Shown here: positions 1 through 64,000 of the stretch, one piece after another | Numbering within the stretch: position 1 is the stretch's first letter | How the letters are laid out: each line of letters opens with the position of its first letter | NCBI RefSeq assembly: GCF_000186365.1 | Contig: NC_014961.1 | Location: 1-64,000, forward strand | Source of the DNA: Desulfurococcus mucosus DSM 2162 | GTDB taxonomy: Archaea > Thermoproteota > Thermoprotei_A > Sulfolobales > Desulfurococcaceae | Reading direction: 5' to 3' | Length of the DNA stretch: 64,000 bases | Notes under the pieces: model-generated | The model's input: only the letters and a program-made list of their open reading frames with translations | The model's database searches: none | Told to the model about the DNA's origin: nothing | Made by a program: the position numbers and the translations under genes

Positions 1-53
1 TTTTATGTATAGGTGATGGTGATGAGGAAAGGTATTTAGCGATGAGGGGGCTG

Positions 54-77
54 CAACCCTTCGTGAACGAGGGGTTG
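54..77 (+). other. Hairpin next to the solo element end
   Basis: A 10-bp stem (CAACCCTTCG with CGAGGGGTTG, one G-T pair) closes a TGAA loop. It lies just upstream of the solo TnpB right end and has no counterpart at that place in the full element, so it may be the left end of a miniature derivative or an unrelated structured RNA. Confidence 0.45.
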
Positions 78-95
78 TTCCCGAGCAGAGACAAC

Positions 96-220
96 CAGAT
101 GGGGGGATCTCTGACCACCCCGACTGCCCCGCAAATGACAGATGTAAACCCGAACAAATGCGGGGAACCAATGAACCGCCCCAAGGGAACCCCCGCCCTA
201 AAGGGCGGGGAGGAGGTCAG
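96..220 (+). mobile_element. Solo right end of a TnpB (IS605-like) element, omega-RNA-like
   Basis: These 125 nt match the last 123 nt of the complete element at 24491-25808 with only scattered substitutions and end at the same motif (GAGGAGGTCAG). No TnpB protein is encoded here: the open frame that crosses the block lacks the RuvC and zinc-finger parts. Near the 3' end lies a short perfect hairpin (CCGCCC-TAAA-GGGCGG), where the full copy has a longer one. In IS605-type elements this end encodes the guide (omega) RNA, and the bases after the end act as guide. Here those bases lead straight into orc1/cdc6. It may be a deletion remnant or a retained guide-RNA locus; the sequence cannot decide. 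Confidence 0.8.
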
Positions 221-249
221 ATAAGTGTTTCCCGGCTTGGCTGACACGG

Positions 250-1443
250 GTGTTGGTCTTGGAGGACATAATCGATGAGCTCATAAAGAAGCGGGGATTT
301 GCATCAAAGGTGTTTAAGAACAGGGAGGTGTTGCACCCCGACTACATACCTGACACCCTGCCCCACAGGGAGAACGAGATCAAGAAGCTGGCTGAGCACC
401 TGCTTGTCTCGGCTCAGGGTATAAGGCCAAGCAATGTCCTGATATACGGGTTAACGGGAACCGGGAAAACCGTGGTAGCGAAGTACGTGGTGGGCAAGCT
501 CAAGGAGAAGGCTTCCATGCTGAGCACTAGGCTCGACTACGCCTATGTCAACACTAGGAAGCTTGACACAACGTACAGGGTGATAGCAAGCATAGCGCAG
601 AGCATAGGCCTCAGGATACCTCACACGGGGCTTGCGGTGAGCGAGGTGTATAGGAGGTATATTAACGCGCTGGAGAGCTGGGGCGGCCTCCACATAGTGG
701 TGCTCGATGAAGTGGACTACTATGTTAAACGTGAAGGCGACGACTTGATATATAAGCTTGTGAGAGCCAACGAGGAGTTAACCAGGGCGAAGATAGTCCT
801 AGTCGGTATAACCAATGACATAAACTTCGTGGAAAACCTTGATCCAAGGGTGAGGTCGAGCATGGGGGAGGTTGAGATGGTTTTCCCGCCCTACAATGCT
901 GAGCAACTCTACACCATACTGAGGCAGAGGGCTGAGTTAGCATTCAACCCCGGTGTGATAGATGATGGAGTGATATCGTATTGTGCAGCACTAGCTGCTA
1001 GAGAGCACGGTGATGCAAGGAGAGCCCTCGACCTACTCAGGGTGTCAGGGGAGATAGCGGATCGCGAGGGAGCCGACAGGGTAACCATAGAGCACGTCAA
1101 GAAGGCAACCCTTGAGATCGAGGAGGGTAGAATATATCAAAGCGTTGTGACACTGCCACTGCATCAGAAGATAGTGTTGAAGAAGATAGTTGAGCTCGTT
1201 GAAGCGAAGGGTTCGGCGACAACCGGGGAAATATACGCGGCATACGCTGAGTCCATGAAGAGCTTGAAGTACGAGCCTCTTTCCCCGAGGAGGATCAGCG
1301 AGATACTTATGCAGCTAGACATGATGGGGTTGATAACCTCTGAGACCATTAGCAGGGGAAGGTACGGTGTCACAAAGGTGGTGAGAGTTAAGAAGGATGT
1401 GCTCCAGGTGGTTAAGGAGGCTTTGAAAGACGTTGAGGCATAA
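250..1443 (+). CDS. cdc6: Orc1/Cdc6 replication initiator
   Basis: AAA+ ATPase that binds replication origins and helps load MCM helicase. The 397-aa length is normal for the archaeal family. Residues 67-74 are Walker A (GLTGTGKT), residues 150-156 Walker B (VVLDEVD), a sensor-1-like stretch (ITNDINF) follows, and the last ~90 residues form a winged helix for DNA binding. The start is GTG. A gene of this type often has an origin next to it; here the upstream 250 bp are occupied by a TnpB right-end remnant, and I see no clear origin recognition boxes. Crenarchaea usually carry several paralogues, and which one this is cannot be told from this window. Confidence 0.95.
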   Translation: MLVLEDIIDELIKKRGFASKVFKNREVLHPDYIPDTLPHRENEIKKLAEHLLVSAQGIRPSNVLIYGLTGTGKTVVAKYVVGKLKEKASMLSTRLDYAYVNTRKLDTTYRVIASIAQSIGLRIPHTGLAVSEVYRRYINALESWGGLHIVVLDEVDYYVKREGDDLIYKLVRANEELTRAKIVLVGITNDINFVENLDPRVRSSMGEVEMVFPPYNAEQLYTILRQRAELAFNPGVIDDGVISYCAALAAREHGDARRALDLLRVSGEIADREGADRVTIEHVKKATLEIEEGRIYQSVVTLPLHQKIVLKKIVELVEAKGSATTGEIYAAYAESMKSLKYEPLSPRRISEILMQLDMMGLITSETISRGRYGVTKVVRVKKDVLQVVKEALKDVEA

Positions 1444-1463
1444 ACGGGCAGCGTGGTAGGCTG

Positions 1464-2054
1464 ATGCAGGACTGCGGCCTAGTCACCGTGGAGGCATACG
1501 ACGACGGCTTCTTCCCCGTCGAGTACAAGGGTGGTAGGGGGGACACCTATGTAGTGGGGGTTAAGACATGTGGTTCATCCAGGATCATCAACATAGCTGC
1601 CTCCAGGATAATTGTTGACGGCGGATGGACCCATGTAGCTGTAAGGGAGATGTCGAGGCTCCTAGGTGGCGGAGTGATAATGCTAGACGGAGTCACATAC
1701 GCTGGTTTCGACGTCGTAGACCCCTTCTCCCTGAGCAGTGAGACAGGGAAACCCGTGATAGCTGTGCAACTACACCCCCTTAACCTTGAAAGAGTCAAGG
1801 CAGCGTTGCTGAAGCACTTCGCTGACTGGGAGGAGAGGTTCCGGGTTATAAGAGACTACTATAATAGCCTCGTTCCTGTGGAGACACCGTGGAGACCCAT
1901 CCAGGTAGCCTACACAGGGATCAGCCTTGGTGAAGCCGTGTCCATCCTGAGGCAGACGTGCATATATAGCCCTGAGCCTGAGCCGCTTAGAATAGCTGAC
2001 ATGATAGCGTCATCGCTCTCCCGGCTGTGGCTCAACCAATGTGTCCTGTGTTGA
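1464..2054 (+). CDS. DUF99 (UPF0215) family protein
   Basis: A 196-aa protein of the archaeal DUF99 family, which is structurally related to endonuclease V and for which a deoxyuridine endonuclease activity has been reported in Thermococcales. Visible family features are the opening DGFFP stretch, a VVGV strand, the central GVIMLDGVTYAGFDVVD segment with acidic residues suited to metal binding, and KPVIAV. It follows orc1/cdc6 by 20 bp on the same strand and may be cotranscribed with it. A DNA-repair role is inference from the family. Confidence 0.75.
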   Translation: MQDCGLVTVEAYDDGFFPVEYKGGRGDTYVVGVKTCGSSRIINIAASRIIVDGGWTHVAVREMSRLLGGGVIMLDGVTYAGFDVVDPFSLSSETGKPVIAVQLHPLNLERVKAALLKHFADWEERFRVIRDYYNSLVPVETPWRPIQVAYTGISLGEAVSILRQTCIYSPEPEPLRIADMIASSLSRLWLNQCVLC

Positions 2055-2104
2055 GAAGCGGGGTCATGGGTCCCGCACGCATCCATGTTGAGGGTGTTGA
2101 ACCC

Positions 2105-2114
2105 AATATTTATA
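2105..2114 (+). promoter_or_regulatory. TATA box of the PEPCK gene
   Basis: AATATTTATA preceded by purines. A start site about 25 nt downstream (~2135) lies after the first in-frame ATG at 2121, which argues for the downstream GTG start with its own ribosome site. Confidence 0.6.
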
Positions 2115-2156
2115 GATTGAATGAGGCATCATCGTGTCAAAGTGGGGGTGAGGGGC

Positions 2157-4046
2157 GTGGATGCATCAGTGACCGGCCTGCTTACCCGTCTCTCCAGGTA
2201 TGCTGATGAAAGAGCCGTGGAGAGGCTCTCCCGGATAAGCGACAGAAGGCTTCTCGAATGGATTACCGAGGTAGTGGAGCTACTTGAACCCGCCTCGGTC
2301 TTCGTGAACACGGGCAGCAGGGAGGATTTAGAGTACATTAGGATGAGGGCGGTTGAGAAACGGGAGGAGATACCGAGCCGGTATAATCCCAGGCACACTG
2401 TTCACTTCGACGGTATCTACGATCTAGCGAGGGATAGGGAGAACACGAGGATCCTGACCCCGGGAGGCTCTCCAATCCCAATGGTTAACACTGGGAACAG
2501 GGATGAGGGTTTAAGGGAGCTCAGGGAGATCTACCGGGGCATAATGCGCGGCAAGGAGATGTACATAGGGTTCTACTGTTTCGGACCCCGGGGCTCACCA
2601 TTCACACTATACGGGGTTCAAGTAACTGACTCCGCGTACGTCATGCACAGCGAGAACATATTGTACAGGGTGTGCTACGATGTGTTCGTTGAGAAAGGAG
2701 GCTCCATGAGATACATGAGGTTCCTCCATAGTGCAGGAGAGTTAAACGAGTATGGTTGGAGCAGGAATATATCGAAGAGGAGAATATACATAGACACAGT
2801 GGACAACATAACCTACAGCGTTAACACACAGTACGCTGGGAACACCGTTGGCTTGAAGAAGCTGTCGCTGAGGCTCTGTGTTAACCAGGGGTACAGGGAG
2901 AACTGGCTATGCGAGCACATGTTCATAGTAGGGGTGAAGGGCACCGGTGACACTATCTCCTATTTCACCGGTGCATTTCCAGCTGGATGCGGGAAGACAT
3001 CCACGGCCCTGATAGCGGACACCGTTGTAGGCGACGATCTAGCCATGATAAGGAATGTTAACGGGGAGGCGAGAGCCGTCAACCCTGAGATAGGGATGTT
3101 CGGGATAATAGACGGCGTGAACCCGGTGGATGACCCGGAGATCTACGGGATACTTTCATCAAGGGAAACCGAGGTAATATTCAGCAATGTTCTTCTAACC
3201 GAGGATGGCGAGGTATGGTGGAATGGGAAGCCGAGTGAGCCTAGGAGAGGGGTAAACTACGCTGGTGAATGGTGGCCCGGCAAGCTGGATGAAAAAGGGA
3301 GGCCTATTCCTCCATCTCATCCGAATGCGAGGTTCACTACGAGCATATTCTACCTGAGTAAAGTCGACCCCAGGATAAATGATCCCAACGGTGTTCCAGT
3401 CAGCGGCATGATCTTCGGTGGCAGAGACTCTGACACATGGGTCCCCGTTGAAGAAGCCTTCAACTGGGTTCACGGCATAGTCACGAAAGGTGCCTCCCTT
3501 GAATCGGAGAGAACCACTGCTGTGCTCGGGAAGGCGGGTGAAAGAGAGTTTAATCCATTCGCCATACTAGACTTTCTCTCAGTGTCGCCGGGAGAGTTCA
3601 TTGAGTTACACTTCAGGTTCGGCGACGGACTCGAGAAGCAGCCCAGGATATATGGCGTCAACTACTTCCTGAGGGATGAGGCCGGGAGATACCTCACGGA
3701 GAAAGTGGATAAAAGGGTCTGGTTGAAGTGGATGGCGCTCAGGGTGAACAATGAGGTAGATGCATTGGAGACGCCTACAGGCCTCATACCTGTCTATGAG
3801 GATCTAGCCGTGCTCTTCAAGAGAGAGCTGGGGAAGGAGTTCTCCATAGAACTCTACGAGAAACTCTTCACGGTGAGAGTAGGCAAGCACTTGGAGAAAG
3901 CTGAGAGGATACTTAGAATATACGAGAACATACCTGGAACACCAAGGCTCTTCTTCGACACGCTGATAGAGCAGAAGAGGAGGCTTAAGCATGCCCTCGA
4001 CAAGTACGGCATGTTCATCTCCCCTCTCAGCCTTGATAAGCGTTGA
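2157..4046 (+). CDS. pckG: Phosphoenolpyruvate carboxykinase (GTP)
   Basis: Interconverts oxaloacetate plus GTP with PEP, CO2 and GDP, the first step of gluconeogenesis. With the GTG start at 2157 the protein has 629 aa, like thermococcal GTP-PEPCKs. The P-loop (AFPAGCGKTS, about residues 273-282) contains the hyperreactive cysteine of the GTP-type family; VGDDLAMI is the kinase-2 metal site; the GGRDSDTWVP and AFNW segments are the nucleotide-binding signature. The start was chosen because GGGGGTGAGG lies just ahead of the GTG and the TATA box at 2105-2114 predicts transcription from about 2135; an ATG at 2121 is the alternative. Single-gene unit followed by tRNA genes. Confidence 0.93.
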   Translation: MDASVTGLLTRLSRYADERAVERLSRISDRRLLEWITEVVELLEPASVFVNTGSREDLEYIRMRAVEKREEIPSRYNPRHTVHFDGIYDLARDRENTRILTPGGSPIPMVNTGNRDEGLRELREIYRGIMRGKEMYIGFYCFGPRGSPFTLYGVQVTDSAYVMHSENILYRVCYDVFVEKGGSMRYMRFLHSAGELNEYGWSRNISKRRIYIDTVDNITYSVNTQYAGNTVGLKKLSLRLCVNQGYRENWLCEHMFIVGVKGTGDTISYFTGAFPAGCGKTSTALIADTVVGDDLAMIRNVNGEARAVNPEIGMFGIIDGVNPVDDPEIYGILSSRETEVIFSNVLLTEDGEVWWNGKPSEPRRGVNYAGEWWPGKLDEKGRPIPPSHPNARFTTSIFYLSKVDPRINDPNGVPVSGMIFGGRDSDTWVPVEEAFNWVHGIVTKGASLESERTTAVLGKAGEREFNPFAILDFLSVSPGEFIELHFRFGDGLEKQPRIYGVNYFLRDEAGRYLTEKVDKRVWLKWMALRVNNEVDALETPTGLIPVYEDLAVLFKRELGKEFSIELYEKLFTVRVGKHLEKAERILRIYENIPGTPRLFFDTLIEQKRRLKHALDKYGMFISPLSLDKR

Positions 4047-4089
4047 GTAGCTGTAGCAGACTGGTCGGCGCGCCGGTGTGGCGGGTGAC

Positions 4090-4164
<75 letters not shown>

Positions 4165-4223
4165 AGCAATTTTCATGGATACGCACCCGGGATTTTAAAG
4201 CATACCGCCCTCTATGCGATGAG

Positions 4224-4232
4224 CTTTAAAAA
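4224..4232 (+). promoter_or_regulatory. TATA box of tRNA-Gln
   Basis: CTTTAAAAA, about 35 bp before the tRNA 5' end, so the predicted start is about 10 nt upstream of the mature tRNA. Confidence 0.65.
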
Positions 4233-4263
4233 CCTGCAACCCCCATATCTAATGTATTGAGGA

Positions 4264-4503
4264 AGCCGGGTCGTCTAGCGGCCAAGGATGCGGGGCTCTG
4301 GCCCACCCCCGGCCGCCTGACCCTTCTAAGCCAGCCCAGTCAACACCTAGGGTGGGTTCCTGCGACCCTATGAACAGATTCCCGGAGGATGCCTGGTGCA
4401 TGTGGAAAAACTTAAAAGCCCGGCTACCGGATTATTAGGGTAGGGTCAGGCGGCCGCGGTGGGGAGAGCCCCCGTGACCGGGGTTCGAATCCCCGCCCGG
4501 CTA
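4264..4503 (+). tRNA. tRNA-Gln (anticodon CUG) with a 167-nt intron
   Basis: Exons are 4264-4301 and 4469-4503, and the intron 4302-4468 sits at the usual place after position 37. The spliced tRNA has a perfect AGCCGGG/CCCGGCT acceptor stem, discriminator A, anticodon stem CGGGG/CCCCG with loop CTCTGGC, and T loop TTCGAAT. The intron starts with CCCACC, which pairs with GGTGGG near its 3' end (bulge-helix-bulge type), and is then closed by a 14-bp GC-rich helix (4311-4324 with 4442-4455). The intron is far longer than most archaeal tRNA introns and carries an internal promoter-like element at 4405-4418. Confidence 0.93.
4405..4418 (+). promoter_or_regulatory. BRE/TATA-like element inside the tRNA-Gln intron
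   Basis: GAAAAACTTAAAAG matches the crenarchaeal BRE plus TATA pattern and resembles the promoter of the same tRNA at 4224. A start 25-27 nt downstream falls at about 4440, exactly where the intron helix strand 4442-4455 begins. It could drive a separate transcript of the 3' half. Prediction only. Confidence 0.45.
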
Positions 4504-4506
4504 CCT

Positions 4507-5871
4507 TTACTTCCACGCTGTCATCTTGTCAACTACTTCATCCGGGACCTTTCCCTCTAAAACATCCTTCACGGACTCCTCGATGATATCTATCCCCTTG
4601 TCGAGGTCTTCCCTCGGTATGGTTAAGGGTGGGGCTATTCTGAGGACGTTGCCGTATTTACCGTAGGTCATCATCACCAATCCCTTTTCCCACGCCCTCC
4701 ATATTATCTTCAACGCCTTCGCTCTATCAGGCCTCTTGCTCTTCTTATCTACAACTATGTCAACCCCTATCATTAAGCCTAACCCTCTCACATCGCCCAC
4801 TACTTCATACTTCTCCTTTAACTCGTTGAGCCTCTTCAACGCGTACTCACCCATCTCCCTGGCCCTCTCATGCAGGTTGTTCCTGGTGACGTATTTCACC
4901 ACTGCTATTGCGGCGGCAACCGAGGCTGCATGCGCGGCGGAGGTCGCGAAGAATGACTGGGGTGGGGCTGAATCCATGATATCGCTCCTCCCGACGACGG
5001 CGGATACAGGCATCCCGCCTCCAAGCGCCTTGCCCAGCACCATTAGGTCCGGCTCCACGGAGTAGTGCTCTATGGCGAATAGTCTACCGGTTCTCCCCAT
5101 GCCGGTCTGCACTTCGTCATCTATTAGCACGATCCCGTGTTCGCTTGCCATCTTCCTCACCCCTTTAATGAAGTTCGCCGGCGGTATCAGGACTCCCCCG
5201 TCCCCCTGAACAGGTTCAAGTATTATGGCTGCTACATTGGAGCCCCCGATCTTCTTCAACAACTCCTCGAACCTGGATAAATATAGCTCGCCGCATTCCT
5301 CAGGGTCTTCGACGCCGCCTATACACCTATAGGTATCCGGGTACTCGGCGAAGTACACATCCCTGAACGGCATTAACCCGCGTAGCTCGGGGCTGAAGGA
5401 GCCGCTTACAGCTATGTCGAGGGCTGTTGTCCCATGGTAGGAGTAGTCGAAGGACACGATGACGCGTCTACGCGTATAGACTAGTGCAGCCTTCAACGCT
5501 GCGTCGTTAGCGTCTCCGCCGCTCAGTCCGAATGCGACTTTTTTCTCGAAGGAGCCTGGAGTGATGCCTGCGAGGAGCTCAGCCAGCTCCACTACTGGTT
5601 CATGGTAGAGGTAGAGGCAGTAATGTATGAACTTGTCTAGCTGCGTCTTCACTGCTTCCAGTACTTCCCTATTACTGTGTCCGACATTATACGTGGCAGC
5701 GCTCGACAGGAAGTCTATATACTCCCTTCCATCGGTGTCCCATATCCTCGCGTTCAACGCTTTCCCAACGATCATTGGGAAGTACTTGAACGCCTGACTA
5801 CCTGAGACGTACCTCTTATATTTCTCTATGAGCTGGGAGCTCGTGCCACGTGCCCGGCTTGGGGAACCCAT
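4507..5871 (-). CDS. Class-III PLP-dependent aminotransferase
   Basis: A 454-aa fold-type I enzyme of the GABA/ornithine/acetylornithine aminotransferase family. Visible are the glycine-rich cofactor loop (GLSGGDAND, ~115-123), the YHGTT region near 145, EPVQGDGG (~219-226), the aspartate in DDEVQTGMGRTG (251-262) that contacts the pyridine nitrogen, and the Schiff-base lysine 281 in LGKALGGGMP. Thermococcal relatives include ornithine omega-aminotransferases and broad-specificity amino-acid racemases, and sequence alone does not decide between them. It lies back to back with a small membrane protein and an alanine-type symporter, which suggests use of imported amino acids. Confidence 0.85.
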   Translation of the reverse strand: MGSPSRARGTSSQLIEKYKRYVSGSQAFKYFPMIVGKALNARIWDTDGREYIDFLSSAATYNVGHSNREVLEAVKTQLDKFIHYCLYLYHEPVVELAELLAGITPGSFEKKVAFGLSGGDANDAALKAALVYTRRRVIVSFDYSYHGTTALDIAVSGSFSPELRGLMPFRDVYFAEYPDTYRCIGGVEDPEECGELYLSRFEELLKKIGGSNVAAIILEPVQGDGGVLIPPANFIKGVRKMASEHGIVLIDDEVQTGMGRTGRLFAIEHYSVEPDLMVLGKALGGGMPVSAVVGRSDIMDSAPPQSFFATSAAHAASVAAAIAVVKYVTRNNLHERAREMGEYALKRLNELKEKYEVVGDVRGLGLMIGVDIVVDKKSKRPDRAKALKIIWRAWEKGLVMMTYGKYGNVLRIAPPLTIPREDLDKGIDIIEESVKDVLEGKVPDEVVDKMTAWK

Positions 5872-5910
5872 TGGTTAAGCACCAGTTGAATAACGGTTAA
5901 TGCGCTGGCT

Positions 5911-6132
5911 TCAGCCGGCCTGAGCCCGCTTCCTGCCAGCTATCCATGCAGCTAGCTCCAGTAGTATCAGTAGCAGCACGATGGATATGTGGGCGGGCCA
6001 GTTATTCAACACGTCTTCCACGCCGGTTGAGAAGCCTAGTGCCAGGAGGAGTGATGCTACCACTATTATGGATGCCAGCCATGTGGCGAGTGAGAGGGGT
6101 GTCGGCCCTCGTGGGATGTTTTCTCCACTCAT
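5911..6132 (-). CDS. Small two-helix membrane protein
   Basis: A 73-aa protein, family not recognised. Two hydrophobic segments are evident (about residues 14-33 and 45-63), ending in a basic tail (AGRKRAQAG). An in-frame ORF starts upstream at 6189, but GAGGTG lies eight bases before the ATG at 6132, so that start is preferred. It lies between the aminotransferase and, divergently, the AGCS symporter; a role linked to amino-acid uptake is only a positional guess. Confidence 0.6.
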   Translation of the reverse strand: MSGENIPRGPTPLSLATWLASIIVVASLLLALGFSTGVEDVLNNWPAHISIVLLLILLELAAWIAGRKRAQAG

Positions 6133-6198
6133 CCATGTACACCTCGGAGGAGTATTATGTGTCTGGAAGTATAAATACTTTTCCCACACATATTGGGG

Positions 6199-6212
6199 AA
6201 CATTTAAATACT
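6199..6212 (+). promoter_or_regulatory. Promoter of the AGCS symporter
   Basis: ACATTTAAATAC lies ~25 nt upstream of a predicted start near 6235, followed by GGGGGAG and ATG 6244. A second TATA-like stretch facing the other way (around 6168-6178) serves the small membrane gene. Confidence 0.5.
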
Positions 6213-6243
6213 ATGCCCGGGTAGATATCTAAGGGGGAGCAGG

Positions 6244-7632
6244 ATGGATGTAATCGAGCTAATAAGGTATATCGATGGACTAGTATGGGGACTACCCGCG
6301 ATAATGATACTGGTTGGAACAGGGGTAGCTATAGCCATACTCGGCGGTTTCTTCCAGGTTCGATACCTTGGTAAAGCATTCAAGAACCTCCTCTATAAGG
6401 GTACGGGCGGGAAAGGCGAGGTGAAGCCCTTCGCGCTTTTCGCAGCCGTGATGGGTGCGACAGTCGGCGTGGGCAACATAGCAGGGGTATCCACAGCGGT
6501 GCACTTAGGTGGGGCGGGAGCCCTGTTCTGGATGTGGGTGTGCGCCATACTGGGCATGGGCACTAAGGCTGTTGAGGCAACCCTGGCGGCGTGGTCGAGG
6601 AGGATTACCCCGGATGGAAGGGTTGAGGGCGGTACACCATACTACATTAGGCTGGTGCCGGTAATTGGGCCGGCGCTCGCCGTGGTGTTCTCGGTGTTCA
6701 CATTTATCGCTGCATACGGCATAGGTAACACTGTGCAAGCCAACAACGTGGCGCTCGGCGTCGAGTACATAGCTAAGGGGTATGGATGGGACCCAGGGTT
6801 GGCGAGGCTTGTAGCCGGCGTCCTGATGTTCGTGTTCACGGCCCTGGTTGTTCTCGGAGGCATAAGGAGGATAGCCGACGTATCCAACTACCTGGTGCCC
6901 TTCATGGCTTTCTGGTATATCGCTGCAAGCCTCATTATATGGGTGAAGTACGCGGGTAACTTCCCGTTGGCTATAAAGGAGATATTCACCTATGCGTTCA
7001 CGCCTCAGGCAGCTGCAGGAGGCTTAGCCGGCTGGATGGTGTACTCTGCTATCAGATACGGGTTTGCAAGGGGATTGTTCTCGAATGAGGCTGGCTTGGG
7101 CAGTGCCCCTAACGCATATGCATATATGACCGTGGATCACCCCGGTAGAGTAGGGCTCTACGGGGTCTTCGAGGTCTTCATGGACACTATAGTGATATGC
7201 ACTATGACCGGCATAGTTGATGTTGTTACACGCGTATACATCGAGAGGCCGGACCTAGACGGTGCAGCGCTCGCCATGGAGGCCTTCTACAGGGCTTACG
7301 GCGGGTGGGCCCCGCCCATACTCGGCATAGCACTAGCGTTGTTCGCGTACACGACGCTGCTGACGTGGGAATGGTATGGTGAGGTAAACTGGCTCTACTT
7401 CTGGAGCAAGACGCTTGGGTTACCCGAGAAGCCCTTGATGTGGATATGGAGGGTTATGTGGGTTATACCGATAATCCCGGCTGCTGTCTCAGCCGGGTTG
7501 TTCAAGGCGTTCTGGGATTTCGCTGACACTATGAACGGGTTAATGGCCATTCCCAACCTGATAGCTGTAGCATACTTTGCACCTGTTGGAATAGGGTTGA
7601 TAAAGGACTTCCTGAAGAGCGGGAAAGTATAG
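6244..7632 (+). CDS. AGCS-family sodium:alanine (glycine) symporter
   Basis: A 462-aa polytopic membrane protein with about 11 hydrophobic segments. It shows the AGCS hallmarks: an early AVMGATVGVGNIAGV segment, the GTPYYI motif after the loop at ~130, and FARGLFSNEAGLGSAP in the middle. It imports alanine or glycine with a cation. The ATG is preceded by GGGGGAG. The divergent aminotransferase 4507-5871 is a natural partner for using the imported amino acid. Confidence 0.93.
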   Translation: MDVIELIRYIDGLVWGLPAIMILVGTGVAIAILGGFFQVRYLGKAFKNLLYKGTGGKGEVKPFALFAAVMGATVGVGNIAGVSTAVHLGGAGALFWMWVCAILGMGTKAVEATLAAWSRRITPDGRVEGGTPYYIRLVPVIGPALAVVFSVFTFIAAYGIGNTVQANNVALGVEYIAKGYGWDPGLARLVAGVLMFVFTALVVLGGIRRIADVSNYLVPFMAFWYIAASLIIWVKYAGNFPLAIKEIFTYAFTPQAAAGGLAGWMVYSAIRYGFARGLFSNEAGLGSAPNAYAYMTVDHPGRVGLYGVFEVFMDTIVICTMTGIVDVVTRVYIERPDLDGAALAMEAFYRAYGGWAPPILGIALALFAYTTLLTWEWYGEVNWLYFWSKTLGLPEKPLMWIWRVMWVIPIIPAAVSAGLFKAFWDFADTMNGLMAIPNLIAVAYFAPVGIGLIKDFLKSGKV

Positions 7633-7673
7633 GTTCTCCGGGAAATACATGGCTACAAAGGTTTAAGCCTTTT

Positions 7674-9365
7674 TCACTTCCCCGGCATCAATACTCCCTC
7701 ATAGGTCAACTTGTATAGTTCGCTTGATTCAAGCCTCCTCCTGTCCCTGACATACTTCCTGGTGACCATGCCCTTAGGCATACCATACTTCCTGGAGTAT
7801 TCTTCGAGCGGGATCCCATGCTCCCTCTGTATCTTATCCCTGTATATGTCGTCAAATATGTTGAATGCGCAGAACGGGATCAGCCTGCCGTCTGGCGTAG
7901 AGTAGTGTATGTTGCAGCGTTGCACTCTCTGAATATCGTAGTTGTATAAGTCCATGAAGTGCATTTGCCCCAGGAAGAGTAGCCTGTAGTGTAGTTCCCC
8001 TAGGGCGTCATAGCTCCTCTTAACAACTATGTTGAATAGTAGCTTGTAGAGGTCGAAGCCCTCCGGCTGCTTACTCGGGTCTATGAACTTCCTTATAGAG
8101 TAGAGTACTTTGAGCCCGGTCACATACCTGTTGGAGCCTGCTACTAGATCCTCCCACTTCTCCCTAAGGTACTCGAGGAGCCCCTCCACGTCGACGAAGC
8201 TCGTTATAGGTGTCAGCTTCACCCCGCTGTTCTCTCTCTCAACGTAGACGTATGTTCCAACGCCGCAGATAGGGTGGTTGCTCATCTCGAACTTGAACTC
8301 GCCGCTGAACCCCTCTATGAACCTCGAGAACACGGCGCTCACGTTCACAGGGAACCATGCCTCCCTAGGTACTTCTCCACCGGTCTGCTCCTCGATGAGC
8401 TTGGCGACCTCGGGTATTGTCACCCTGTATTTATCCCTTTCATGCTTCTTCATGTAGCCTGTGAGGCTCACCGGCTGGAAGTTGACGGCTCTAACAATAT
8501 CTATGTGTTTAGCAGCGAACCTGACTATTGCACCGAGCTCGTGTGTGTTAACGCCCTTGATGACAGTGGGGACTAGTACCACGCTGGTCATGCCGGCTTT
8601 CCTAAAGGTTTCGAAGATGTATGGTATCTCCCAGTGGTTCTTCCAGTTTGTCACAGGTGAGACGCCGTCGAAGCTGAGGTACACGGTGTTCACGCCGTTG
8701 ACTCTGAGCTGCCTAGCGTATTCGACGGCTTTTCCAGGATCCTCAAGGTAGAGCTCTGCGAACTTTATCCCGTTAGTGTTCAGCTGTATGTGTCTAACAC
8801 CCTCCTCCCTTAGCAGTTTAACTATGTCGACCAAGTCCTCTCTCAGCAGGGGTTCTCCGCCTGTGAGCTGTATTGCAACCGTTACCCCCTGCTTCTTAAT
8901 GCTCCTAACCATCCCTCTTATCTGCTCCAAGCTGGGCTCGTAGACGTATCCAGCGGCCTCAGAGTAGAAGAAGCAGTACCAGCAGGAGAGATTACACCTG
9001 TTCGTGACAACCATGTTGACTAATGCGGTGTGCTGCTTGTGCATGGGGCATAATCCACAGTTGAAGGGGCAGAGGGTTTTAACCTGCGTGTATATGTGTC
9101 TAGTACCCCTTCCATCCTCCGTGTACTTTGTAACCCTCTTGTAGAACTCTACATCCCCATAGTAGAGTTCCTCTATCTCCCCGTGCTCGGGGCATACCCT
9201 CCTGATGTAGACCTTCCCCTCCCTCTCAACTATGACTGCTGGGAGAACCCTGTAGCAGTATGGGCACACGCTTGCCGTAAGCGAGAGGGCTTCCTCGCCG
9301 CCGCGTAGCTTCGGGAGGGTGTAGGCTATTTCCCCAGGCTTCTTGGATAACTGCTGTAGGCTCAA
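7674..9365 (-). CDS. tes: Radical SAM protein, probable tetraether lipid synthase (Tes)
   Basis: A 563-aa protein with the cysteine pattern of the Tes/MJ0619 group: an N-terminal CPYC (34-37), a CPEHG (58-62), a CPFNCGLC cluster (99-106) and the radical SAM CNLSCWYC (124-131), then the GGEPLL motif. Tes joins two diether lipids at the isoprenoid chain ends to make membrane-spanning GDGT, which hyperthermophilic crenarchaea need. The frame is open for 99 more codons upstream, but that part looks non-coding (rich in H, P, R and S) and extends past a TATA-like TTTTTAA at ~9410. TTG 9365 has GGTG six bases before it; GTG 9374 is an alternative. Assignment rests on motifs, not on an alignment. Confidence 0.8.
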   Translation of the reverse strand: MSLQQLSKKPGEIAYTLPKLRGGEEALSLTASVCPYCYRVLPAVIVEREGKVYIRRVCPEHGEIEELYYGDVEFYKRVTKYTEDGRGTRHIYTQVKTLCPFNCGLCPMHKQHTALVNMVVTNRCNLSCWYCFFYSEAAGYVYEPSLEQIRGMVRSIKKQGVTVAIQLTGGEPLLREDLVDIVKLLREEGVRHIQLNTNGIKFAELYLEDPGKAVEYARQLRVNGVNTVYLSFDGVSPVTNWKNHWEIPYIFETFRKAGMTSVVLVPTVIKGVNTHELGAIVRFAAKHIDIVRAVNFQPVSLTGYMKKHERDKYRVTIPEVAKLIEEQTGGEVPREAWFPVNVSAVFSRFIEGFSGEFKFEMSNHPICGVGTYVYVERENSGVKLTPITSFVDVEGLLEYLREKWEDLVAGSNRYVTGLKVLYSIRKFIDPSKQPEGFDLYKLLFNIVVKRSYDALGELHYRLLFLGQMHFMDLYNYDIQRVQRCNIHYSTPDGRLIPFCAFNIFDDIYRDKIQREHGIPLEEYSRKYGMPKGMVTRKYVRDRRRLESSELYKLTYEGVLMPGK

Positions 9366-9484
9366 ATCACCCACCAGTAGACTTATAACATGTTTATAGT
9401 TGGCTGCGTTAAAAAGCTTTGGCCACGCATCCTTGGCAATCAATAATAGGGGTGACACTGTTATTTCACAGGGGTGCTCTCTCC

Positions 9485-10066
9485 ATGGGTTTACTCTTGG
9501 TTGTGGCTGGTGTACCAGGCACCGGTAAGACGAGTGTTGCCAGGGAGCTGGCTTCTCTAACTGGTTTCCCACTGGTGGAGCTCGGGAGTTACGCGGTGGA
9601 GAAAGGGCTTGTTGCAGGCTTCGATGCTGAGACAGGTAGCTATGTGATCGATGAGGATGCATTGTCCCGCGAGGTCTCCGCGTTAGCGGAGAGTGTTGAG
9701 GGCCGTCTCATAGTCAGCACGCATTACCCTGAGATCCTGGAGCCAGATGTGGTTGAGAAAGTGTTTGTTTTAAGGGCTCACCCGCTCGTGCTCGCGGAGA
9801 GGCTTGAGTCAAGGGGGTGGGGTAGGAGGAAGATAAATGAGAACGTTATGGCCGAGATACTGGGTGTAGTCTCATACAATGCTGTTGAAGCCTTCGGGGA
9901 GGGAAAGGTATACGAGGTGGATACATCAAACGCGTCTCCAGGCGAGGTAGCCAGGCTGATAGTAGGCGTGTTAGAGGGGAGGGTTAACCTGGCCCCAGGC
10001 ATCAGGATAGATTGGCTGCCAATACTTCCCCCAGAAGTATTGTCGAGGTTCGACAACTATGAGTAG
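9485..10066 (+). CDS. AK6-type adenylate kinase (Fap7/hCINAP-like)
   Basis: A 193-aa P-loop NMP kinase of the short AK6 family that acts in small ribosomal subunit maturation in archaea and eukaryotes. The Walker A motif GVPGTGKTS lies near residue 9, and the THYPE stretch is in the place of the Walker B/lid region typical of this family. The ATG at 9485 is chosen because GGGGTG lies seven bases upstream and the N-terminus then fits the family; the frame is open further upstream. The last 8 bp overlap the next gene, a GTPase also of the ribosome-assembly type, which supports the role. Confidence 0.85.
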   Translation: MGLLLVVAGVPGTGKTSVARELASLTGFPLVELGSYAVEKGLVAGFDAETGSYVIDEDALSREVSALAESVEGRLIVSTHYPEILEPDVVEKVFVLRAHPLVLAERLESRGWGRRKINENVMAEILGVVSYNAVEAFGEGKVYEVDTSNASPGEVARLIVGVLEGRVNLAPGIRIDWLPILPPEVLSRFDNYE

Positions 10067-10919
10067 CCGCGGAGGCTTCACGCTTGCCTCATGGAGCCAG
10101 CTCGAGAAAATGGTGTCCAGGGTAGATGTAGTGTTAATGGTGCTCGACTCAAGGGATCCCTTGAGCACCTTCAGCAGGAGACTGGAGTCCATGGTGGAGA
10201 GGAATGGGAGGAAACTCATCCTCGTGTTGAACAAGGCGGACCTGGTTCCAAGGAGTGTCGCCGAGGAGTGGAAGGAGTACTTCACTGAGAAAGGGTATAC
10301 AACAGTCTACATGGCTGCGGCAAGACACATGGGTACATTGAGGCTGAGGAGAACCATACGTAGGGTGGCACCGTCACTGCCGACACTGGTGGCTGTAGCA
10401 GGGTACCCCAAGGTAGGGAAGTCCTCCATAATCAACGGGTTGAAGGGAAGGCACTCGGCATCCACAAGCCCATACCCTGGGAGCCCTGGTTACACGAGGC
10501 ATTTCCAGGTTTACAGGGTTGACAAGGATATAATGGTCGTCGACTCCCCCGGTGTAATACCTGTTGAAGGCGGGGAGCTCGAGATGGTTATAAGGGGCTT
10601 TCCCCCGGAGAAGCTCGACGACCCTGTGCCGCCCGCGGTGAAGCTCATAGAGAGGATACTACGCTACCATCCAGACGCCTTTAAGAAGGCATACGGTATA
10701 GCTGAAACCAACCCCCTGAGGATCCTGGAGGAGCTCGCTGTTAAACGCGGCTGGTTCTACAAGGCGACAAGGGAGCCCTTGATAGAGGAGGCTGCTAGAA
10801 CCATTATAAGGAACTATCATGATGGGCGGATACCGTTTTATATAAGGCCTTCACAGATACTAGGTGGCGGGGGAGCCCTTAATGATAAAGGTGAGGGTGG
10901 CGGGGGAGCAGTCACCTAG
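10059..10919 (+). CDS. Circularly permuted GTPase (YlqF/RbgA-like)
   Basis: A 286-aa GTPase with motifs in permuted order: G4 NKAD at 58-61, then G1 GYPKVGKS at 115-122, then G3 DSPG at 162-165. This order is diagnostic of the YlqF/YawG family, which assembles ribosomal subunits. The tail is glycine rich. The gene overlaps the AK6-like gene by 8 bp and the following ubiquitin-like gene by 38 bp, so all three are probably cotranscribed. Confidence 0.9.
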   Translation: MSSRGGFTLASWSQLEKMVSRVDVVLMVLDSRDPLSTFSRRLESMVERNGRKLILVLNKADLVPRSVAEEWKEYFTEKGYTTVYMAAARHMGTLRLRRTIRRVAPSLPTLVAVAGYPKVGKSSIINGLKGRHSASTSPYPGSPGYTRHFQVYRVDKDIMVVDSPGVIPVEGGELEMVIRGFPPEKLDDPVPPAVKLIERILRYHPDAFKKAYGIAETNPLRILEELAVKRGWFYKATREPLIEEAARTIIRNYHDGRIPFYIRPSQILGGGGALNDKGEGGGGAVT

Positions 10920-11082
10920 GATCGTGGAGGCCGCGGGGATACGTGTCTCCGAGCTGCTTGAACGCCTCGGCTTATCGAGGTCGGAGCACATTGTTTTAAG
11001 GAACGGGGTCCCGTTGACGGAGGACGAGGTCCTCGGGGACGGTGACGAAGTCCTAGTCTACCTGGTTAAGTCGGGTGGTTGA
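10882..11082 (+). CDS. Ubiquitin-like protein 1 (ThiS/MoaD/SAMP type)
   Basis: A 66-aa beta-grasp protein ending in VKSGG; the C-terminal di-glycine is what an E1 enzyme adenylates. It could be a sulfur carrier for thiamin, molybdopterin or tRNA thiolation, or a protein modifier (SAMP). The ATG at 10882 has GGGGGAG seven bases upstream and is preferred to an earlier GTG at 10864. It lies inside the end of the GTPase gene and 14 bp before the E1 gene, so it is the likely E1 partner. Confidence 0.8.
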   Translation: MIKVRVAGEQSPRIVEAAGIRVSELLERLGLSRSEHIVLRNGVPLTEDEVLGDGDEVLVYLVKSGG

Positions 11083-11096
11083 GCCGGGTGGTATAG

Positions 11097-11879
11097 GTGG
11101 CTCTAAGCGAGGAGGAATTGGAGAGGTATAGTAGGCAGCTGCCCATTATAGGCGTGGAGGGGCAGGCGAAGCTCAAGAACACGAGCATCCTGGTTGCCGG
11201 GGCAGGCGGGCTTGGGTCAGCCGTACTATACTATTTGACCGCGGCTGGAGTAGGCAGGATAATATTCATAGACGAGGGCCTAGTCGAGTTAAGCAACCTT
11301 CAGAGACAGATACTCTACACTGTGGACGACATAGGTAGGTCGAAGGTCACGGCGGCATATGAAAGACTGCGCAGACTGAACCCGAACGTGCTCCTGGAAC
11401 CGGTGCAGGCCTCCATAACCAGGGAACTACTAGACGAGGTGATGCAGCGCGTCGACATAGTTGTCGATGCACTCGACAACTGGGAGACACGCTTCACCCT
11501 GGATGAGGCGGCGTGGAGGCACGGTAAGCCCCTGGTCCACGCTGGGGTTGGAGAACACTATGGCCAGTTAACGGTGGTCATACCTGGTAAAACCCCTTGC
11601 CTGAGATACTTGTTCCATGGGGTTAGAGCCAGGGAGAAGGGTAGGGTAATAGTCATGCCACACATACCGGGCTTACTGGGACTGCTTGAGGTCAACGAGG
11701 TCTTCAAACTGATCCTAGGGTACGGCGACGTGATGGCCGGCAGAATACTCCTCTTCAACGCTAAAGCCCCCTCTATAGAGGTTATCGAGGTGAAGTGCGG
11801 CGACTTCGAGAAGCACTGCGGTAAGCCGGGTGCGGTGGTCGAGGGGCTTAGCCACCCATCTCAGGGGTTACAAGCGTGA
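11097..11879 (+). CDS. E1-like ubiquitin/sulfur-carrier activating enzyme (MoeB/ThiF/UbaA type)
   Basis: A 260-aa adenylyltransferase that activates the C-terminal glycine of ubiquitin-like carriers. The nucleotide-binding GAGGLGS lies near residue 35, the arginine-finger segment LSNLQRQILY near 63, and the aspartate motif DALDNWETR near 127. The MoeB family has two CxxC zinc pairs; here the first is reduced to one cysteine (TPCLRYLF) and the second is spaced CGDFEKHC, so zinc binding is doubtful. GTG start. The gene ends convergently, overlapping the next ubiquitin-like gene by 32 bp. With three di-glycine proteins nearby, one E1 may serve several carriers, as UbaA does in Haloferax. Confidence 0.88.
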   Translation: MALSEEELERYSRQLPIIGVEGQAKLKNTSILVAGAGGLGSAVLYYLTAAGVGRIIFIDEGLVELSNLQRQILYTVDDIGRSKVTAAYERLRRLNPNVLLEPVQASITRELLDEVMQRVDIVVDALDNWETRFTLDEAAWRHGKPLVHAGVGEHYGQLTVVIPGKTPCLRYLFHGVRAREKGRVIVMPHIPGLLGLLEVNEVFKLILGYGDVMAGRILLFNAKAPSIEVIEVKCGDFEKHCGKPGAVVEGLSHPSQGLQA

Positions 11880-12111
11880 TCCTGTCGCCATCCTTTAACG
11901 GTGTCTCGGGTGAGAGGACGGGTTTGCCGTTGACCAGGGTTACAAATATGTAGTGCCCGTTAATGTATCTCTCGTAGAGCACCGGGTTCGTGCGCTCACT
12001 TAGAGCACGTATAGCATCCTTCAGAGTCGAGTTCTCCGGCAACTCTAGTTCAGCCATGTTTACACCGGCGTAGTCGCTGGCTCTCCCGAGCACTACGAGT
12101 GTAACCCTCAT
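11848..12111 (-). CDS. Ubiquitin-like protein 2 (MoaD/SAMP type)
   Basis: An 87-aa beta-grasp protein, slightly longer than its two neighbours, ending in PEMGG. Length and internal pattern resemble MoaD-like SAMPs. Start ATG 12111 gives the canonical first strand MRVTLVVLG. It is transcribed towards the E1 gene and overlaps its 3' end by 32 bp. Confidence 0.8.
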   Translation of the reverse strand: MRVTLVVLGRASDYAGVNMAELELPENSTLKDAIRALSERTNPVLYERYINGHYIFVTLVNGKPVLSPETPLKDGDRITLVTPEMGG

Positions 12112-12187
12112 GCCCCCGGCCCCCGTTAACAAGTATTTTCTTCCACCCTCTTAAGCTCTCCCATGGTTCCGGCTTGAAGCCCTGGAT

Positions 12188-12397
12188 TCAACCCCCCAGG
12201 AACTCCTCGACAACCACCACTGTATCCCCTTTCCTGACGACGCGCCTCATGTCCTCTACTAGCCTCCCGTTGACGAGGACTAGGACTCCATCGCTTGAGA
12301 GCTCGTTCCTCAGCTTCTCCAGGATCACCTGTACCTCAGCCTCTTCAGCGTCGACCTCCACCTCTATGTTCCTTGGAAGTAGTTTAACCTTGATCAA
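12188..12397 (-). CDS. Ubiquitin-like protein 3 (ThiS/SAMP2 type)
   Basis: A 69-aa beta-grasp protein ending in EEFLGG, with a ThiS-like pattern (VNGRLV, KGDTVVVVE). TTG start overlaps the end of the upstream DUF2148 gene by 4 bp, so the two are translationally coupled. Third di-glycine protein within 1.5 kb. Confidence 0.8.
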   Translation of the reverse strand: MIKVKLLPRNIEVEVDAEEAEVQVILEKLRNELSSDGVLVLVNGRLVEDMRRVVRKGDTVVVVEEFLGG

Positions 12398-12912
12398 GGC
12401 TTCCTCGCCGAGGACTGCTGCCTGTCGAAATACATGTTCTTTCCCCTGATGGATAAGGGCACCCCGTAGACTATGTCCGCGTCAAGTAGCCCGAGCTCCT
12501 GGGCTGCAACGCCGACTGAGAACATTATTCTGTTGTCGATGTTGAGCATGGAGGCTGTTTTAACGGCTGAGCCGAGTGCTATACCCAGGTTCACCACCGA
12601 GTTAACTGTGTCAGCGTCGAGGAGCCACTTATCCGGCTTAACTAGGCTGAGCTTTACGAGTCTACAGCCAATCAACACTACTGCGTCGCTGCCCGCAACA
12701 CTGTCGGCATCCCTTTCGAAGAACGCTCCATACCTTCCTGCAAGCTCCCTCATCTTCGCCGCCAGCTTCTCCAGGATCCCTTTATCGGTCACCACCATGC
12801 AAACGATGTTGTCTACTCCACGGGCCTTCGGCGCGGTCTTAGCTGAGGCAACCATTAGCACAGCAACGGCTTCCACAGCCTTCTTAACGGCGTCCCCTTC
12901 ATCGATCAACAT
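12394..12912 (-). CDS. DUF2148 family protein
   Basis: A 172-aa protein with the DUF2148 signature KTAPKARGVDNI near residue 25 and the conserved C-terminal GVPLS segment. The family is described as ferredoxin-domain containing in databases and is linked to anaerobic metabolism, but here only two cysteines are seen (residues ~38 and ~78), so no Fe-S cluster can be claimed. Promoter: TTTAAATAC-like stretch about 35 bp upstream. It forms an operon with ubiquitin-like protein 3. Confidence 0.72.
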   Translation of the reverse strand: MLIDEGDAVKKAVEAVAVLMVASAKTAPKARGVDNIVCMVVTDKGILEKLAAKMRELAGRYGAFFERDADSVAGSDAVVLIGCRLVKLSLVKPDKWLLDADTVNSVVNLGIALGSAVKTASMLNIDNRIMFSVGVAAQELGLLDADIVYGVPLSIRGKNMYFDRQQSSARKP

Positions 12913-12949
12913 GCTCCACCACGATACACTCTACATGCCCTTGTATTTA

Positions 12950-14010
12950 AGCATCCTGGAGGAGCCCGGAGGATACGGGTACGCATCCCCTGCATGCTTC
13001 ACATGCCTCGTATAGGAGTGCATGGCTGATGCATGTGTCACGTGATCACTAGGGGTAGTTAATCGCTTATTAACTGTAGCGGAGGGCAGTTAACCAGTGA
13101 TCCATCCACGTCGAGGACGCATCCACCAGCTAAAGGAACCCCCTGTTGAAAAACCCGTGGAAGAGTATTAAACCGTGGTCGAGGGGTAAGCGTGCAGGAT
13201 CACGGCACACGTGACCAGGAATCGGACTCTGAAACATGGATCAATGCAGGTAACACCCATACAGGTGTATCAGTAGCCCAGACCCCTGTTACACCTAGGT
13301 CAATAATGCAGCCCTCTACATGATCACCCTGTATCAGTAATACCCATATAGCATGTAACAGAGACACGAGCGAAGAATCCAGGACACAGTTAACGGCATC
13401 GCGACATCAGATTTGAAAACCGTATAAACAAATGAAACAAGTATAGCATGCAAAGCATGGTAATACCCATGACCAGGACCCCCACGGTGCTTCAGTGAAA
13501 TGATCTAGGTGTAGCATGGCACAGTCTACATGATCACCCTTCAAGGGTAATACTCACCGGTTTAGGCATATTTATCCATGTCTTGGAGCCGTGTGCATTA
13601 ACACGGCTTACTATACATGTATTGCTACATGCAGCAAGCCAACATCACATGGTTAAATAAGCGGTGCAGTAATACCCTTACGCCACAACCCAGGGACACC
13701 GACCCCGTTAAACCTGGGTGCATCAACCAGGGCACTACGTGATCACCCCTCGAAAGTATTACCCATGATATCGTGTCACAGGGTTGCATTGCTTAAGACA
13801 CCGGCGTGCATCGAGGACACTGTGCCATGTATTAAGCCAACGGCTCAAAACATGCACGAATACGATGAGCCGTGGAATGCAACGGGCTCCCACACTTATT
13901 CGAATCCACGTTCACTGCGCGCTGGGTCTCCAGGAGTGTTTCAGTATCCACAGGAGCAGGGATGTTAAAAAGCACCGGGCTTTCGCCAGCTCGCCTTGAG
14001 GGCGGGTTTT
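12950..14010. other. 1.1-kb gene-free region with diverged tandem repeats
   Basis: No ORF with coding character is present on either strand; the 60-70-aa frames here are rich in H, S and P and lack ribosome sites. Besides the repeat array annotated separately, the region has many short TGATCA and GTGATCAC palindromes and two hairpins (one around 13590-13613, AGCCGTGT/ACACGGCT; one around 13838-13874, CGGCTCA/TGAGCCG). It separates the divergent DUF2148 unit from the 3' end of the nucleoside operon. It may be a replication origin, a segregation site or a noncoding transcript; nothing in it decides the matter. Confidence 0.6.
13249..13878. repeat. Three diverged ~210-bp tandem repeat units
   Basis: Two short blocks recur in fixed register. 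Block 1, (G)GTAATACCCAT, begins at 13249, 13459 and 13669. Block 2, TACATGATCACCCT followed ~7 nt later by GTAATACCCAT, begins at 13317, 13527 and 13736. The steps are 210, 210 and 210, 209 bp, so the unit is ~210 bp and holds two copies of the AATACCCAT box 88 bp apart. Between the boxes the units have diverged heavily. Units before 13249 or after 13880 are not recognisable. Confidence 0.7.
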
Positions 14011-14733
14011 TCAGCTGTAGTCATGTAGAACCTCGAGGATCACCTTGGCAACCTTCTTGAAGGCTTCGCCGAGCTCCTCGGTACCTAGTATGGATTGATC
14101 CCCTTGGACCAGGTTGTTGCTTACGATGAGCACTGATGCTGCGTGTAGTTTCCTCAGCCAGCTAAGCGTGTAGAGTATAGCTGTCTCCATATCCACGGCT
14201 GCGACCCCGTAGCCTCTGAGCTCCTCGATCAACCCCTCTGTTTCAGCGTGGAGTGCGTCGCTCGTGAAGACTGGGGCAACCCATGTTTTCACCCCGGATC
14301 CCTTTAACGCATCAATAATCCTGGCTGCTAGAACAGGGTGTGGTGACGCAGGCGGTGTTAAATCCCTCATGTACATTGATGTAGCGCAGCCGCCTATCCT
14401 GCAGAGGGCGGTTGACGCAAGGATCACGTCTCCTACACGTATCTCATGCTGAATGGATCCAGCAGTGCCCAGTCTCACCACTACATTGACTCCCAGGCGG
14501 TGTAACTCCTCAACCACTATGCTTGCTGATGGCGCACCTATGCCGTGGGTCACGATCGATATCCTTTCACCCCTGTATTTCCCGATAGCGTAGACGTATC
14601 CCCTGACACCCGTCTTCACCACTGGCTCCTCGAGCAGTGTTGAGAGGAGTTCAACTCTATGAGGGTCGCCTACGATCAGCGCTGAACGCCCCATTCCCCC
14701 AGGGGGCTCCTTGATCAGTACATTGCCAACCAT
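14011..14733 (-). CDS. Nucleoside phosphorylase (PNP/UDP family)
   Basis: A 240-aa enzyme of the trimeric/hexameric purine nucleoside and uridine phosphorylase family, which splits nucleosides with phosphate into base and ribose-1-phosphate. Visible are the phosphate-binding GDPHR near residue 22, the VTHGIGAPSAS segment, the RLGTAGS motif near 92, and the C-terminal AVDMET that binds the ribose. GGAGTGAT lies five bases before the ATG. Last gene of the operon 14011-19507, directly behind a nucleoside ABC transporter, so it probably acts on the imported nucleosides. Which nucleoside is preferred is not visible. Confidence 0.9.
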   Translation of the reverse strand: MVGNVLIKEPPGGMGRSALIVGDPHRVELLSTLLEEPVVKTGVRGYVYAIGKYRGERISIVTHGIGAPSASIVVEELHRLGVNVVVRLGTAGSIQHEIRVGDVILASTALCRIGGCATSMYMRDLTPPASPHPVLAARIIDALKGSGVKTWVAPVFTSDALHAETEGLIEELRGYGVAAVDMETAILYTLSWLRKLHAASVLIVSNNLVQGDQSILGTEELGEAFKKVAKVILEVLHDYS

Positions 14734-14739
14734 GCAGGA

Positions 14740-15660
14740 TCACTCCTTGATGTAGGGCTTGCCCAGCGCCCTAGGCATCTGTATCTTCTTCATCACAAGC
14801 GTTATCACCAGTATTGTCGCCAGGTAGGGCATCATCTTAAACAGGTATGTTTCAGCCGTAAACTGCCTGCCAAGAAGCGACTGGAGCTCTATGGGAACAC
14901 TTATAGATAGAGCCTCGAAGAACCCGAAGAGCAGTGCCCCTGCCACCGCCATAGCTGGATTCCAGTTGCTGAAGGCCTCGTTCGCCAACGCTATGAACCC
15001 TCTTCCAGCAGTGGTAGCCCTCGTGTAGTTGCCAAACCATTCAGCAGAGAGGTAGACCCCACCGAGACCCATGAGAATGGAGCCTATCACTGTTGCAAGC
15101 ACCCTGACCCTGAACACGTTGACACCCATGGCTTCAGCCGCCCTAGGCTCGTCGCCGCAGGCCTTCAGGATCAATCCATACCTGGTTTTCTCGAGGATAA
15201 ACCATTCGGCCACACCGATGATGAACGCTAGTATTGAGAACACTGGGATGATGAAGGGTTTTCCAGCAATGTTGAACTGTAGGCTCTGTATCTTCCCTAT
15301 CTGCGGTGTCTGAGAGTAGTCTCCCCAAGTGATCGCCATGAGCACTATGGTCAACCCATACGCGACCATGTTGAGTCCGACGCCTGCTATAACCTGGTCG
15401 CTCCTCAAGTAGGCTGCAAGCAACCCGTGGAGTAAGCCGATGAGGCCACTGATAAGCAGGGCTGCAACAGCTCCGGCTAGGAGGCTCCCTGTCGCCAGGG
15501 TGAAGTAGACTGTTGAGAAAGCTGACACTATGAATACTCCTTCAACACCTATGTTGACTACACCGCTCTTCTCGTTGACTATGGCTCCCAGGGCACCGAA
15601 GAGTATGACTGTAGCGGAGAACAGGGTGTTTTCAACCAGGGCCGTGATGAAATCTATCAT
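14740..15660 (-). CDS. Nucleoside ABC transporter permease 2
   Basis: A 306-aa inner-membrane permease of the branched-chain/ribose type (YufQ/NupQ-like) with ~9 hydrophobic segments. The EKSGVVNIGVEG box near residue 30 and KACGDEPRAAEAMGV near 165 are family hallmarks. Its first four bases overlap the end of the other permease gene, which indicates translational coupling. Confidence 0.9.
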   Translation of the reverse strand: MIDFITALVENTLFSATVILFGALGAIVNEKSGVVNIGVEGVFIVSAFSTVYFTLATGSLLAGAVAALLISGLIGLLHGLLAAYLRSDQVIAGVGLNMVAYGLTIVLMAITWGDYSQTPQIGKIQSLQFNIAGKPFIIPVFSILAFIIGVAEWFILEKTRYGLILKACGDEPRAAEAMGVNVFRVRVLATVIGSILMGLGGVYLSAEWFGNYTRATTAGRGFIALANEAFSNWNPAMAVAGALLFGFFEALSISVPIELQSLLGRQFTAETYLFKMMPYLATILVITLVMKKIQMPRALGKPYIKE

Positions 15661-16691
15661 TCTCCTCCCCTCCGCATCCTTGAAGCTATCAGCTCGTACA
15701 CGTATGTAGCTGATAGAGCCATTACCACTACGCCTATGACTACATCGGTCAAGTAGGGCGGTGCACCCGTGCGTAGTTCAACCCATTGACCGCCGAACTG
15801 TAGCCCGCTTATGAATAAGCCGGCTAACACTATCCCGATCGGGTTGTTTCTACCAAGCAACCCTATGCCTATTCCCAGGAATCCGAGACCATGTATCGAT
15901 GACATGGTTGTGTCAATGGAGTATATTGTTGAAACCACGAATAATGCGCCGCCGAGCCCTGCGATACCCCCGGCGAGAGCCATGGTTGATAACAGTGTTC
16001 TCCCAATGTTGAAGCCGGCGTAGAGGGAGGCCTTGGGGTTTAACCCCACGGCACGTATAGAGTAGCCTAGCCCACTGTACTTCAGTGCAAGGTATACTAG
16101 TACGGCAACAATGGATATGATCGTGAAGCCGGCTACACCGGGCAACCTAGCTGGCTGAGGCACGAACACGCTCATATGCGAGTACACGGGGTCAGTGAAC
16201 CTGGAGACTATCAGGTAGAGGACGAGGTAGTATGTAGCCCAATTCATCATTATCGCTACAACCACCTCGTTAACGCTCCTATAGGTTCTCAAATAACCCA
16301 CTATAAGGCCCCACAAACCCCCCGCGAGTGCTCCCAGAAGTATCCCGGCGAAGGAGGCTAACAGGGGTTGCCCCACAGCATTGTACACGGTGTAAGTTGC
16401 CACCAGGCCTGTGAAGGCCCCGATGTAGAGCTGGGATTCCCCTCCTATATTAAACAAACCGGCCAGCATGGGTATTGAAAAAGCCAGCCCAGTTGCTATC
16501 ACGGGAGTGCTCTGCTCCATCAGTATCCTCCAGTTCCTGAATCCCTCGCTGAACATTATGCTGAACACCCTGAGGGGGTCGTACCCGCTTACAAGTAGCA
16601 CGGCGGCTGCCGCGGCGAAGCCTATTAGAAGGGAGAGAGCCTCCTCGGCGATCACCCTGGTGATCTTCGCTAGCAGGATCTCCCTATGCAT
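15657..16691 (-). CDS. Nucleoside ABC transporter permease 1
   Basis: A 344-aa permease (YufP/NupP-like) with ~9 membrane segments. The GLFNIGGESQLYIGA box near residue 80 and RAVGLNPKASLYAG near 218 correspond to the coupling regions of this family. It forms the membrane channel with permease 2. The start overlaps the end of the ATPase gene by 8 bp. Confidence 0.9.
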   Translation of the reverse strand: MHREILLAKITRVIAEEALSLLIGFAAAAAVLLVSGYDPLRVFSIMFSEGFRNWRILMEQSTPVIATGLAFSIPMLAGLFNIGGESQLYIGAFTGLVATYTVYNAVGQPLLASFAGILLGALAGGLWGLIVGYLRTYRSVNEVVVAIMMNWATYYLVLYLIVSRFTDPVYSHMSVFVPQPARLPGVAGFTIISIVAVLVYLALKYSGLGYSIRAVGLNPKASLYAGFNIGRTLLSTMALAGGIAGLGGALFVVSTIYSIDTTMSSIHGLGFLGIGIGLLGRNNPIGIVLAGLFISGLQFGGQWVELRTGAPPYLTDVVIGVVVMALSATYVYELIASRMRRGGE

Positions 16692-18186
16692 TCACACCAC
16701 CCATGAGGAGCCCTATTTTCTCAGGTGTGAACTCCTCGACCCGCCCCTCCCCCATGATTCTCCCCTCATACATAACTGCCACCCTATCGCTGAGCTGGAA
16801 TATCTCATCTAAATCCGTTGAGACAAGGAGTATCCCGATACCCTGGTTCCTCAACTCCAGTAGCCTCTTCCTTATGAACTCTGTTGAAGCGACGTCGACT
16901 CCCTGCGTTGGCTCTGCAACAACTAGGATTCTCGGTTTCCTCGCGATCTCCCTGCCCACCATGAGCTTCTGCTGGTTGCCCCCACTGAGGAATTTAACCG
17001 GGGTATCAGGGTTCGGTGGTTGGACACCGTACTCCTTGATGACTTCAACCGCCTTCTCCTTCGCCTTCTTCCAGTTTACAATACCTAGTCTCCCAGTGTA
17101 TTCATCTATGCTTGTAAGGATCGAGTTTTCGAGAACACTCATGTCGTGGATTAAACCTATCTTCCTGCTCTCAGGGATGTATGCTATTCCAAGCCTGTAC
17201 CTCTCCTTCGTATCCAGCCAGGTTACATCCCTCGAGTCCAGGAGTATTCTCCCCTTGTACGGCTTCCTGAGCCCCGCTATTGTTTCACATAGCTCCGTCT
17301 GCCCGTTGCCCTGCACACCGGCTATGCCAAGTATCTCCCCCTCTCTCACTACAAGGCTCACTCCTCTCAATGCATCCACCCCCTCACCGCCCTTAACCCA
17401 TATGTCTTCGATCCTGAGTACTTCCCTGCCGGGTCCCCTTGAAGGCGGCTTCTCTATGACTAGCTCCACATCCCTGGCAACCATCATCCTGGCTAGCTGC
17501 TGCTCCGATGCCTCACTCGTCTTCACGGTTCCAACCTTGCTTCCCCTCCTTAAAACCGTCACCCTGTCCGTTATCGCTTTAGCCTCCCTGAGCTTATGGG
17601 TGATCAATATAATGGTTATGCCTTTATCCCGTAGCCTTCTAAGAGATGTAAACAATTCTTCTACCTCGAGGGGTGTGAGCACGCTTGTAGGCTCATCCAG
17701 GATGAGTATGCGTGCATCCCTTATCAACGCCTTAAGGATTTCAACCCTCTGCTGTACTCCAACAGGGAGCTCTTCCACGGTCTTCCCCAGCGGGATCCTC
17801 AACCCTGTCTCAGCGATCAGTTTTTCCGCACGCTCCTCTGTATCATCCCTGGATACACCTGGGTTAACGGCACTCATGGAGAGATAGAGGTTGTCGAGCA
17901 CGCTCATGGTTGGAACCAGTGAGAAATGCTGATATATCATTGCGATACCGTGCCTTATTGCATCCCTGGGGCTCCTGAACCTAACCCTTCTACCAAACAC
18001 CTTGATCTCTCCATCGGTGGCATGTATTTCCCCGTAGAGTATGCGCATGAGCGTTGTCTTCCCAGCCCCGTTCTCGCCGAGTAAGCCGTGGATCTCTCCT
18101 TCTTCAACCTCGAAGTCGACGCCGCGGAGGGCGACGACTCCATCAGGGTATATTTTCCTGATGCCAAGCATTTCAACCGCTTTCAT
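16684..18186 (-). CDS. Nucleoside ABC transporter ATPase (two ABC domains)
   Basis: A 500-aa protein with two fused ATPase domains, as in MglA, RbsA and YufO/NupO. Domain 1 has Walker A GENGAGKTT (~37-45) and Walker B ILILDEPTS; domain 2 has the weaker loop GVQGNGQTE, the signature LSGGNQQK and ILVVAEPTQGVD. The second Walker A has Q in place of the lysine, as is common in this family. It energises the two permeases encoded downstream. Confidence 0.92.
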   Translation of the reverse strand: MKAVEMLGIRKIYPDGVVALRGVDFEVEEGEIHGLLGENGAGKTTLMRILYGEIHATDGEIKVFGRRVRFRSPRDAIRHGIAMIYQHFSLVPTMSVLDNLYLSMSAVNPGVSRDDTEERAEKLIAETGLRIPLGKTVEELPVGVQQRVEILKALIRDARILILDEPTSVLTPLEVEELFTSLRRLRDKGITIILITHKLREAKAITDRVTVLRRGSKVGTVKTSEASEQQLARMMVARDVELVIEKPPSRGPGREVLRIEDIWVKGGEGVDALRGVSLVVREGEILGIAGVQGNGQTELCETIAGLRKPYKGRILLDSRDVTWLDTKERYRLGIAYIPESRKIGLIHDMSVLENSILTSIDEYTGRLGIVNWKKAKEKAVEVIKEYGVQPPNPDTPVKFLSGGNQQKLMVGREIARKPRILVVAEPTQGVDVASTEFIRKRLLELRNQGIGILLVSTDLDEIFQLSDRVAVMYEGRIMGEGRVEEFTPEKIGLLMGGVNA

Positions 18187-18268
18187 ACCTGGACAACCAT
18201 CTAGTGATGGGAGAACGGTGCGAACGGGGTAAAAAACGTGATTGAGAAGGTTAACCCGGCATGAAGGG

Positions 18269-19507
18269 TTAAACCTTCCCCTTGCTCAACGCGGCGTTTA
18301 GGTCACCGTTCTTCAGGGCGTTCACTATCTGGTTGTATTCGTCCTCAGTGCTCGGGCTCTTGAAGGCTATCTGCCCGCTGATGATCAACTGCTGCAGCTC
18401 CTGCATTATGCTCCACCCTGTCTCAGTGATGTATGTTCTACGGCTCTCGTTCACAATCCTGACCACGTCATCCGGCGTGAGCCCGGCTTCCAGCTTGGAC
18501 TGGTTGTACGCTATCTCAGCGAAGTACTTGACGCCGTCGAGATCCCAGATGCCGACTCCACCATCCTTCAGGCTGAGGACATGTATTCCGCCACTCCACT
18601 GGTTCTTAACAACCATCTCGATAGCCTTGTACACGGCTACATCAACTCTTTTCGCACCGCTGAACGGCATGTACCTAGGCATGTACCACTCCTGGCTTGC
18701 GTCCTGACCTATGGCGAGCGCGGTACCCTTGCCCTGCTTATTCCAGTCTCTTACAGCGTCAAACATTCCGACATGTGTTAAGCCGGCTAAACCGTAGAGC
18801 ACGCATGCACCGCTCTGCAGCATTGATGTAGCATACTGGTATCCTTTCTGCGTATCACCGAAGGTACCCGTGTAGTCCCATAGGAAGCCTATGGTTTTAT
18901 TGGTCTTCATCTCATAATACTTGACGCCGAAGAGGTAGCCTACGTGGAACCTCCACAGTGGAGGAATAGACATACCGGCTACGGCACCCACCTTGTTGCA
19001 CCCTATCTTGGATGCCATGTCGGCAGCCAGTACACCGACGAGTGCCCCAGCCTCCTGCTCTGAGAACAAGATGTCAACCTCATTAGGCCTATTGATGAAT
19101 GTTGATGCATCAATCAAGGCATACTTCTGGTTCGGGTATTTGTCAGCGGTCTCATTCAACGGCGAGGTCCATAGGAAGCCCACGAGCACTATTAGATCGT
19201 ACTCACCACTGCTTGAAAGAGTTTCAAGCAGCTCTTTCATCTTGCCCTGAGACTGTGGTGTCGTGTACTCAACGGTGACGCCGAAGTCGTGTTTAGCCTT
19301 CTCGGCACCAAGCCACGCCATGTCGTTGAAGCTCAGGTCTCCTCTACCGCCGACATCGAAGAGTATTGCCACCTTCACGGGTTTACTGGTTGTCGTCGTG
19401 GTTTTAGCTGGTTGAGACGTTGACACATAATAGTATACTCCTACAGCGGCCACCAGGATTACTACGACTAGGATTGCTACAAGGGTTTTCGTGGCGAGGG
19501 ACTTCAA
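18269..19507 (-). CDS. BmpA-type nucleoside-binding protein of the ABC transporter
   Basis: A 412-aa extracytoplasmic binding protein of the BMP/PnrA family. It has an N-terminal membrane anchor (about residues 8-27) followed by a Thr/Ser-rich linker, typical of archaeal surface-anchored binding proteins, then the Bmp domain starting with VKVAILFDVGGRGDLSFND. TTG 19507 is chosen because GGGGTGG precedes it; GTG 19531 also is in frame. First gene of the transporter-phosphorylase operon, with a TATA-like ATAAATAAG ~30 bp upstream. PnrA proteins bind purine nucleosides, which matches the phosphorylase gene. Confidence 0.9.
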   Translation of the reverse strand: MKSLATKTLVAILVVVILVAAVGVYYYVSTSQPAKTTTTTSKPVKVAILFDVGGRGDLSFNDMAWLGAEKAKHDFGVTVEYTTPQSQGKMKELLETLSSSGEYDLIVLVGFLWTSPLNETADKYPNQKYALIDASTFINRPNEVDILFSEQEAGALVGVLAADMASKIGCNKVGAVAGMSIPPLWRFHVGYLFGVKYYEMKTNKTIGFLWDYTGTFGDTQKGYQYATSMLQSGACVLYGLAGLTHVGMFDAVRDWNKQGKGTALAIGQDASQEWYMPRYMPFSGAKRVDVAVYKAIEMVVKNQWSGGIHVLSLKDGGVGIWDLDGVKYFAEIAYNQSKLEAGLTPDDVVRIVNESRRTYITETGWSIMQELQQLIISGQIAFKSPSTEDEYNQIVNALKNGDLNAALSKGKV

Positions 19508-19592
19508 GCTATCCACCCCGTGTTTAAACACTTATTTATCCCCCAACATAATAAAACTTACGCTGTGAAACACTCAACCACCGGTGGGGGCG

Positions 19593-20594
19593 TTGAAAGC
19601 ACTCCTCCTCGAGGAACCCAAGCACATCAGGCTAACGGAGGTCGAGCAGCCGAGCCCGGGACCCGGGTGGCTGCTCATCAGGGTTGAAAGAGCAGGTATC
19701 TGTGGAACGGATAAAGCAATGTACACGGGAACATACCGGTTGCTTAAGAAACCGCTTATCCCGGGCCACGAGGTTTCAGGCATCGTTGTAGATGTGGGAG
19801 CAGGGGTTTCAAGGGATCTAGTGGGGCGGAGGGTCACAACCGAGATAAACGTTTACTGTGGTAAATGCTGGTACTGCAGGAATGGAATGCACACGCATTG
19901 CCCGTATAGGGAGACCATAGGGATCACGCGTGATGGAGGTATGGCCGAGTACATGGTTACCAGGGCAGACCTCATACATGTGGTTGACGATCTCTCACCT
20001 CTCCAGGCAGCCTTCGTGGAGCCATTGGCAGCCGTCGTCGAAATGGTGGAGATGGAGCCTGTGAGACCATTGAGCAGGGTTGCAGTGATAGGGGTTGGAG
20101 CAATAGGCTTACTGGCTGTTCAAGTACTTAGATTATTCAACCCCGAGCTAATAGTAGCTGTCTCAAGGCCCGGATCCCCGAAGGCTCGCCTTGCAGGAGA
20201 GCTCGGCGCGGACCTAGTGGTAGACTACCCGGAGCTCACGGAGATACTGAGGCGTGAGACCCCTGAGGGGCAGGGATTCGACTACGTGGTTGAGGCAACT
20301 GGTAGCTCTAAGGGGTTGGAGATAGCGGTAGACATAGCTAGGCCTAGAGGAGTCGTCGCCTTGAAGTCGACTCATGGCTCCCCCGTCAGCTTCGACCAGA
20401 CCAAGGCGGTTATCAAAGAGCTCAGGTTGACCACGTCTAGATGCGGCCCCTTCGACAAGGCGATAAGCCTCTTGAGGAAGAGGCTTGTCAACGTGGATAA
20501 ACTCGTTACATCAGAGTATGGTCTCGAGAAGGGGGCGGAGGCCTTCGAGAAGAGCCTTGAAAGAGACCAGGTTAAGGTGCACATAGTTATCTAG
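19593..20594 (+). CDS. Zinc-dependent medium-chain alcohol/polyol dehydrogenase
   Basis: A 333-aa MDR-family enzyme. The catalytic zinc ligands are C of GICGTD and H-E of PGHEVSG; four cysteines in the segment VYCGKCWYCRNGMHTHC bind the structural zinc; the NAD(P)-binding GVGAIGLLAV follows near residue 160. Substrates in the family include threonine, sugars and polyols, and cannot be told here. TTG 19593 with GGTG six bases before it gives the normal first residues MKALLLEEP; GTG 19584 is the alternative. The neighbouring RpiB-like gene on the same strand hints at sugar metabolism. Confidence 0.85.
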   Translation: MKALLLEEPKHIRLTEVEQPSPGPGWLLIRVERAGICGTDKAMYTGTYRLLKKPLIPGHEVSGIVVDVGAGVSRDLVGRRVTTEINVYCGKCWYCRNGMHTHCPYRETIGITRDGGMAEYMVTRADLIHVVDDLSPLQAAFVEPLAAVVEMVEMEPVRPLSRVAVIGVGAIGLLAVQVLRLFNPELIVAVSRPGSPKARLAGELGADLVVDYPELTEILRRETPEGQGFDYVVEATGSSKGLEIAVDIARPRGVVALKSTHGSPVSFDQTKAVIKELRLTTSRCGPFDKAISLLRKRLVNVDKLVTSEYGLEKGAEAFEKSLERDQVKVHIVI

Positions 20595-20655
20595 TGCTCC
20601 GGGCAAGCCATGTTTAATACCGGTTGAAACCAGATTAATGTTAATGGTGGTTTCT

Positions 20656-21108
20656 ATGCGCGTGGCTGTGGGCTCAGACGACACCTACAGTGTCGCCGGC
20701 TTCATAGCTGAATACTTGAGGAGGAAAGGGTTCGAGGTCAAGCTGGTGGGCGCCCTAGCCACTGGGAAGCCGTATCCATGGCCTGATGTGGGCTTCGAAG
20801 TAGGCTCCATGGTGGCCCGTGGTGAAGTAGACTATGGGGTTGTAATATGCTATACTGGTACAGGTGTCTCGATAGCTGCTAACAAGGTGAAAGGAGTTAG
20901 AGCAGCCCTAGTAACGGATGCCAGGAATGCTGAGGGTGCTAGGAAGTGGAATGACGCCAATGTCCTGGCGCTGAGCGCCAGGTTGACGAGCGAGGAGCTT
21001 GCGAAGGAGATAATAGACGCGTTTTTCGCTGTGAGGGAGGTAGATCCCTCCGAGGCAGAGAACATCAGGAAGCTGAAGGCGGTTGACACCCTGGGAGATA
21101 CTCGTTAA
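20656..21108 (+). CDS. rpiB: RpiB/LacAB-family sugar-phosphate isomerase
   Basis: A 150-aa protein of the RpiB/LacAB family, which interconverts ribose-5-phosphate and ribulose-5-phosphate or similar phosphates. The opening VAVGSDD has the conserved aspartates, and CYTGTGVSIAANKVKGVRAAL contains the catalytic cysteine and the phosphate loop. The ATG at 20656 with GGTGG upstream fits the family better than ATG 20638. It could handle ribose-phosphate from the nucleoside phosphorylase, but that is inference. Confidence 0.85.
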   Translation: MRVAVGSDDTYSVAGFIAEYLRRKGFEVKLVGALATGKPYPWPDVGFEVGSMVARGEVDYGVVICYTGTGVSIAANKVKGVRAALVTDARNAEGARKWNDANVLALSARLTSEELAKEIIDAFFAVREVDPSEAENIRKLKAVDTLGDTR

Positions 21109-21109
21109 A

Positions 21110-22948
21110 CTACTCAACGGTGACGGTTTTAGCGAGATTCCTGGGTTTATCCGGGTCTAGTCCCTTCAATGATGCCACATGGTATGCTAGCAACTGGAGT
21201 GGCGGCGTGTGTGTCAGAGCTGTTGCTATCCAGTGAGCCCTGGGGACTTCGATCGCCAGGTCAACTCTCTCCCTGAGCTCGGAGCCCCTTGGCAGCACTC
21301 CCACTATGACTCCTCCCCTGGCACGCATCTCCTCAATGTTGCCCAGTAGCATTCTCTGGAGCTCGGCATCGTTCGGGATGGTGAAGACCACTGGGAACGA
21401 TGGCTCAACTAGTGCTATGGGTCCATGCTTCGATTCGCCTGCTGGGTATGCCTCGGCATGCACATATGCTATCTCCTTTATCTTGAGCGCCCCCTCCCTT
21501 GCCACCGGTAACCCTACCCCCCTGCTCAAGTAGTACATGCTCTTCGAGCCGGCGATTCTTTCAGCCAGCTTCTTAACGAGCTCGCTGGTCGTAGAGATGG
21601 ATTCCTCAACATGCTTGGGTGTGGATTCAAGCTCCTTCAGTAGCTCCATTTCCTCCCCGCCTCTAAGGCTCCCGATCCTGGTAGCCGTCTCAACCGCCAG
21701 CCATGTCAGGGCAAGTGTCTGGGTTAGAAAGGTCTTCGTCGCCGCTACACCTATTTCGGGCCCTGCCCTAGTGTAGACCGCTACATCGCTCTCCCGGGCG
21801 ATCGCTGAGTCGACGGCATTGGTTAAACTGATGACACGGCTCCCTCTCTTCTTGAACGCGCGTAACGCCTTAAGGGTATCCATGGTCTCCCCGCTCTGGC
21901 TCACAGCCACGAGCACGTCCCTGGGTCCGGCTGCATTCACATACGACCCGTACTCGCTTGCTATGAATGCTATAACTGGTCTCTCAGCGAGCCTCATGGA
22001 GATTAACGCGAAGTATTCTGATGCATGGTAACTCGTGCCAGCCCCGGTTACGAACACTGTGTCAGCGTCGGCAAGCATCTCGGCTGCTTCACCCATCATG
22101 GCGTCACTCATCAACCCGTGCAGGGTGCTCCTAAGGGCCCTGGGCTGCTCATGTATCTCCTTGAGCATGAAGTGAGGGTAACCCTCCTTCTCGGCGTCAC
22201 TGATATCCCATTCAACAATCCTGACGTAGTCGGCTGCGTTCACCAAGCGGCCTGAGGAAGCGTCCTCCACGTGTATCGATGAGGGGGTTATGTAGCCTAC
22301 CCACCCATCCCGGACAACTATGATCCTCCTAGTGTGCTCGAGCAGCGCTGGTATATCGCTGGCTACTAGATTGTACCCGGGCCCCACGCCTATTACAAGG
22401 GGGCTATCCTTCCTCGCGAAGAATATTTTATCGGGCTCCAGCGGCGTAACCATTAGGAGAGCGTATGCTCCTTTAAGTGCTGCAACAGCCCTCCTGAAAG
22501 CCTGGTATACGTCACCGGTTTCACGATAGTATTCCTCGATGAGGTGGGCTACTACCTCCGTGTCTGTCTCACTCCTGAACACGTGGCCCCTGGCCGAGAG
22601 GGCCTTCTTCAGCTCCAGGTAGTTCTCTAGAACCCCGTTGTGCACCACGGCGAAGACATTACCGCAGTCGGTGTGTGGATGCGCGTTCACATCGCTGGGT
22701 GCTCCATGCGTTGCCCACCTAGTGTGGCCGATTCCTGTAACGCCTTCAAGCTTGGTGAAAGAGTACTTCTCCTCCAGGTCCCGTAGCTTACCCTTACCCT
22801 TCAACACGACTAGCTTACCATCGGATACCACGGCCACGCCAGCGGAGTCGTAGCCCCTGTACTCGAGCCTTAGAAGACCCCTGTAGATGGCTTCCCCGAG
22901 CCTGAGGGCCTTCTTGTCCCGTAGGCACAGCCCTATTATCCCGCACAC
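21110..22948 (-). CDS. glmS: Glutamine--fructose-6-phosphate aminotransferase (isomerizing)
   Basis: A 612-aa enzyme making glucosamine-6-phosphate for UDP-GlcNAc and glycan synthesis. The start is GTG at 22948, which places the catalytic cysteine right after the initiator (CGIIG), as the N-terminal nucleophile mechanism requires. The glutaminase domain spans ~1-235 (EYRGYDSAGVAV, HTRWATHG) and two SIS isomerase domains follow (GAGTSYHAS, SQSGET; end DKPRNLAKTVTVE). A TATA box at ~22975-22985 is shared in the divergent region with the UMP kinase gene. Confidence 0.97.
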   Translation of the reverse strand: MCGIIGLCLRDKKALRLGEAIYRGLLRLEYRGYDSAGVAVVSDGKLVVLKGKGKLRDLEEKYSFTKLEGVTGIGHTRWATHGAPSDVNAHPHTDCGNVFAVVHNGVLENYLELKKALSARGHVFRSETDTEVVAHLIEEYYRETGDVYQAFRRAVAALKGAYALLMVTPLEPDKIFFARKDSPLVIGVGPGYNLVASDIPALLEHTRRIIVVRDGWVGYITPSSIHVEDASSGRLVNAADYVRIVEWDISDAEKEGYPHFMLKEIHEQPRALRSTLHGLMSDAMMGEAAEMLADADTVFVTGAGTSYHASEYFALISMRLAERPVIAFIASEYGSYVNAAGPRDVLVAVSQSGETMDTLKALRAFKKRGSRVISLTNAVDSAIARESDVAVYTRAGPEIGVAATKTFLTQTLALTWLAVETATRIGSLRGGEEMELLKELESTPKHVEESISTTSELVKKLAERIAGSKSMYYLSRGVGLPVAREGALKIKEIAYVHAEAYPAGESKHGPIALVEPSFPVVFTIPNDAELQRMLLGNIEEMRARGGVIVGVLPRGSELRERVDLAIEVPRAHWIATALTHTPPLQLLAYHVASLKGLDPDKPRNLAKTVTVE

Positions 22949-23016
22949 TTCACTAAACCCCTCTCGGGCACTATAATTAAAAAGCACCTCTATTTTTAAA
23001 GACCTTGGTGGGTGCT

Positions 23017-23691
23017 GTGGAAACACTGGTTCTGAAGATAACTGGTAAAGTATTCGATGAAGGAGCAAGCCTGGTTGCAAGATACATTGAGCTCTTAAGG
23101 ATGCTGCTCGACGAGTACAGGGTAGTGGTAGTGGCCGGCGGCGGCAACATGGCGAGGAAATATATCTCCGATGCCAGGGCGCTCGGCGTCTCCTCCAACT
23201 ACTGGCTTGACACTATAGGTATATGGGCGTCGAGGCTGAACAGCCTCCTACTCGCATCCTCGCTCCAGCCCTATGCATACCCTAAGCCCGCGGCGAGCCT
23301 GGAGGAGGTCCTAGACGCTTTGTCATCGCATAGGGTGGTGGCCATGGGGGGATTGATCCCTGGGCAGTCAACGGCCTCCACAGCTGTTGAAGTAGCTGAA
23401 GCCGTAGGCGTTGGAAAACTCTACTACTTCTCAGCCGTGGGCTTCGTCTACGATAAGGATCCCCTGAGACATCCTGATGCAAAGCCGCTGAGAGAGGTTG
23501 ATGCCACCAGGCTTAAGGCGATGCTTGAGCAGAAGCAGCTGCCCGGTGAATATGCTTTAATAGATGAGAAAGCACTCGACTTGGCGGTGAGGAGTAACAT
23601 AGTGATCCAGTTGATAAGCCACCGGGAACCCGAGAAACTCATGGAGGCTATGAGGGGAGGCAACCCAGGCAGCGTGATATATCCGCGTTGA
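23017..23691 (+). CDS. pyrH: Uridylate kinase (archaeal UMP kinase)
   Basis: A 224-aa amino-acid-kinase-fold enzyme phosphorylating UMP to UDP. LKITGKVFDE opens the protein, VVVAGGGNMAR is the glycine loop near 35, and VYDKDPLRHPDAK the nucleotide segment near 147. GTG 23017 is taken as start because a TATA box (CTATTTTTAAAG, ~22990-23000) predicts a leaderless transcript near there and homologues start with METLVLKI-like residues; TTG 23005 is also in frame. Confidence 0.9.
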   Translation: METLVLKITGKVFDEGASLVARYIELLRMLLDEYRVVVVAGGGNMARKYISDARALGVSSNYWLDTIGIWASRLNSLLLASSLQPYAYPKPAASLEEVLDALSSHRVVAMGGLIPGQSTASTAVEVAEAVGVGKLYYFSAVGFVYDKDPLRHPDAKPLREVDATRLKAMLEQKQLPGEYALIDEKALDLAVRSNIVIQLISHREPEKLMEAMRGGNPGSVIYPR

Positions 23692-24490
23692 AGAAAAACA
23701 TGGTGCACCCGGGTTCAGCCAGGCATGTGCATCAGAACACTGAGCGCAGGAGCCCGCCGTCCACAGGTATGGAAGCACCATTCAAGTATGACGCGTACTC
23801 GCTCACCAGGAATGCTACAACCCTACCATACTCCTTGGGCGAGCCAAGCCTCCCAAGCGGGATCTCGCTCACATAGTCCCTATACGCCTCACTGTAAGGC
23901 TTCCCCTCCCTTCCAGCCTTCTCCTCGATGAGCCTCCTCACCCTATCCGTCTCTATGTACCCTGGCATTACAGCGTTCACCCTTATACCCTCCCTGCCGA
24001 GCTCCCTTGCAAGGGTTCTCACGAGTCCATGAATACCCAGCCTTAACACGTTTGAAAGGGCTAGGTTGCCCAGCGGCTCCTTCACAGCTATACTGGTCGA
24101 GAACACTATAGAGGGATTCCTAGACCTCCTTAGATAAGGAATGGATGCGTTAACCAGCCATATAGCGTTCAGGATCAAGAGCCTAGTGTTCTCCTCCCAT
24201 TCATCCTCCCGGATCTCCAGGAACCTGCCGGGCCTAGGAGGCCCCGTGATATACACCACTGAGTCTAATCCATCCAGATACCTGGCTGACTCCTCGACGA
24301 GGCGATGAACATCCTCCCGCCTCGTGAGATCCGCTGCAACCCCGTATACCCTCCCCTCATACTTCCCCCTTAGCTCGCTGAGAGCCTTCTCAACGCTTTC
24401 ACGCGTCCTGCCATTGAGAACAACGCGTGCACCCTCCTCCAGCAAGACTTCAACAGCCCCTCTTCCAAGACCCCTTGTCGAAGCCGTTAC

Positions 24491-25808
24491 CGTGAAAGAA
24501 AGCCTCGCCTTTCAGGGCGGGGATGCTGAGTTTAAATGTGTTGTAGCTGTTGTAGTAGAAGTGGGGGTTTCCTCTATGGGCGGTGAGGGTTTCCTAACCC
24601 TGTGCGCTGTCTTCAGGGTTAGCCCCGAGCCCGTGGGGGAGCCCCTTCTCTTAAGCCTGCTTAGGAGGTACCGTGATGCACTGAACTACTCGATCAAGAG
24701 GATTCACGGATATATGGAGGAGAACGGTTTGAAGAAAACGCCCGGCGACGGCGCGGTGCACGGACTGCTCTACGAAGAGCTGAAGTCGAGGTTCGGCCTC
24801 CCATCGAGGATTGCCATAGACTGCTACAGGGAGGCTAAATCCATCCTTAAAAGCTGGCTGGGCAACGGCGGAAACGGCAGGCTACCGAGGGCTAGGAGAC
24901 CAAGGATGTGGCTAACGGAGAGGTACGGGTATAGGGTTAAGGACGGCTATGTCGAGATCATAGGCGGGTTGAGGCTGAAGATCATCGGCTGGGACAGGCG
25001 CTACGACCAGTACCCGAGCCGCCAGGCTGTCTTGACGTATAGGAACGGAAAGTTCCTGCTTAGGGTTGCAAAGATGGTTCCAAAGCCCCAGCCCATCAAC
25101 CCCGTCGACGTCTTGGCGGTGGACGTCAACGAGAAGTATATTGTGGCGGGCAACCACCGGGTTGAACACAGGTTTGAGACCGCAGTCGAGAAGGCAGTGA
25201 GGTACAGGGAGCTCGCTGAAAGGTTGCAGAGGAAGTACTCTAATGGGAGCTATCGAGCGTGGCTTAGGCGGAGGGGCATACGGGACAGGGTGAGGCGTTT
25301 CCACGAGAAGGCTAGGAGCATTATCGAGGACTGGGCTAGGAAGACTTCGCACGAGATAGTGGTGGTAGCTAGGCAAAACAACTACGCCATTGCAAGAGAG
25401 GACTTGACGTACTTGGTAGAGTCTTTAAGAAAGCTACCGAGACAGCATAGAACGAGGCTGGTTCTGCTGGGCTACCGCAGGCTCGGCTACTGGCTTGACT
25501 GGCAGTGCGAGAAACACGGGGTGCCGTGCATAGCCGTCAACCCTAAGGATACCTCCTCCACCTGCCCCCTATGCGGCTCAAGGCTCGTCGAAAGCGGGTA
25601 TAGGAGGTTGAAGTGCCCTAGTTGCGGTTTTGAAGCCGATAGGGACACTGTGGCCGTATTAAACATACGTAGAAAAGCCCTAGCCCAGATGGGGGGATCT
25701 CTGACCACCCCGACTGCCCCGCAGATGACGGATGTAGCCCCGAACAGATGCGGGGAACCCGTGAACCGCCCTAAAGGAAACCCCCTTTTAGGGCGGGGAG
25801 GAGGTCAG
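24491..25808 (+). mobile_element. TnpB-only IS605/IS1341-type insertion element
   Basis: The 1318-bp boundaries follow from the interrupted SDR gene: the left flank ends with TTAC (24487-24490) and the right flank begins at 25809 (one base ambiguous because both flanks have C). The left end carries a 7-bp hairpin (CCTCGCC/GGCGGGG, ~24503-24521) and the right end a 10-bp hairpin (CCGCCCTAAA/TTTAGGGCGG, ~25767-25797). There are no target duplication and no inverted repeats, as expected for this family. No Y1 transposase gene (tnpA) is present, so movement would need one in trans. Confidence 0.9.
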
Positions 25809-25820
25809 CAGTACGCGTAG
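24576..25820 (+). CDS. tnpB: TnpB RNA-guided nuclease
   Basis: A 414-aa protein; ATG 24576 lies inside the element. The RuvC residues are present: D183 in AVDVNEK, E275 in AIAREDL, and D355/D357 in EADRDTVA. The zinc finger is CPLC (330-333) and CPSC (347-350). The tail after ~370 is encoded by the right-end/guide-RNA region, and the last four codons lie in the flanking SDR sequence. All catalytic residues are intact, so it is probably active. TnpB cuts DNA matching the guide that follows the right end, next to a TAM equal to the target motif (here TTAC). Confidence 0.93.
   Translation: MGGEGFLTLCAVFRVSPEPVGEPLLLSLLRRYRDALNYSIKRIHGYMEENGLKKTPGDGAVHGLLYEELKSRFGLPSRIAIDCYREAKSILKSWLGNGGNGRLPRARRPRMWLTERYGYRVKDGYVEIIGGLRLKIIGWDRRYDQYPSRQAVLTYRNGKFLLRVAKMVPKPQPINPVDVLAVDVNEKYIVAGNHRVEHRFETAVEKAVRYRELAERLQRKYSNGSYRAWLRRRGIRDRVRRFHEKARSIIEDWARKTSHEIVVVARQNNYAIAREDLTYLVESLRKLPRQHRTRLVLLGYRRLGYWLDWQCEKHGVPCIAVNPKDTSSTCPLCGSRLVESGYRRLKCPSCGFEADRDTVAVLNIRRKALAQMGGSLTTPTAPQMTDVAPNRCGEPVNRPKGNPLLGRGGGQQYA
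25686..25808 (+). ncRNA. Predicted omega RNA scaffold of TnpB
   Basis: The right-end segment conserved with 96-220 although it is protein coding here and not there, which points to selection or origin as RNA. It contains the 10-bp right-end hairpin. The guide would be the bases following 25808 (CAGTACGCGTAGTCC...), which in an unoccupied SDR allele directly follow TTAC. Confidence 0.7.
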
Positions 25821-25982
25821 TCCCTCCACGAGGCCCATGGCTCCCACATGCTGGAGACATCGCGGAGTAGTCTTTTAAACCCTCCACTGGCCTCACGTGG
25901 CACGATTGGTATTATGGCAGGCAGGGGTACGGGTTTTCCGGGAGGAGGGTGTTCATCCCGTGGAAAACAAGTACATGGGTTT

Positions 25983-28757
25983 TCAGCTATACCCGAAGTA
26001 AGCCTTAGCGTAGGACCAGGTCGTTGAGGATATGCTGACCGCTACTTTAGCCCTGTACTGGAGCGTGTACTTGACTAGGTCTTGGCTGCCTGTCCACGTG
26101 ATCCCTTGGATGGGTGCAACGTAGACGTAGGCACCGGTTCTAGTATTCCTGTAGCCGAAGATGGATGTGCCTGAAGGACTGTTTCTCTGTGAGAGGCTGT
26201 TGCCATATATGAGGTTGTTGAATACGTCGACTGAGAAGCCAATGGCAGCATACAGCGTCCCGTTTTTACCGCTACCCAGGTAGTCCACGTACAGTGTGTT
26301 TGATGAATCATATAGCACGTAGTACTTGTAGAAGTCGGGTTTTCCATCGGCGTCGAGATCCGGTGCACGCAGGGTTACCACTACTCTCCTATAGGTGGTG
26401 TCATAGTAGGCTGAGTAGATGGTGTAGGAGGCGTTGTAGTAGTTCTTCCCTGTCCCTGTGAAGTAGTCGTCTGCGAAGAAGCCTACATGCGCGTCCCCGA
26501 ACCACATGTCACGGCTCGTGCCCCAGTACACTGGTGGAGCACCGACACCCATGAAGACAGTGTTCCTGGTCTTATTGTACAGGAAGATGTAGGGTGCTGC
26601 CCCGCCCTTGTCATCAATGAATATGAAGAGGTACTGGTTGTATATCACGGCCTCGCTCCTGCCATCCCAGTCCAGGTCGTCGAGGATGAACGATGACTTT
26701 GTAACCCTCCCCGCCCTAACATCGTCAAGCCATTTCGCCGCGTTTAGCAAAACGTTGACAAGCCTCAGGTGATTCCACACGGTGAGACCCCATCCAGGGC
26801 AGTCCTGGAGGCCGTCTCCATCCCAGTCGGATTCATCATGCCACGCTGTCTCGTAGAGCATAGCGTTGGCTGTTGCAAGTGCAAGCCACCAGAGCTCGTT
26901 GCGGGGCGTCTTATCGAACAAGCCTCCAGGCGACAGGAGCCTGTATATCACCGTGTTGTTCGCTGAACCGTTGAAAACTGTGTAGCCGAAGACATCGCCG
27001 AAGGGTATAACGGTGTCTGGAAGCACGTACTTAGGGCTCGTCTGCCCGCTACCATACCAGGCGAAGCTCTTCTCCGAGCTCGTGCCCCAGTACCAGCCAT
27101 CGTAGGCTCTCCTATAGTCGTATGGATAGTTCTGAACCCAGGTCTTCAAGTACTGGTATGTATCGTAGCCACAATAGTACCCTGTAACCGGGCTCCATGC
27201 ACCGCTGTTAAGCCAGTTGACCACGTCATCCGTTGTAACCACCTGGATCCATGGGTGCATCGCTATCCATGTCAGCGAGTTATTGTAGAGATAGGGGTTG
27301 CCGGTGTACCAGCCCGCTATACCTGCAGCCTTCTCCCAGTCGTCAGCATAGATGAAAACCATCTGTTGATCACTATTGGTTGCAGCCCATATATACTTCC
27401 TTCTTAAATCCATGTGGAGTCCACCATCGGTGTTTGAGAGGAGTTTCTGCTGGGTATCCCAGTCTATGAAGAGAACGTAAAGGGTTCTACCCGCAGTCCT
27501 GCTTGTATCGTACTTGTGCGGCTTATACGGGTTCGTGGAGGGACTCCACTCGTCGTGATGCGTGTTAGCATCCAGTATCACGGCCGAGTAATACTTGCTG
27601 AGCGTGTAGGCTATCCCGGTCCTCTCATCGTCCCAGGTTCTCTCTGGAACCCATGCGGTGACCGGGTTGTAGCCGAACACCTGTCTCACATACCATTTGG
27701 TGAAGTTCGCTGACGGATCATTGAAATTATCGTAGAAGTATGCTGTAATGTGCTCAGCCCACACTCCCCCGAGGATTGCCACCAGCCCCCTTGCGGTTAG
27801 ACCCTTCACGTAGCTTATGAAGCCCGGGTCCCACCAGAGGAAGCTCGCTATCAGCGTGCCGCTCATGTGTATTGAGACAGGGATACGTCTCCCCGTCTTA
27901 TTCGACAGATACTCGTGAACGTAAAGTATGTACCCATAGCTGTTGACTGATGACGGAGGGTTAAGGGCCCTGTTGTCGGTTAAATGCTGGTTTCCATGGT
28001 GTACCATGATAACCTTAGCTGTTCCACAGCTTGAATCACTGAACAAGGCTCCGCTCCACTCGGCTCTCCCGTTTCCAATACTGATAGTGTTAGGCATGAC
28101 GTCGGCTATCGTGGCCTGACCGTTGACTACGAGCACTGTTGCAACCTTGGCCCACACCCTGGTTGTAGGGGTCCAGCCATAGTTTGAGAGAATGGAGGCT
28201 GGGACCCCGATTTCAAGTAGATCCCATCGGCTGTTGAAGGCTACTTGGATGCCTGTGTTCGAGAGGATTGGACTCCACTTGTAGTCGTATACCGTGTAGT
28301 GTGCTGAGTCGTAGATGGCTATCGCTAGAACCCAGTTGTAGTCTGGTAGGTGTATCCCGTAGCCCTGGTATTTAACGTAGTCTGGAACCCACTCCTGGTA
28401 TCCTGGTGCATTACTCCAGCCTATGAGGACATATATGTTTAGGGCGTCACCGACGCTGCCGCCGCTGGCTGCCTCAGCCCCGTATGCTAGATCCATGAAG
28501 TCCAATCTCATGAATACATACTGGGAGCCCACAAGGTAATACCAGGCGGCTAGATCCCGGCTATCATAATAGTATGAACTAGCGTCGAGGAGATCGCTTG
28601 AGGGGTCGAGGGCATGGCATGATGCATACGGCCAATCGAAGCCGACGCCGTCAACCACCACGGGTTCCTGTGAGGCAGCGATCCTCAGCTGTGGCGTGAA
28701 TGGGAGTGCTATGAGAATCAACATTAGTACTGCTATTACACGGCGGGAAACCCCCAT
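25983..28757 (-). CDS. Secreted GH57-type alpha-glucan hydrolase (amylopullulanase-like)
   Basis: A 924-aa exported protein. Residues 1-29 form a signal peptide (basic start, hydrophobic core, AAS before the mature end). Next comes a beta-sandwich region (~30-240) like the DOMON-type domain of glucodextranase and archaeal amylopullulanases. The GH57-like catalytic part follows: VHHGNQ, SIHMSGTLI, GGVWAEHITAYF, AWVPERTWD, and YADDWEKAAG. The C-terminal third is rich in aromatic residues and beta-strand-like, suited to glucan binding. The likely role is extracellular starch or pullulan breakdown. Own promoter at ~28810-28822 (TATATATGAA type). Which glutamate is the nucleophile needs an alignment. 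Confidence 0.78.
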   Translation of the reverse strand: MGVSRRVIAVLMLILIALPFTPQLRIAASQEPVVVDGVGFDWPYASCHALDPSSDLLDASSYYYDSRDLAAWYYLVGSQYVFMRLDFMDLAYGAEAASGGSVGDALNIYVLIGWSNAPGYQEWVPDYVKYQGYGIHLPDYNWVLAIAIYDSAHYTVYDYKWSPILSNTGIQVAFNSRWDLLEIGVPASILSNYGWTPTTRVWAKVATVLVVNGQATIADVMPNTISIGNGRAEWSGALFSDSSCGTAKVIMVHHGNQHLTDNRALNPPSSVNSYGYILYVHEYLSNKTGRRIPVSIHMSGTLIASFLWWDPGFISYVKGLTARGLVAILGGVWAEHITAYFYDNFNDPSANFTKWYVRQVFGYNPVTAWVPERTWDDERTGIAYTLSKYYSAVILDANTHHDEWSPSTNPYKPHKYDTSRTAGRTLYVLFIDWDTQQKLLSNTDGGLHMDLRRKYIWAATNSDQQMVFIYADDWEKAAGIAGWYTGNPYLYNNSLTWIAMHPWIQVVTTDDVVNWLNSGAWSPVTGYYCGYDTYQYLKTWVQNYPYDYRRAYDGWYWGTSSEKSFAWYGSGQTSPKYVLPDTVIPFGDVFGYTVFNGSANNTVIYRLLSPGGLFDKTPRNELWWLALATANAMLYETAWHDESDWDGDGLQDCPGWGLTVWNHLRLVNVLLNAAKWLDDVRAGRVTKSSFILDDLDWDGRSEAVIYNQYLFIFIDDKGGAAPYIFLYNKTRNTVFMGVGAPPVYWGTSRDMWFGDAHVGFFADDYFTGTGKNYYNASYTIYSAYYDTTYRRVVVTLRAPDLDADGKPDFYKYYVLYDSSNTLYVDYLGSGKNGTLYAAIGFSVDVFNNLIYGNSLSQRNSPSGTSIFGYRNTRTGAYVYVAPIQGITWTGSQDLVKYTLQYRAKVAVSISSTTWSYAKAYFGYS

Positions 28758-28879
28758 GTTCCCACGCTTATGTGCCTTAAACTACGTATATGCCTATCCT
28801 CCTCATTCATATATAAACCTTACTTAGAGCTATTAATGATAATGGTGGTGTGGAGGGATATATTGGTAGTAATGTTTAA

Positions 28880-29590
28880 TTATTCATGTAAACAATCCTG
28901 CCTCAACTGCCGCCTAACCCTTTGCAGCCAGTACTTCAAAACCCTTGCCTCCTTCTCTGTAAGCATCGCCTTGCTAAGCATCCTCTTCCACAGTATCCTT
29001 GACCTGGCAACTTTCTCCTCCGTTGACATGACGCTTCTTGAGACATCCACCGCGAGACTCAGTAGTTCCCCAAGTAGATCCCTGCTGGCTTTTCTAGGCA
29101 CGTTCACGGCTTCCATTCCTCGGTGTTTCCATAGCTCCCAGAGCACCACGGCTACTGCTTGGCTGACATTGAGCACGGGGTAAGCCGGGTTAGCCGGTAT
29201 TGTTACAAGTATGTCTGCTCTCCCTATCTCCTCCCTGGTTAACCCGGTGCTCTCCCTGCCGAAAAGTATTGCTACACTACGTGTCCTCGGGAATATTCTC
29301 TCGGCGAAGTCGCTGAGATCCACTGCCTGTCTAAGCATATCGCTCTCACTGTATCCTTCATCGCTTGTCGCTACAATCATGTCGACGCCTTTGATCGCCT
29401 CGTCGAGTGAGTCTGTGACCACAGCGTTCTCCAGGAAGCCCCTGCCCTTGGCAGCATAATTCAATGCTTCATCCAGGCTCGCCACAGGCTTCACTATGTA
29501 GAGCTCGTCAACCCCGAAGTTCACGCATGTCCTCGCTATGACTCCCAGGTTCACTGCCCCCTCGATCCCCACTAGCACTACCCGTATCAC
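28880..29590 (-). CDS. SpoU/TrmJ-type tRNA 2'-O-methyltransferase
   Basis: A 236-aa SPOUT methyltransferase. The N-terminal VLVGIEGAVNLGVIARTCVNFG has the NxGxxxR motif; AILFGRESTGLTREE and IPANPAYPVLNVSQAVAVVLWE form motifs 2 and 3 of the knotted SAM site. TrmJ proteins methylate ribose 32 of tRNAs. GTG 29590 (GGGGTGG upstream) gives the usual N-terminus; an ATG at 29614 is in frame. Either way the gene overlaps the upstream HemK-like gene by 80-100 bp. Confidence 0.87.
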   Translation of the reverse strand: MIRVVLVGIEGAVNLGVIARTCVNFGVDELYIVKPVASLDEALNYAAKGRGFLENAVVTDSLDEAIKGVDMIVATSDEGYSESDMLRQAVDLSDFAERIFPRTRSVAILFGRESTGLTREEIGRADILVTIPANPAYPVLNVSQAVAVVLWELWKHRGMEAVNVPRKASRDLLGELLSLAVDVSRSVMSTEEKVARSRILWKRMLSKAMLTEKEARVLKYWLQRVRRQLRQDCLHE

Positions 29591-30161
29591 GGGCCTTAAC
29601 CACCCCTGCAACATAGAGTGTTTCGTAAAACATGTTTTTAGATGTGAATGCAACCATTGTGAAACCCTTCCGTGAAAGATGTTCTTCTACAACAAGCTGG
29701 TTTGAGAGAGATGAGTAAACCAGTATGAGGAGTCCTCCAGGTCTCAGTACTTCATGGGCGACGTTAATGAAGTGGAGGACTGCTTCATACCCGTGGACAC
29801 CGCCCTCGGTAGCTGCGTCAAGCACCTTTCCCTCCGCGGCTGGTAGGTAGGGGGGATTGGCGAGAACCAGGTCTGCTGCACCGTGTAACACAGCGTTATC
29901 CGAGGACACTACTATGCTCCTAGCCTGCGCATTGTTCAACGGTATGTTTCTCAACGTGGTTGCAAGAGCGTCTTCATCAATGTCCACGAAGACGGTTCTC
30001 TCACAGTAACCCTTAATCAATCCGTATAGACCCAGGATACCGCTACCGCAGCCCAGGTCGACGCAGAGGCCGGCTTTCGGCTTCAGGGAATCCAGTAGCT
30101 TTAATGCTAGCCATGTATCGTCGCTCGGCCTGTATACATCCCCCACGAATACTAGTTTCAA
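29508..30161 (-). CDS. HemK/PrmC-like N5-glutamine or N6-adenine methyltransferase
   Basis: A 217-aa class I methyltransferase with VYRPSDDTWLALKLL, the SAM loop DLGCGSGILGLYG and the catalytic NPPYLP. Archaeal relatives (Mtq2-like) methylate the GGQ glutamine of release factor aRF1. The start is uncertain: TTG 30161 directly follows the ksgA stop codon, while the frame stays open to 30221. The C-terminal ~28 residues overlap the TrmJ-like gene and look unlike the family, so the family domain ends near the overlap. Confidence 0.8.
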   Translation of the reverse strand: MKLVFVGDVYRPSDDTWLALKLLDSLKPKAGLCVDLGCGSGILGLYGLIKGYCERTVFVDIDEDALATTLRNIPLNNAQARSIVVSSDNAVLHGAADLVLANPPYLPAAEGKVLDAATEGGVHGYEAVLHFINVAHEVLRPGGLLILVYSSLSNQLVVEEHLSRKGFTMVAFTSKNMFYETLYVAGVVKARDTGSASGDRGGSEPGSHSEDMRELRG

Positions 30162-30166
30162 CCCCT

Positions 30167-31003
30167 CTACAGTAATCCAGCTTCCCTCAGGGCTCTCGCT
30201 AATTCCAAATACACCTCCCAACCTACCTCGTAAACCCGTTTACCCCCCAGTAGCCTACTGGCATACGAGTGTACTGGGCTGTCTTCCCGTACGCCGAGCA
30301 CTCGTTCCAGAACCCTTAGCGCTATCCTCCTCCTCTGAGTGAAGACAGCCCTCGTCAATGCTTCAAGGGCTTCTACATCCCGGTTGAAGGGTGCTCGTCT
30401 AACCATGACTATTATCGAGTGCTCGACGCCTGGCTCCGGGTAGAATGAGGAGGAACCGTAGGTTCCAGCCACCTTTATCTCGAACAATGCGTTGAGTAGG
30501 ATGGTTATTCTCCCATACCTTCTATCTCCAGGTGCCGCAGTGATTCTTTCCGCGACATCTCTTTGAACCGTGAACACGGCTCGCGTCACAGTGTTCAACC
30601 TGGCGACCCCGGTGAGTATTTCGGATGTAATATGGTAGGGTATGTTCCCCACCACCTGCTTAGAGGGCGGGGTGTACACGGTGGCATCGGCGTTTACGAG
30701 GACTACGTTGGCTGCATCAATGTTTTCCACGGCGGCTTCAAGCAGCCTCCAATCTATTTCAACACATATGAGTCTAGGGACGAACCTGCTCAGAGACATG
30801 GTTAAGGTGCCTATTCCACATCCTATTTCAAACGTATCAAGGTACTCGACGTTTCTCGTGAAGCCTTTCAGCAATGCTGGATCCACGATGAAGTTCTGGC
30901 TAAGCCTCCTCCTGGGCTTCAAGCCATGGCTCTGTAGCACTCTGAGGGTCCACGAGAACAGTGTTCGCCGGCTCATGGAGTCCGGTTCAATAGGTCTCCC
31001 CAT
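30167..31003 (-). CDS. ksgA: 16S rRNA dimethyladenosine transferase
   Basis: A 278-aa KsgA/Dim1 enzyme that dimethylates two adenosines in the 3'-terminal loop of 16S rRNA. QNFIVDPALL, the SAM site FEIGCGIGTLT, the acidic CVEID and catalytic GNIPYHIT are all present. ATG 31003 has GGAG seven bases upstream and overlaps the DUF655 stop; ATG 30976 is an alternative. It is part of the translation-related run rpl21e-rpoF-DUF655-ksgA on the minus strand. Confidence 0.95.
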   Translation of the reverse strand: MGRPIEPDSMSRRTLFSWTLRVLQSHGLKPRRRLSQNFIVDPALLKGFTRNVEYLDTFEIGCGIGTLTMSLSRFVPRLICVEIDWRLLEAAVENIDAANVVLVNADATVYTPPSKQVVGNIPYHITSEILTGVARLNTVTRAVFTVQRDVAERITAAPGDRRYGRITILLNALFEIKVAGTYGSSSFYPEPGVEHSIIVMVRRAPFNRDVEALEALTRAVFTQRRRIALRVLERVLGVREDSPVHSYASRLLGGKRVYEVGWEVYLELARALREAGLL

Positions 31004-31622
31004 ACAGCTTCTCCAAGTACCCTAGATACATGGCGCCGGGCTCCCTGGGCCTCACAAACAAGTAGTATTTTTCTCCCCCCGCCAGCTCCTTTACAACCCT
31101 GTTCACTATGGCTTTAACCGGGTCCACCCGGGTCCTGTTCCTTATGTCCTCGAAGCTTTCAAACCTCTTCTTGCTTCTCTCATCCAGGATCTGGTTCATC
31201 GTCTTCTTACCGATGTCCGGGAGGAGCTCCAGTGCATGTAGCCTTATGTTTACTGGTTCAACGATGTTGAAGAACTCGACGAAAACACCCTCGTTCTCCA
31301 ATACTATAAGCTTGACTGCCTCGGGGAGATTAGTCTTCGCCACGCTGGTTAGTTCACCGTAACTCACATGCATTATTCTTTTAACCTTACTCGGATACCC
31401 GAGTTCCACTTTCTCAAGGATCTCTATCTTCATGGCTGGGAGAGGAGTGGCCTCTAAAAGAGAGAAATACCTGGTTCCCACTCCCTGGAGGAAGGGTTGA
31501 CTCCTGTGCTCATAGTGGGGATCAGAGGGGTTTCCGAGCTCAAGGTAGTCGAGCACGTAGAGGGCTGGTTCAAGCTTCTCGGCTTGCCTTCTATGTCTGG
31601 GTCCACGATCATGGAAGCCCAA
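30987..31622 (-). CDS. DUF655 RNA-binding protein
   Basis: A 211-aa protein of the archaeal DUF655 family. The N-terminal half is an OB-fold-like barrel (YVLDYLELG onward) and the C-terminal half carries helix-hairpin-helix features (LELLPDIGKKTMNQIL). Conserved gene order with rpl21e, rpoF and ksgA suggests a role in ribosome or RNA metabolism. TTG start. Confidence 0.85.
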   Translation of the reverse strand: MGFHDRGPRHRRQAEKLEPALYVLDYLELGNPSDPHYEHRSQPFLQGVGTRYFSLLEATPLPAMKIEILEKVELGYPSKVKRIMHVSYGELTSVAKTNLPEAVKLIVLENEGVFVEFFNIVEPVNIRLHALELLPDIGKKTMNQILDERSKKRFESFEDIRNRTRVDPVKAIVNRVVKELAGGEKYYLFVRPREPGAMYLGYLEKLYGETY

Positions 31623-31648
31623 TATAGTCCACCCTTTTAAACAGGCTT

Positions 31649-32023
31649 CTACCCGGGTGACTCGCTAACACAGTACTTGCTGAGGGTGGAGAGTATTTCC
31701 TCGAGCACCCCTTGCTCGGGAAGCTTCTCCTCGAGCTCCATGAGGTATCTTAGCTCGTCCAGCGTGGAGGGGCATATGTTCATGAGGATTACAATGGTCT
31801 CCTCCTTCAGGCCCTTGGATTCGAGGAATGCCCTCAGTTCTCCGGCTTTCTCAGGGGGGATCCTGTGGTTTTTCTCAAGGTACTCTAACACCCTTGAAAG
31901 CAGGAGGGAGACGGTGCCGGTTTCCTCGCGCGTCTTCTCCACTACGCTCCTGAGGATCGCGTAGGCTTCACTGTTCGACAACTGCTTCTCCTCTAATGCT
32001 TTTAAAACAGTTGTACTCGACAA
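31649..32023 (-). CDS. rpoF: RNA polymerase subunit F (Rpo4)
   Basis: A 124-aa Rpb4-type subunit that pairs with RpoE (Rpo7) in the polymerase stalk. Mostly helical, with the opening LSNSEAYAILRSVVEK and the C-terminal HRDC-like helices (ILMNICPSTLDELRYLM). TTG start. It lies directly behind rpl21e, the standard archaeal order. Confidence 0.93.
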   Translation of the reverse strand: MSSTTVLKALEEKQLSNSEAYAILRSVVEKTREETGTVSLLLSRVLEYLEKNHRIPPEKAGELRAFLESKGLKEETIVILMNICPSTLDELRYLMELEEKLPEQGVLEEILSTLSKYCVSESPG

Positions 32024-32079
32024 ATCTGGTCACCCTTTAGGAGATTTATCCCCTCATGAGAATATTAATTTATCTAGTG

Positions 32080-32397
32080 CTAGGCCTGCTGGGCCTGGGG
32101 AAGCGGTGCTGGCCTTATGTGTTCCGGCCTCACAAACAGGGTCTTCTCCTTGCTCCCCATCATTACTTTGACAACGTAGGCTTTGCCGCGTTTTCCAACC
32201 ACGATGCCTGTTCTACCATGGTAGCGTCTATGGGGCATGCCGCTGTGCACTGAGGGGTTTATAACTATGTGTACTTTCTCACCCTCCTTGTACTCCCTCA
32301 TTATCAGGCTTAGCGACGGCACTGAGCCCTTCTCCCGGATATTCTTCTTCAACAGCTTCCTCGTCCTATGCCTGTAGCCCTTGGGTGCTTTAACCAT
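32080..32397 (-). CDS. rpl21e: 50S ribosomal protein L21e
   Basis: A 105-aa basic ribosomal protein, normal for L21e. The ATG at 32397 gives the family start MVKAPKGYRHRTRKLL; the HIVINPSVHSGMPHRRYHG core and VGKRGKAY follow. First gene of the rpl21e-rpoF-DUF655-ksgA group. Confidence 0.97.
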   Translation of the reverse strand: MVKAPKGYRHRTRKLLKKNIREKGSVPSLSLIMREYKEGEKVHIVINPSVHSGMPHRRYHGRTGIVVGKRGKAYVVKVMMGSKEKTLFVRPEHIRPAPLPQAQQA

Positions 32398-32475
32398 CTC
32401 GCACACCTTTAACCATGGTTTAATCACTAGATGCAACGCACTATATCTAGAATCCCGGGTGATCGGCTTATAAAG

Positions 32476-33810
32476 TTATTTATCCCCATTGTCCTCCACG
32501 TGAATCACGTCTAGCTCCAATGGATACGCGGTTGATCCAAGTACTTCACTGAAGCAGGGCGTCGTCCTCCCGTTATCGCAGTGGACTAGCTCCTTCACAT
32601 AGAGGCCGCCGTCGCAGTGTATCAGTGCCTCGAATACTCTTGGAGTCACCGCTACCGCCTCAACACTGTACACTCTCCTAATCCTCTCCCTATCCTTCTT
32701 TCTTCCAAGTATTCTCAGCGGCGTCCTCTGCTTGACAACCCTGTTCCTGAAGAAGCCTGATAGCTCCTCGAGATCCTTCATCGTCACCGGTTTCCCGGTT
32801 AACACTGAGACCCTGTAGATTTTCTTCCTCCTCCTAGAACCCTCCTTAATCGCCTCAATGTCTCTCCGTGAGGCGGGCCCGGTGACCGATACCTTGATGA
32901 ACTGGTCGTCGAGTATCTGGTTCAACAAGCCTATATCTACGCTTCTGAACCGGGGTTCAAGGATCTCTATGATCACGGGTCTCCCGGTTCCCAGCATCCT
33001 GGCATCAACGTCCTCGCGGCCGGCTGCATGTATCTTCACGTCTACGGCTTCGAAGAGGCTGGCTATGCTGTCCCTCACGAAGTCCTGGAGGCTCTCAGGG
33101 TATTTCCTAGCCCCATTGCTAGTGAACCATGGCACATGGGAAATTCTGCGTCCCTTCTTCAGGTAGACGGCTTTTAAAAGCACGGGGTTTACCTGTGTTG
33201 AGAGCGTGTAGTTGAAGTCCCGGTCTACATTGATTATTACTACCACGTCCGGCTTATCGAAGTCGGGTTGTAAGCCAGTTATCTGTGAAACCTTTTTCCC
33301 AACCTCGCGTTTCAACTCATTTTTAACGGACTCGCTTGAGGCGAGCTTGGTTATCAGTGAAACCTCGAGTTCACGCCTAGCTACCTCGGCGTCGAGCTTC
33401 ACTCCTATGAGAAAGGATGATGCCTGTAGCCCTGCGAGCAGGGATGCTGCTTCCCTCGCCACCTTGTCTAGGTATTCGTCTGAGAGCCTGCCCAGGCAGA
33501 TGTGGCAGACCCTGGGCTCCACGCTCTCACCGGTTAGCCTCCTGTAGAGCCTGGCAACGGGCTCCCCGGAGTTCACGGCTATCCTCTGGATGTGCTCTAT
33601 GCTTGTTTTCCCATCCGTGAAATCAGCGTGGAGCTTCATCGCCAGCAGGGTTTTCACGGCTCTGCCGCGTTCCTCGTTTGAGAGGTCGAGCCCCCTCCTA
33701 GCGAAGAGTCTTCCGAGGCATCTATCACACAGCGGGTGTTCGGATAGTACTTCCTCAGCCGTTGAGAGAATGTGATCCATGCTCCAGGAGTCTTTTTCCC
33801 CGGTGTCCAA
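32476..33810 (-). CDS. pus10: tRNA pseudouridine synthase Pus10
   Basis: A 444-aa enzyme making pseudouridine 54 (and 55) in the T loop of archaeal tRNA. The N-terminal part has zinc-ligand pairs (CDRC, CHIC) and a THUMP-like region; the catalytic part has GREDVDARMLGTGRP with the catalytic aspartate. TTG 33810 is preceded by GGGGTGG at five bases; ATG 33780 is also in frame. It lies between srp54 and rpl21e on the same strand. Confidence 0.93.
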   Translation of the reverse strand: MDTGEKDSWSMDHILSTAEEVLSEHPLCDRCLGRLFARRGLDLSNEERGRAVKTLLAMKLHADFTDGKTSIEHIQRIAVNSGEPVARLYRRLTGESVEPRVCHICLGRLSDEYLDKVAREAASLLAGLQASSFLIGVKLDAEVARRELEVSLITKLASSESVKNELKREVGKKVSQITGLQPDFDKPDVVVIINVDRDFNYTLSTQVNPVLLKAVYLKKGRRISHVPWFTSNGARKYPESLQDFVRDSIASLFEAVDVKIHAAGREDVDARMLGTGRPVIIEILEPRFRSVDIGLLNQILDDQFIKVSVTGPASRRDIEAIKEGSRRRKKIYRVSVLTGKPVTMKDLEELSGFFRNRVVKQRTPLRILGRKKDRERIRRVYSVEAVAVTPRVFEALIHCDGGLYVKELVHCDNGRTTPCFSEVLGSTAYPLELDVIHVEDNGDK

Positions 33811-33826
33811 TTATTCCACCCCGCTC

Positions 33827-35179
33827 CTAGGCTCCGCCGGCTTCCCCGTCGCCTAGTCTAAGATCCTCGGGTCTTATGCCGAGTCGCTTTAAGACGTCTT
33901 TTCTACGTAGCTGCTTACTCAGCTTCTTCACTAGCTCATATTGTTTAAGCAGCTCCTTCACGTCTTCAACCTCTACGCCTGCTCCCCGTGCTATCCTCTT
34001 CATTCTCGAGCGGTCGATTATGTCTGGGTTGTCTAGTTCCTCATAGGTCATGGAGTTTATGATTGCAAGCCACTTGCTCATCTTCTCCTCCAATTGCTTT
34101 GAATCTACTTCGAACGGTATCTTTACGCCTAGACCCGGGATCATCTGCATTATTTTCCCAAGCGGCCCCATCTTCCTGAGGCTCACCAACTGCTTGTACA
34201 CCAGCCTCATGTTTACTTTTCCCTCGATGAGCCTCCTTGCGTCTTCCTCGGTGAAATCTAGTTGAACCCTTCTAACCTTCTCGATAAGGCTTTCGATGTC
34301 GCCTAGGCCGAGTATCCTCGAGACGAATCGAGGCGGGTTGAAAACCTCTAGCTCATCTATCTTTTCCCCTGTACCTATGAACTTTATTGACGCACCTGTA
34401 GCTGCAACAGCGGAGAGCGCGCCGCCGCCTTTCGCTGTTCCATCAAGCTTCGTCACTATGATGGATCCTATCGGTGTTGCCTCATGGAACCTCCTAGCTA
34501 TGTTGAAGGCCTGCTGCCCGATGGCAGCGTCTATGACGAGCATCACCTCATCCGGCTTGACATGCTCACTCATCTTCTTCATCTCCTCGAGGAGGTCTTC
34601 CTCCCTGTGGTGTCTGCCAGCGGTGTCAATTATTATCACATCCATTTTTCTCTCCCTGAAGAACTCAACCCCCTTCACAGCTATGGCTACAGCATCGCTG
34701 TTGCCTGGTTCACCGTAAACTGGAACACCCACTTGCTCCCCAAGCTGCTTCAGCTGCATGTATGCGGCCGGCCTGAAGGTGTCTGCAGCCACTAAGCCTA
34801 CTCTAAGCCCTTCAAGCTTGTAGAAGTATGCAAGCTTAGCTGTAGTGGTAGTCTTACCCGAGCCCTGCAGCCCTACGAGCATTATGACCCATGGTTTCTT
34901 AGCGGGCTTCACGGAGGGCTTTCTCTCACCGCCCAGCAACCTGGTTAGCTCCTCATACACCACGGTGATGAACCATTCCTTCCTGCTAATGCCTGGAGGC
35001 GGCTCCGCCTTCAATGCCCTCTCCTTTATCCTGCTGGTTAACTCCATGGCGAGCTTCAGGTTTACATCGGCTCTCACGAGCTCCTTCTGAAGCTCCCTGA
35101 TAAACTCGTCCACAGCCTTCTCGTAGTCGCCGCCCTTCAGGAATCTCGCTAAAGCACTCCTAATGTTGTCGAACACCAT
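33827..35179 (-). CDS. srp54: Signal recognition particle protein SRP54
   Basis: A 450-aa GTPase that binds signal peptides and 7S RNA. The N domain (~1-85) is followed by the G domain with GLQGSGKTTT, DTAGRH and TKLDGTAKGGG, then the M domain from ~300 on. The ATG at 35179 has GGTG eight bases upstream and a TATA box (GGTTTAAAG, ~35208-35218), so the in-frame ATG at 35200 is rejected. Confidence 0.97.
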   Translation of the reverse strand: MVFDNIRSALARFLKGGDYEKAVDEFIRELQKELVRADVNLKLAMELTSRIKERALKAEPPPGISRKEWFITVVYEELTRLLGGERKPSVKPAKKPWVIMLVGLQGSGKTTTTAKLAYFYKLEGLRVGLVAADTFRPAAYMQLKQLGEQVGVPVYGEPGNSDAVAIAVKGVEFFRERKMDVIIIDTAGRHHREEDLLEEMKKMSEHVKPDEVMLVIDAAIGQQAFNIARRFHEATPIGSIIVTKLDGTAKGGGALSAVAATGASIKFIGTGEKIDELEVFNPPRFVSRILGLGDIESLIEKVRRVQLDFTEEDARRLIEGKVNMRLVYKQLVSLRKMGPLGKIMQMIPGLGVKIPFEVDSKQLEEKMSKWLAIINSMTYEELDNPDIIDRSRMKRIARGAGVEVEDVKELLKQYELVKKLSKQLRRKDVLKRLGIRPEDLRLGDGEAGGA

Positions 35180-35290
35180 TGAGTTACACCTGTGTCTCAC
35201 ATGAATGTTCTTTAAACCTTTAATATTGACGAGGCGAGAGTCCGCTTGAAGAATTTAATACTCCCCTTGACAATAAATGGTGAAACCGGT

Positions 35291-35392
35291 GCGGGGGTGC
35301 CCGAGCTTGGCCAAAGGGGGCGGACTCAAGGCTTAGCCCAGGGGGAGATCCGCTGGTGTAGGCCTGCGTGGGTTCAAATCCCACCCCCCGCA
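35291..35392 (+). tRNA. tRNA-Leu (anticodon CAA) with a 17-nt intron
   Basis: Class II tRNA with a long variable arm. Acceptor stem GCGGGGG/CCCCCGC, discriminator A, anticodon stem GCGGA/TCCGC, loop CTCAAGA after splicing, T loop TTCAAAT. The intron is 35331-35347, after position 37. TATA box ATTTAATA at 35253-35260. No CCA encoded. Confidence 0.95.
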
Positions 35393-35506
35393 CCTCCATC
35401 CTCCTCAACAAGGGTTCAGCACGCTGGATCCATGCTTAGGCCGGGGCTAAAGATTAATAAAGCCGATTCACATGAGTGGATAGGAATGGGTTCGAGGTGA
35501 TTACAC

Positions 35507-36031
35507 ATGCCCCTGCGTCCAGCGAGATGCTACACGCATTTCAGCGGGCCACCGTACACGAGGAAAGAGTACATACCAGGCGTACCCCAGCCCAAGATAA
35601 CCAAGTTTGAGATGGGGGATCCGAAGCTCGACTACGACTATGAGGTAGCCCTGGTAGTCGAGGAAGCCGGGCAAATAAGGCACAACGCGCTGGAAGCAGC
35701 ACGTGTCATGGCGTTGAAGAAGCTTAGCGTCGAGGCCGGTGAAAACAACTTCTACCTGAAGGTCAAGGTGTACCCGCACCATGTCATCAGAGAGAACAAG
35801 ATGATGGCGTTCGCTGGTGCAGACCGTCTACAGGATGGGATGAGGCTCTCATTCGGGAAACCAATAGGTACGGCTGCACGAGTGTACCCTGGTCAGGAGA
35901 TCATAGTGATCAGGGTGAAGGCTCAGCATGGGAAGACGGCTAAGGAGGCATTAAGGATCGCGGCTTCAAAGCTTCCCCTGCCCTCGAGGATAGTTGTGAA
36001 GCCCTTGAAGCCTGAGGTGCCCCCGCTCTAA
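35507..36031 (+). CDS. rpl10e: 50S ribosomal protein L10e (L16 family)
   Basis: A 174-aa L10e protein, near the central protuberance of the large subunit. The opening [19 protein letters not shown] and the C-terminal [10 protein letters not shown] are family hallmarks. GGTGAT lies six bases before the ATG. It is directly followed by dph2. Confidence 0.97.
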
Positions 36032-36032
36032 A

Positions 36033-37064
36033 GTGTTTTCCCATAGCACAGATGGTGTCGCCTTGAGCGACATATGTAGTCTCTACGACATCGACCTAGA
36101 TGCGTTGACAAAGCAGGTAAGTAAGAGTTCTGGAAGAGTACTCCTCCATGCACCCGACGGCTTGAAACCACTCTACAACTGCATAGCCCCCGTCCTGGAG
36201 CAGGCTGGCGTCGAAGCAGCTTTCTCAGCGAGCCCCGGCTACGGTGCATGCGACATACCCTTCGAGGAGGCGGAGGCCATTGGCGCCGACCTACTGGTGC
36301 ACATAGGGCACCTCGAGTACTTTCAATACGGCTTCAAGCCAGCTGTAAAAGTACTCTACATCCCGGTTTACAGGCGCCCCTACATTGAGCAGGGCCTGCT
36401 ACGGGAACTCGTGGAGACCCTTAGGGAAGCAGGCGTGGTCAAGGTATCCGTGTCCTCGACGCTAGTCGAGGAGAAGATAAGGCGTGTCGTCGCCAACCAC
36501 CTTGCTTCAAACGGGTTTAAGCCAATTGAGGTCGGGTTCCCGGTGCTCGGATGCCTTTACACGCATGTCACATCCCTCGACACATCCGTCGACGCGCATC
36601 TAATGGTTGCAGGAGGAGTATTCCACCCGCTGGGCCTTGCACTCGTATCAAAGAAGCCGGTGGTGGTGCTGGACCCCTACAGGGGCAGGGTCTGGAGAGC
36701 CGGTGACGAGGCGTCGAGGGTTCTGAAGCAGAGATTAATGAGGGTCTTCGAGGCAAGGAACAGCGGTAACAGGGTTGGAGTCATAGTGGGGTCGAGGCCT
36801 GGGCAGTACCGGCCGTGGCTCGTTGAAAAAATCGAGGAGGAGGCGGCTGGAAGAGGATACAGGGTCTACAGGATTATCTCAGGGTATCTAACACTGGAGC
36901 GCTTGATAGCCGTAGACAACGCGCTTGGCCTCGACGTATACGTGGTTACGAGTTGCCCGAGGCTACCTATAGACGATCTCAGCGAATTCTACAAGCCTGT
37001 TCTCACCCCAGGCGAGTTCATGATGCTTCTGAAAGACGCTGGTAACTATATCTACCCGTGGTAG
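36033..37064 (+). CDS. dph2: Diphthamide synthase subunit Dph2
   Basis: A 343-aa enzyme that makes the first C-C bond of diphthamide on EF-2, using an unusual [4Fe-4S]-SAM chemistry. The three cluster cysteines are visible in YGACDIP, VLGCLYT and TSCPRLPIDD, one per domain. GTG 36033 directly follows the L10e stop; TTG 36060 with GGTG upstream is an equally possible start. Confidence 0.93.
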   Translation: MFSHSTDGVALSDICSLYDIDLDALTKQVSKSSGRVLLHAPDGLKPLYNCIAPVLEQAGVEAAFSASPGYGACDIPFEEAEAIGADLLVHIGHLEYFQYGFKPAVKVLYIPVYRRPYIEQGLLRELVETLREAGVVKVSVSSTLVEEKIRRVVANHLASNGFKPIEVGFPVLGCLYTHVTSLDTSVDAHLMVAGGVFHPLGLALVSKKPVVVLDPYRGRVWRAGDEASRVLKQRLMRVFEARNSGNRVGVIVGSRPGQYRPWLVEKIEEEAAGRGYRVYRIISGYLTLERLIAVDNALGLDVYVVTSCPRLPIDDLSEFYKPVLTPGEFMMLLKDAGNYIYPW

Positions 37065-37066
37065 CG

Positions 37067-37711
37067 ATGCGGGTCAAGAGTAAGAAGGAGCTGGAGCTCG
37101 CGCTCTCACGGATAGAGCCCTACAGGGGATCCAAGAAGAGGCTTGAACAATACCAGACCCCTGTAAGTCTCGTCGCTCACATGGCGTGGACAGCGTACAT
37201 GAGGGGGGATGTAGAGGGGTTAACAATAGCAGACCTCGGCTGCGGCGACGGGAGGATATCGATTGCCGCACTCCTACTCGGGGCGAGCAGGGCTGTCTGC
37301 ATCGATGTAGATGAAGACATACTTCTACACGGTGCGTGGAAGATATATCCACTGTTCCCTGAGGCGGCTGGCAGGCTAATACATGTAAACGCTGATGTTG
37401 CACGCCTAGGCCTCGTCAGGGTTGACACGGTCTTGATGAATCCACCCTTCGGCGTCGTAGAGGGGAATAGAGGCGTCGACATACTCTTCCTCAGGGTGGC
37501 CATGGGGATTGCAAGGGTGGTTTACAGCATACACAAGTACTCCGAGGGCTTCTTCAACCTGCTTAGAGAGGTGTCCGAGTCCAAGGGCTTCGAGCTCGCA
37601 TCCTACGAGATACGTGACTTCGAGATACCCATGATGTTCGAGACCCATAGGAGGCGGATATATAGGTTTAAAACAGTATTTGTTGTCCTGGTTGAGAGTG
37701 GTGGCTCATGA
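37067..37711 (+). CDS. METTL5-like RNA N6-adenine methyltransferase
   Basis: A 214-aa class I methyltransferase of the METTL5/MJ0882-like archaeal group. The LEQYQTP near residue 25, SAM loop DLGCGDGRI, and NPPFG catalytic motif match that family, which modifies small-subunit rRNA in eukaryotes. ATG 37067 is preferred to GTG 37058. It overlaps csl4 by 4 bp and lies in a run of RNA-processing genes. Confidence 0.85.
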   Translation: MRVKSKKELELALSRIEPYRGSKKRLEQYQTPVSLVAHMAWTAYMRGDVEGLTIADLGCGDGRISIAALLLGASRAVCIDVDEDILLHGAWKIYPLFPEAAGRLIHVNADVARLGLVRVDTVLMNPPFGVVEGNRGVDILFLRVAMGIARVVYSIHKYSEGFFNLLREVSESKGFELASYEIRDFEIPMMFETHRRRIYRFKTVFVVLVESGGS

Positions 37712-38259
37712 ACGCTCAAGACGTAGTAGTGCCCGGGGAACCCCTTGCCGTTGAAGAGGAAGCCATCCCGGTTCAAGGCGCTTACCTGGATTCAAGGGGC
37801 TTCATTAGATCCCTGGTCTTCGGGCTCAAGGTCTTCGACAAGTATAGGAAGCAGGTTTACGTGAAACAGGTGAAGACCACGGGCTTCGTTAAGCCTGGCT
37901 CAGTTGTCGAAGCATATGTGGAAGCAGTGTCGGATGACATAGCTTTCCTGAGAATATACAGCGTGGAAGGACAGGGTATGAGTGCTTCAGGAGTGCTCCA
38001 TGTATCCCAGGCATCCAATGGCTTCGTGCAGAGCCTCCTCGACGTTGTCAGACCCGGCGACTACGTGAAGGCCAAGGTCCTCAATAACTCGATACCCTAC
38101 CAGCTGACGCTGAAGGAGCCCGACCTAGGTGTTGTGGAAGCATACTGCAGTGTTTGCGGCGGACTACTATACAGGAGCGGCGATGTACTCGTGTGCAGCC
38201 TCTGCGGGAACCGTGAGAAGAGGAAGACTAGTCTGAGCTACATACATGTGTCAAGGTGA
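37708..38259 (+). CDS. csl4: Exosome cap subunit Csl4
   Basis: A 183-aa RNA exosome cap protein: an N-terminal domain, a central S1-type OB fold (GSVVEAYVEAV to PGDYVKAKVL) and a C-terminal zinc ribbon (CSVCGG and CSLCGN). It recruits DnaG and substrates to the Rrp41/42 ring. The order csl4-DUF2067-rpoL is common in crenarchaea. Confidence 0.94.
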   Translation: MNAQDVVVPGEPLAVEEEAIPVQGAYLDSRGFIRSLVFGLKVFDKYRKQVYVKQVKTTGFVKPGSVVEAYVEAVSDDIAFLRIYSVEGQGMSASGVLHVSQASNGFVQSLLDVVRPGDYVKAKVLNNSIPYQLTLKEPDLGVVEAYCSVCGGLLYRSGDVLVCSLCGNREKRKTSLSYIHVSR

Positions 38260-38263
38260 TCGC

Positions 38264-38872
38264 TTGCCGCTGGTTAAACGCAGGTTCAGGGTTCCCTGTA
38301 GAGGCGAGGAGTGCCTGAAACTCTACGAGTACGTGAAGGACAGGATCCCCTCGCTCGAACACGTTGAATTCAAGGTCTCCGGCAGCGGACTCGTAGTGGA
38401 GGCATACGGCTACGAGACCGATGTAAAGAGGCTTTGGAGCGAGCTGAGAAGCTATGTCAGAGCCCTCCGGCATGTAAGCACCCGTGGATTAAACAGCTTC
38501 AGGATAGACTACATAGTCAAGTTAACCGGTAAGACGTTTCCACCGGACGTGCTGGTCGAGGTTTTAAGCAGGCAGGGACACAGGGTTGAAGCCGGGGAGG
38601 GCGTCATATACACGAGTGCTGGAGTCGATGAGGTGCTTGGATTAGTTGAAAGAATAAGCGAGTTGAACAGTGTCGCAAAGAACATCGCGAAGGGCACGGC
38701 AGCCAGGTATTTCATAGTATCTGCATCCCTCCTAACAGGGCTCCCGCCCCAGGAAATCGTGGAACGAGCAGTAGGACTCCAGCTCATGGAGCCCGATGAA
38801 TCGGGAGCCTACTTGTTGAAGCATGAGTGGAGGAGAGCCCTGGATCTACTTGTCAGGTATTTAAAACAGTGA
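38264..38872 (+). CDS. DUF2067 protein
   Basis: A 202-aa protein of the crenarchaeal DUF2067 family, function unknown, regularly found between csl4 and rpoL. No catalytic motif is visible; the pattern is mixed alpha/beta with basic patches. TTG 38264 is chosen because GGTGAT lies just upstream and directly after the csl4 stop. Confidence 0.75.
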   Translation: MPLVKRRFRVPCRGEECLKLYEYVKDRIPSLEHVEFKVSGSGLVVEAYGYETDVKRLWSELRSYVRALRHVSTRGLNSFRIDYIVKLTGKTFPPDVLVEVLSRQGHRVEAGEGVIYTSAGVDEVLGLVERISELNSVAKNIAKGTAARYFIVSASLLTGLPPQEIVERAVGLQLMEPDESGAYLLKHEWRRALDLLVRYLKQ

Positions 38873-38900
38873 AGCAAGTTATGAAAGCTGTAGGTGCTTT

Positions 38901-39185
38901 ATGATGGAGGTACGCGTTGTCTCCAGGAGCGAGAGGGAGTTAGTGGTGGAAGTACACGGTGAGGATCACACGTTAGGCAACCTCCTTGCTAAGGAGGCGA
39001 TAAGGCATCCCGGCGTAGAGTACTCCATGTACAGGGTGCCGCATCCCCTTAAAAACATGTTCGAGTTCACGATCATCGTGAAGCCGGGGTACAGCGTCGA
39101 CTCCGTTTTGAAGGAGATAGTTGAGGGATTGAAGAAGACTCTCTCAGAGTTCAGGGGCCTCGTCGAGGAGAAGATCGTTGAGTAG
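38901..39185 (+). CDS. rpoL: RNA polymerase subunit L (Rpo11)
   Basis: A 94-aa Rpb11-type subunit that pairs with RpoD in the assembly platform. The signature EDHTLGNLLAKEAIRHPGV is present, with the C-terminal helix. Two consecutive ATGs (38901, 38904) follow a GGTG; either may serve. Confidence 0.96.
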   Translation: MMEVRVVSRSERELVVEVHGEDHTLGNLLAKEAIRHPGVEYSMYRVPHPLKNMFEFTIIVKPGYSVDSVLKEIVEGLKKTLSEFRGLVEEKIVE

Positions 39186-39275
39186 GAAGAAAGAGTCACG
39201 GATACTGGTATACGGTGCTGCCGGGGGCCACGTGGTTCTCGCGACTTACAGGGGAAATTTTTAGAGGAGCTAAGG

Positions 39276-39605
39276 GTGCTCAGGATACAGTATCCAGCAT
39301 CAATGTTCGCCAGGGATGCACTCGACGCCATGTCGACGAGGGAGGAGTTAGCCTACATGCTTAAATGCGTTGACGACGATTCAACGGGTTTCACACTCAA
39401 CGGTTTACGGGTGCTCGATGGATCAGAACACCTCGTCCAGGCCCTCAGGTACTGCGGCATAGTCCACCTCATTCTACGCCTACTGGAGTCGTATGGAATG
39501 CACACGGGTATTCCCCCCAGTGGTGAAAACCTTATTACATTCTACACGGTTAAATCACCCATCGCTGGTCAAGGGTGGTTTAACAGTGTCGAGGCTGTGC
39601 CCTAA
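39276..39605 (+). CDS. Unrecognised protein between rpoL and tfs, possible frameshift
   Basis: A 109-aa product, family not recognised. GTG 39276 has GAGGAG seven bases upstream. The protein-like sequence seems to begin earlier in another frame: from TTG 39178 a 28-codon frame (opening MSRKKESRILVYGAAGG) runs to a TAG at 39262, and the run AAATTTTT at 39255-39262 would bring a -1 shift into this frame. Position beside rpoL, and helices near the end, would allow a very diverged Pcc1-like protein, but I cannot support that. The end overlaps tfs by 20 bp. Confidence 0.55.
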   Translation: MLRIQYPASMFARDALDAMSTREELAYMLKCVDDDSTGFTLNGLRVLDGSEHLVQALRYCGIVHLILRLLESYGMHTGIPPSGENLITFYTVKSPIAGQGWFNSVEAVP

Positions 39606-39930
39606 GTGCGGTGGCTTAATGCGTCCCCAGAGGATAGATGGTAAACCATACCTGGTCTGCACTAGATGCGGGTACAGGCTGGAGGCCGAGGCATCCGGTG
39701 TCAGGGAGTTCAAGGTTTCAACGAGGATCGAGCACAGACCCGATGAGAAAACCCTTGTCTTGAAGAGCGAGAACGAGGCAAACCTCCCTGTTACACGGGA
39801 GGTCACGTGTCCCAAGTGCGGCTGGCATGAGGCTTACTACTGGATGCTTCAGACAAGGGCGGCCGATGAACCTCCTACAAGGTTCTTTAAATGCACTAGA
39901 TGCGGCCATACATGGAGGGAGTACGCGTAG
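39586..39930 (+). CDS. tfs: Transcription factor S (TFIIS-like)
   Basis: A 114-aa protein that stimulates transcript cleavage by stalled RNA polymerase. The N-terminal zinc ribbon is CPKCGG...CTRCGY and the C-terminal one CPKCGW...CTRCGHTW; between the last pairs the acidic TRAADEPPT carries the DE catalytic pair. GTG 39586 with GGGTGG seven bases upstream is the start; the longer frame is not used. Confidence 0.95.
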   Translation: MSRLCPKCGGLMRPQRIDGKPYLVCTRCGYRLEAEASGVREFKVSTRIEHRPDEKTLVLKSENEANLPVTREVTCPKCGWHEAYYWMLQTRAADEPPTRFFKCTRCGHTWREYA

Positions 39931-40002
39931 TATTCGAGTAGGCCGGGGCTTTAACAGTTTTATTTACTCAGTGTTTGATAGAATTATACATGGTGGACTT
40001 AG

Positions 40003-40752
40003 ATGAGGCTCAGGTTTCGCGACGCCGTTGTATGGAGGTATGCCATAGCATCAATATCCAAGATAATTGAGGAGGCAGGCTTCAAGGTGGATCCCGAGAA
40101 GGGATTAGTGTTGAGAGCCATGGATCCAAGCACAGTGGTGCTGGTGGAGTTCACGATGCCAAGGGATGCTTTCTCCATTTACGAGGTTGAGGGAGAACGC
40201 TTCATAGGGGTAAACATGGAGGAGCTTGCAAAGGTTCTAAAGAGGGCTAGGAAAGGGGATGAACTACTGCTGGAGGTATCTGGTGACGGGAGGCTCAGCG
40301 TAGTCTTCGAGGGGCGCGGCTCCAGGAGGTTCACACTGCCCAGTATAGAGTTGACTCATGAAGAACTACCTGAGGTGAGCTTCGAAGTAGGCTTCAAAGG
40401 AAGGATGCTGCCAAAGGTCTTCAGAGACGTGATCAGTGAGGTCGAGCCGGTTAGCGATGCAGTTGAGTTCTCAGCGGTGAAGGGGGAGGGCAAGCTGGTG
40501 GTTGCCTCTAGGAGCGAGGTTGCTGAAGCCGAGATCGAGCTATCGGCTTCGGAGGGAGCCTTGATCGAGCATGAGATAACAGAGGATTCCAGAGCCAAGT
40601 ACACGGTTGACTACCTAACAGATATATCATCGGCTTCCCAGGCAGCTGAATTAATGAGTGTTGAATTCGGGAACGACACACCGCTCAAACTAACCTATGA
40701 ATTATCCGGTGGAGGAAGACTGGTGTTTTATGTCGCTCCACGCGAGGAATAG
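40003..40752 (+). CDS. pcn: DNA sliding clamp PCNA
   Basis: A 249-aa clamp subunit with two similar domains joined near residue 125; crenarchaea often have heterotrimeric PCNA, so this may be one of several paralogues. DPSTVVLVEFTMP and the C-terminal PLKLTYEL/FYVAPR segments are typical. GGTG ahead of the ATG. The end overlaps priS by 23 bp, which makes a replication operon pcn-priS-gins. Confidence 0.95.
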   Translation: MRLRFRDAVVWRYAIASISKIIEEAGFKVDPEKGLVLRAMDPSTVVLVEFTMPRDAFSIYEVEGERFIGVNMEELAKVLKRARKGDELLLEVSGDGRLSVVFEGRGSRRFTLPSIELTHEELPEVSFEVGFKGRMLPKVFRDVISEVEPVSDAVEFSAVKGEGKLVVASRSEVAEAEIELSASEGALIEHEITEDSRAKYTVDYLTDISSASQAAELMSVEFGNDTPLKLTYELSGGGRLVFYVAPREE

Positions 40753-41857
40753 GCGGGGTTTTCTCAGGAGGATCATATGGGACTACTACAGGCTTAAACC
40801 ACTCGAGGAGCCAAGCAACCTCCATATGAGGGAGGTAGCGTTAGAGAGCCTTGAGGACGGCAAGTACATAAGACACCTCTCCTTCCCATACATGGAGAAG
40901 CTCTACGAGTTTATACAGGGCGGTAAAACCCCTCTCCACCTCTACTACTCCTCAGCCCTCTATAGTGATCCATCGGCGGAGGACATGGAGTCGAAGGGCT
41001 GGCAGGGCTCGGAGCTAATATTCGACATAGATGCCGACAAGTACCCTGGGTGCAGCCAGGTATTCAAGATATGCATAGGGGGAGGAGTCGTCGATGGGGA
41101 GGCAGGGTGCCCAGGAGGCAGGGAGCCCGTTGAGTACCCGGTGGTCCCATGGGATTGCATTAGGAGGGCGTGGGAGAGCGCCTTGAGGCTACGCGACATA
41201 CTGCTAAGGGATCTAGGTTTCTCAAGGATAAAGATATACTTCTCCGGTAACAGAGGGTTCCATGTAAGGGTTCTCGATGAGAGCGCACTACCCTTAACCC
41301 GTGAGCAGAGGCGCCTCTTAGCGGACTATGTTGCATGCAGCAACCTTGACACTGCAAGGATGTTTCCATCCTACCGTGGCAAAGTGGTTTTCCATAGGTT
41401 TGAACACGGATTAAGGAGAAGGGTTCTCGAATCAGCCAGGGCAAGAGGCCTTGTGAGGGAGGGAGAGATCGCTGGTTTAAAGGGGCTTGTACTCGATGAG
41501 GAGCACTTACCCATGCTTCTCGAGGAGAACTGTATAGGGATAGATAAGGTTGTCACCATAGATACATCCAGGCTTTCAAGGTTCGGAAACAGCTTGAACA
41601 TGAAGTCGGGTCTAAGGGTGACAGAGATGGATCCAGGCAAGGGCTTAGACGACGCTGGCTTCACAAGTTTCTCACCGTTCAAAGGAGGCATCAGGGTTAA
41701 ATCCCTTATCGATGCATCAAGGCTTCCAGTGCTAGATAAGCTAGTGGACCTCAAGAAGGGAGGAGTATTCGAGCTGGAAGCACCCTACGCGATATACCTT
41801 ATTATCCACGGAGTAGTTGATCCAGTAGAGGCCGGTGGAGTGGTGGTTAAGCCTTGA
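40730..41857 (+). CDS. priS: DNA primase small subunit PriS
   Basis: A 375-aa catalytic primase subunit. The metal-binding aspartates are D99 and D101 (FDIDADKYPGC), followed by a cysteine-bearing zinc knuckle region and SGNRGFHVRV, the nucleotide-binding motif. ATG 40730 is preferred because GGTG precedes it and homologues start near here; ATG 40697 lies within pcn. Confidence 0.95.
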   Translation: MSLHARNRRGFLRRIIWDYYRLKPLEEPSNLHMREVALESLEDGKYIRHLSFPYMEKLYEFIQGGKTPLHLYYSSALYSDPSAEDMESKGWQGSELIFDIDADKYPGCSQVFKICIGGGVVDGEAGCPGGREPVEYPVVPWDCIRRAWESALRLRDILLRDLGFSRIKIYFSGNRGFHVRVLDESALPLTREQRRLLADYVACSNLDTARMFPSYRGKVVFHRFEHGLRRRVLESARARGLVREGEIAGLKGLVLDEEHLPMLLEENCIGIDKVVTIDTSRLSRFGNSLNMKSGLRVTEMDPGKGLDDAGFTSFSPFKGGIRVKSLIDASRLPVLDKLVDLKKGGVFELEAPYAIYLIIHGVVDPVEAGGVVVKP

Positions 41858-42354
41858 GCAACACATATGTAAACATGGTGAGGGAGGAGCTTCAGGCATC
41901 TAAGTGCACGGTTATACAGAGGGTTAAACTCGAGGAAGCCGGCGAGCTAATCCGGAGATCCATGTTCAAGCTACCATTGATCACCCGCGAGGGGAGGAGG
42001 CTCTTCGTGGAGATGTTAACAAAGATGGCCGGCGACGCCGAGCTCCTGGGCAGGCTAAGGGTGGCTAAAATAGCGCTCGGCTCACATGTCCCCGAGGACT
42101 CGTATGATAGAGAGGTGCTTGAGATAGTTGAGAGCCTCGTCGAACTCGAGAAGGAAGCCTTGTCACCCGTCTCCATAAGATACCATGACAAGAGGCTTGT
42201 GGTCTTCGAGAAGGATTGCGTGGTGAACGGGGAGAAGTATAGGAGAGGCGACCTAGCCCTTCTAACAGTAAACGAGTTGACGGCGGCTTTCATTCATAGA
42301 TGTGTGAAACCGTTGCAGAACCCGCTGGTGGTCTTCTCCAAGTCACATGGATAA
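41854..42354 (+). CDS. GINS complex subunit (Gins15/Gins51 type)
   Basis: A 166-aa protein with an N-terminal helical A domain and a small C-terminal B domain (VVFEKDCVVNGEKYRRGDLALLTVNE), the order of the Gins15/Sld5-Psf1 type. It activates MCM and links it to primase. The TTG start overlaps the priS stop by 4 bp, in keeping with the conserved priS-gins order of crenarchaea. Confidence 0.8.
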   Translation: MSNTYVNMVREELQASKCTVIQRVKLEEAGELIRRSMFKLPLITREGRRLFVEMLTKMAGDAELLGRLRVAKIALGSHVPEDSYDREVLEIVESLVELEKEALSPVSIRYHDKRLVVFEKDCVVNGEKYRRGDLALLTVNELTAAFIHRCVKPLQNPLVVFSKSHG

Positions 42355-42373
42355 CCATAGCCGCCTTCCAACA

Positions 42374-42772
42374 CTATGTGACAGCGTTCTCCATGTAGTA
42401 GTATCCCAGTATAATGTATGCTGAGATCACTATCAGCAACAATATGAGGGAGCCTACGAAGACTATGTCCCTCAGCCTGGCTTCACGGATATGCTTGAAG
42501 CTCCTGGGCCTAACCGATTGAATGAAGTATGGGAGCGTGAATGCCACACCTATTGACAACGCTATTAGGAGCGTGTAGAGTATGGAGAAAGCTGTGAACC
42601 TGTTGAACTGTGAGGGAGACATGTAGCTGTAGTTAAACCACACGTAGAGCCAGTTCCCGCATATAATGATCCACGAGATAGTGGAGACGTATAGTGCAAG
42701 CCTTGCAAGAACACCTGGCAGTACATCGTACTCAAGTACATACCTGTACACTTCTCTAACAGGCTTCCTCAA
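42374..42772 (-). CDS. Membrane protein of unknown function
   Basis: A 132-aa protein with three hydrophobic segments (about residues 18-45, 60-85 and 103-125) and a basic loop (RPRSFKHIREARLRD). No family recognised. A TATA-like ATAAATATAAGC lies ~45 bp upstream on the minus strand. Convergent with the replication operon. Confidence 0.65.
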   Translation of the reverse strand: MRKPVREVYRYVLEYDVLPGVLARLALYVSTISWIIICGNWLYVWFNYSYMSPSQFNRFTAFSILYTLLIALSIGVAFTLPYFIQSVRPRSFKHIREARLRDIVFVGSLILLLIVISAYIILGYYYMENAVT

Positions 42773-42940
42773 CCCGGATCCCCACGCGCCTACACTGGGT
42801 GAGACACGGTTCTCAAAGCTTATATTTATTTATGGTTCAAAAGAGTATCCAAACAGCTGAAACCAGTCTTCACCCCGCTCTAAAGAACCTGCTTCCCGGT
42901 TGCAGGGAGCAGCTCGAGGACTAGTGGGCGGGTTGCCGAG

Positions 42941-43015
42941 CGCCGCCGCCGGGATTTGAACCCGGGTCACGGGCTCGACAGGCCCGCATACTGAACCGGG
43001 CTATACTACGGCGGC
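42941..43015 (-). tRNA. tRNA-Asp (anticodon GUC)
   Basis: Intron-less cloverleaf: acceptor GCCGCCG/CGGCGGC, discriminator G, anticodon stem CGGGC/GCCCG with loop CTGTCGA, T loop TTCAAAT. TATA box GTTTAAAAACC at 43043-43053 on the minus strand. In some Desulfurococcales this tRNA is split; here it is a single uninterrupted gene. Confidence 0.96.
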
Positions 43016-43089
43016 ACCACTTAGTATCTTGATTAAGTGCGGGGTTTTTAAACAGTTTCAAGCTGGAGCCAGGGGTTGCAGCCCCTGTA

Positions 43090-43290
43090 TCAGGGTACGT
43101 AGGGCGGTTTCTCGTCTAGTTTAAGGAGGTTTGAGGAGAGCTTCTCCCTGAGCCTGTATGTAGCATACTTGTCAACGGGGCTGAAGCGGGCTGGGTGCGG
43201 TACAGTCAGCTCTCCACCGCACCTGGGGCACTTCTCCTTGTCCAGCGTGTAGCTTCCGCACCTTACGCATTTACGCATTAACCAGTTCAT
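43090..43290 (-). CDS. nop10: H/ACA RNP protein Nop10
   Basis: A 66-aa protein; its N-terminal zinc ribbon (CVRCGSYTL...CPRCGG) and C-terminal helix with HPARFSPVDKYATYR support Cbf5 in guide-directed pseudouridylation. It overlaps the aIF2-alpha gene by 4 bp, the standard archaeal pair. Confidence 0.96.
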   Translation of the reverse strand: MNWLMRKCVRCGSYTLDKEKCPRCGGELTVPHPARFSPVDKYATYRLREKLSSNLLKLDEKPPYVP

Positions 43291-44081
43291 GTCTTCTCCC
43301 TTTCACCCTTGAACACGATGTCGCTTGCTTTACTGGCTTCCTCAGCCTTCTTCAAGGCCTCTTCGAGTAGTGTTTCAGCAGTCTTATAGTCCTGGGAGTA
43401 TATTTCCAGTATATATCTTGGTGCTCCAGCTGTGTAGAGCTTGAACCTAGCGCCTTTGGCTTTAAGCGTATTGGCGACTGCTTCAAGGACTCTCCTCACT
43501 CTTTCAACCCCGTCGGGGTGGCGGGATTGAACGGTTAGCCTTGCACGCACGGATACCTCTTTTATCTTTATGTGCCGCTTAACCTCGGTGAGGAGCGGGT
43601 TGATCCATTCCTCCGGTACACCTGCCTTGGCAAGGGCTTCTCCCCCGGTTGAGACGGCTTCTTCGAGTGCGTAGAGCGGGTCGCCGTAGGCGTCTTCAAG
43701 CCTCCATATAACCTCCCTGTACGCGTCCTCCCTGCTTTTACCAATGCTCTCGGCGACTAGTTCAACTATCTTAGCGGCTTTAACATATCTCTTCCACCAC
43801 ATCATCTTCTTCCTTCTGTCGGCGTCGGCCACTTTCTTCAGTGAGACGTCGACCTCCTTCTTAGCTCTGTCGACCCTGATCACTTTAACTACTATCTTCT
43901 CCCCCTCCCTTATCACATCCCTAATGTTTTTAACCCATTTAGTGGCGATCTCGCTCCACGGCAGGAAGGCCTTGCGGTCGCCGTATTCGTCGAGCGTGAC
44001 GTAGGCGCCGTAATCATATATCTCCCTGACCGTGGCTACAACGTATTCCCCTATATCCGGTAGCTCCCTCCTAGGTATCAT
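43287..44081 (-). CDS. eif2a: Translation initiation factor aIF2 alpha subunit
   Basis: A 264-aa protein with an S1 OB-fold domain (~10-85, IGEYVVATVREIYDYGAYVTLDEY), a central helical domain and a C-terminal alpha/beta domain that contacts the gamma subunit. Forms aIF2, which brings Met-tRNAi to the ribosome. Coupled to nop10. Confidence 0.96.
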   Translation of the reverse strand: MIPRRELPDIGEYVVATVREIYDYGAYVTLDEYGDRKAFLPWSEIATKWVKNIRDVIREGEKIVVKVIRVDRAKKEVDVSLKKVADADRRKKMMWWKRYVKAAKIVELVAESIGKSREDAYREVIWRLEDAYGDPLYALEEAVSTGGEALAKAGVPEEWINPLLTEVKRHIKIKEVSVRARLTVQSRHPDGVERVRRVLEAVANTLKAKGARFKLYTAGAPRYILEIYSQDYKTAETLLEEALKKAEEASKASDIVFKGEREKT

Positions 44082-44103
44082 TTCCCCGGTTCACCACTCG
44101 TCT

Positions 44104-46095
44104 CTATGGCAACTCGTATACGGCTACTACATGTATTATCTGGTACTCGCTATATAAACCACTAACCTTGAGGACTGGGGCGCTTTCCACTGCAACAGGC
44201 TTGAAGAGCCTCACGCTGCTTGAGAGCTGTGAGTAACTGTATAGCTGGTTGTACACGTTGTAACCCAGCCTCTGCAGGGAGTCCACTGCGAGCTGTGCTA
44301 GGAGCGAGTTGTATCCATCCTTGCTCCACGCTAAAGGCAGCTCGTACCCCGAGCGCGCATTATATATGTTCACGTAGCTAAGGTAGCTGGTGTTAATGGT
44401 GGCAGCGTAGAGAACCAGCCTGGAGAGGTCGCCTGCAGCAGCATAGTATATGTTTTCATAGTATTCCTGTGTCTGAACCGGTACGGCTACCCCCAGGTAC
44501 GCTGCACCCGAGGATCTTCCACCGATGAGTCTAACACTGGCTAGGTATGAGACCACAATGAATCTTCTCGACGCACCCACCTCGGATGAAACATTGCTCA
44601 CTATCCTTGCAGCCGTCTCCTCACTGCTCAACATGATCGCGGAGACAAGGTATCTCCCTCTATCTCCCCCGAGGTCGTGTGCAAGCGTGTAAACCTCGCC
44701 TGGCGCGTCGGCTAGGAAACGCTGGATCCAGTAGGTGTAACCCCAGTAGGATAAGACTAGTATCCTGCTGCCGGTGCTATTAGAGATAGCCTGCTTCAGA
44801 GCGCTCAACGCGTTGAGCCAGGCGCTTTCATTCCTTACAGGTGTCCCTAGTCCAGTGTAGCCTTGGAGGTCGTAGGTGTAGATGAAGGGCTGGGTCCTCG
44901 TCTGGGCCACGGATAAGAGCACTCCCCCGGAGACCACTCCGAGAACTATGGCTATTGCAGCCGCCCTGTAAAGCACTGAGGCAGCTCCCCTTCTAAACCC
45001 CCATGAGTATTCTGCTACCACGTAGAGGGCTAGCGATGTAAGTAAAGCCAGGAGGAATGCCTCGGCGACGACCAGGGTGGGGTCGAGCATGGCTGCTATG
45101 AGGAGGAGCACTGTGGAGGAGATTATGGCTGTCTTAACCCCGGGCATCTCGCTGAGGAGCCTGCTCCTGGAGAGCACTATTAATCCTATTAGCCCTGTTG
45201 CAGCCAGTACCCCGTAGTCGAGGGGCGGGTTATAGGATTTAATGAAGACGGCTGTGTAGCCTCCGCCACTGTGGGTCAGGATGAAGGGGGCTGGGAGCGC
45301 TACTGACGCTGTGAGAGCGACGGCTATAAGGGTGATGCGGGTGCCGGCGGGAATAGGCCTACCCTGCATCAATGTGTCGACCAATAGCAGTAGTAGGCTG
45401 GTTGACAACGGGATAATGGGGAACAGGTTTCCAAGCCCCGGTGCCACAAGGGCTGGGATCGATGATAACGCTAGGAGTAAGGCGGCAACCCTGTTCAACC
45501 TGCCCCTGACCCCTACAGCGAACTCTGCTGCCAGACCGATTAAGGCTCCCTCGACTAGGAGCCACCCGGCTGGATTCAATACTTGTGCAAGCAGCCCGCT
45601 TAGCCCGAGTAATAAGGCTCCCCGGATGCCTCCAGCCTTCTCGTTCACGTAGAGTGCAAGCAGGATTAAGGTTGCGAGGATCCCTGAGAGAACCTGGTGC
45701 CCCATGTTGGAGGGCGTTGACCAGAACACTACTGCGGGAGACGATGCATATATCAGTGAGGTCACCCCGGCTAGAGCCGGGTTTCCGAGCACTCTTAGAG
45801 TCGTGTAGAACACGAGGAGCACGGTTAAGGCTGATGCAGCGATCACTCCGGTGGCCCCGAGAACCCCAATTAGTTTTGAAGCCACCCATTCATATGTTAG
45901 GAAATAGCTGCATGAATCGTCGAGCACGTTGATCCTGCTGCACGCATACGGTAAGCCGGCTGTCTTGGAGAGATACCTGGAGAGCCATGAGACGTTGTCG
46001 AAGGGGGTTCCGGGGTCCAGCCATGTGATCAAGAGGATGTTGACTGCCATGCTTAAAGCGAGCAGTGAGACACCGATGAGGGTCTTTTTATCCAT
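44104..46095 (-). CDS. STT3-like polytopic membrane protein with altered active motif
   Basis: A 663-aa protein with ~11-13 hydrophobic segments up to residue ~395 and a soluble C-terminal domain. The layout and the segment SYWGYTYWI (449-457) recall the oligosaccharyltransferase STT3/AglB, where the motif reads WWDYG; here the aspartate is missing. The N-terminal acidic DxD loop of true STT3 is also not evident. It is probably a paralogue with another role, or a diverged membrane glycosyltransferase. Several NxS/T sites are in the outer domain. The gene stands alone behind aif2a. Confidence 0.5.
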   Translation of the reverse strand: MDKKTLIGVSLLALSMAVNILLITWLDPGTPFDNVSWLSRYLSKTAGLPYACSRINVLDDSCSYFLTYEWVASKLIGVLGATGVIAASALTVLLVFYTTLRVLGNPALAGVTSLIYASSPAVVFWSTPSNMGHQVLSGILATLILLALYVNEKAGGIRGALLLGLSGLLAQVLNPAGWLLVEGALIGLAAEFAVGVRGRLNRVAALLLALSSIPALVAPGLGNLFPIIPLSTSLLLLLVDTLMQGRPIPAGTRITLIAVALTASVALPAPFILTHSGGGYTAVFIKSYNPPLDYGVLAATGLIGLIVLSRSRLLSEMPGVKTAIISSTVLLLIAAMLDPTLVVAEAFLLALLTSLALYVVAEYSWGFRRGAASVLYRAAAIAIVLGVVSGGVLLSVAQTRTQPFIYTYDLQGYTGLGTPVRNESAWLNALSALKQAISNSTGSRILVLSYWGYTYWIQRFLADAPGEVYTLAHDLGGDRGRYLVSAIMLSSEETAARIVSNVSSEVGASRRFIVVSYLASVRLIGGRSSGAAYLGVAVPVQTQEYYENIYYAAAGDLSRLVLYAATINTSYLSYVNIYNARSGYELPLAWSKDGYNSLLAQLAVDSLQRLGYNVYNQLYSYSQLSSSVRLFKPVAVESAPVLKVSGLYSEYQIIHVVAVYELP

Positions 46096-46197
46096 AAGCC
46101 ACCTACCTGTGTCGGGGACTGATATCCTGGATAAGATGGTTCACGGTAAATAAAGCTTTAACCTGTATATGAGATTCCAGCACTAGGGTGGAAGCGT

Positions 46198-47040
46198 ATG
46201 GAGGCAGTGTTTCTCGCCGCTATGGCCGGGGTTCTATGGAGCCTGAACCCCCCGGTTATTAAGAGGTTTGCCGGGGGAATGGATCCCGTTGCCTTTAACG
46301 GTGCCAGGGGTATCTACGCTGTCCTCGTGCTCACACTGTATATGCTTGTCAAAGGTGTTGCGCCATCCGTGAGGCCTGAGGGGCTGGCGTTAATATATCT
46401 CAGTGCTTTACTGGGCCCGGTTCTAGGCGACATATTCTATATAAAAGCCATAGTGAGCATAGGGGGAGGTAACGCGATAACCATAGGCTACCTCTACATA
46501 TTCGTAGCCCAGTTAATAGGCATCTATGTTCTCGGTGAGAAGCCTGACGCCCACCTACTCATAGGCTCCCTCGTCGCGTTCACAGGCATTTACTTGATCT
46601 ACAATGGAGGTGGGGAGAGCATCAGGGGGAGGGGCGTGGCCTACGCGTTGGCTGCCGCAGTGTTATGGGGGATGTCGGCAGTGTGCTCAAAGCTTGCAAC
46701 CCAGTACGGTGATGCGTTATCGCTTGGGTTCACGAGGAATGTCTTCCTGGTGTTATCCATTGTACTGGTGCGCGGCCTGCTGCCAGCACGCTACGCGTTA
46801 TCGCGGAACGGCTTCATAGCTGGATTCATCACCGGTGGCCTCAGTTTCGGCGTTGGGATGGTGTTGTTCATAGAGGCGCTTGCCACTGGAGGAGTATCGC
46901 TTGCCGTTCTACCCACGATCATCGCGCCAGCGTTAGCTAGATTCACATCGAGGATTATAGCTGGTGAAGTGGTTGGGTGGAGGAGTATCGCGGGGACCCT
47001 GGTGACTGTTGCAGGTATAGCCCTGGGCTCCCTTGGTTAA
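46198..47040 (+). CDS. EamA/DMT-family transporter
   Basis: A 280-aa protein with ten hydrophobic segments in two similar halves, each with an EamA domain (LWSLNPPVIKRFAGG at the start and LWGMSAVCSKLA near 155). Substrates of the family are metabolites such as amino acids or nucleotide sugars; not identifiable here. GGGTGG precedes the ATG. Its 3' end converges on the hydrogenase operon. Confidence 0.85.
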   Translation: MEAVFLAAMAGVLWSLNPPVIKRFAGGMDPVAFNGARGIYAVLVLTLYMLVKGVAPSVRPEGLALIYLSALLGPVLGDIFYIKAIVSIGGGNAITIGYLYIFVAQLIGIYVLGEKPDAHLLIGSLVAFTGIYLIYNGGGESIRGRGVAYALAAAVLWGMSAVCSKLATQYGDALSLGFTRNVFLVLSIVLVRGLLPARYALSRNGFIAGFITGGLSFGVGMVLFIEALATGGVSLAVLPTIIAPALARFTSRIIAGEVVGWRSIAGTLVTVAGIALGSLG

Positions 47041-47069
47041 CCCTCCTTCAAGCCCGGGGGCTCGGCAGC

Positions 47070-47327
47070 CTAGAGTGGCTTCAAGACTATGTATTCGTCG
47101 CCAACCTCTATCTCCGCGATCTTCTTCACGACCCCGGGTTCCACCACTATTACCTCTCTCCCCGAGAGGAGTCGGCTTACTGCCTCAGGCGGGAGGATGC
47201 TGGAGGCTTCTTCAAGCGTTAGCTCCTTGATCCTCCTGCATGAGGAGAGATCCCCTGTGAAGTGGCGGGGGAAAAGTGTTTCGTGATGCATGTATTTACA
47301 CAGGTATGCCTCCAGCCTACTCTGCAT
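47070..47327 (-). CDS. Small unknown protein at the end of the hydrogenase operon
   Basis: An 85-aa soluble protein, family not recognised. A helical N-terminal part with two cysteines is followed by a beta-rich C-terminal part (REVIVVEPGVVKKIAEIEVGDEYIVLK). The start overlaps the end of the small-subunit gene by 11 bp, so it is cotranscribed and may be an assembly or accessory factor. Confidence 0.6.
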   Translation of the reverse strand: MQSRLEAYLCKYMHHETLFPRHFTGDLSSCRRIKELTLEEASSILPPEAVSRLLSGREVIVVEPGVVKKIAEIEVGDEYIVLKPL

Positions 47328-47787
47328 ATTTCACTTCCCCTTTAGCCTTCTTCGCCACGAGCCCCTTGATCAACGCGATAGCGTATAGCAGGGCTTCAGG
47401 CCTTATCGGGCACCCTGGCACATAGTATATGGCGTCGACACGTATGCCGCGTTCTTTAAGCATCTTCTCCAATCCCTTGATCCCCCCTATCGTTGAATAC
47501 GTGTCATGCCATATGCCGCCGCCAACCCCGCATGAGCCTAGGGCTATGATTATCCTTGGGCGTGGGGCAGCCTCTATAGCGTTCAAGACCTTCGGCAGAG
47601 TCTCAAGTGTTACGGGCCCCGTCATAAGTATTACATCGGCGTGCCTCGGCGAGCCAACGAGCTTCACGCCGAAGCGCTCGGCGTCGTGGAAGGGTGTGAG
47701 CGCGTCAAGTATCTCTATGTCGCAGGCGTTACAGCTCCCTGTGTTCAAATGGTATACCCATATGCTTTTCTTCAAGGGGTCACTCAA
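47317..47787 (-). CDS. Group 4 hydrogenase small subunit (NuoB/MbhJ/EchC-like)
   Basis: A 156-aa protein that carries the proximal [4Fe-4S] cluster next to the NiFe site. Cluster ligands are C19 and C22 (GSCNAC), GSCGVGG in the middle and VPGCPIRPE near the end. TTG start overlaps the ferredoxin-like gene by 8 bp. Confidence 0.93.
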   Translation of the reverse strand: MSDPLKKSIWVYHLNTGSCNACDIEILDALTPFHDAERFGVKLVGSPRHADVILMTGPVTLETLPKVLNAIEAAPRPRIIIALGSCGVGGGIWHDTYSTIGGIKGLEKMLKERGIRVDAIYYVPGCPIRPEALLYAIALIKGLVAKKAKGEVKYAE

Positions 47788-48298
47788 GGCTACCAGTCCT
47801 CCTCTTGGAGAGTGCTTTCAGCAGGTTCCTCTTCCTGCACTCGGGGCACTTGTCAAGATACTCCTCGCTGTGCTGGGCTTTCTCCGAGACATACCTGATA
47901 ATCCTCTCGGTGCCGTATGCTGTGCCGCACGAGGGGCATTTCCTCCTGGAGTGCACTACGTGGACATATAGGTCGGCTACATCGTTTGTTGCGAGCTCGA
48001 ACTCACGGGTTCCCTTGATGGCTTTCACAGGGCAGACGTCGATGCATCTCCAGCAGAATATGCATCTACCAATGAAGTACCTTAACACGAGTTTCTCCGA
48101 GTCCTCGATCAACTGTAACGCGTTAGGGGGGCAGGCGTTGACGCATGCTCCACAGCCTATGCATTTGGAGGCATCTATCTCTACTTTACCCCTGAAATCC
48201 GGTGTTACAAGCGGCTCTTCGAACGGGTACTTCCTAGTGGCCCTCCCGGCTTTACCTGCGATGACTACTAGTTCAACTGGTTTAAGCGCCTTGCTCAC
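47780..48298 (-). CDS. Ferredoxin-like hydrogenase subunit (MbhN/HycF/NuoI-like)
   Basis: A 172-aa protein with two [4Fe-4S] motifs (CIGCGACVNACP and CIFCWRCIDVCP) that pass electrons to the small subunit. The C-terminal part has two extra CxxC pairs (CPSCG and CPEC), a zinc- or cluster-binding addition that many MbhN-like proteins lack. GTG start. Confidence 0.92.
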   Translation of the reverse strand: MSKALKPVELVVIAGKAGRATRKYPFEEPLVTPDFRGKVEIDASKCIGCGACVNACPPNALQLIEDSEKLVLRYFIGRCIFCWRCIDVCPVKAIKGTREFELATNDVADLYVHVVHSRRKCPSCGTAYGTERIIRYVSEKAQHSEEYLDKCPECRKRNLLKALSKRRTGSLE

Positions 48299-48301
48299 CG
48301 C

Positions 48302-49939
48302 TCACACCCCGTTCAGCTCTAACACCTCTACTCCCTTCCCCTTCCTCACGACTAGAACCCTGTCGGTGCATGAGAAACAGGGGTCTATGCTAGCTATCGT
48401 CAGCGGGGCGTCGGCTAGGGGTTGATCCCTTAGCATTATTCTGAGGGCTGGGATATTATTGTATGTTGGAGCCCTAACCCTCCACCTGTAGGGGCGGCCC
48501 CTGCCAGTCAACACGTAGTGGACGTCTCCTCCCCTGGGGGCTTCAACCACCTGGACCCCTATCCTCCCCTCTGGTATCTCATATTCCTCCAGCATTATGG
48601 GCCCCTTGGGCAGCATGTCGAGTAGCTGGATTATCATTGACATGGACTCCTTGGTTTCCTCTATTCTAACCAGGGTTCTAGCCATGTTGTCGCCTTCAGT
48701 ATACACGGGGACCTTGAATGAGACATGCTTGTAGGCCGCGTAGGGTAGATCCCTTCTCGCATCCTTGTCCACGCCTGAGGCCCTTGCCACTGGTCCCTCC
48801 ACGCCGAGCTTCACCGCCCACTCCTTCGGGAGCACGCCGGTTCCGCTCAACCTCTTCTTGACCTGGGGCACGTTTACTGCTACGTCGATTATCTTCCAGT
48901 ACTCCTTCTCCAGCTCGCTGAGGACCTCTATTACCTTCCTCCTCTTCTCCTCATTTATGTCTCTGCGGACGCCTCCAACCATGTTTATACCGTATGTCTT
49001 CCTGCTCCCCGTGAGCATCTCGGCGAGCTCCATTATTCTCTCCCTTATACGCCACATGTGCATGAACCCGGCGTCGTATCCAAGCGTGTGGAACGCTACG
49101 CCTAGCCATAGGAGGTGGCTGTGTATTCTTTCAACTTCTAGGACTATGCTTCTTATGAACTGGGCTCTCTCCGGGACATCTAGCTTGGCGGCTTTTTCAA
49201 CTGCGAGCGCGTAGCATGTGCTGTGCTCGAAGCCGCATATTCCGCATATTCTCTCCGCTAGGAAGTTGACTTGCTGATACGTCATCCTGGACTCGCCCAG
49301 CTTCTCTATGCCTCTATGTACATGGAACCCCCTGTACTTCACGTCCACGATTCTTTCCCCGTCAACGTAGAGCTCGAAGTACTCTGGCTCGTGTAGTGCC
49401 GGGTGATAGGGGCCAACCGGTATCGGGCTTCCCTCCTCCCCTGTGGTCAAGCCCATTTTCTCGGACTCCGGGTGGATGAGGGGTTTTTGATCATACTGGA
49501 AGTCCTTTCTAAGAGGGTACGCGTCCTCGGGCCATCCAGGGGGGAGCACTAGTCTCTCTCTCCTCCTCCCCTCGAACCTTATCCCGAGGAGATCCATTGC
49601 CTCCTGCTCACACCAGTCGGCTGCTGGCACCTCGTTGACTATGCTTGGTACCACTGGGTCCCCGCTCTCCATGTATGTCTTCAAGAGCACGTAGAGCCCG
49701 GATGAGTCGTCTGTGAACACGTGTGTCAGGGAGAAGAAGCCGTTGACCGGTCTCTCATCTATTCCGACGCATGTCCTGTGCGTTAAACCGTGTTCGTTGA
49801 ATAGTGTTGACGCTGCTTTTACAAGGCTCTCCCTTGGGACAACTATGTGTACAGTGTCCCCGTCGACAAGGCTTCTTCCACCTAGCTTCTCCGCTAGTTG
49901 CATATACTTGTTGAGGATGGCTTTCTCCCTGGGCATCAT
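48302..49939 (-). CDS. [NiFe] hydrogenase large subunit, NuoC-NuoD fusion (HycE-like)
   Basis: A 545-aa protein: residues ~1-150 are NuoC/MbhK-like, ~170-545 the catalytic NuoD/MbhL-like part. Both NiFe cysteine pairs are intact: C232/C235 (RICGICGFEHS) and C521/C524 (DPCFSCTDR), which separates it from complex I and sulfur-reducing Mbx relatives. An 18-residue tail follows the second pair and may be processed. ATG 49939 with GGTGG upstream; the frame is open to 50065. It is the H2-forming or H2-oxidising site. Confidence 0.95.
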   Translation of the reverse strand: MMPREKAILNKYMQLAEKLGGRSLVDGDTVHIVVPRESLVKAASTLFNEHGLTHRTCVGIDERPVNGFFSLTHVFTDDSSGLYVLLKTYMESGDPVVPSIVNEVPAADWCEQEAMDLLGIRFEGRRRERLVLPPGWPEDAYPLRKDFQYDQKPLIHPESEKMGLTTGEEGSPIPVGPYHPALHEPEYFELYVDGERIVDVKYRGFHVHRGIEKLGESRMTYQQVNFLAERICGICGFEHSTCYALAVEKAAKLDVPERAQFIRSIVLEVERIHSHLLWLGVAFHTLGYDAGFMHMWRIRERIMELAEMLTGSRKTYGINMVGGVRRDINEEKRRKVIEVLSELEKEYWKIIDVAVNVPQVKKRLSGTGVLPKEWAVKLGVEGPVARASGVDKDARRDLPYAAYKHVSFKVPVYTEGDNMARTLVRIEETKESMSMIIQLLDMLPKGPIMLEEYEIPEGRIGVQVVEAPRGGDVHYVLTGRGRPYRWRVRAPTYNNIPALRIMLRDQPLADAPLTIASIDPCFSCTDRVLVVRKGKGVEVLELNGV

Positions 49940-50808
49940 GTAACCACCAATAACCCTGTTATAGATATAAGTATTAGGGCAATATATATCTTGAACAAAG
50001 TGGCCGGCGCCAGGTCGACACGGCTTCTCCCAAGCATCACGGCTGGGAGCGAGTAGAGAACCCATGTTGCGAAGGCGGCTACGTGTACGATCATCAACCT
50101 GACCACACCGTTTAACGGTAGTGGTAGAAGCACCATTAGTGCTGGAAGCATGGAGGCAATATACCTCTTCAAGTACACTGAGTACAGGTATAGTGCTAGG
50201 GCTCCACCGCTGAGCTCGACGAGTACTCCTGAGGCTAGTTCAACCTCGGCTTCCGCGATGTCGAAGGGGGTTCTCCCCGTTGAAACATAGGTGGTCATGA
50301 CGAGTAGCACTATGAGTGGCACTGTAACGGTTAGCAGCCGCGGGATTGATGTAGCCGGGTGTGCAGCGTAGTAGTATAGGGTGAGACCCGCGATCAACGA
50401 GAACTCGTTCACCAGGGCCAGCATAGCCTCCCTCATTCCTCCGACCTGGGAGTAGGGGTTGGGGACCAGGAGCGGGATAGCTATGCTTGTGGTCTGTGCA
50501 ACAGCTATGAGGGCTATGGCTACTGGTACTAGTTGAGCCGTGTAGACTCCGAGGGACACGGTGTTCAGGACGGCTATGAGGGCTGCTTCAAGTATTATTG
50601 AGAGCACTATCGTGTAGAATACGAGGGGGTATGAGGGGAACTCCACTGTCTCCTTGGACATAAGCTTCCTCAGGTCTAGGATTGTCTGGTATACGGGGGG
50701 ACCGATCCTGCTCTGCATTAACGCCTTCACCTTTCTCTCCACTCCATCATAGATTACTGGTAGCAGCATGGCGAGGAGTGTTGCTGTAAACGCGGCTAAC
50801 GCCTCCAT
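49936..50808 (-). CDS. Membrane subunit NuoH/MbhM/HycD-like
   Basis: A 290-aa membrane protein with ~8 segments linking the hydrogenase module to the ion-pumping module. GVERKVKALMQSRIGPP and the loop STGRTPFDIAEAEVELASG are the NuoH hallmarks with conserved acidic residues. ATG 50808 has GGTGA upstream. Overlaps the large-subunit gene by 4 bp. Confidence 0.93.
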   Translation of the reverse strand: MEALAAFTATLLAMLLPVIYDGVERKVKALMQSRIGPPVYQTILDLRKLMSKETVEFPSYPLVFYTIVLSIILEAALIAVLNTVSLGVYTAQLVPVAIALIAVAQTTSIAIPLLVPNPYSQVGGMREAMLALVNEFSLIAGLTLYYYAAHPATSIPRLLTVTVPLIVLLVMTTYVSTGRTPFDIAEAEVELASGVLVELSGGALALYLYSVYLKRYIASMLPALMVLLPLPLNGVVRLMIVHVAAFATWVLYSLPAVMLGRSRVDLAPATLFKIYIALILISITGLLVVT

Positions 50809-50813
50809 GTCGC

Positions 50814-51095
50814 TCACCCTGTGAGCATGGTTGCTATGGCGAGGAGTAATGCTATGGCGCCGAACCATAGGGATGCAAGGATCATGGATTCTATCATTGT
50901 TAACTGGAGCACGTTGAGCCTCCTCGATAACACGTCTACGGCGTGGGATATCCAGGGGAAGACGGTGTCGCCGATGTTGGCTAGCCTTGAGGCTATGGAT
51001 GCTGGGCTGAGTCCCCGGCCTGGTTTAAGTCTCTCAATGGTTTTCTCAGCTATCTCCTCGAACCACCTTATTATGCTTGCCCTCGTGTAGCTCAT
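50814..51095 (-). CDS. Small membrane subunit of the hydrogenase operon
   Basis: A 93-aa protein with an amphipathic N-terminal part and one C-terminal membrane helix (residues ~68-92). It resembles the lateral-helix end of NuoL/HyfF-type proteins, which here may be encoded as a separate subunit. No family can be named. Overlaps its upstream gene by 4 bp. Confidence 0.65.
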   Translation of the reverse strand: MSYTRASIIRWFEEIAEKTIERLKPGRGLSPASIASRLANIGDTVFPWISHAVDVLSRRLNVLQLTMIESMILASLWFGAIALLLAIATMLTG

Positions 51096-52612
51096 TGCTC
51101 GACACCTGATAGCCAGTATTTGGGTTCATGGATCCTGGATAAGGGTTTACTAAGCAGCACCGTTATGAAGACTGGCAGTGTGATGGCTTCAACCACTGCC
51201 AGCGGGACGAGTAGTTGCAGCGGCATGTAGCCCGAGGACAGTGATATGGCGATGTAGATTAACGGGAACACTAGTGTCACGCTTGTAGCGTAGTATTCGG
51301 AGAGCAGTTCTTCCCTGGTCACTTCTACAGGTGGCTTCAATACTTTTCTATAGCCTCCTACATAGCACCCCATGATCTTCACGCTGTATATTATTGAGAA
51401 GACGGCTACCACCGCTATGGCTATCCCGGCGAGCAACGGTATGACGCCGTACGATGACACCAGCATCACCAGTGATGCCAGGAGCACGAGTTTCATGGTG
51501 AACCCGTATGAGGGAGGTATGCCCGCGAAGTTCATGAATATGTTGAATGCCGGCACTATTAGTGCTGGGTGGAGTTGTCCAAGGTATCCAAGCTTATACA
51601 CGTCGAACGTGTTGGCCAGTTGATCCATGAGTGCAGCGTTCATGAATGCATGTGCCTTAGCCAGCCCATGGTAGATCACGTAGAAGTAGAGTAGTTGAAG
51701 CAGCAGCCCGCTCCCATATATCTCGGAGAGCGAGTATGTTACAGCCATTACCCCGGCGTGGCTGAGGGAGCTGTAGGCGAGGAGCCTTCTAACATCTCTC
51801 TGAATAGTTGCTGCGAAGCCACCGTAGAGAGCCGTGATCGCTCCCTGTGCAAGGGTTACATAGTGGAGTTCACTGCTATACGTGAACAGGGATGATGTGA
51901 GCAGTAGCCCGAATAACCCGATCTTTATGACCAACCCGCTTAGAATAGCGGATCCATGCTTCGGGGCCTCCGGGTGGACTATCGGCAGCCACATGTGTAT
52001 GGGGAAGAGCCCCAGCTTCGTTGCAAACCCGACCAGTATGAGGAGCGCAGGTAAGGGGCTTAGAGGGATCTTCACGGCGGCTAGCTCTGCAGGGCTCGCG
52101 GTGAGCGATGCATCAAGCCCCATGTACTGTGCTATCAGGGCCCAAAGCGATAGCACTGCTACGTCAGCGGGGACAGCGCTTAACACTATGTAGTAGATGG
52201 CTACCTTGTAGTTTTCAGCTCCCTTATCCATCATGATGACGAGCATCAGGAGGACGTCGAGTACGAGTAGCCCTGTGACGAACTCCCCTAGGATCCTGGC
52301 GTTGAATACTGTGAGCACGGCTATAAGCGTTGTATTGAGCAGTGTCTGCTGATATGACACCTTACCCGTCAGGATCCTGTAGTATCCCTCGGAGTGCAGT
52401 GTTATAGCTATGGATGCAAGCGATGCGAGGACCACGAAGTACTCTTGGAACCCTAAAGCCCCCTGCTGGTTTATCAATGCGTCGAGAAGAGGCATGGTGA
52501 AGCCGGTTACCCTGAGTACTTTGCTGAGCCGGCTCGCCCTGTCGCTCAGCAGTGACCCGCTTAACACTAGGAGGTAGGCGAGGGACATTGCAGTGATGTG
52601 GAGGGTATTCAA
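51092..52612 (-). CDS. Antiporter-like subunit 2 (NuoN/MrpD/HyfF type)
   Basis: A 506-aa protein with ~14 membrane segments. The proton-path lysines lie in PLPALLILVGFATKLGLFPIHMWLP and near LLAYSSLSHAGV. Family relatives pump protons or sodium. Coupled by 4-bp overlaps on both sides. Confidence 0.92.
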   Translation of the reverse strand: MNTLHITAMSLAYLLVLSGSLLSDRASRLSKVLRVTGFTMPLLDALINQQGALGFQEYFVVLASLASIAITLHSEGYYRILTGKVSYQQTLLNTTLIAVLTVFNARILGEFVTGLLVLDVLLMLVIMMDKGAENYKVAIYYIVLSAVPADVAVLSLWALIAQYMGLDASLTASPAELAAVKIPLSPLPALLILVGFATKLGLFPIHMWLPIVHPEAPKHGSAILSGLVIKIGLFGLLLTSSLFTYSSELHYVTLAQGAITALYGGFAATIQRDVRRLLAYSSLSHAGVMAVTYSLSEIYGSGLLLQLLYFYVIYHGLAKAHAFMNAALMDQLANTFDVYKLGYLGQLHPALIVPAFNIFMNFAGIPPSYGFTMKLVLLASLVMLVSSYGVIPLLAGIAIAVVAVFSIIYSVKIMGCYVGGYRKVLKPPVEVTREELLSEYYATSVTLVFPLIYIAISLSSGYMPLQLLVPLAVVEAITLPVFITVLLSKPLSRIHEPKYWLSGVEQ

Positions 52613-54132
52613 TGCTTTACACCCCCGGTTCTAGCCACGGTTGCGTAAACGAGGAGTGTTACGAGGAGTGTGAGTGGTGAGACCGCTGAGAGTATGAGTA
52701 CGCTGCTTCTTAAACCGTTGAGGAACACGCTGGCTACTAGCGGGATATATATGTTTGATGATCCAAGCGCCAGGATTGAGAGCTCGAGCGGTTTCGGCGG
52801 CTTCTTCGGCTCTTCGGGTAGCACGGGGCGCGGCGTGTTGAAGTATATTGACATGTACTTTATGGCTAGGTATGCTGATGAAGCAATGTATATTGTGAAG
52901 CCGAGGAGCACTAGTGCCCTCCCAGGGTCAAGTGTCCCGGAGACTATGTAGTATACTGAGAGGGCTTTCACAGTGAACCCTATTGTGCCTGGGACCCCTA
53001 TCAGGGTGAGCACTGCTAGTAGCCCACCGATCGATGAGAGCGGGAGGATTCTTGAGAGCCCTCTCACCCCGTGAATGTACCGGGTTCCATAGACGGCCTC
53101 TATTAGCCCGACCTCCGCGAAGAGAGTGGTTTTATATGTTGCATGCATCAGTATTGAGAGCTTCAACAGGTCCTCGGCCATGCCTGAAGGGTTGAGCAGG
53201 TAGAGGGCGAAGACTAGGCTTATGTATCCATTCGTCGCTATGGTCGCGTACGCGAGTAGCTTCTTTCCATCTCTCTGCACGGCTATCTGGGTCCACCCGT
53301 AGATCACTGATGAGGCGCCCAGCGTGGCGATGACTGCGGCGATCACAGTGTAGTACCGGGTGAGATCCACGATGTGTAACACCCTGTATAGCCCGTAGAA
53401 GCCGAGCAGAGTCATCAACCCGCTTAGGACTGCTGAGGCTGGTGCAGGTGCAGCCGAGTGTGCTCCGGGAAGCCAGAAGTGGAGCGGTATGTTGGCGGCT
53501 TTAGTTATGAATCCAATTATTAGGAATGGTACAAGGTATAATCCCACCCCGCTGAAAGGCTTCAAAGCCGTGAAGGGCTCCATTAGCAACCCTATGTTGG
53601 CTGACGCCATGGCTGCAACCGTTGTGAGCACTGATACCATTACCACGGTGAACACTGAGATCTCGAATGTAAGCGTTGAAGTAACGAGGAATCCCCTTGC
53701 AGACCTAAGCGAGCCCTCCACTGAGTGCGCTTCCCCCATGGTTATAAGGTACCATCCAACTACCTCCGCCACGGTCCAAGCTACCGCCATGGCTAGGATG
53801 TTTGGGGCAGTGTACGTCATAGCTACCAGTATTATGAAGCAGTCCATTAACGCGTCGAGGCCTTCCCCATACCCCTCCATCCTGGAGTAGTAGAGAGTGT
53901 AGACGCTTACCGGTAGCCCTGTGAGGATTGTTGTATAGCCTAGCAGGGTTGAGAAACCATCTATTAAACCCCTGGTCGAGTCCAGGTATAGGGCGACCCC
54001 TAGTGAGCCATATATGGAAAGCTTTGAAATAACCTTGAAGCGGGGCGCTGGCCCCAGCTTACTGAGTAATGTGATGAATACGAGTGATAAAACACAAATC
54101 GTCAATGAGAAAGATGGTTCCATGCCCTCCAC
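52609..54132 (-). CDS. Antiporter-like subunit 1 (NuoM/N/MrpD type)
   Basis: A 507-aa protein with ~14 membrane segments, containing FITKAANIPLHFWLPGAHSAAPAPASAVLSG, the canonical antiporter motif, and LLAYATIATNGY. With subunit 2 it gives two pumping modules, more than the single one of Ech. Confidence 0.92.
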   Translation of the reverse strand: MEGMEPSFSLTICVLSLVFITLLSKLGPAPRFKVISKLSIYGSLGVALYLDSTRGLIDGFSTLLGYTTILTGLPVSVYTLYYSRMEGYGEGLDALMDCFIILVAMTYTAPNILAMAVAWTVAEVVGWYLITMGEAHSVEGSLRSARGFLVTSTLTFEISVFTVVMVSVLTTVAAMASANIGLLMEPFTALKPFSGVGLYLVPFLIIGFITKAANIPLHFWLPGAHSAAPAPASAVLSGLMTLLGFYGLYRVLHIVDLTRYYTVIAAVIATLGASSVIYGWTQIAVQRDGKKLLAYATIATNGYISLVFALYLLNPSGMAEDLLKLSILMHATYKTTLFAEVGLIEAVYGTRYIHGVRGLSRILPLSSIGGLLAVLTLIGVPGTIGFTVKALSVYYIVSGTLDPGRALVLLGFTIYIASSAYLAIKYMSIYFNTPRPVLPEEPKKPPKPLELSILALGSSNIYIPLVASVFLNGLRSSVLILSAVSPLTLLVTLLVYATVARTGGVKH

Positions 54133-54633
54133 CTACAGGGTCTCGAACCTGGCTTTAGCCATGGTCTCTGCAGTCCTCTTCTTCGCTCTCTCAAACACGG
54201 CTGCCTCCTCGCCGTAAAGTATTGCTCCAGCTGGACATATGGAGCTGCAGCCTGGTTCAAGCCCCTTTCTCCTTTGATCCATGCAGAGATCGCATTTCGT
54301 GGATACCCTGAGGGAGCGGTCGAGTTCAGGGATGCCGAAGGGGCAGGCGTAGAGGCAGGCCATGCATCCTATACACTTGCTTGCCGCGACGTAGACGGCG
54401 CCATCGCTGTCCCTTGTCATGGCACCTGTTGGACACACATCTATGCAGGGTGCCTTAGCGCAGTGCATGCATGACACGGGGATCTCGAGCCCTATCTCCG
54501 TCCTGTAGACCTTTATATATGGGTGTCCGTCATGTATGAAGTCGCATGCAGCCTCGCAGGCTCCGCAGCCTATGCATGTCCCTAGGTCTATGATCCTAAG
54601 GTATTTACCCGGGTTAGCGCTCACATTTGTCAC
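54133..54633 (-). CDS. HycB-like polyferredoxin, 4 x [4Fe-4S]
   Basis: A 166-aa electron carrier of the HycB/DmsB type with four cysteine groups: CIGCGACEAAC, CMHCAKAPCIDVC, CIGCMACLYAC and CDLCMDQRR...CSSIC. GTG start. It stands between a flavoprotein and the membrane subunits, so it likely carries electrons between them. Confidence 0.92.
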   Translation of the reverse strand: MTNVSANPGKYLRIIDLGTCIGCGACEAACDFIHDGHPYIKVYRTEIGLEIPVSCMHCAKAPCIDVCPTGAMTRDSDGAVYVAASKCIGCMACLYACPFGIPELDRSLRVSTKCDLCMDQRRKGLEPGCSSICPAGAILYGEEAAVFERAKKRTAETMAKARFETL

Positions 54634-55709
54634 CTCGCCCTTGCAGTTGCCAGCCTAACCTGTATCCAGTTATGCATGTATCTGGCAGCGTAGAACCCGC
54701 TTCTTATAGCCGGCCCCACCTTCGAGGGGCCGTGTACAACGTCTCCGGCAGCGAACACCTTTGGATTCCCCGTCTGCATTATCTGGTTCACTACTATCGA
54801 CCCATCCTTCTTCAACTTGATTCCAAGCCTACCCATGTATTCCTCGCTCTGGGGGAGTGGAGGTGTAGGCGTCTCCCCTGTTGCGAAGACTACTCTGTCA
54901 GCCTCCACGACTATCTCTGAGCCTGGCACCGGGATGGGCTGGGGGCGTCCTGTTTCATCAGGTGGGCCCAGTTGCATCCTCTGGAGCTTCACGGCTTTGA
55001 CGGCGCCGTTCTCGCTGATTATCTCGACTGGTGAGACGAGCTCCATGAACTCGACGCCAAGCCTTTTCACTCTCTCAACCTCGAAGAGGCCTGCAGGGGC
55101 CTCCTTCACCGTCCTCCTGTAGACAAGGTATGCTTCAGCCCCCTCTCTCACGGCTTGTTCAGCTGCATCTATGGCGCTGTAGCCGCCGCCAACGACTACG
55201 ACTCTTTTCCCGGGGAAGGGTTTTGAAGCAGCTAACCCTAACTCGTAGAGTCTGAAGCCGTGTACGTATTCAAGGGCGCTTTCCACTCCCTTGGCATCGG
55301 AGCCCGGTATTCTGGGGATCTTCGACCTCCATGTACCGGTTGACAACAGTACGAGGTCGTAGCTGCCCACGATTTCCTCGAGGCTGAGGGTTTTCTCAAC
55401 GAAGCCGTCTCCCTCCTCGTGGGCTGGCTCCGGTGACGCATACACCTTGGTTCTCGTGATGAACCTGACGCCGAGCCTCTTCTCGAGATCCCTCACGCCT
55501 TCGAGAACCCGGCTCCTCGGTATCCTCCACGGGGGGATCGCGAACACCATTAGTCCCCCTGGATGGGGGAGCTTATCGTATACATCCACGCTGTAGCCCT
55601 GGCATGCCAGGTAGCCTGCTGCCGCGAGCCCGGCTGGCCCTGCACCGATCACTGCTACCTTGATGTTTGTGGAGCCCGTTTTCTCCTTGCACATGAATGC
55701 GAAGTTCAT
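54630..55709 (-). CDS. GltD/NfnB-like NAD(P)H:acceptor flavoprotein
   Basis: A 359-aa FAD/NAD(P) oxidoreductase. The FAD site is IGAGPAGLAAAGYLA near 20, the pyridine site VVVVGGGYSAIDAAEQA near 170, and YRR after it suits the phosphate of NADPH. AAGDVVHGPSKVGPAIRSG closes the FAD site. It corresponds to the catalytic subunit of glutamate synthase small chain or Nfn/SudA without the N-terminal Fe-S domain. First gene of the operon, with TATA-like stretches at ~55750-55790. Confidence 0.9.
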   Translation of the reverse strand: MNFAFMCKEKTGSTNIKVAVIGAGPAGLAAAGYLACQGYSVDVYDKLPHPGGLMVFAIPPWRIPRSRVLEGVRDLEKRLGVRFITRTKVYASPEPAHEEGDGFVEKTLSLEEIVGSYDLVLLSTGTWRSKIPRIPGSDAKGVESALEYVHGFRLYELGLAASKPFPGKRVVVVGGGYSAIDAAEQAVREGAEAYLVYRRTVKEAPAGLFEVERVKRLGVEFMELVSPVEIISENGAVKAVKLQRMQLGPPDETGRPQPIPVPGSEIVVEADRVVFATGETPTPPLPQSEEYMGRLGIKLKKDGSIVVNQIMQTGNPKVFAAGDVVHGPSKVGPAIRSGFYAARYMHNWIQVRLATARAR

Positions 55710-55864
55710 GTAATCAGCGATCGTGTACCACCCCGTGTCCTCATATGCTTGCCGGGTCTTTAAAATCTATCTATATCATATATACTCGTATTTATATCCC
55801 ACACATATCTCACAAATAGTTTAAAACCCTCCGAACGGTTTTCTTCTGGAGTAGGGTTGTAGAC

Positions 55865-56587
55865 ATGGCTGTTAAAATAGTGTTCACGGATATAGATGGC
55901 ACTTTAACGGTTAACAGGGAGAGCTATAGGCTTGCAGTGGAGGCTGTGGAAGCCCTCCGCATGCTTGTGGATAAGGGTGTCATCGTGTCACTAGTGTCAA
56001 GTAATGCGCTGCCAGTGGTGGTAGCTCTCTCCAGGTACATCGGGTTAAATGGACCGGTGGTCGGGGAGTCGGGTGCACTCGTGTATCATGATGAATGGGG
56101 GTTGGTCGAGTTAGCGGGGGAGTCAGCGAGGCAGGTCTACATGGATCTCCTCGGCAACTACCGTGAATACGTTGAGGATTCATGGCAAAATAAGTTCAGG
56201 CTCTACGAGTATGCTTTAAAGTTGCGTAGAGAGCACCGTGGGAGGGCACGGGAGGTTGTAGACGAGTTGAGGAGGTATGTGGAGTCCAAGTACAAGGGTT
56301 TCACAGTCGACTACAGTGGTTACGCTATCCATGTGCATGCTAAGGGCGTGGGTAAGGGTGTAGCCGTAGACTACATACTGCGCAGGCTCGGCCTTAGTGG
56401 AGGTGAAGCCCTCGGCATAGGCGACAGCTACATGGATGTAGACTTCATAGCCCGCCTAGGCTACAGGGCTGCCGTAGGCGGTGCTGACGAGGAGTTGGTA
56501 AGGGTATGCAACATAGTTGCAGAGGCGCCCAGCGGGCTCGGCGTGGCTGAGGTCGTCCACAGGATCCTCGGGGAGAGGCATGAGTGA
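55865..56587 (+). CDS. Phosphoglycolate phosphatase (archaeal HAD-IIB type)
   Basis: A 240-aa HAD hydrolase: motif I DIDGTLT near residue 8, motif II SLVSSN, cap domain ~80-160, motif III/IV GIGDSYMDVDF near 178. This is the archaeal phosphoglycolate/SPP-like group. ATG with promoter at ~55818-55830 (TAGTTTAAAAC). Overlaps the next gene by 4 bp. Confidence 0.9.
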   Translation: MAVKIVFTDIDGTLTVNRESYRLAVEAVEALRMLVDKGVIVSLVSSNALPVVVALSRYIGLNGPVVGESGALVYHDEWGLVELAGESARQVYMDLLGNYREYVEDSWQNKFRLYEYALKLRREHRGRAREVVDELRRYVESKYKGFTVDYSGYAIHVHAKGVGKGVAVDYILRRLGLSGGEALGIGDSYMDVDFIARLGYRAAVGGADEELVRVCNIVAEAPSGLGVAEVVHRILGERHE

Positions 56588-57279
56588 TGAATAGTCTTCT
56601 AAGGGGCATTAGGCTCATCCTCTTCGACCTTGATGGAACAATAGTGGACAGCGAGGACTTCATAGTCTGGAGCTTCGTGGAAGCCGGCAGGCTCACAGGC
56701 ATCCGGGTAGACCCGTTGAAGGTCAGGGAGTTAATAGGTTTTCCACTGGAATCCATCCTTGAGGCAGTGGTGGGAACCGGGTTGAGCAGGGAGGATGCCG
56801 CCAGGTTCATAGAGGTGAGGAGGAAGCTTGTCCAAGAGAACTGGTTCAAACACGTCAGGCTTTTCCCCGACGTCATCCCCGTGCTCAGGCAGCTTTCATC
56901 AACAGGCTACATGCTGGGTGTAGCGTCCTCAAGTATCCGCGAGAGAGTGGAGCTCTTCCTAAGCCACCTAGGGGTGTCAGGCTACTTCAAAGTTGTCTCG
57001 GGACTGGAGCCAGGCGTCAAGGGGAAGCCGGAGCCCGATGTCATAGTGAACGCTTTGAAAGCAGCTGGTGTTCCACGGAGTGAAGCACTCTACGTGGGGG
57101 ACAGGATGGTGGACTGTATCGCGGCTAGGCGTGCAGGGGTCAAGGTAGTCATAGTGGATAGGGGGAGTGTGAACAGGTGGAAGCAGGAGGAATGCGTGCC
57201 AGATGCATGGATAAGTAGCCTCCTCGAGCTCGTGGACGACGCTTCCACCCCTACACGGGAGGCAACCCGTCATGATTAA
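56584..57279 (+). CDS. HAD-superfamily phosphatase (Gph/PGMB-like, subfamily IA)
   Basis: A 231-aa protein: motif I DLDGTIVDSED near residue 13, helical cap, motif II VASSS near 104, motif III KGKPEPD, motif IV YVGDRMVD near 160. Substrate unknown; beta-phosphoglucomutase- and Gph-like members act on small sugar phosphates. Cotranscribed with the preceding HAD gene. GTG 56584 or ATG 56587. Confidence 0.85.
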   Translation: MMNSLLRGIRLILFDLDGTIVDSEDFIVWSFVEAGRLTGIRVDPLKVRELIGFPLESILEAVVGTGLSREDAARFIEVRRKLVQENWFKHVRLFPDVIPVLRQLSSTGYMLGVASSSIRERVELFLSHLGVSGYFKVVSGLEPGVKGKPEPDVIVNALKAAGVPRSEALYVGDRMVDCIAARRAGVKVVIVDRGSVNRWKQEECVPDAWISSLLELVDDASTPTREATRHD

Positions 57280-57306
57280 TACCCTTGGAGCAAATAGATT
57301 CATCAA

Positions 57307-57388
57307 GCCCGCGGCATTGCCCGGCGGCGGCATCGCTTGGACGCCGGGCATAGCCCGGTGAGTGATAAGCTGGTCTCCTGCCGCGGGC
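57307..57388 (+). ncRNA. Candidate structured noncoding RNA
   Basis: An 82-nt three-way structure: an outer 10-bp stem (57307-57316 with 57379-57388), a 9-bp hairpin (57318-57326 with 57342-57350), and a weaker CCGG/CTGG hairpin with a TGAGTGATAAG loop. ACA follows the outer stem directly. A TTAATA at ~57273-57279 lies at promoter distance. It is not a tRNA and has no clear target match. It may instead be the terminator of the HAD genes. Confidence 0.35.
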
Positions 57389-57444
57389 ACACTATAGTGG
57401 GGGGTGACACGACAATAAGCTTGTAAATGATCATGTGGCATAAA

Positions 57445-57454
57445 GTATATAAAC
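57445..57454 (+). promoter_or_regulatory. rRNA operon promoter (TATA box)
   Basis: GTATATAAAC in an A/T-rich stretch (preceded by AAA), the strongest TATA match upstream of 16S. The predicted start is ~57475-57480, about 145 nt before mature 16S rRNA. Confidence 0.75.
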
Positions 57455-57505
57455 CCTTATCGCATAGAGTAAGATTCCAGACGCTTACAGCGGACAAGAA
57501 ATGGG

Positions 57506-57552
57506 GATTCAAGCACCTCGGGAGGCATGATTACCTCCCGAGAGCTTGAATC
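57506..57552 (+). other. Long hairpin in the rRNA leader
   Basis: GATTCAAGC...CTCGGGAGG, loop CATGATTA, CCTCCCGAG...GCTTGAATC: two 9-bp blocks with a small internal loop. It lies between the promoter and the 16S processing stem. Confidence 0.6.
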
Positions 57553-57564
57553 CGACGAGGGGGA

Positions 57565-57611
57565 GGGAGCCACTTAAGCCGAGCGCTCCAGAAACCCCGG
57601 CCCCAACCCCA
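57565..57611 (+). other. 16S processing stem, 5' strand
   Basis: Pairs with 59133-59173: 16 bp (GGGAGCCACTTAAGCC), then GCGC flanked by 3-nt bulges, then CCAG and an 11-bp GC run. This is a bulge-helix-bulge site for the splicing endonuclease that releases pre-16S. Confidence 0.8.
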
Positions 57612-57621
57612 AGCGGCCGTA

Positions 57622-59117
<1,496 letters not shown>

Positions 59118-59306
59118 GCCTCAGGCCGGGGCTGGGGCCGGGGCTGGAATGCGCTAAGGCTTAAGTGGCTCCCACCTCCTCTATTCATTGATGCAACACG
59201 GGGTTATCCCCGTGTGAAGGCGTGAACCCCGTGGGATCCACGGGGTTGTGAGCGCTGCAGAGGTGCCTGTAGGCAGGGGTACTGATCGAATCCATGAGAC
59301 CCCGCC
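59118..59306 (+). other. 16S-23S spacer and 5' strand of the 23S processing stem
   Basis: No tRNA is present. 59133-59173 is the 3' strand of the 16S stem. Two compact hairpins follow (ACACGGGG/CCCCGTGT and AACCCCGTG/CACGGGGTT, ~59196-59247). 59250-59306 pairs with 62442-62499 to form the 23S processing stem. Confidence 0.8.
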
Positions 59307-62441
<3,135 letters not shown>

Positions 62442-62499
62442 TGGCGGGGTCTCATGGATTCGGGTATAAACCCTGTCTGCAGGCACCTCTGCAGCGCTC
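62442..62499 (+). other. 23S processing stem, 3' strand
   Basis: Starts with a 16-bp complement of 59291-59306 (GGCGGGGTCTCATGGA) and, after a bulged middle, ends with GCACCTCTGCAGCGCTC, complementary to 59250-59266. Bulge-helix-bulge type. Confidence 0.8.
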
Positions 62500-62549
62500 G
62501 TAACGGTTTTATTCCTCTCCTGGCTTTTCATCAACTAGTAGTGGTGGGT

Positions 62550-63401
62550 ATGGGTGTCTTAGATTATTTTTCAATGATGAGGATACCTAACTCCCTTATG
62601 AGTGGTGTTGGAGCAGTATTCATGTCGTTGATGTTCAGCAACTACTGTGTTGACTGCCTAGGTGTTGTAAGGCTTGCCGCCGGCTTCGCCACAGGCTTCA
62701 CGGTTACAGCCGCCTCGATGCTGGTTAACGATGTGGTGGATCTAGGTGTTGACAGGGTTAACAAGCCCTGGAAGCCCCTGCCCAGCGGGAGGGCGTCTCC
62801 AAGGGTGGCTCTAGCACTCTCCATACTTCTCCCCCTTATAGCCCTAGCCGTAAACCTGCCTGTGGATAAGGGTTTAGCATTGGTGACAGTGGTTTACTCG
62901 GCTCTCGGCCTAGGCTACAGCTTCCTCAGGAAGCACTGGTGGAGCCAGCTGATAGTAGCGGCTTCTACAACGGGGCCCATAGCCTACGGCTATGTGGCTG
63001 CTGGATCCCCCTCCAGCAGTATCCATGTAGCCCTCGGGTTATCCATCACGATATTCGTGGTCACCCTCGGCAGGGAGGTGTTGAAGGCCATGCAGGATGT
63101 GGAGGGCGACAGGCTCCATGGTTACAGCACCATACCGTTGAAGCTCGGCGTCGAGGAGTCAGCCAAGCTACTGGTCTTCGCAGGGATCGCTGGGCCGGCT
63201 GCAGGCATCACTACTGGGGTGGTAGCGGGCTCAGGCATAGTCTACAAGGCCGTTATATCGGTTGCCGGCGGCCTCTACCTGTACTCCATGGTGAAGGCCT
63301 ACAGGAAGCCCCGTGAGAAGAACGTGCTTGAGGAAGCGAGGAAGGAGACCCTTCTCGAAATGATGCTGGGGCTAGTTGCCTTCTGGATGTTCAGGGTTTG
63401 A
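62550..63401 (+). CDS. UbiA-family digeranylgeranylglyceryl phosphate synthase
   Basis: A 283-aa membrane prenyltransferase with ~8 membrane segments. The first aspartate motif NDVVDLGVDRVNKPWKPLPSG (60-80) and the second DVEGDRLHGYSTIP bind magnesium diphosphate. In archaea this family adds the second geranylgeranyl chain to GGGP to make the archaeol core, which tetraether synthase later joins. ATG 62550 with GGTGGGT upstream is chosen; the frame upstream lies in the rRNA stem. TATA-like GGTTTTATT near 62505. Confidence 0.88.
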   Translation: MGVLDYFSMMRIPNSLMSGVGAVFMSLMFSNYCVDCLGVVRLAAGFATGFTVTAASMLVNDVVDLGVDRVNKPWKPLPSGRASPRVALALSILLPLIALAVNLPVDKGLALVTVVYSALGLGYSFLRKHWWSQLIVAASTTGPIAYGYVAAGSPSSSIHVALGLSITIFVVTLGREVLKAMQDVEGDRLHGYSTIPLKLGVEESAKLLVFAGIAGPAAGITTGVVAGSGIVYKAVISVAGGLYLYSMVKAYRKPREKNVLEEARKETLLEMMLGLVAFWMFRV

Positions 63402-63455
63402 TCAGCTAGGAGAACGATCTTCACCGGCTCCGCCTACCGTCATGTCATCATCTGC
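63402..63455 (-). ncRNA. Predicted C/D-box sRNA (2'-O-methylation guide)
   Basis: On the minus strand: box C ATGATGA (63451-63445), a 12-nt guide (63444-63433), D' CGGA (63432-63429), a 4-nt gap, C' GTGAAGA (63424-63418), a 12-nt guide (63417-63406) and box D CTGA (63405-63402). Both guides have exactly the 12-nt archaeal spacing. Ten nt of the D' guide match 23S rRNA at ~61009-61018 (TACCGTCATG). D' and C' each differ from consensus by one base. The gene starts right behind the UbiA stop codon on the opposite strand. Confidence 0.7.
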
Positions 63456-63527
63456 CCGCCTGAAGGACACGGGCATGCGGTAAGGCCTAGGGACCCCCCG
63501 GGGCTCTAGGCGTGTGTTAGCCTACTA

Positions 63528-63542
63528 CACCTATAAATTTTT
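63528..63542 (+). promoter_or_regulatory. Promoter of the PAP2 gene
   Basis: CCTATAAATTTTTAT, a strong TATA stretch ~55-65 bp before the ATG, predicting a leader of ~35 nt. The bases around it (CTACACCTATA... and ACGTGTAG) form an inverted repeat that could be an operator. Confidence 0.45.
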
Positions 63543-63595
63543 ATACGTGTAGCAGTGTCAAGTGAGATAAACAACCCAGCTCCTCGGGTGAAGGC

Positions 63596-64000
63596 ATGCC
63601 TGGGAAAATGCGTAGTGTGAAGTGCCAGGCGGCATTATACATGGGGGTAGCCCTCGCATTAAGCATGCTTCTCAACAACACGGCTGCTTGGAAGGTATGG
63701 AGCCTCCTGGGGGAGGAATACATCTACCTGTTCACCGGCATAATACTCTTCTACCTAGTGGACCCCTACATAGGCGTATACACGGTTCTCGCGACAACCG
63801 CCTCAGGCGCACTCAACCTGGCGTTAAAGCACTTGTTCAACACTCCTAGACCCCCCAACCCCCTTGTAAAAGTGGAGGGACCCGGCTTCCCAAGCGGCCA
63901 TGCACAGGTCTCAGCATCCTTCTGGAGCATGCTGACACTACTCAGGAGGGAGGCGTGCCTAGCAGCCCTGTCGCTGGTAATGGTTACAGGTGTCTCGCTG
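63596..64000 (+). CDS. PAP2-family membrane phosphatase (cut by window end)
   Basis: First 135 codons of a gene running past the window. Hydrophobic segments near residues 12-28, 43-60 and 60-75 precede the PAP2 motif 1 KHLFNTPRP and motif 2 PSGHAQ; motif 3 lies beyond the edge. Members dephosphorylate lipid phosphates or isoprenyl pyrophosphates. ATG 63596 with GGTG five bases upstream. Next to a lipid prenyltransferase, a role in lipid or lipid-carrier recycling is plausible. Confidence 0.85.
   Translation, partial: MPGKMRSVKCQAALYMGVALALSMLLNNTAAWKVWSLLGEEYIYLFTGIILFYLVDPYIGVYTVLATTASGALNLALKHLFNTPRPPNPLVKVEGPGFPSGHAQVSASFWSMLTLLRREACLAALSLVMVTGVSL

What the first reader, a model, noticed from the sequence alone, without database searches (positions are those of the whole stretch)
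4264..4503. tRNA-Gln(CUG) looks like two split-tRNA halves lying side by side
The 167-nt intron is closed by a 14-bp GC-rich helix right next to the splice sites, as in the trans-spliced split tRNAs known from Desulfurococcales. In addition, GAAAAACTTAAAAG at 4405-4418 is a good BRE/TATA match placed so that transcription would start at ~4440, exactly at the helix strand (4442-4455) leading into the 3' half. The 5' half has its own TATA box at 4224. The 3' half could thus be made as a separate transcript with a leader complementary to the 5' half. The 117 nt between the helix strands may be dispensable.
Basis: partly seen in the sequence, partly recalled or inferred. Interest (0 to 1): 0.75.

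Follow-up and report, generated by a model that had tools for sequence, protein, structure and literature searches.

The report
Split tRNA-Gln gene, halves still adjacent
In the heat-loving archaeon Desulfurococcus mucosus the gene for one glutamine tRNA appears to be caught while breaking into two separately transcribed halves; relatives show the same gene both intact and fully separated, which makes the question of how split tRNA genes arise open to direct test.

Summary
The window matches Desulfurococcus mucosus in genome size (1,314,639 bp). tRNA-Gln(CUG) at 4264-4503 has a perfect canonical bulge-helix-bulge at 37/38, a 167-nt "intron" (all other detected tRNA genes span 114 nt or less) and a 14-15 bp GC-rich helix. 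Inside it, GGAAAAACTTAAAAGC (4404-4419) outscores the promoters of all 44 other tRNA genes detected here and everything else in 144 kb, both strands. It starts 38 nt before the helix strand leading into the 3' half; in relatives whose halves are separate genes this distance is 34-42 nt in 11 of 16. Comparative genomics is decisive for the class: 16 related genomes carry Gln(CUG) as separated halves with complementary trailers and leaders, and 6, including this one, as adjacent halves. In one sister pair the flanking genes are the same but one genome has two genes between the halves. Both congeners have an uninterrupted gene at the same locus. Most likely this is an adjacent-halves split tRNA of the Aeropyrum pernix tRNA-Asp type, spliced in trans and perhaps also in cis. 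RNA evidence is lacking. New member of a known kind; the series of intermediates is the interesting part.

The parts
4218..4233 (+). promoter (BRE/TATA) of the 5' half, GATGAGCTTTAAAAAC
   Evidence: 12.5 bits under the tRNA promoter matrix, 46 nt before the mature 5' end, typical for this genome
4264..4301 (+). 5' half: tRNA-Gln nucleotides 1-37, anticodon CUG at 4298-4300
   Evidence: identical to the uninterrupted gene of congener G001
4302..4468 (+). intervening sequence between splice sites 37/38, 167 nt
   Evidence: canonical bulge-helix-bulge, 28/28 pairs; absent from G001 and G002
4310..4323 (+). trailer strand of the 14-bp GC-rich helix
   Evidence: perfect complement of 4443-4456
4325..4441 (+). 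117-nt spacer between the helix strands
   Evidence: no significant match in congeners, phages or plasmids
4404..4419 (+). internal promoter GGAAAAACTTAAAAGC, predicted start of transcription about 4440
   Evidence: 18.2 bits, best in 144 kb both strands and above all 44 other tRNA promoters; 38 nt before the helix
4443..4456 (+). leader strand of the 14-bp helix, near the 5' end of the predicted 3'-half transcript
4469..4503 (+). 3' half: tRNA-Gln nucleotides 38-73
   Evidence: identical to congener G001
4507..5871 (-). class-III aminotransferase, convergent; no + strand gene follows closely that the internal promoter could serve
   Evidence: Pfam PF00202, ORF list
4091..4164 (-). tRNA-Lys(UUU), divergent neighbour; conserved in congeners

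Best explanation
This is a split tRNA gene whose halves still lie side by side on one strand. Shown: the sequence anatomy, the internal promoter match, and split or adjacent-halves orthologues in relatives. Inferred: the 5' half (4264 to about 4324 or beyond) is transcribed from the promoter at 4218-4233, and the 3' half (about 4440 to 4503) from the promoter at 4404-4419. The trailer 4303-4324 and leader 4442-4462 pair in trans (19-20 bp) and rebuild the bulge-helix-bulge. The two-subunit splicing endonuclease cuts at 37/38 and RtcB ligates the halves into the only tRNA-Gln(CUG) of the cell. Read-through from the first promoter probably also gives some continuous precursor that is spliced in cis. 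The state is derived and recent within the genus.
For: Strongest tRNA-type promoter of the sampled genome, inside the intron and pointing only at the 3' half. Its distance to the helix is 38 nt, against 34-42 nt in 11 of 16 relatives with separated halves. Sixteen genomes with separated halves: 5' and 3' parts on different contigs in most, 267 kb apart in one single-contig genome (G042), 2 kb apart in G090. Across all 22 split or adjacent genomes cognate trailer/leader pairs bind better than re-paired ones: mean -42.0 against -30.3 kcal/mol, 0 of 100,000 permutations. Sister pair G090/G091: same flanks (PriX on one side, KaiC-type ATPase and a GcvH-like gene on the other), halves 221 nt apart in G091, but with a PfkB kinase and an aldolase gene on the other strand between them in G090. 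Congeners G001 and G002: same locus, uninterrupted gene. Two endonuclease genes and RtcB present. One Gln(CUG) 5' half in the genome. The published A. pernix tRNA-Asp has the same layout, with both halves seen on northern blots (PMC3218864).
Against: No RNA data for this organism. No T-run follows the 5' half here (unlike G004 and G091), so nothing obvious stops a continuous precursor. In A. pernix full-length precursor was also detected, so cis-splicing may contribute there. In three of the six adjacent cases (G004, G102, G104) the internal promoter is not clearly better than shuffled spacers (134, 136 and 189 of 1000). Several 3' halves (G061, G062, G042, G090) score poorly under the D. mucosus matrix.
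Confidence: 0.77

Rival explanations
1. An ordinary, unusually long cis-spliced canonical intron. One precursor is made from 4218-4233; the internal TATA match is incidental or weak, and the helix only holds the splice site together.
For: Both halves on one strand, perfect cis bulge-helix-bulge, no terminator between them. Continuous precursor exists for the analogous A. pernix gene. Short introns (14-58 nt) at the same site occur in many relatives.
Against: The promoter match is the best in 144 kb and correctly spaced. Intron lengths in relatives jump from 58 to 127 nt, and the long class is found alongside separated halves. Sister genomes show the spacer can hold whole genes.
Confidence: 0.18
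2. The long intron is kept because it carries a small RNA (C/D or H/ACA guide), as in archaeal tRNA-Trp.
For: C/D box sRNAs do lie behind the 5' half in the AG1-type genomes.
Against: No Rfam guide RNA is found in 4200-4560 even at E<=1, and I saw no clear C and D box pair in the spacer on reading it.
Confidence: 0.03
3. The split state is ancestral in the order and the uninterrupted congeners are re-fusions, rather than D. mucosus being recently split. (A rival to the evolutionary part only, not to the mechanism.)
For: All six members searched of one family and all seven of one genus are separated; parsimony on one gene tree cannot fix direction.
Against: On the RtcB tree D. mucosus sits inside its genus next to an intact species, with another intact species outside; supported branches force at least 6 changes between split and unsplit states. 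Uninterrupted orthologues sit at the same locus.
Confidence: 0.15

Closest known systems
Aeropyrum pernix split tRNA-Asp(GUC), adjacent halves (Chan et al. 2011, PMC3218864)
   Same: Adjacent halves on one strand, junction 37/38, canonical hBHBh', 14-bp GC-rich stem, strong internal promoter with predicted start 20-25 nt before the 3' splice site (here about 28), spacer of similar size (121-nt intron).
   Different: Different tRNA (Gln CUG). No transcripts mapped here. Here congeners give the intact gene at the same locus and relatives give the fully separated form of the same tRNA.
Separated split tRNAs of Nanoarchaeum equitans, Caldivirga maquilingensis and Staphylothermus (Lys CUU)
   Same: Halves with own promoters, complementary leader/trailer, bulge-helix-bulge junction.
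   Different: In D. mucosus the halves have not separated. N. equitans splits Gln(UUG) at 32/33, not Gln(CUG) at 37/38.
Canonical archaeal tRNA intron at 37/38
   Same: Splice position and bulge-helix-bulge.
   Different: Length (167 nt against 14-58 nt in relatives), long helix, internal promoter.
Caldiarchaeum subterraneum tRNA-Thr(GGU) heterogeneity (Sugahara et al. 2012, PMC3293823)
   Same: Intronic and split states of one tRNA gene in close relatives, with DNA inserted between fragments.
   Different: There a recombinase-coding element is invoked (abstract); in G090 the intervening genes are a PfkB kinase and an aldolase, with no recombinase seen.

Membership tests
Split (trans-spliced) archaeal tRNA | Each half has its own promoter | tested here: met
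   12.5 bits at 4218-4233 and 18.2 bits at 4404-4419; sequence prediction only
Split (trans-spliced) archaeal tRNA | Complementary trailer and leader forming a GC-rich helix of about 12-20 bp next to the junction | tested here: met
   14-15 bp plus 5 bp
Split (trans-spliced) archaeal tRNA | Bulge-helix-bulge at the junction | tested here: met
   28 of 28 pairs, two 3-nt bulges, 4-bp central helix
Split (trans-spliced) archaeal tRNA | Heterotetrameric endonuclease and ligase present | tested here: met
   two PF01974 genes and one RtcB gene; assembly of the enzyme not tested
Split (trans-spliced) archaeal tRNA | Halves encoded at separate loci | tested here: not met
   adjacent on one strand, 117-nt spacer. 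This feature is also absent from the published A. pernix case; it is met in 16 relatives. Hence filed as adjacent-halves type only
Split (trans-spliced) archaeal tRNA | Two separate primary transcripts joined in trans | not testable with these tools
   needs RNA
Canonical intron-containing tRNA (cis-spliced) | Single continuous precursor | not testable with these tools
   needs RNA; not excluded
Guide-RNA-bearing tRNA intron (tRNA-Trp type) | C/D or H/ACA guide in the intron | tested here: not met
   no Rfam match

The most novel reading that the evidence does not exclude
The same tRNA gene, Gln(CUG), has been split at the same position several times independently in this archaeal order by a common late pathway: intact or short-intron gene, then a long intron with its own promoter (D. 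mucosus), then other genes between the halves (G090), then scattering (AG1-type genomes, G042). All stages survive in living relatives. Split tRNA genes would then be derived and recurrent rather than ancestral.
Probability: 0.6. Interest if true: 0.8.

Novelty: new member of a known kind. Interest (0 to 1): 0.66.

Why it matters
Whether split tRNA genes are relics of the first tRNAs or late breakages is a standing debate. Here one tRNA is found intact, interrupted, adjacent-split and fully split in closely related genomes and partly at conserved loci, so order of events, number of origins and cause can be tested. It also suggests split tRNAs are much commoner than the handful published, and that ordinary tRNA finders miss them: neither ARAGORN nor the Rfam tRNA model reported this gene.

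Tried and rejected
Mobile-element origin of the 167 nt: no significant match in congeners, phages or plasmids. Guide RNA in the intron: none. Internal promoter serving another gene: the next gene is convergent. Pseudogene: the mature sequence equals that of the congener. Repeat GCCCGGCTACC at 4418-4428 (copy of the tRNA 3' end) as a splitting scar: not pursued, since part of it overlaps the promoter consensus and chance is not excluded. The bacterial promoter scan is irrelevant to an archaeon. G106 and G182, first listed as possible splits, are ordinary genes.

Full report
What is there. The window lies in a one-contig genome of 1,314,639 bp, the exact size published for Desulfurococcus mucosus O7/1 (PMC3111991). 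The tRNA-Gln(CUG) gene at 4264-4503 is missed by ARAGORN and by the Rfam tRNA model. All other 44 tRNA genes found span 114 nt or less; this one spans 240. Joining 4264-4301 to 4469-4503 gives a 73-nt tRNA identical to the uninterrupted tRNA-Gln(CUG) of congener G001. The precursor forms a complete canonical hBHBh' structure, 28 of 28 pairs. The 167-nt intron folds better than 200 of 200 shuffles (z -3.4), mostly because of the terminal helix.

The internal promoter. I trained a 16-column BRE/TATA matrix on the upstream regions of the 44 other tRNA genes. The site 4404-4419, GGAAAAACTTAAAAGC, scores 18.2 bits, above every one of the 44 (maximum 17.6); no other site in 144 kb of this genome, both strands, reaches it. 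The gene's own 5' promoter scores 12.5. The motif in tRNA promoters here starts about 44 nt before the mature 5' end; with a usual TATA-to-start distance (established archaeal knowledge, not tested here) transcription would begin near 4440, two or three bases before the 14-bp helix strand. No other + strand gene follows closely, because the aminotransferase gene at 4507-5871 is convergent.

Relatives. Searching 214 genomes of the order for the exact 5' half and 3' half, with named contigs from a second collection, and reading the loci gave 109 distinct 5'-half loci: 38 uninterrupted, 48 with introns of 14-58 nt, 6 with 127, 167, 187, 190, 195 and 221 nt, and 17 without a recognised 3' half nearby. 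Two of the 17 are ordinary Thermoproteales-type genes that my T-arm pattern missed. Adding G117, 16 genomes have separated halves: all six members searched of one family (f5, including Desulfurococcaceae archaeon AG1, BEWT01000001), all seven of one genus (f2/g57), G042 (one 1.39-Mb contig, halves 267 kb apart), G117 and G090. Each of these has a single exact 5' half and I found no intact copy. In each, the trailer and leader are complementary. Over all 22 split or adjacent genomes, cognate pairing averages -42.0 kcal/mol against -30.3 for re-paired halves, 0 of 100,000 permutations. The 3' halves mostly carry their own promoter 34-42 nt before the helix (11 of 16); in D. mucosus the distance is 38. 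The promoter evidence is strong in three of the six adjacent cases (D. mucosus, G013, G091) and weak in the other three under this matrix.

Intermediates. G001 and G002 (same genus) have PEPCK, tRNA-Lys, tRNA-Gln(CUG) and the aminotransferase in the same order, with an uninterrupted tRNA-Gln. In genus g45 one species is uninterrupted, one has a short intron and two have adjacent halves, with conserved neighbours. In genus g42, G091 has adjacent halves 221 nt apart; in G090, with the same genes on both outer flanks, a PfkB kinase and a DeoC/LacD-family aldolase on the opposite strand lie between the halves. G091 (84% complete) has no detectable copy of that aldolase, so insertion in G090 or loss in G091 cannot be told apart. 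On an RtcB tree the split and unsplit states require at least six changes on well-supported branches, and D. mucosus is sister to an intact species. One gene tree is a rough guide and direction of change is inferred.

Mechanism. The genome has two EndA-family genes, as expected of the crenarchaeal two-subunit endonuclease that processes split tRNAs in other species (PMC3218864), and RtcB. The best-supported model is two transcripts that pair through the trailer/leader helix, are cut at the bulges and ligated. In A. pernix, where tRNA-Asp has the same layout, both halves were seen on northern blots, while a continuous precursor was also detected and cis-splicing argued to be possible (PMC4307357). 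D. mucosus lacks a T-run after its 5' half, so I expect both routes there. Transcription starts, precursor sizes and splicing were not tested by anything here.

Literature. Full-text searches found split tRNAs reported in Desulfurococcales only as Asp(GUC) and Lys(CUU); I found no report of a split Gln(CUG) or of a split tRNA in Desulfurococcus. Subscription papers and tRNA databases could not be searched, so novelty is provisional. Most relatives are metagenome assemblies; D. mucosus, G042 (one contig) and AG1 (not labelled a metagenome assembly) are the ones least open to assembly doubts.

Noticed in passing
L039, L042, L061, L062 (AG1-type genomes), downstream of the 5' half: The 5' half of tRNA-Gln is followed by an sR20-like C/D box sRNA (Rfam RF01140, E 8.5e-7 to 5e-3, below the gathering score), directly in AG1 and G060 and within a few tens of bases in G061 and G062; possibly one tRNA-half/sRNA transcript.
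   Followed up: partly
window 4418-4428 and 4495-4505: GCCCGGCTACC inside the intron repeats the 3' end of the tRNA; it could pair with the 5' acceptor strand. Chance not excluded.
   Followed up: no
L044 (G013 C64) and L224 (G118 C33): Lone 3' halves of a tRNA-Gln with their own TATA-like site; 5' partners not found, perhaps further split genes (Gln UUG in G013) or missing contigs.
   Followed up: no
L225, L227, L228 (G149, G151, G154): tRNA-Gln genes that seem to carry an additional intron just before the anticodon besides the one after it.
   Followed up: no
L313/L312 (G064): RtcB matches lie in two adjacent pieces (query 1-181 and 182-435), a split gene, a frameshift or an assembly error.
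   Followed up: no
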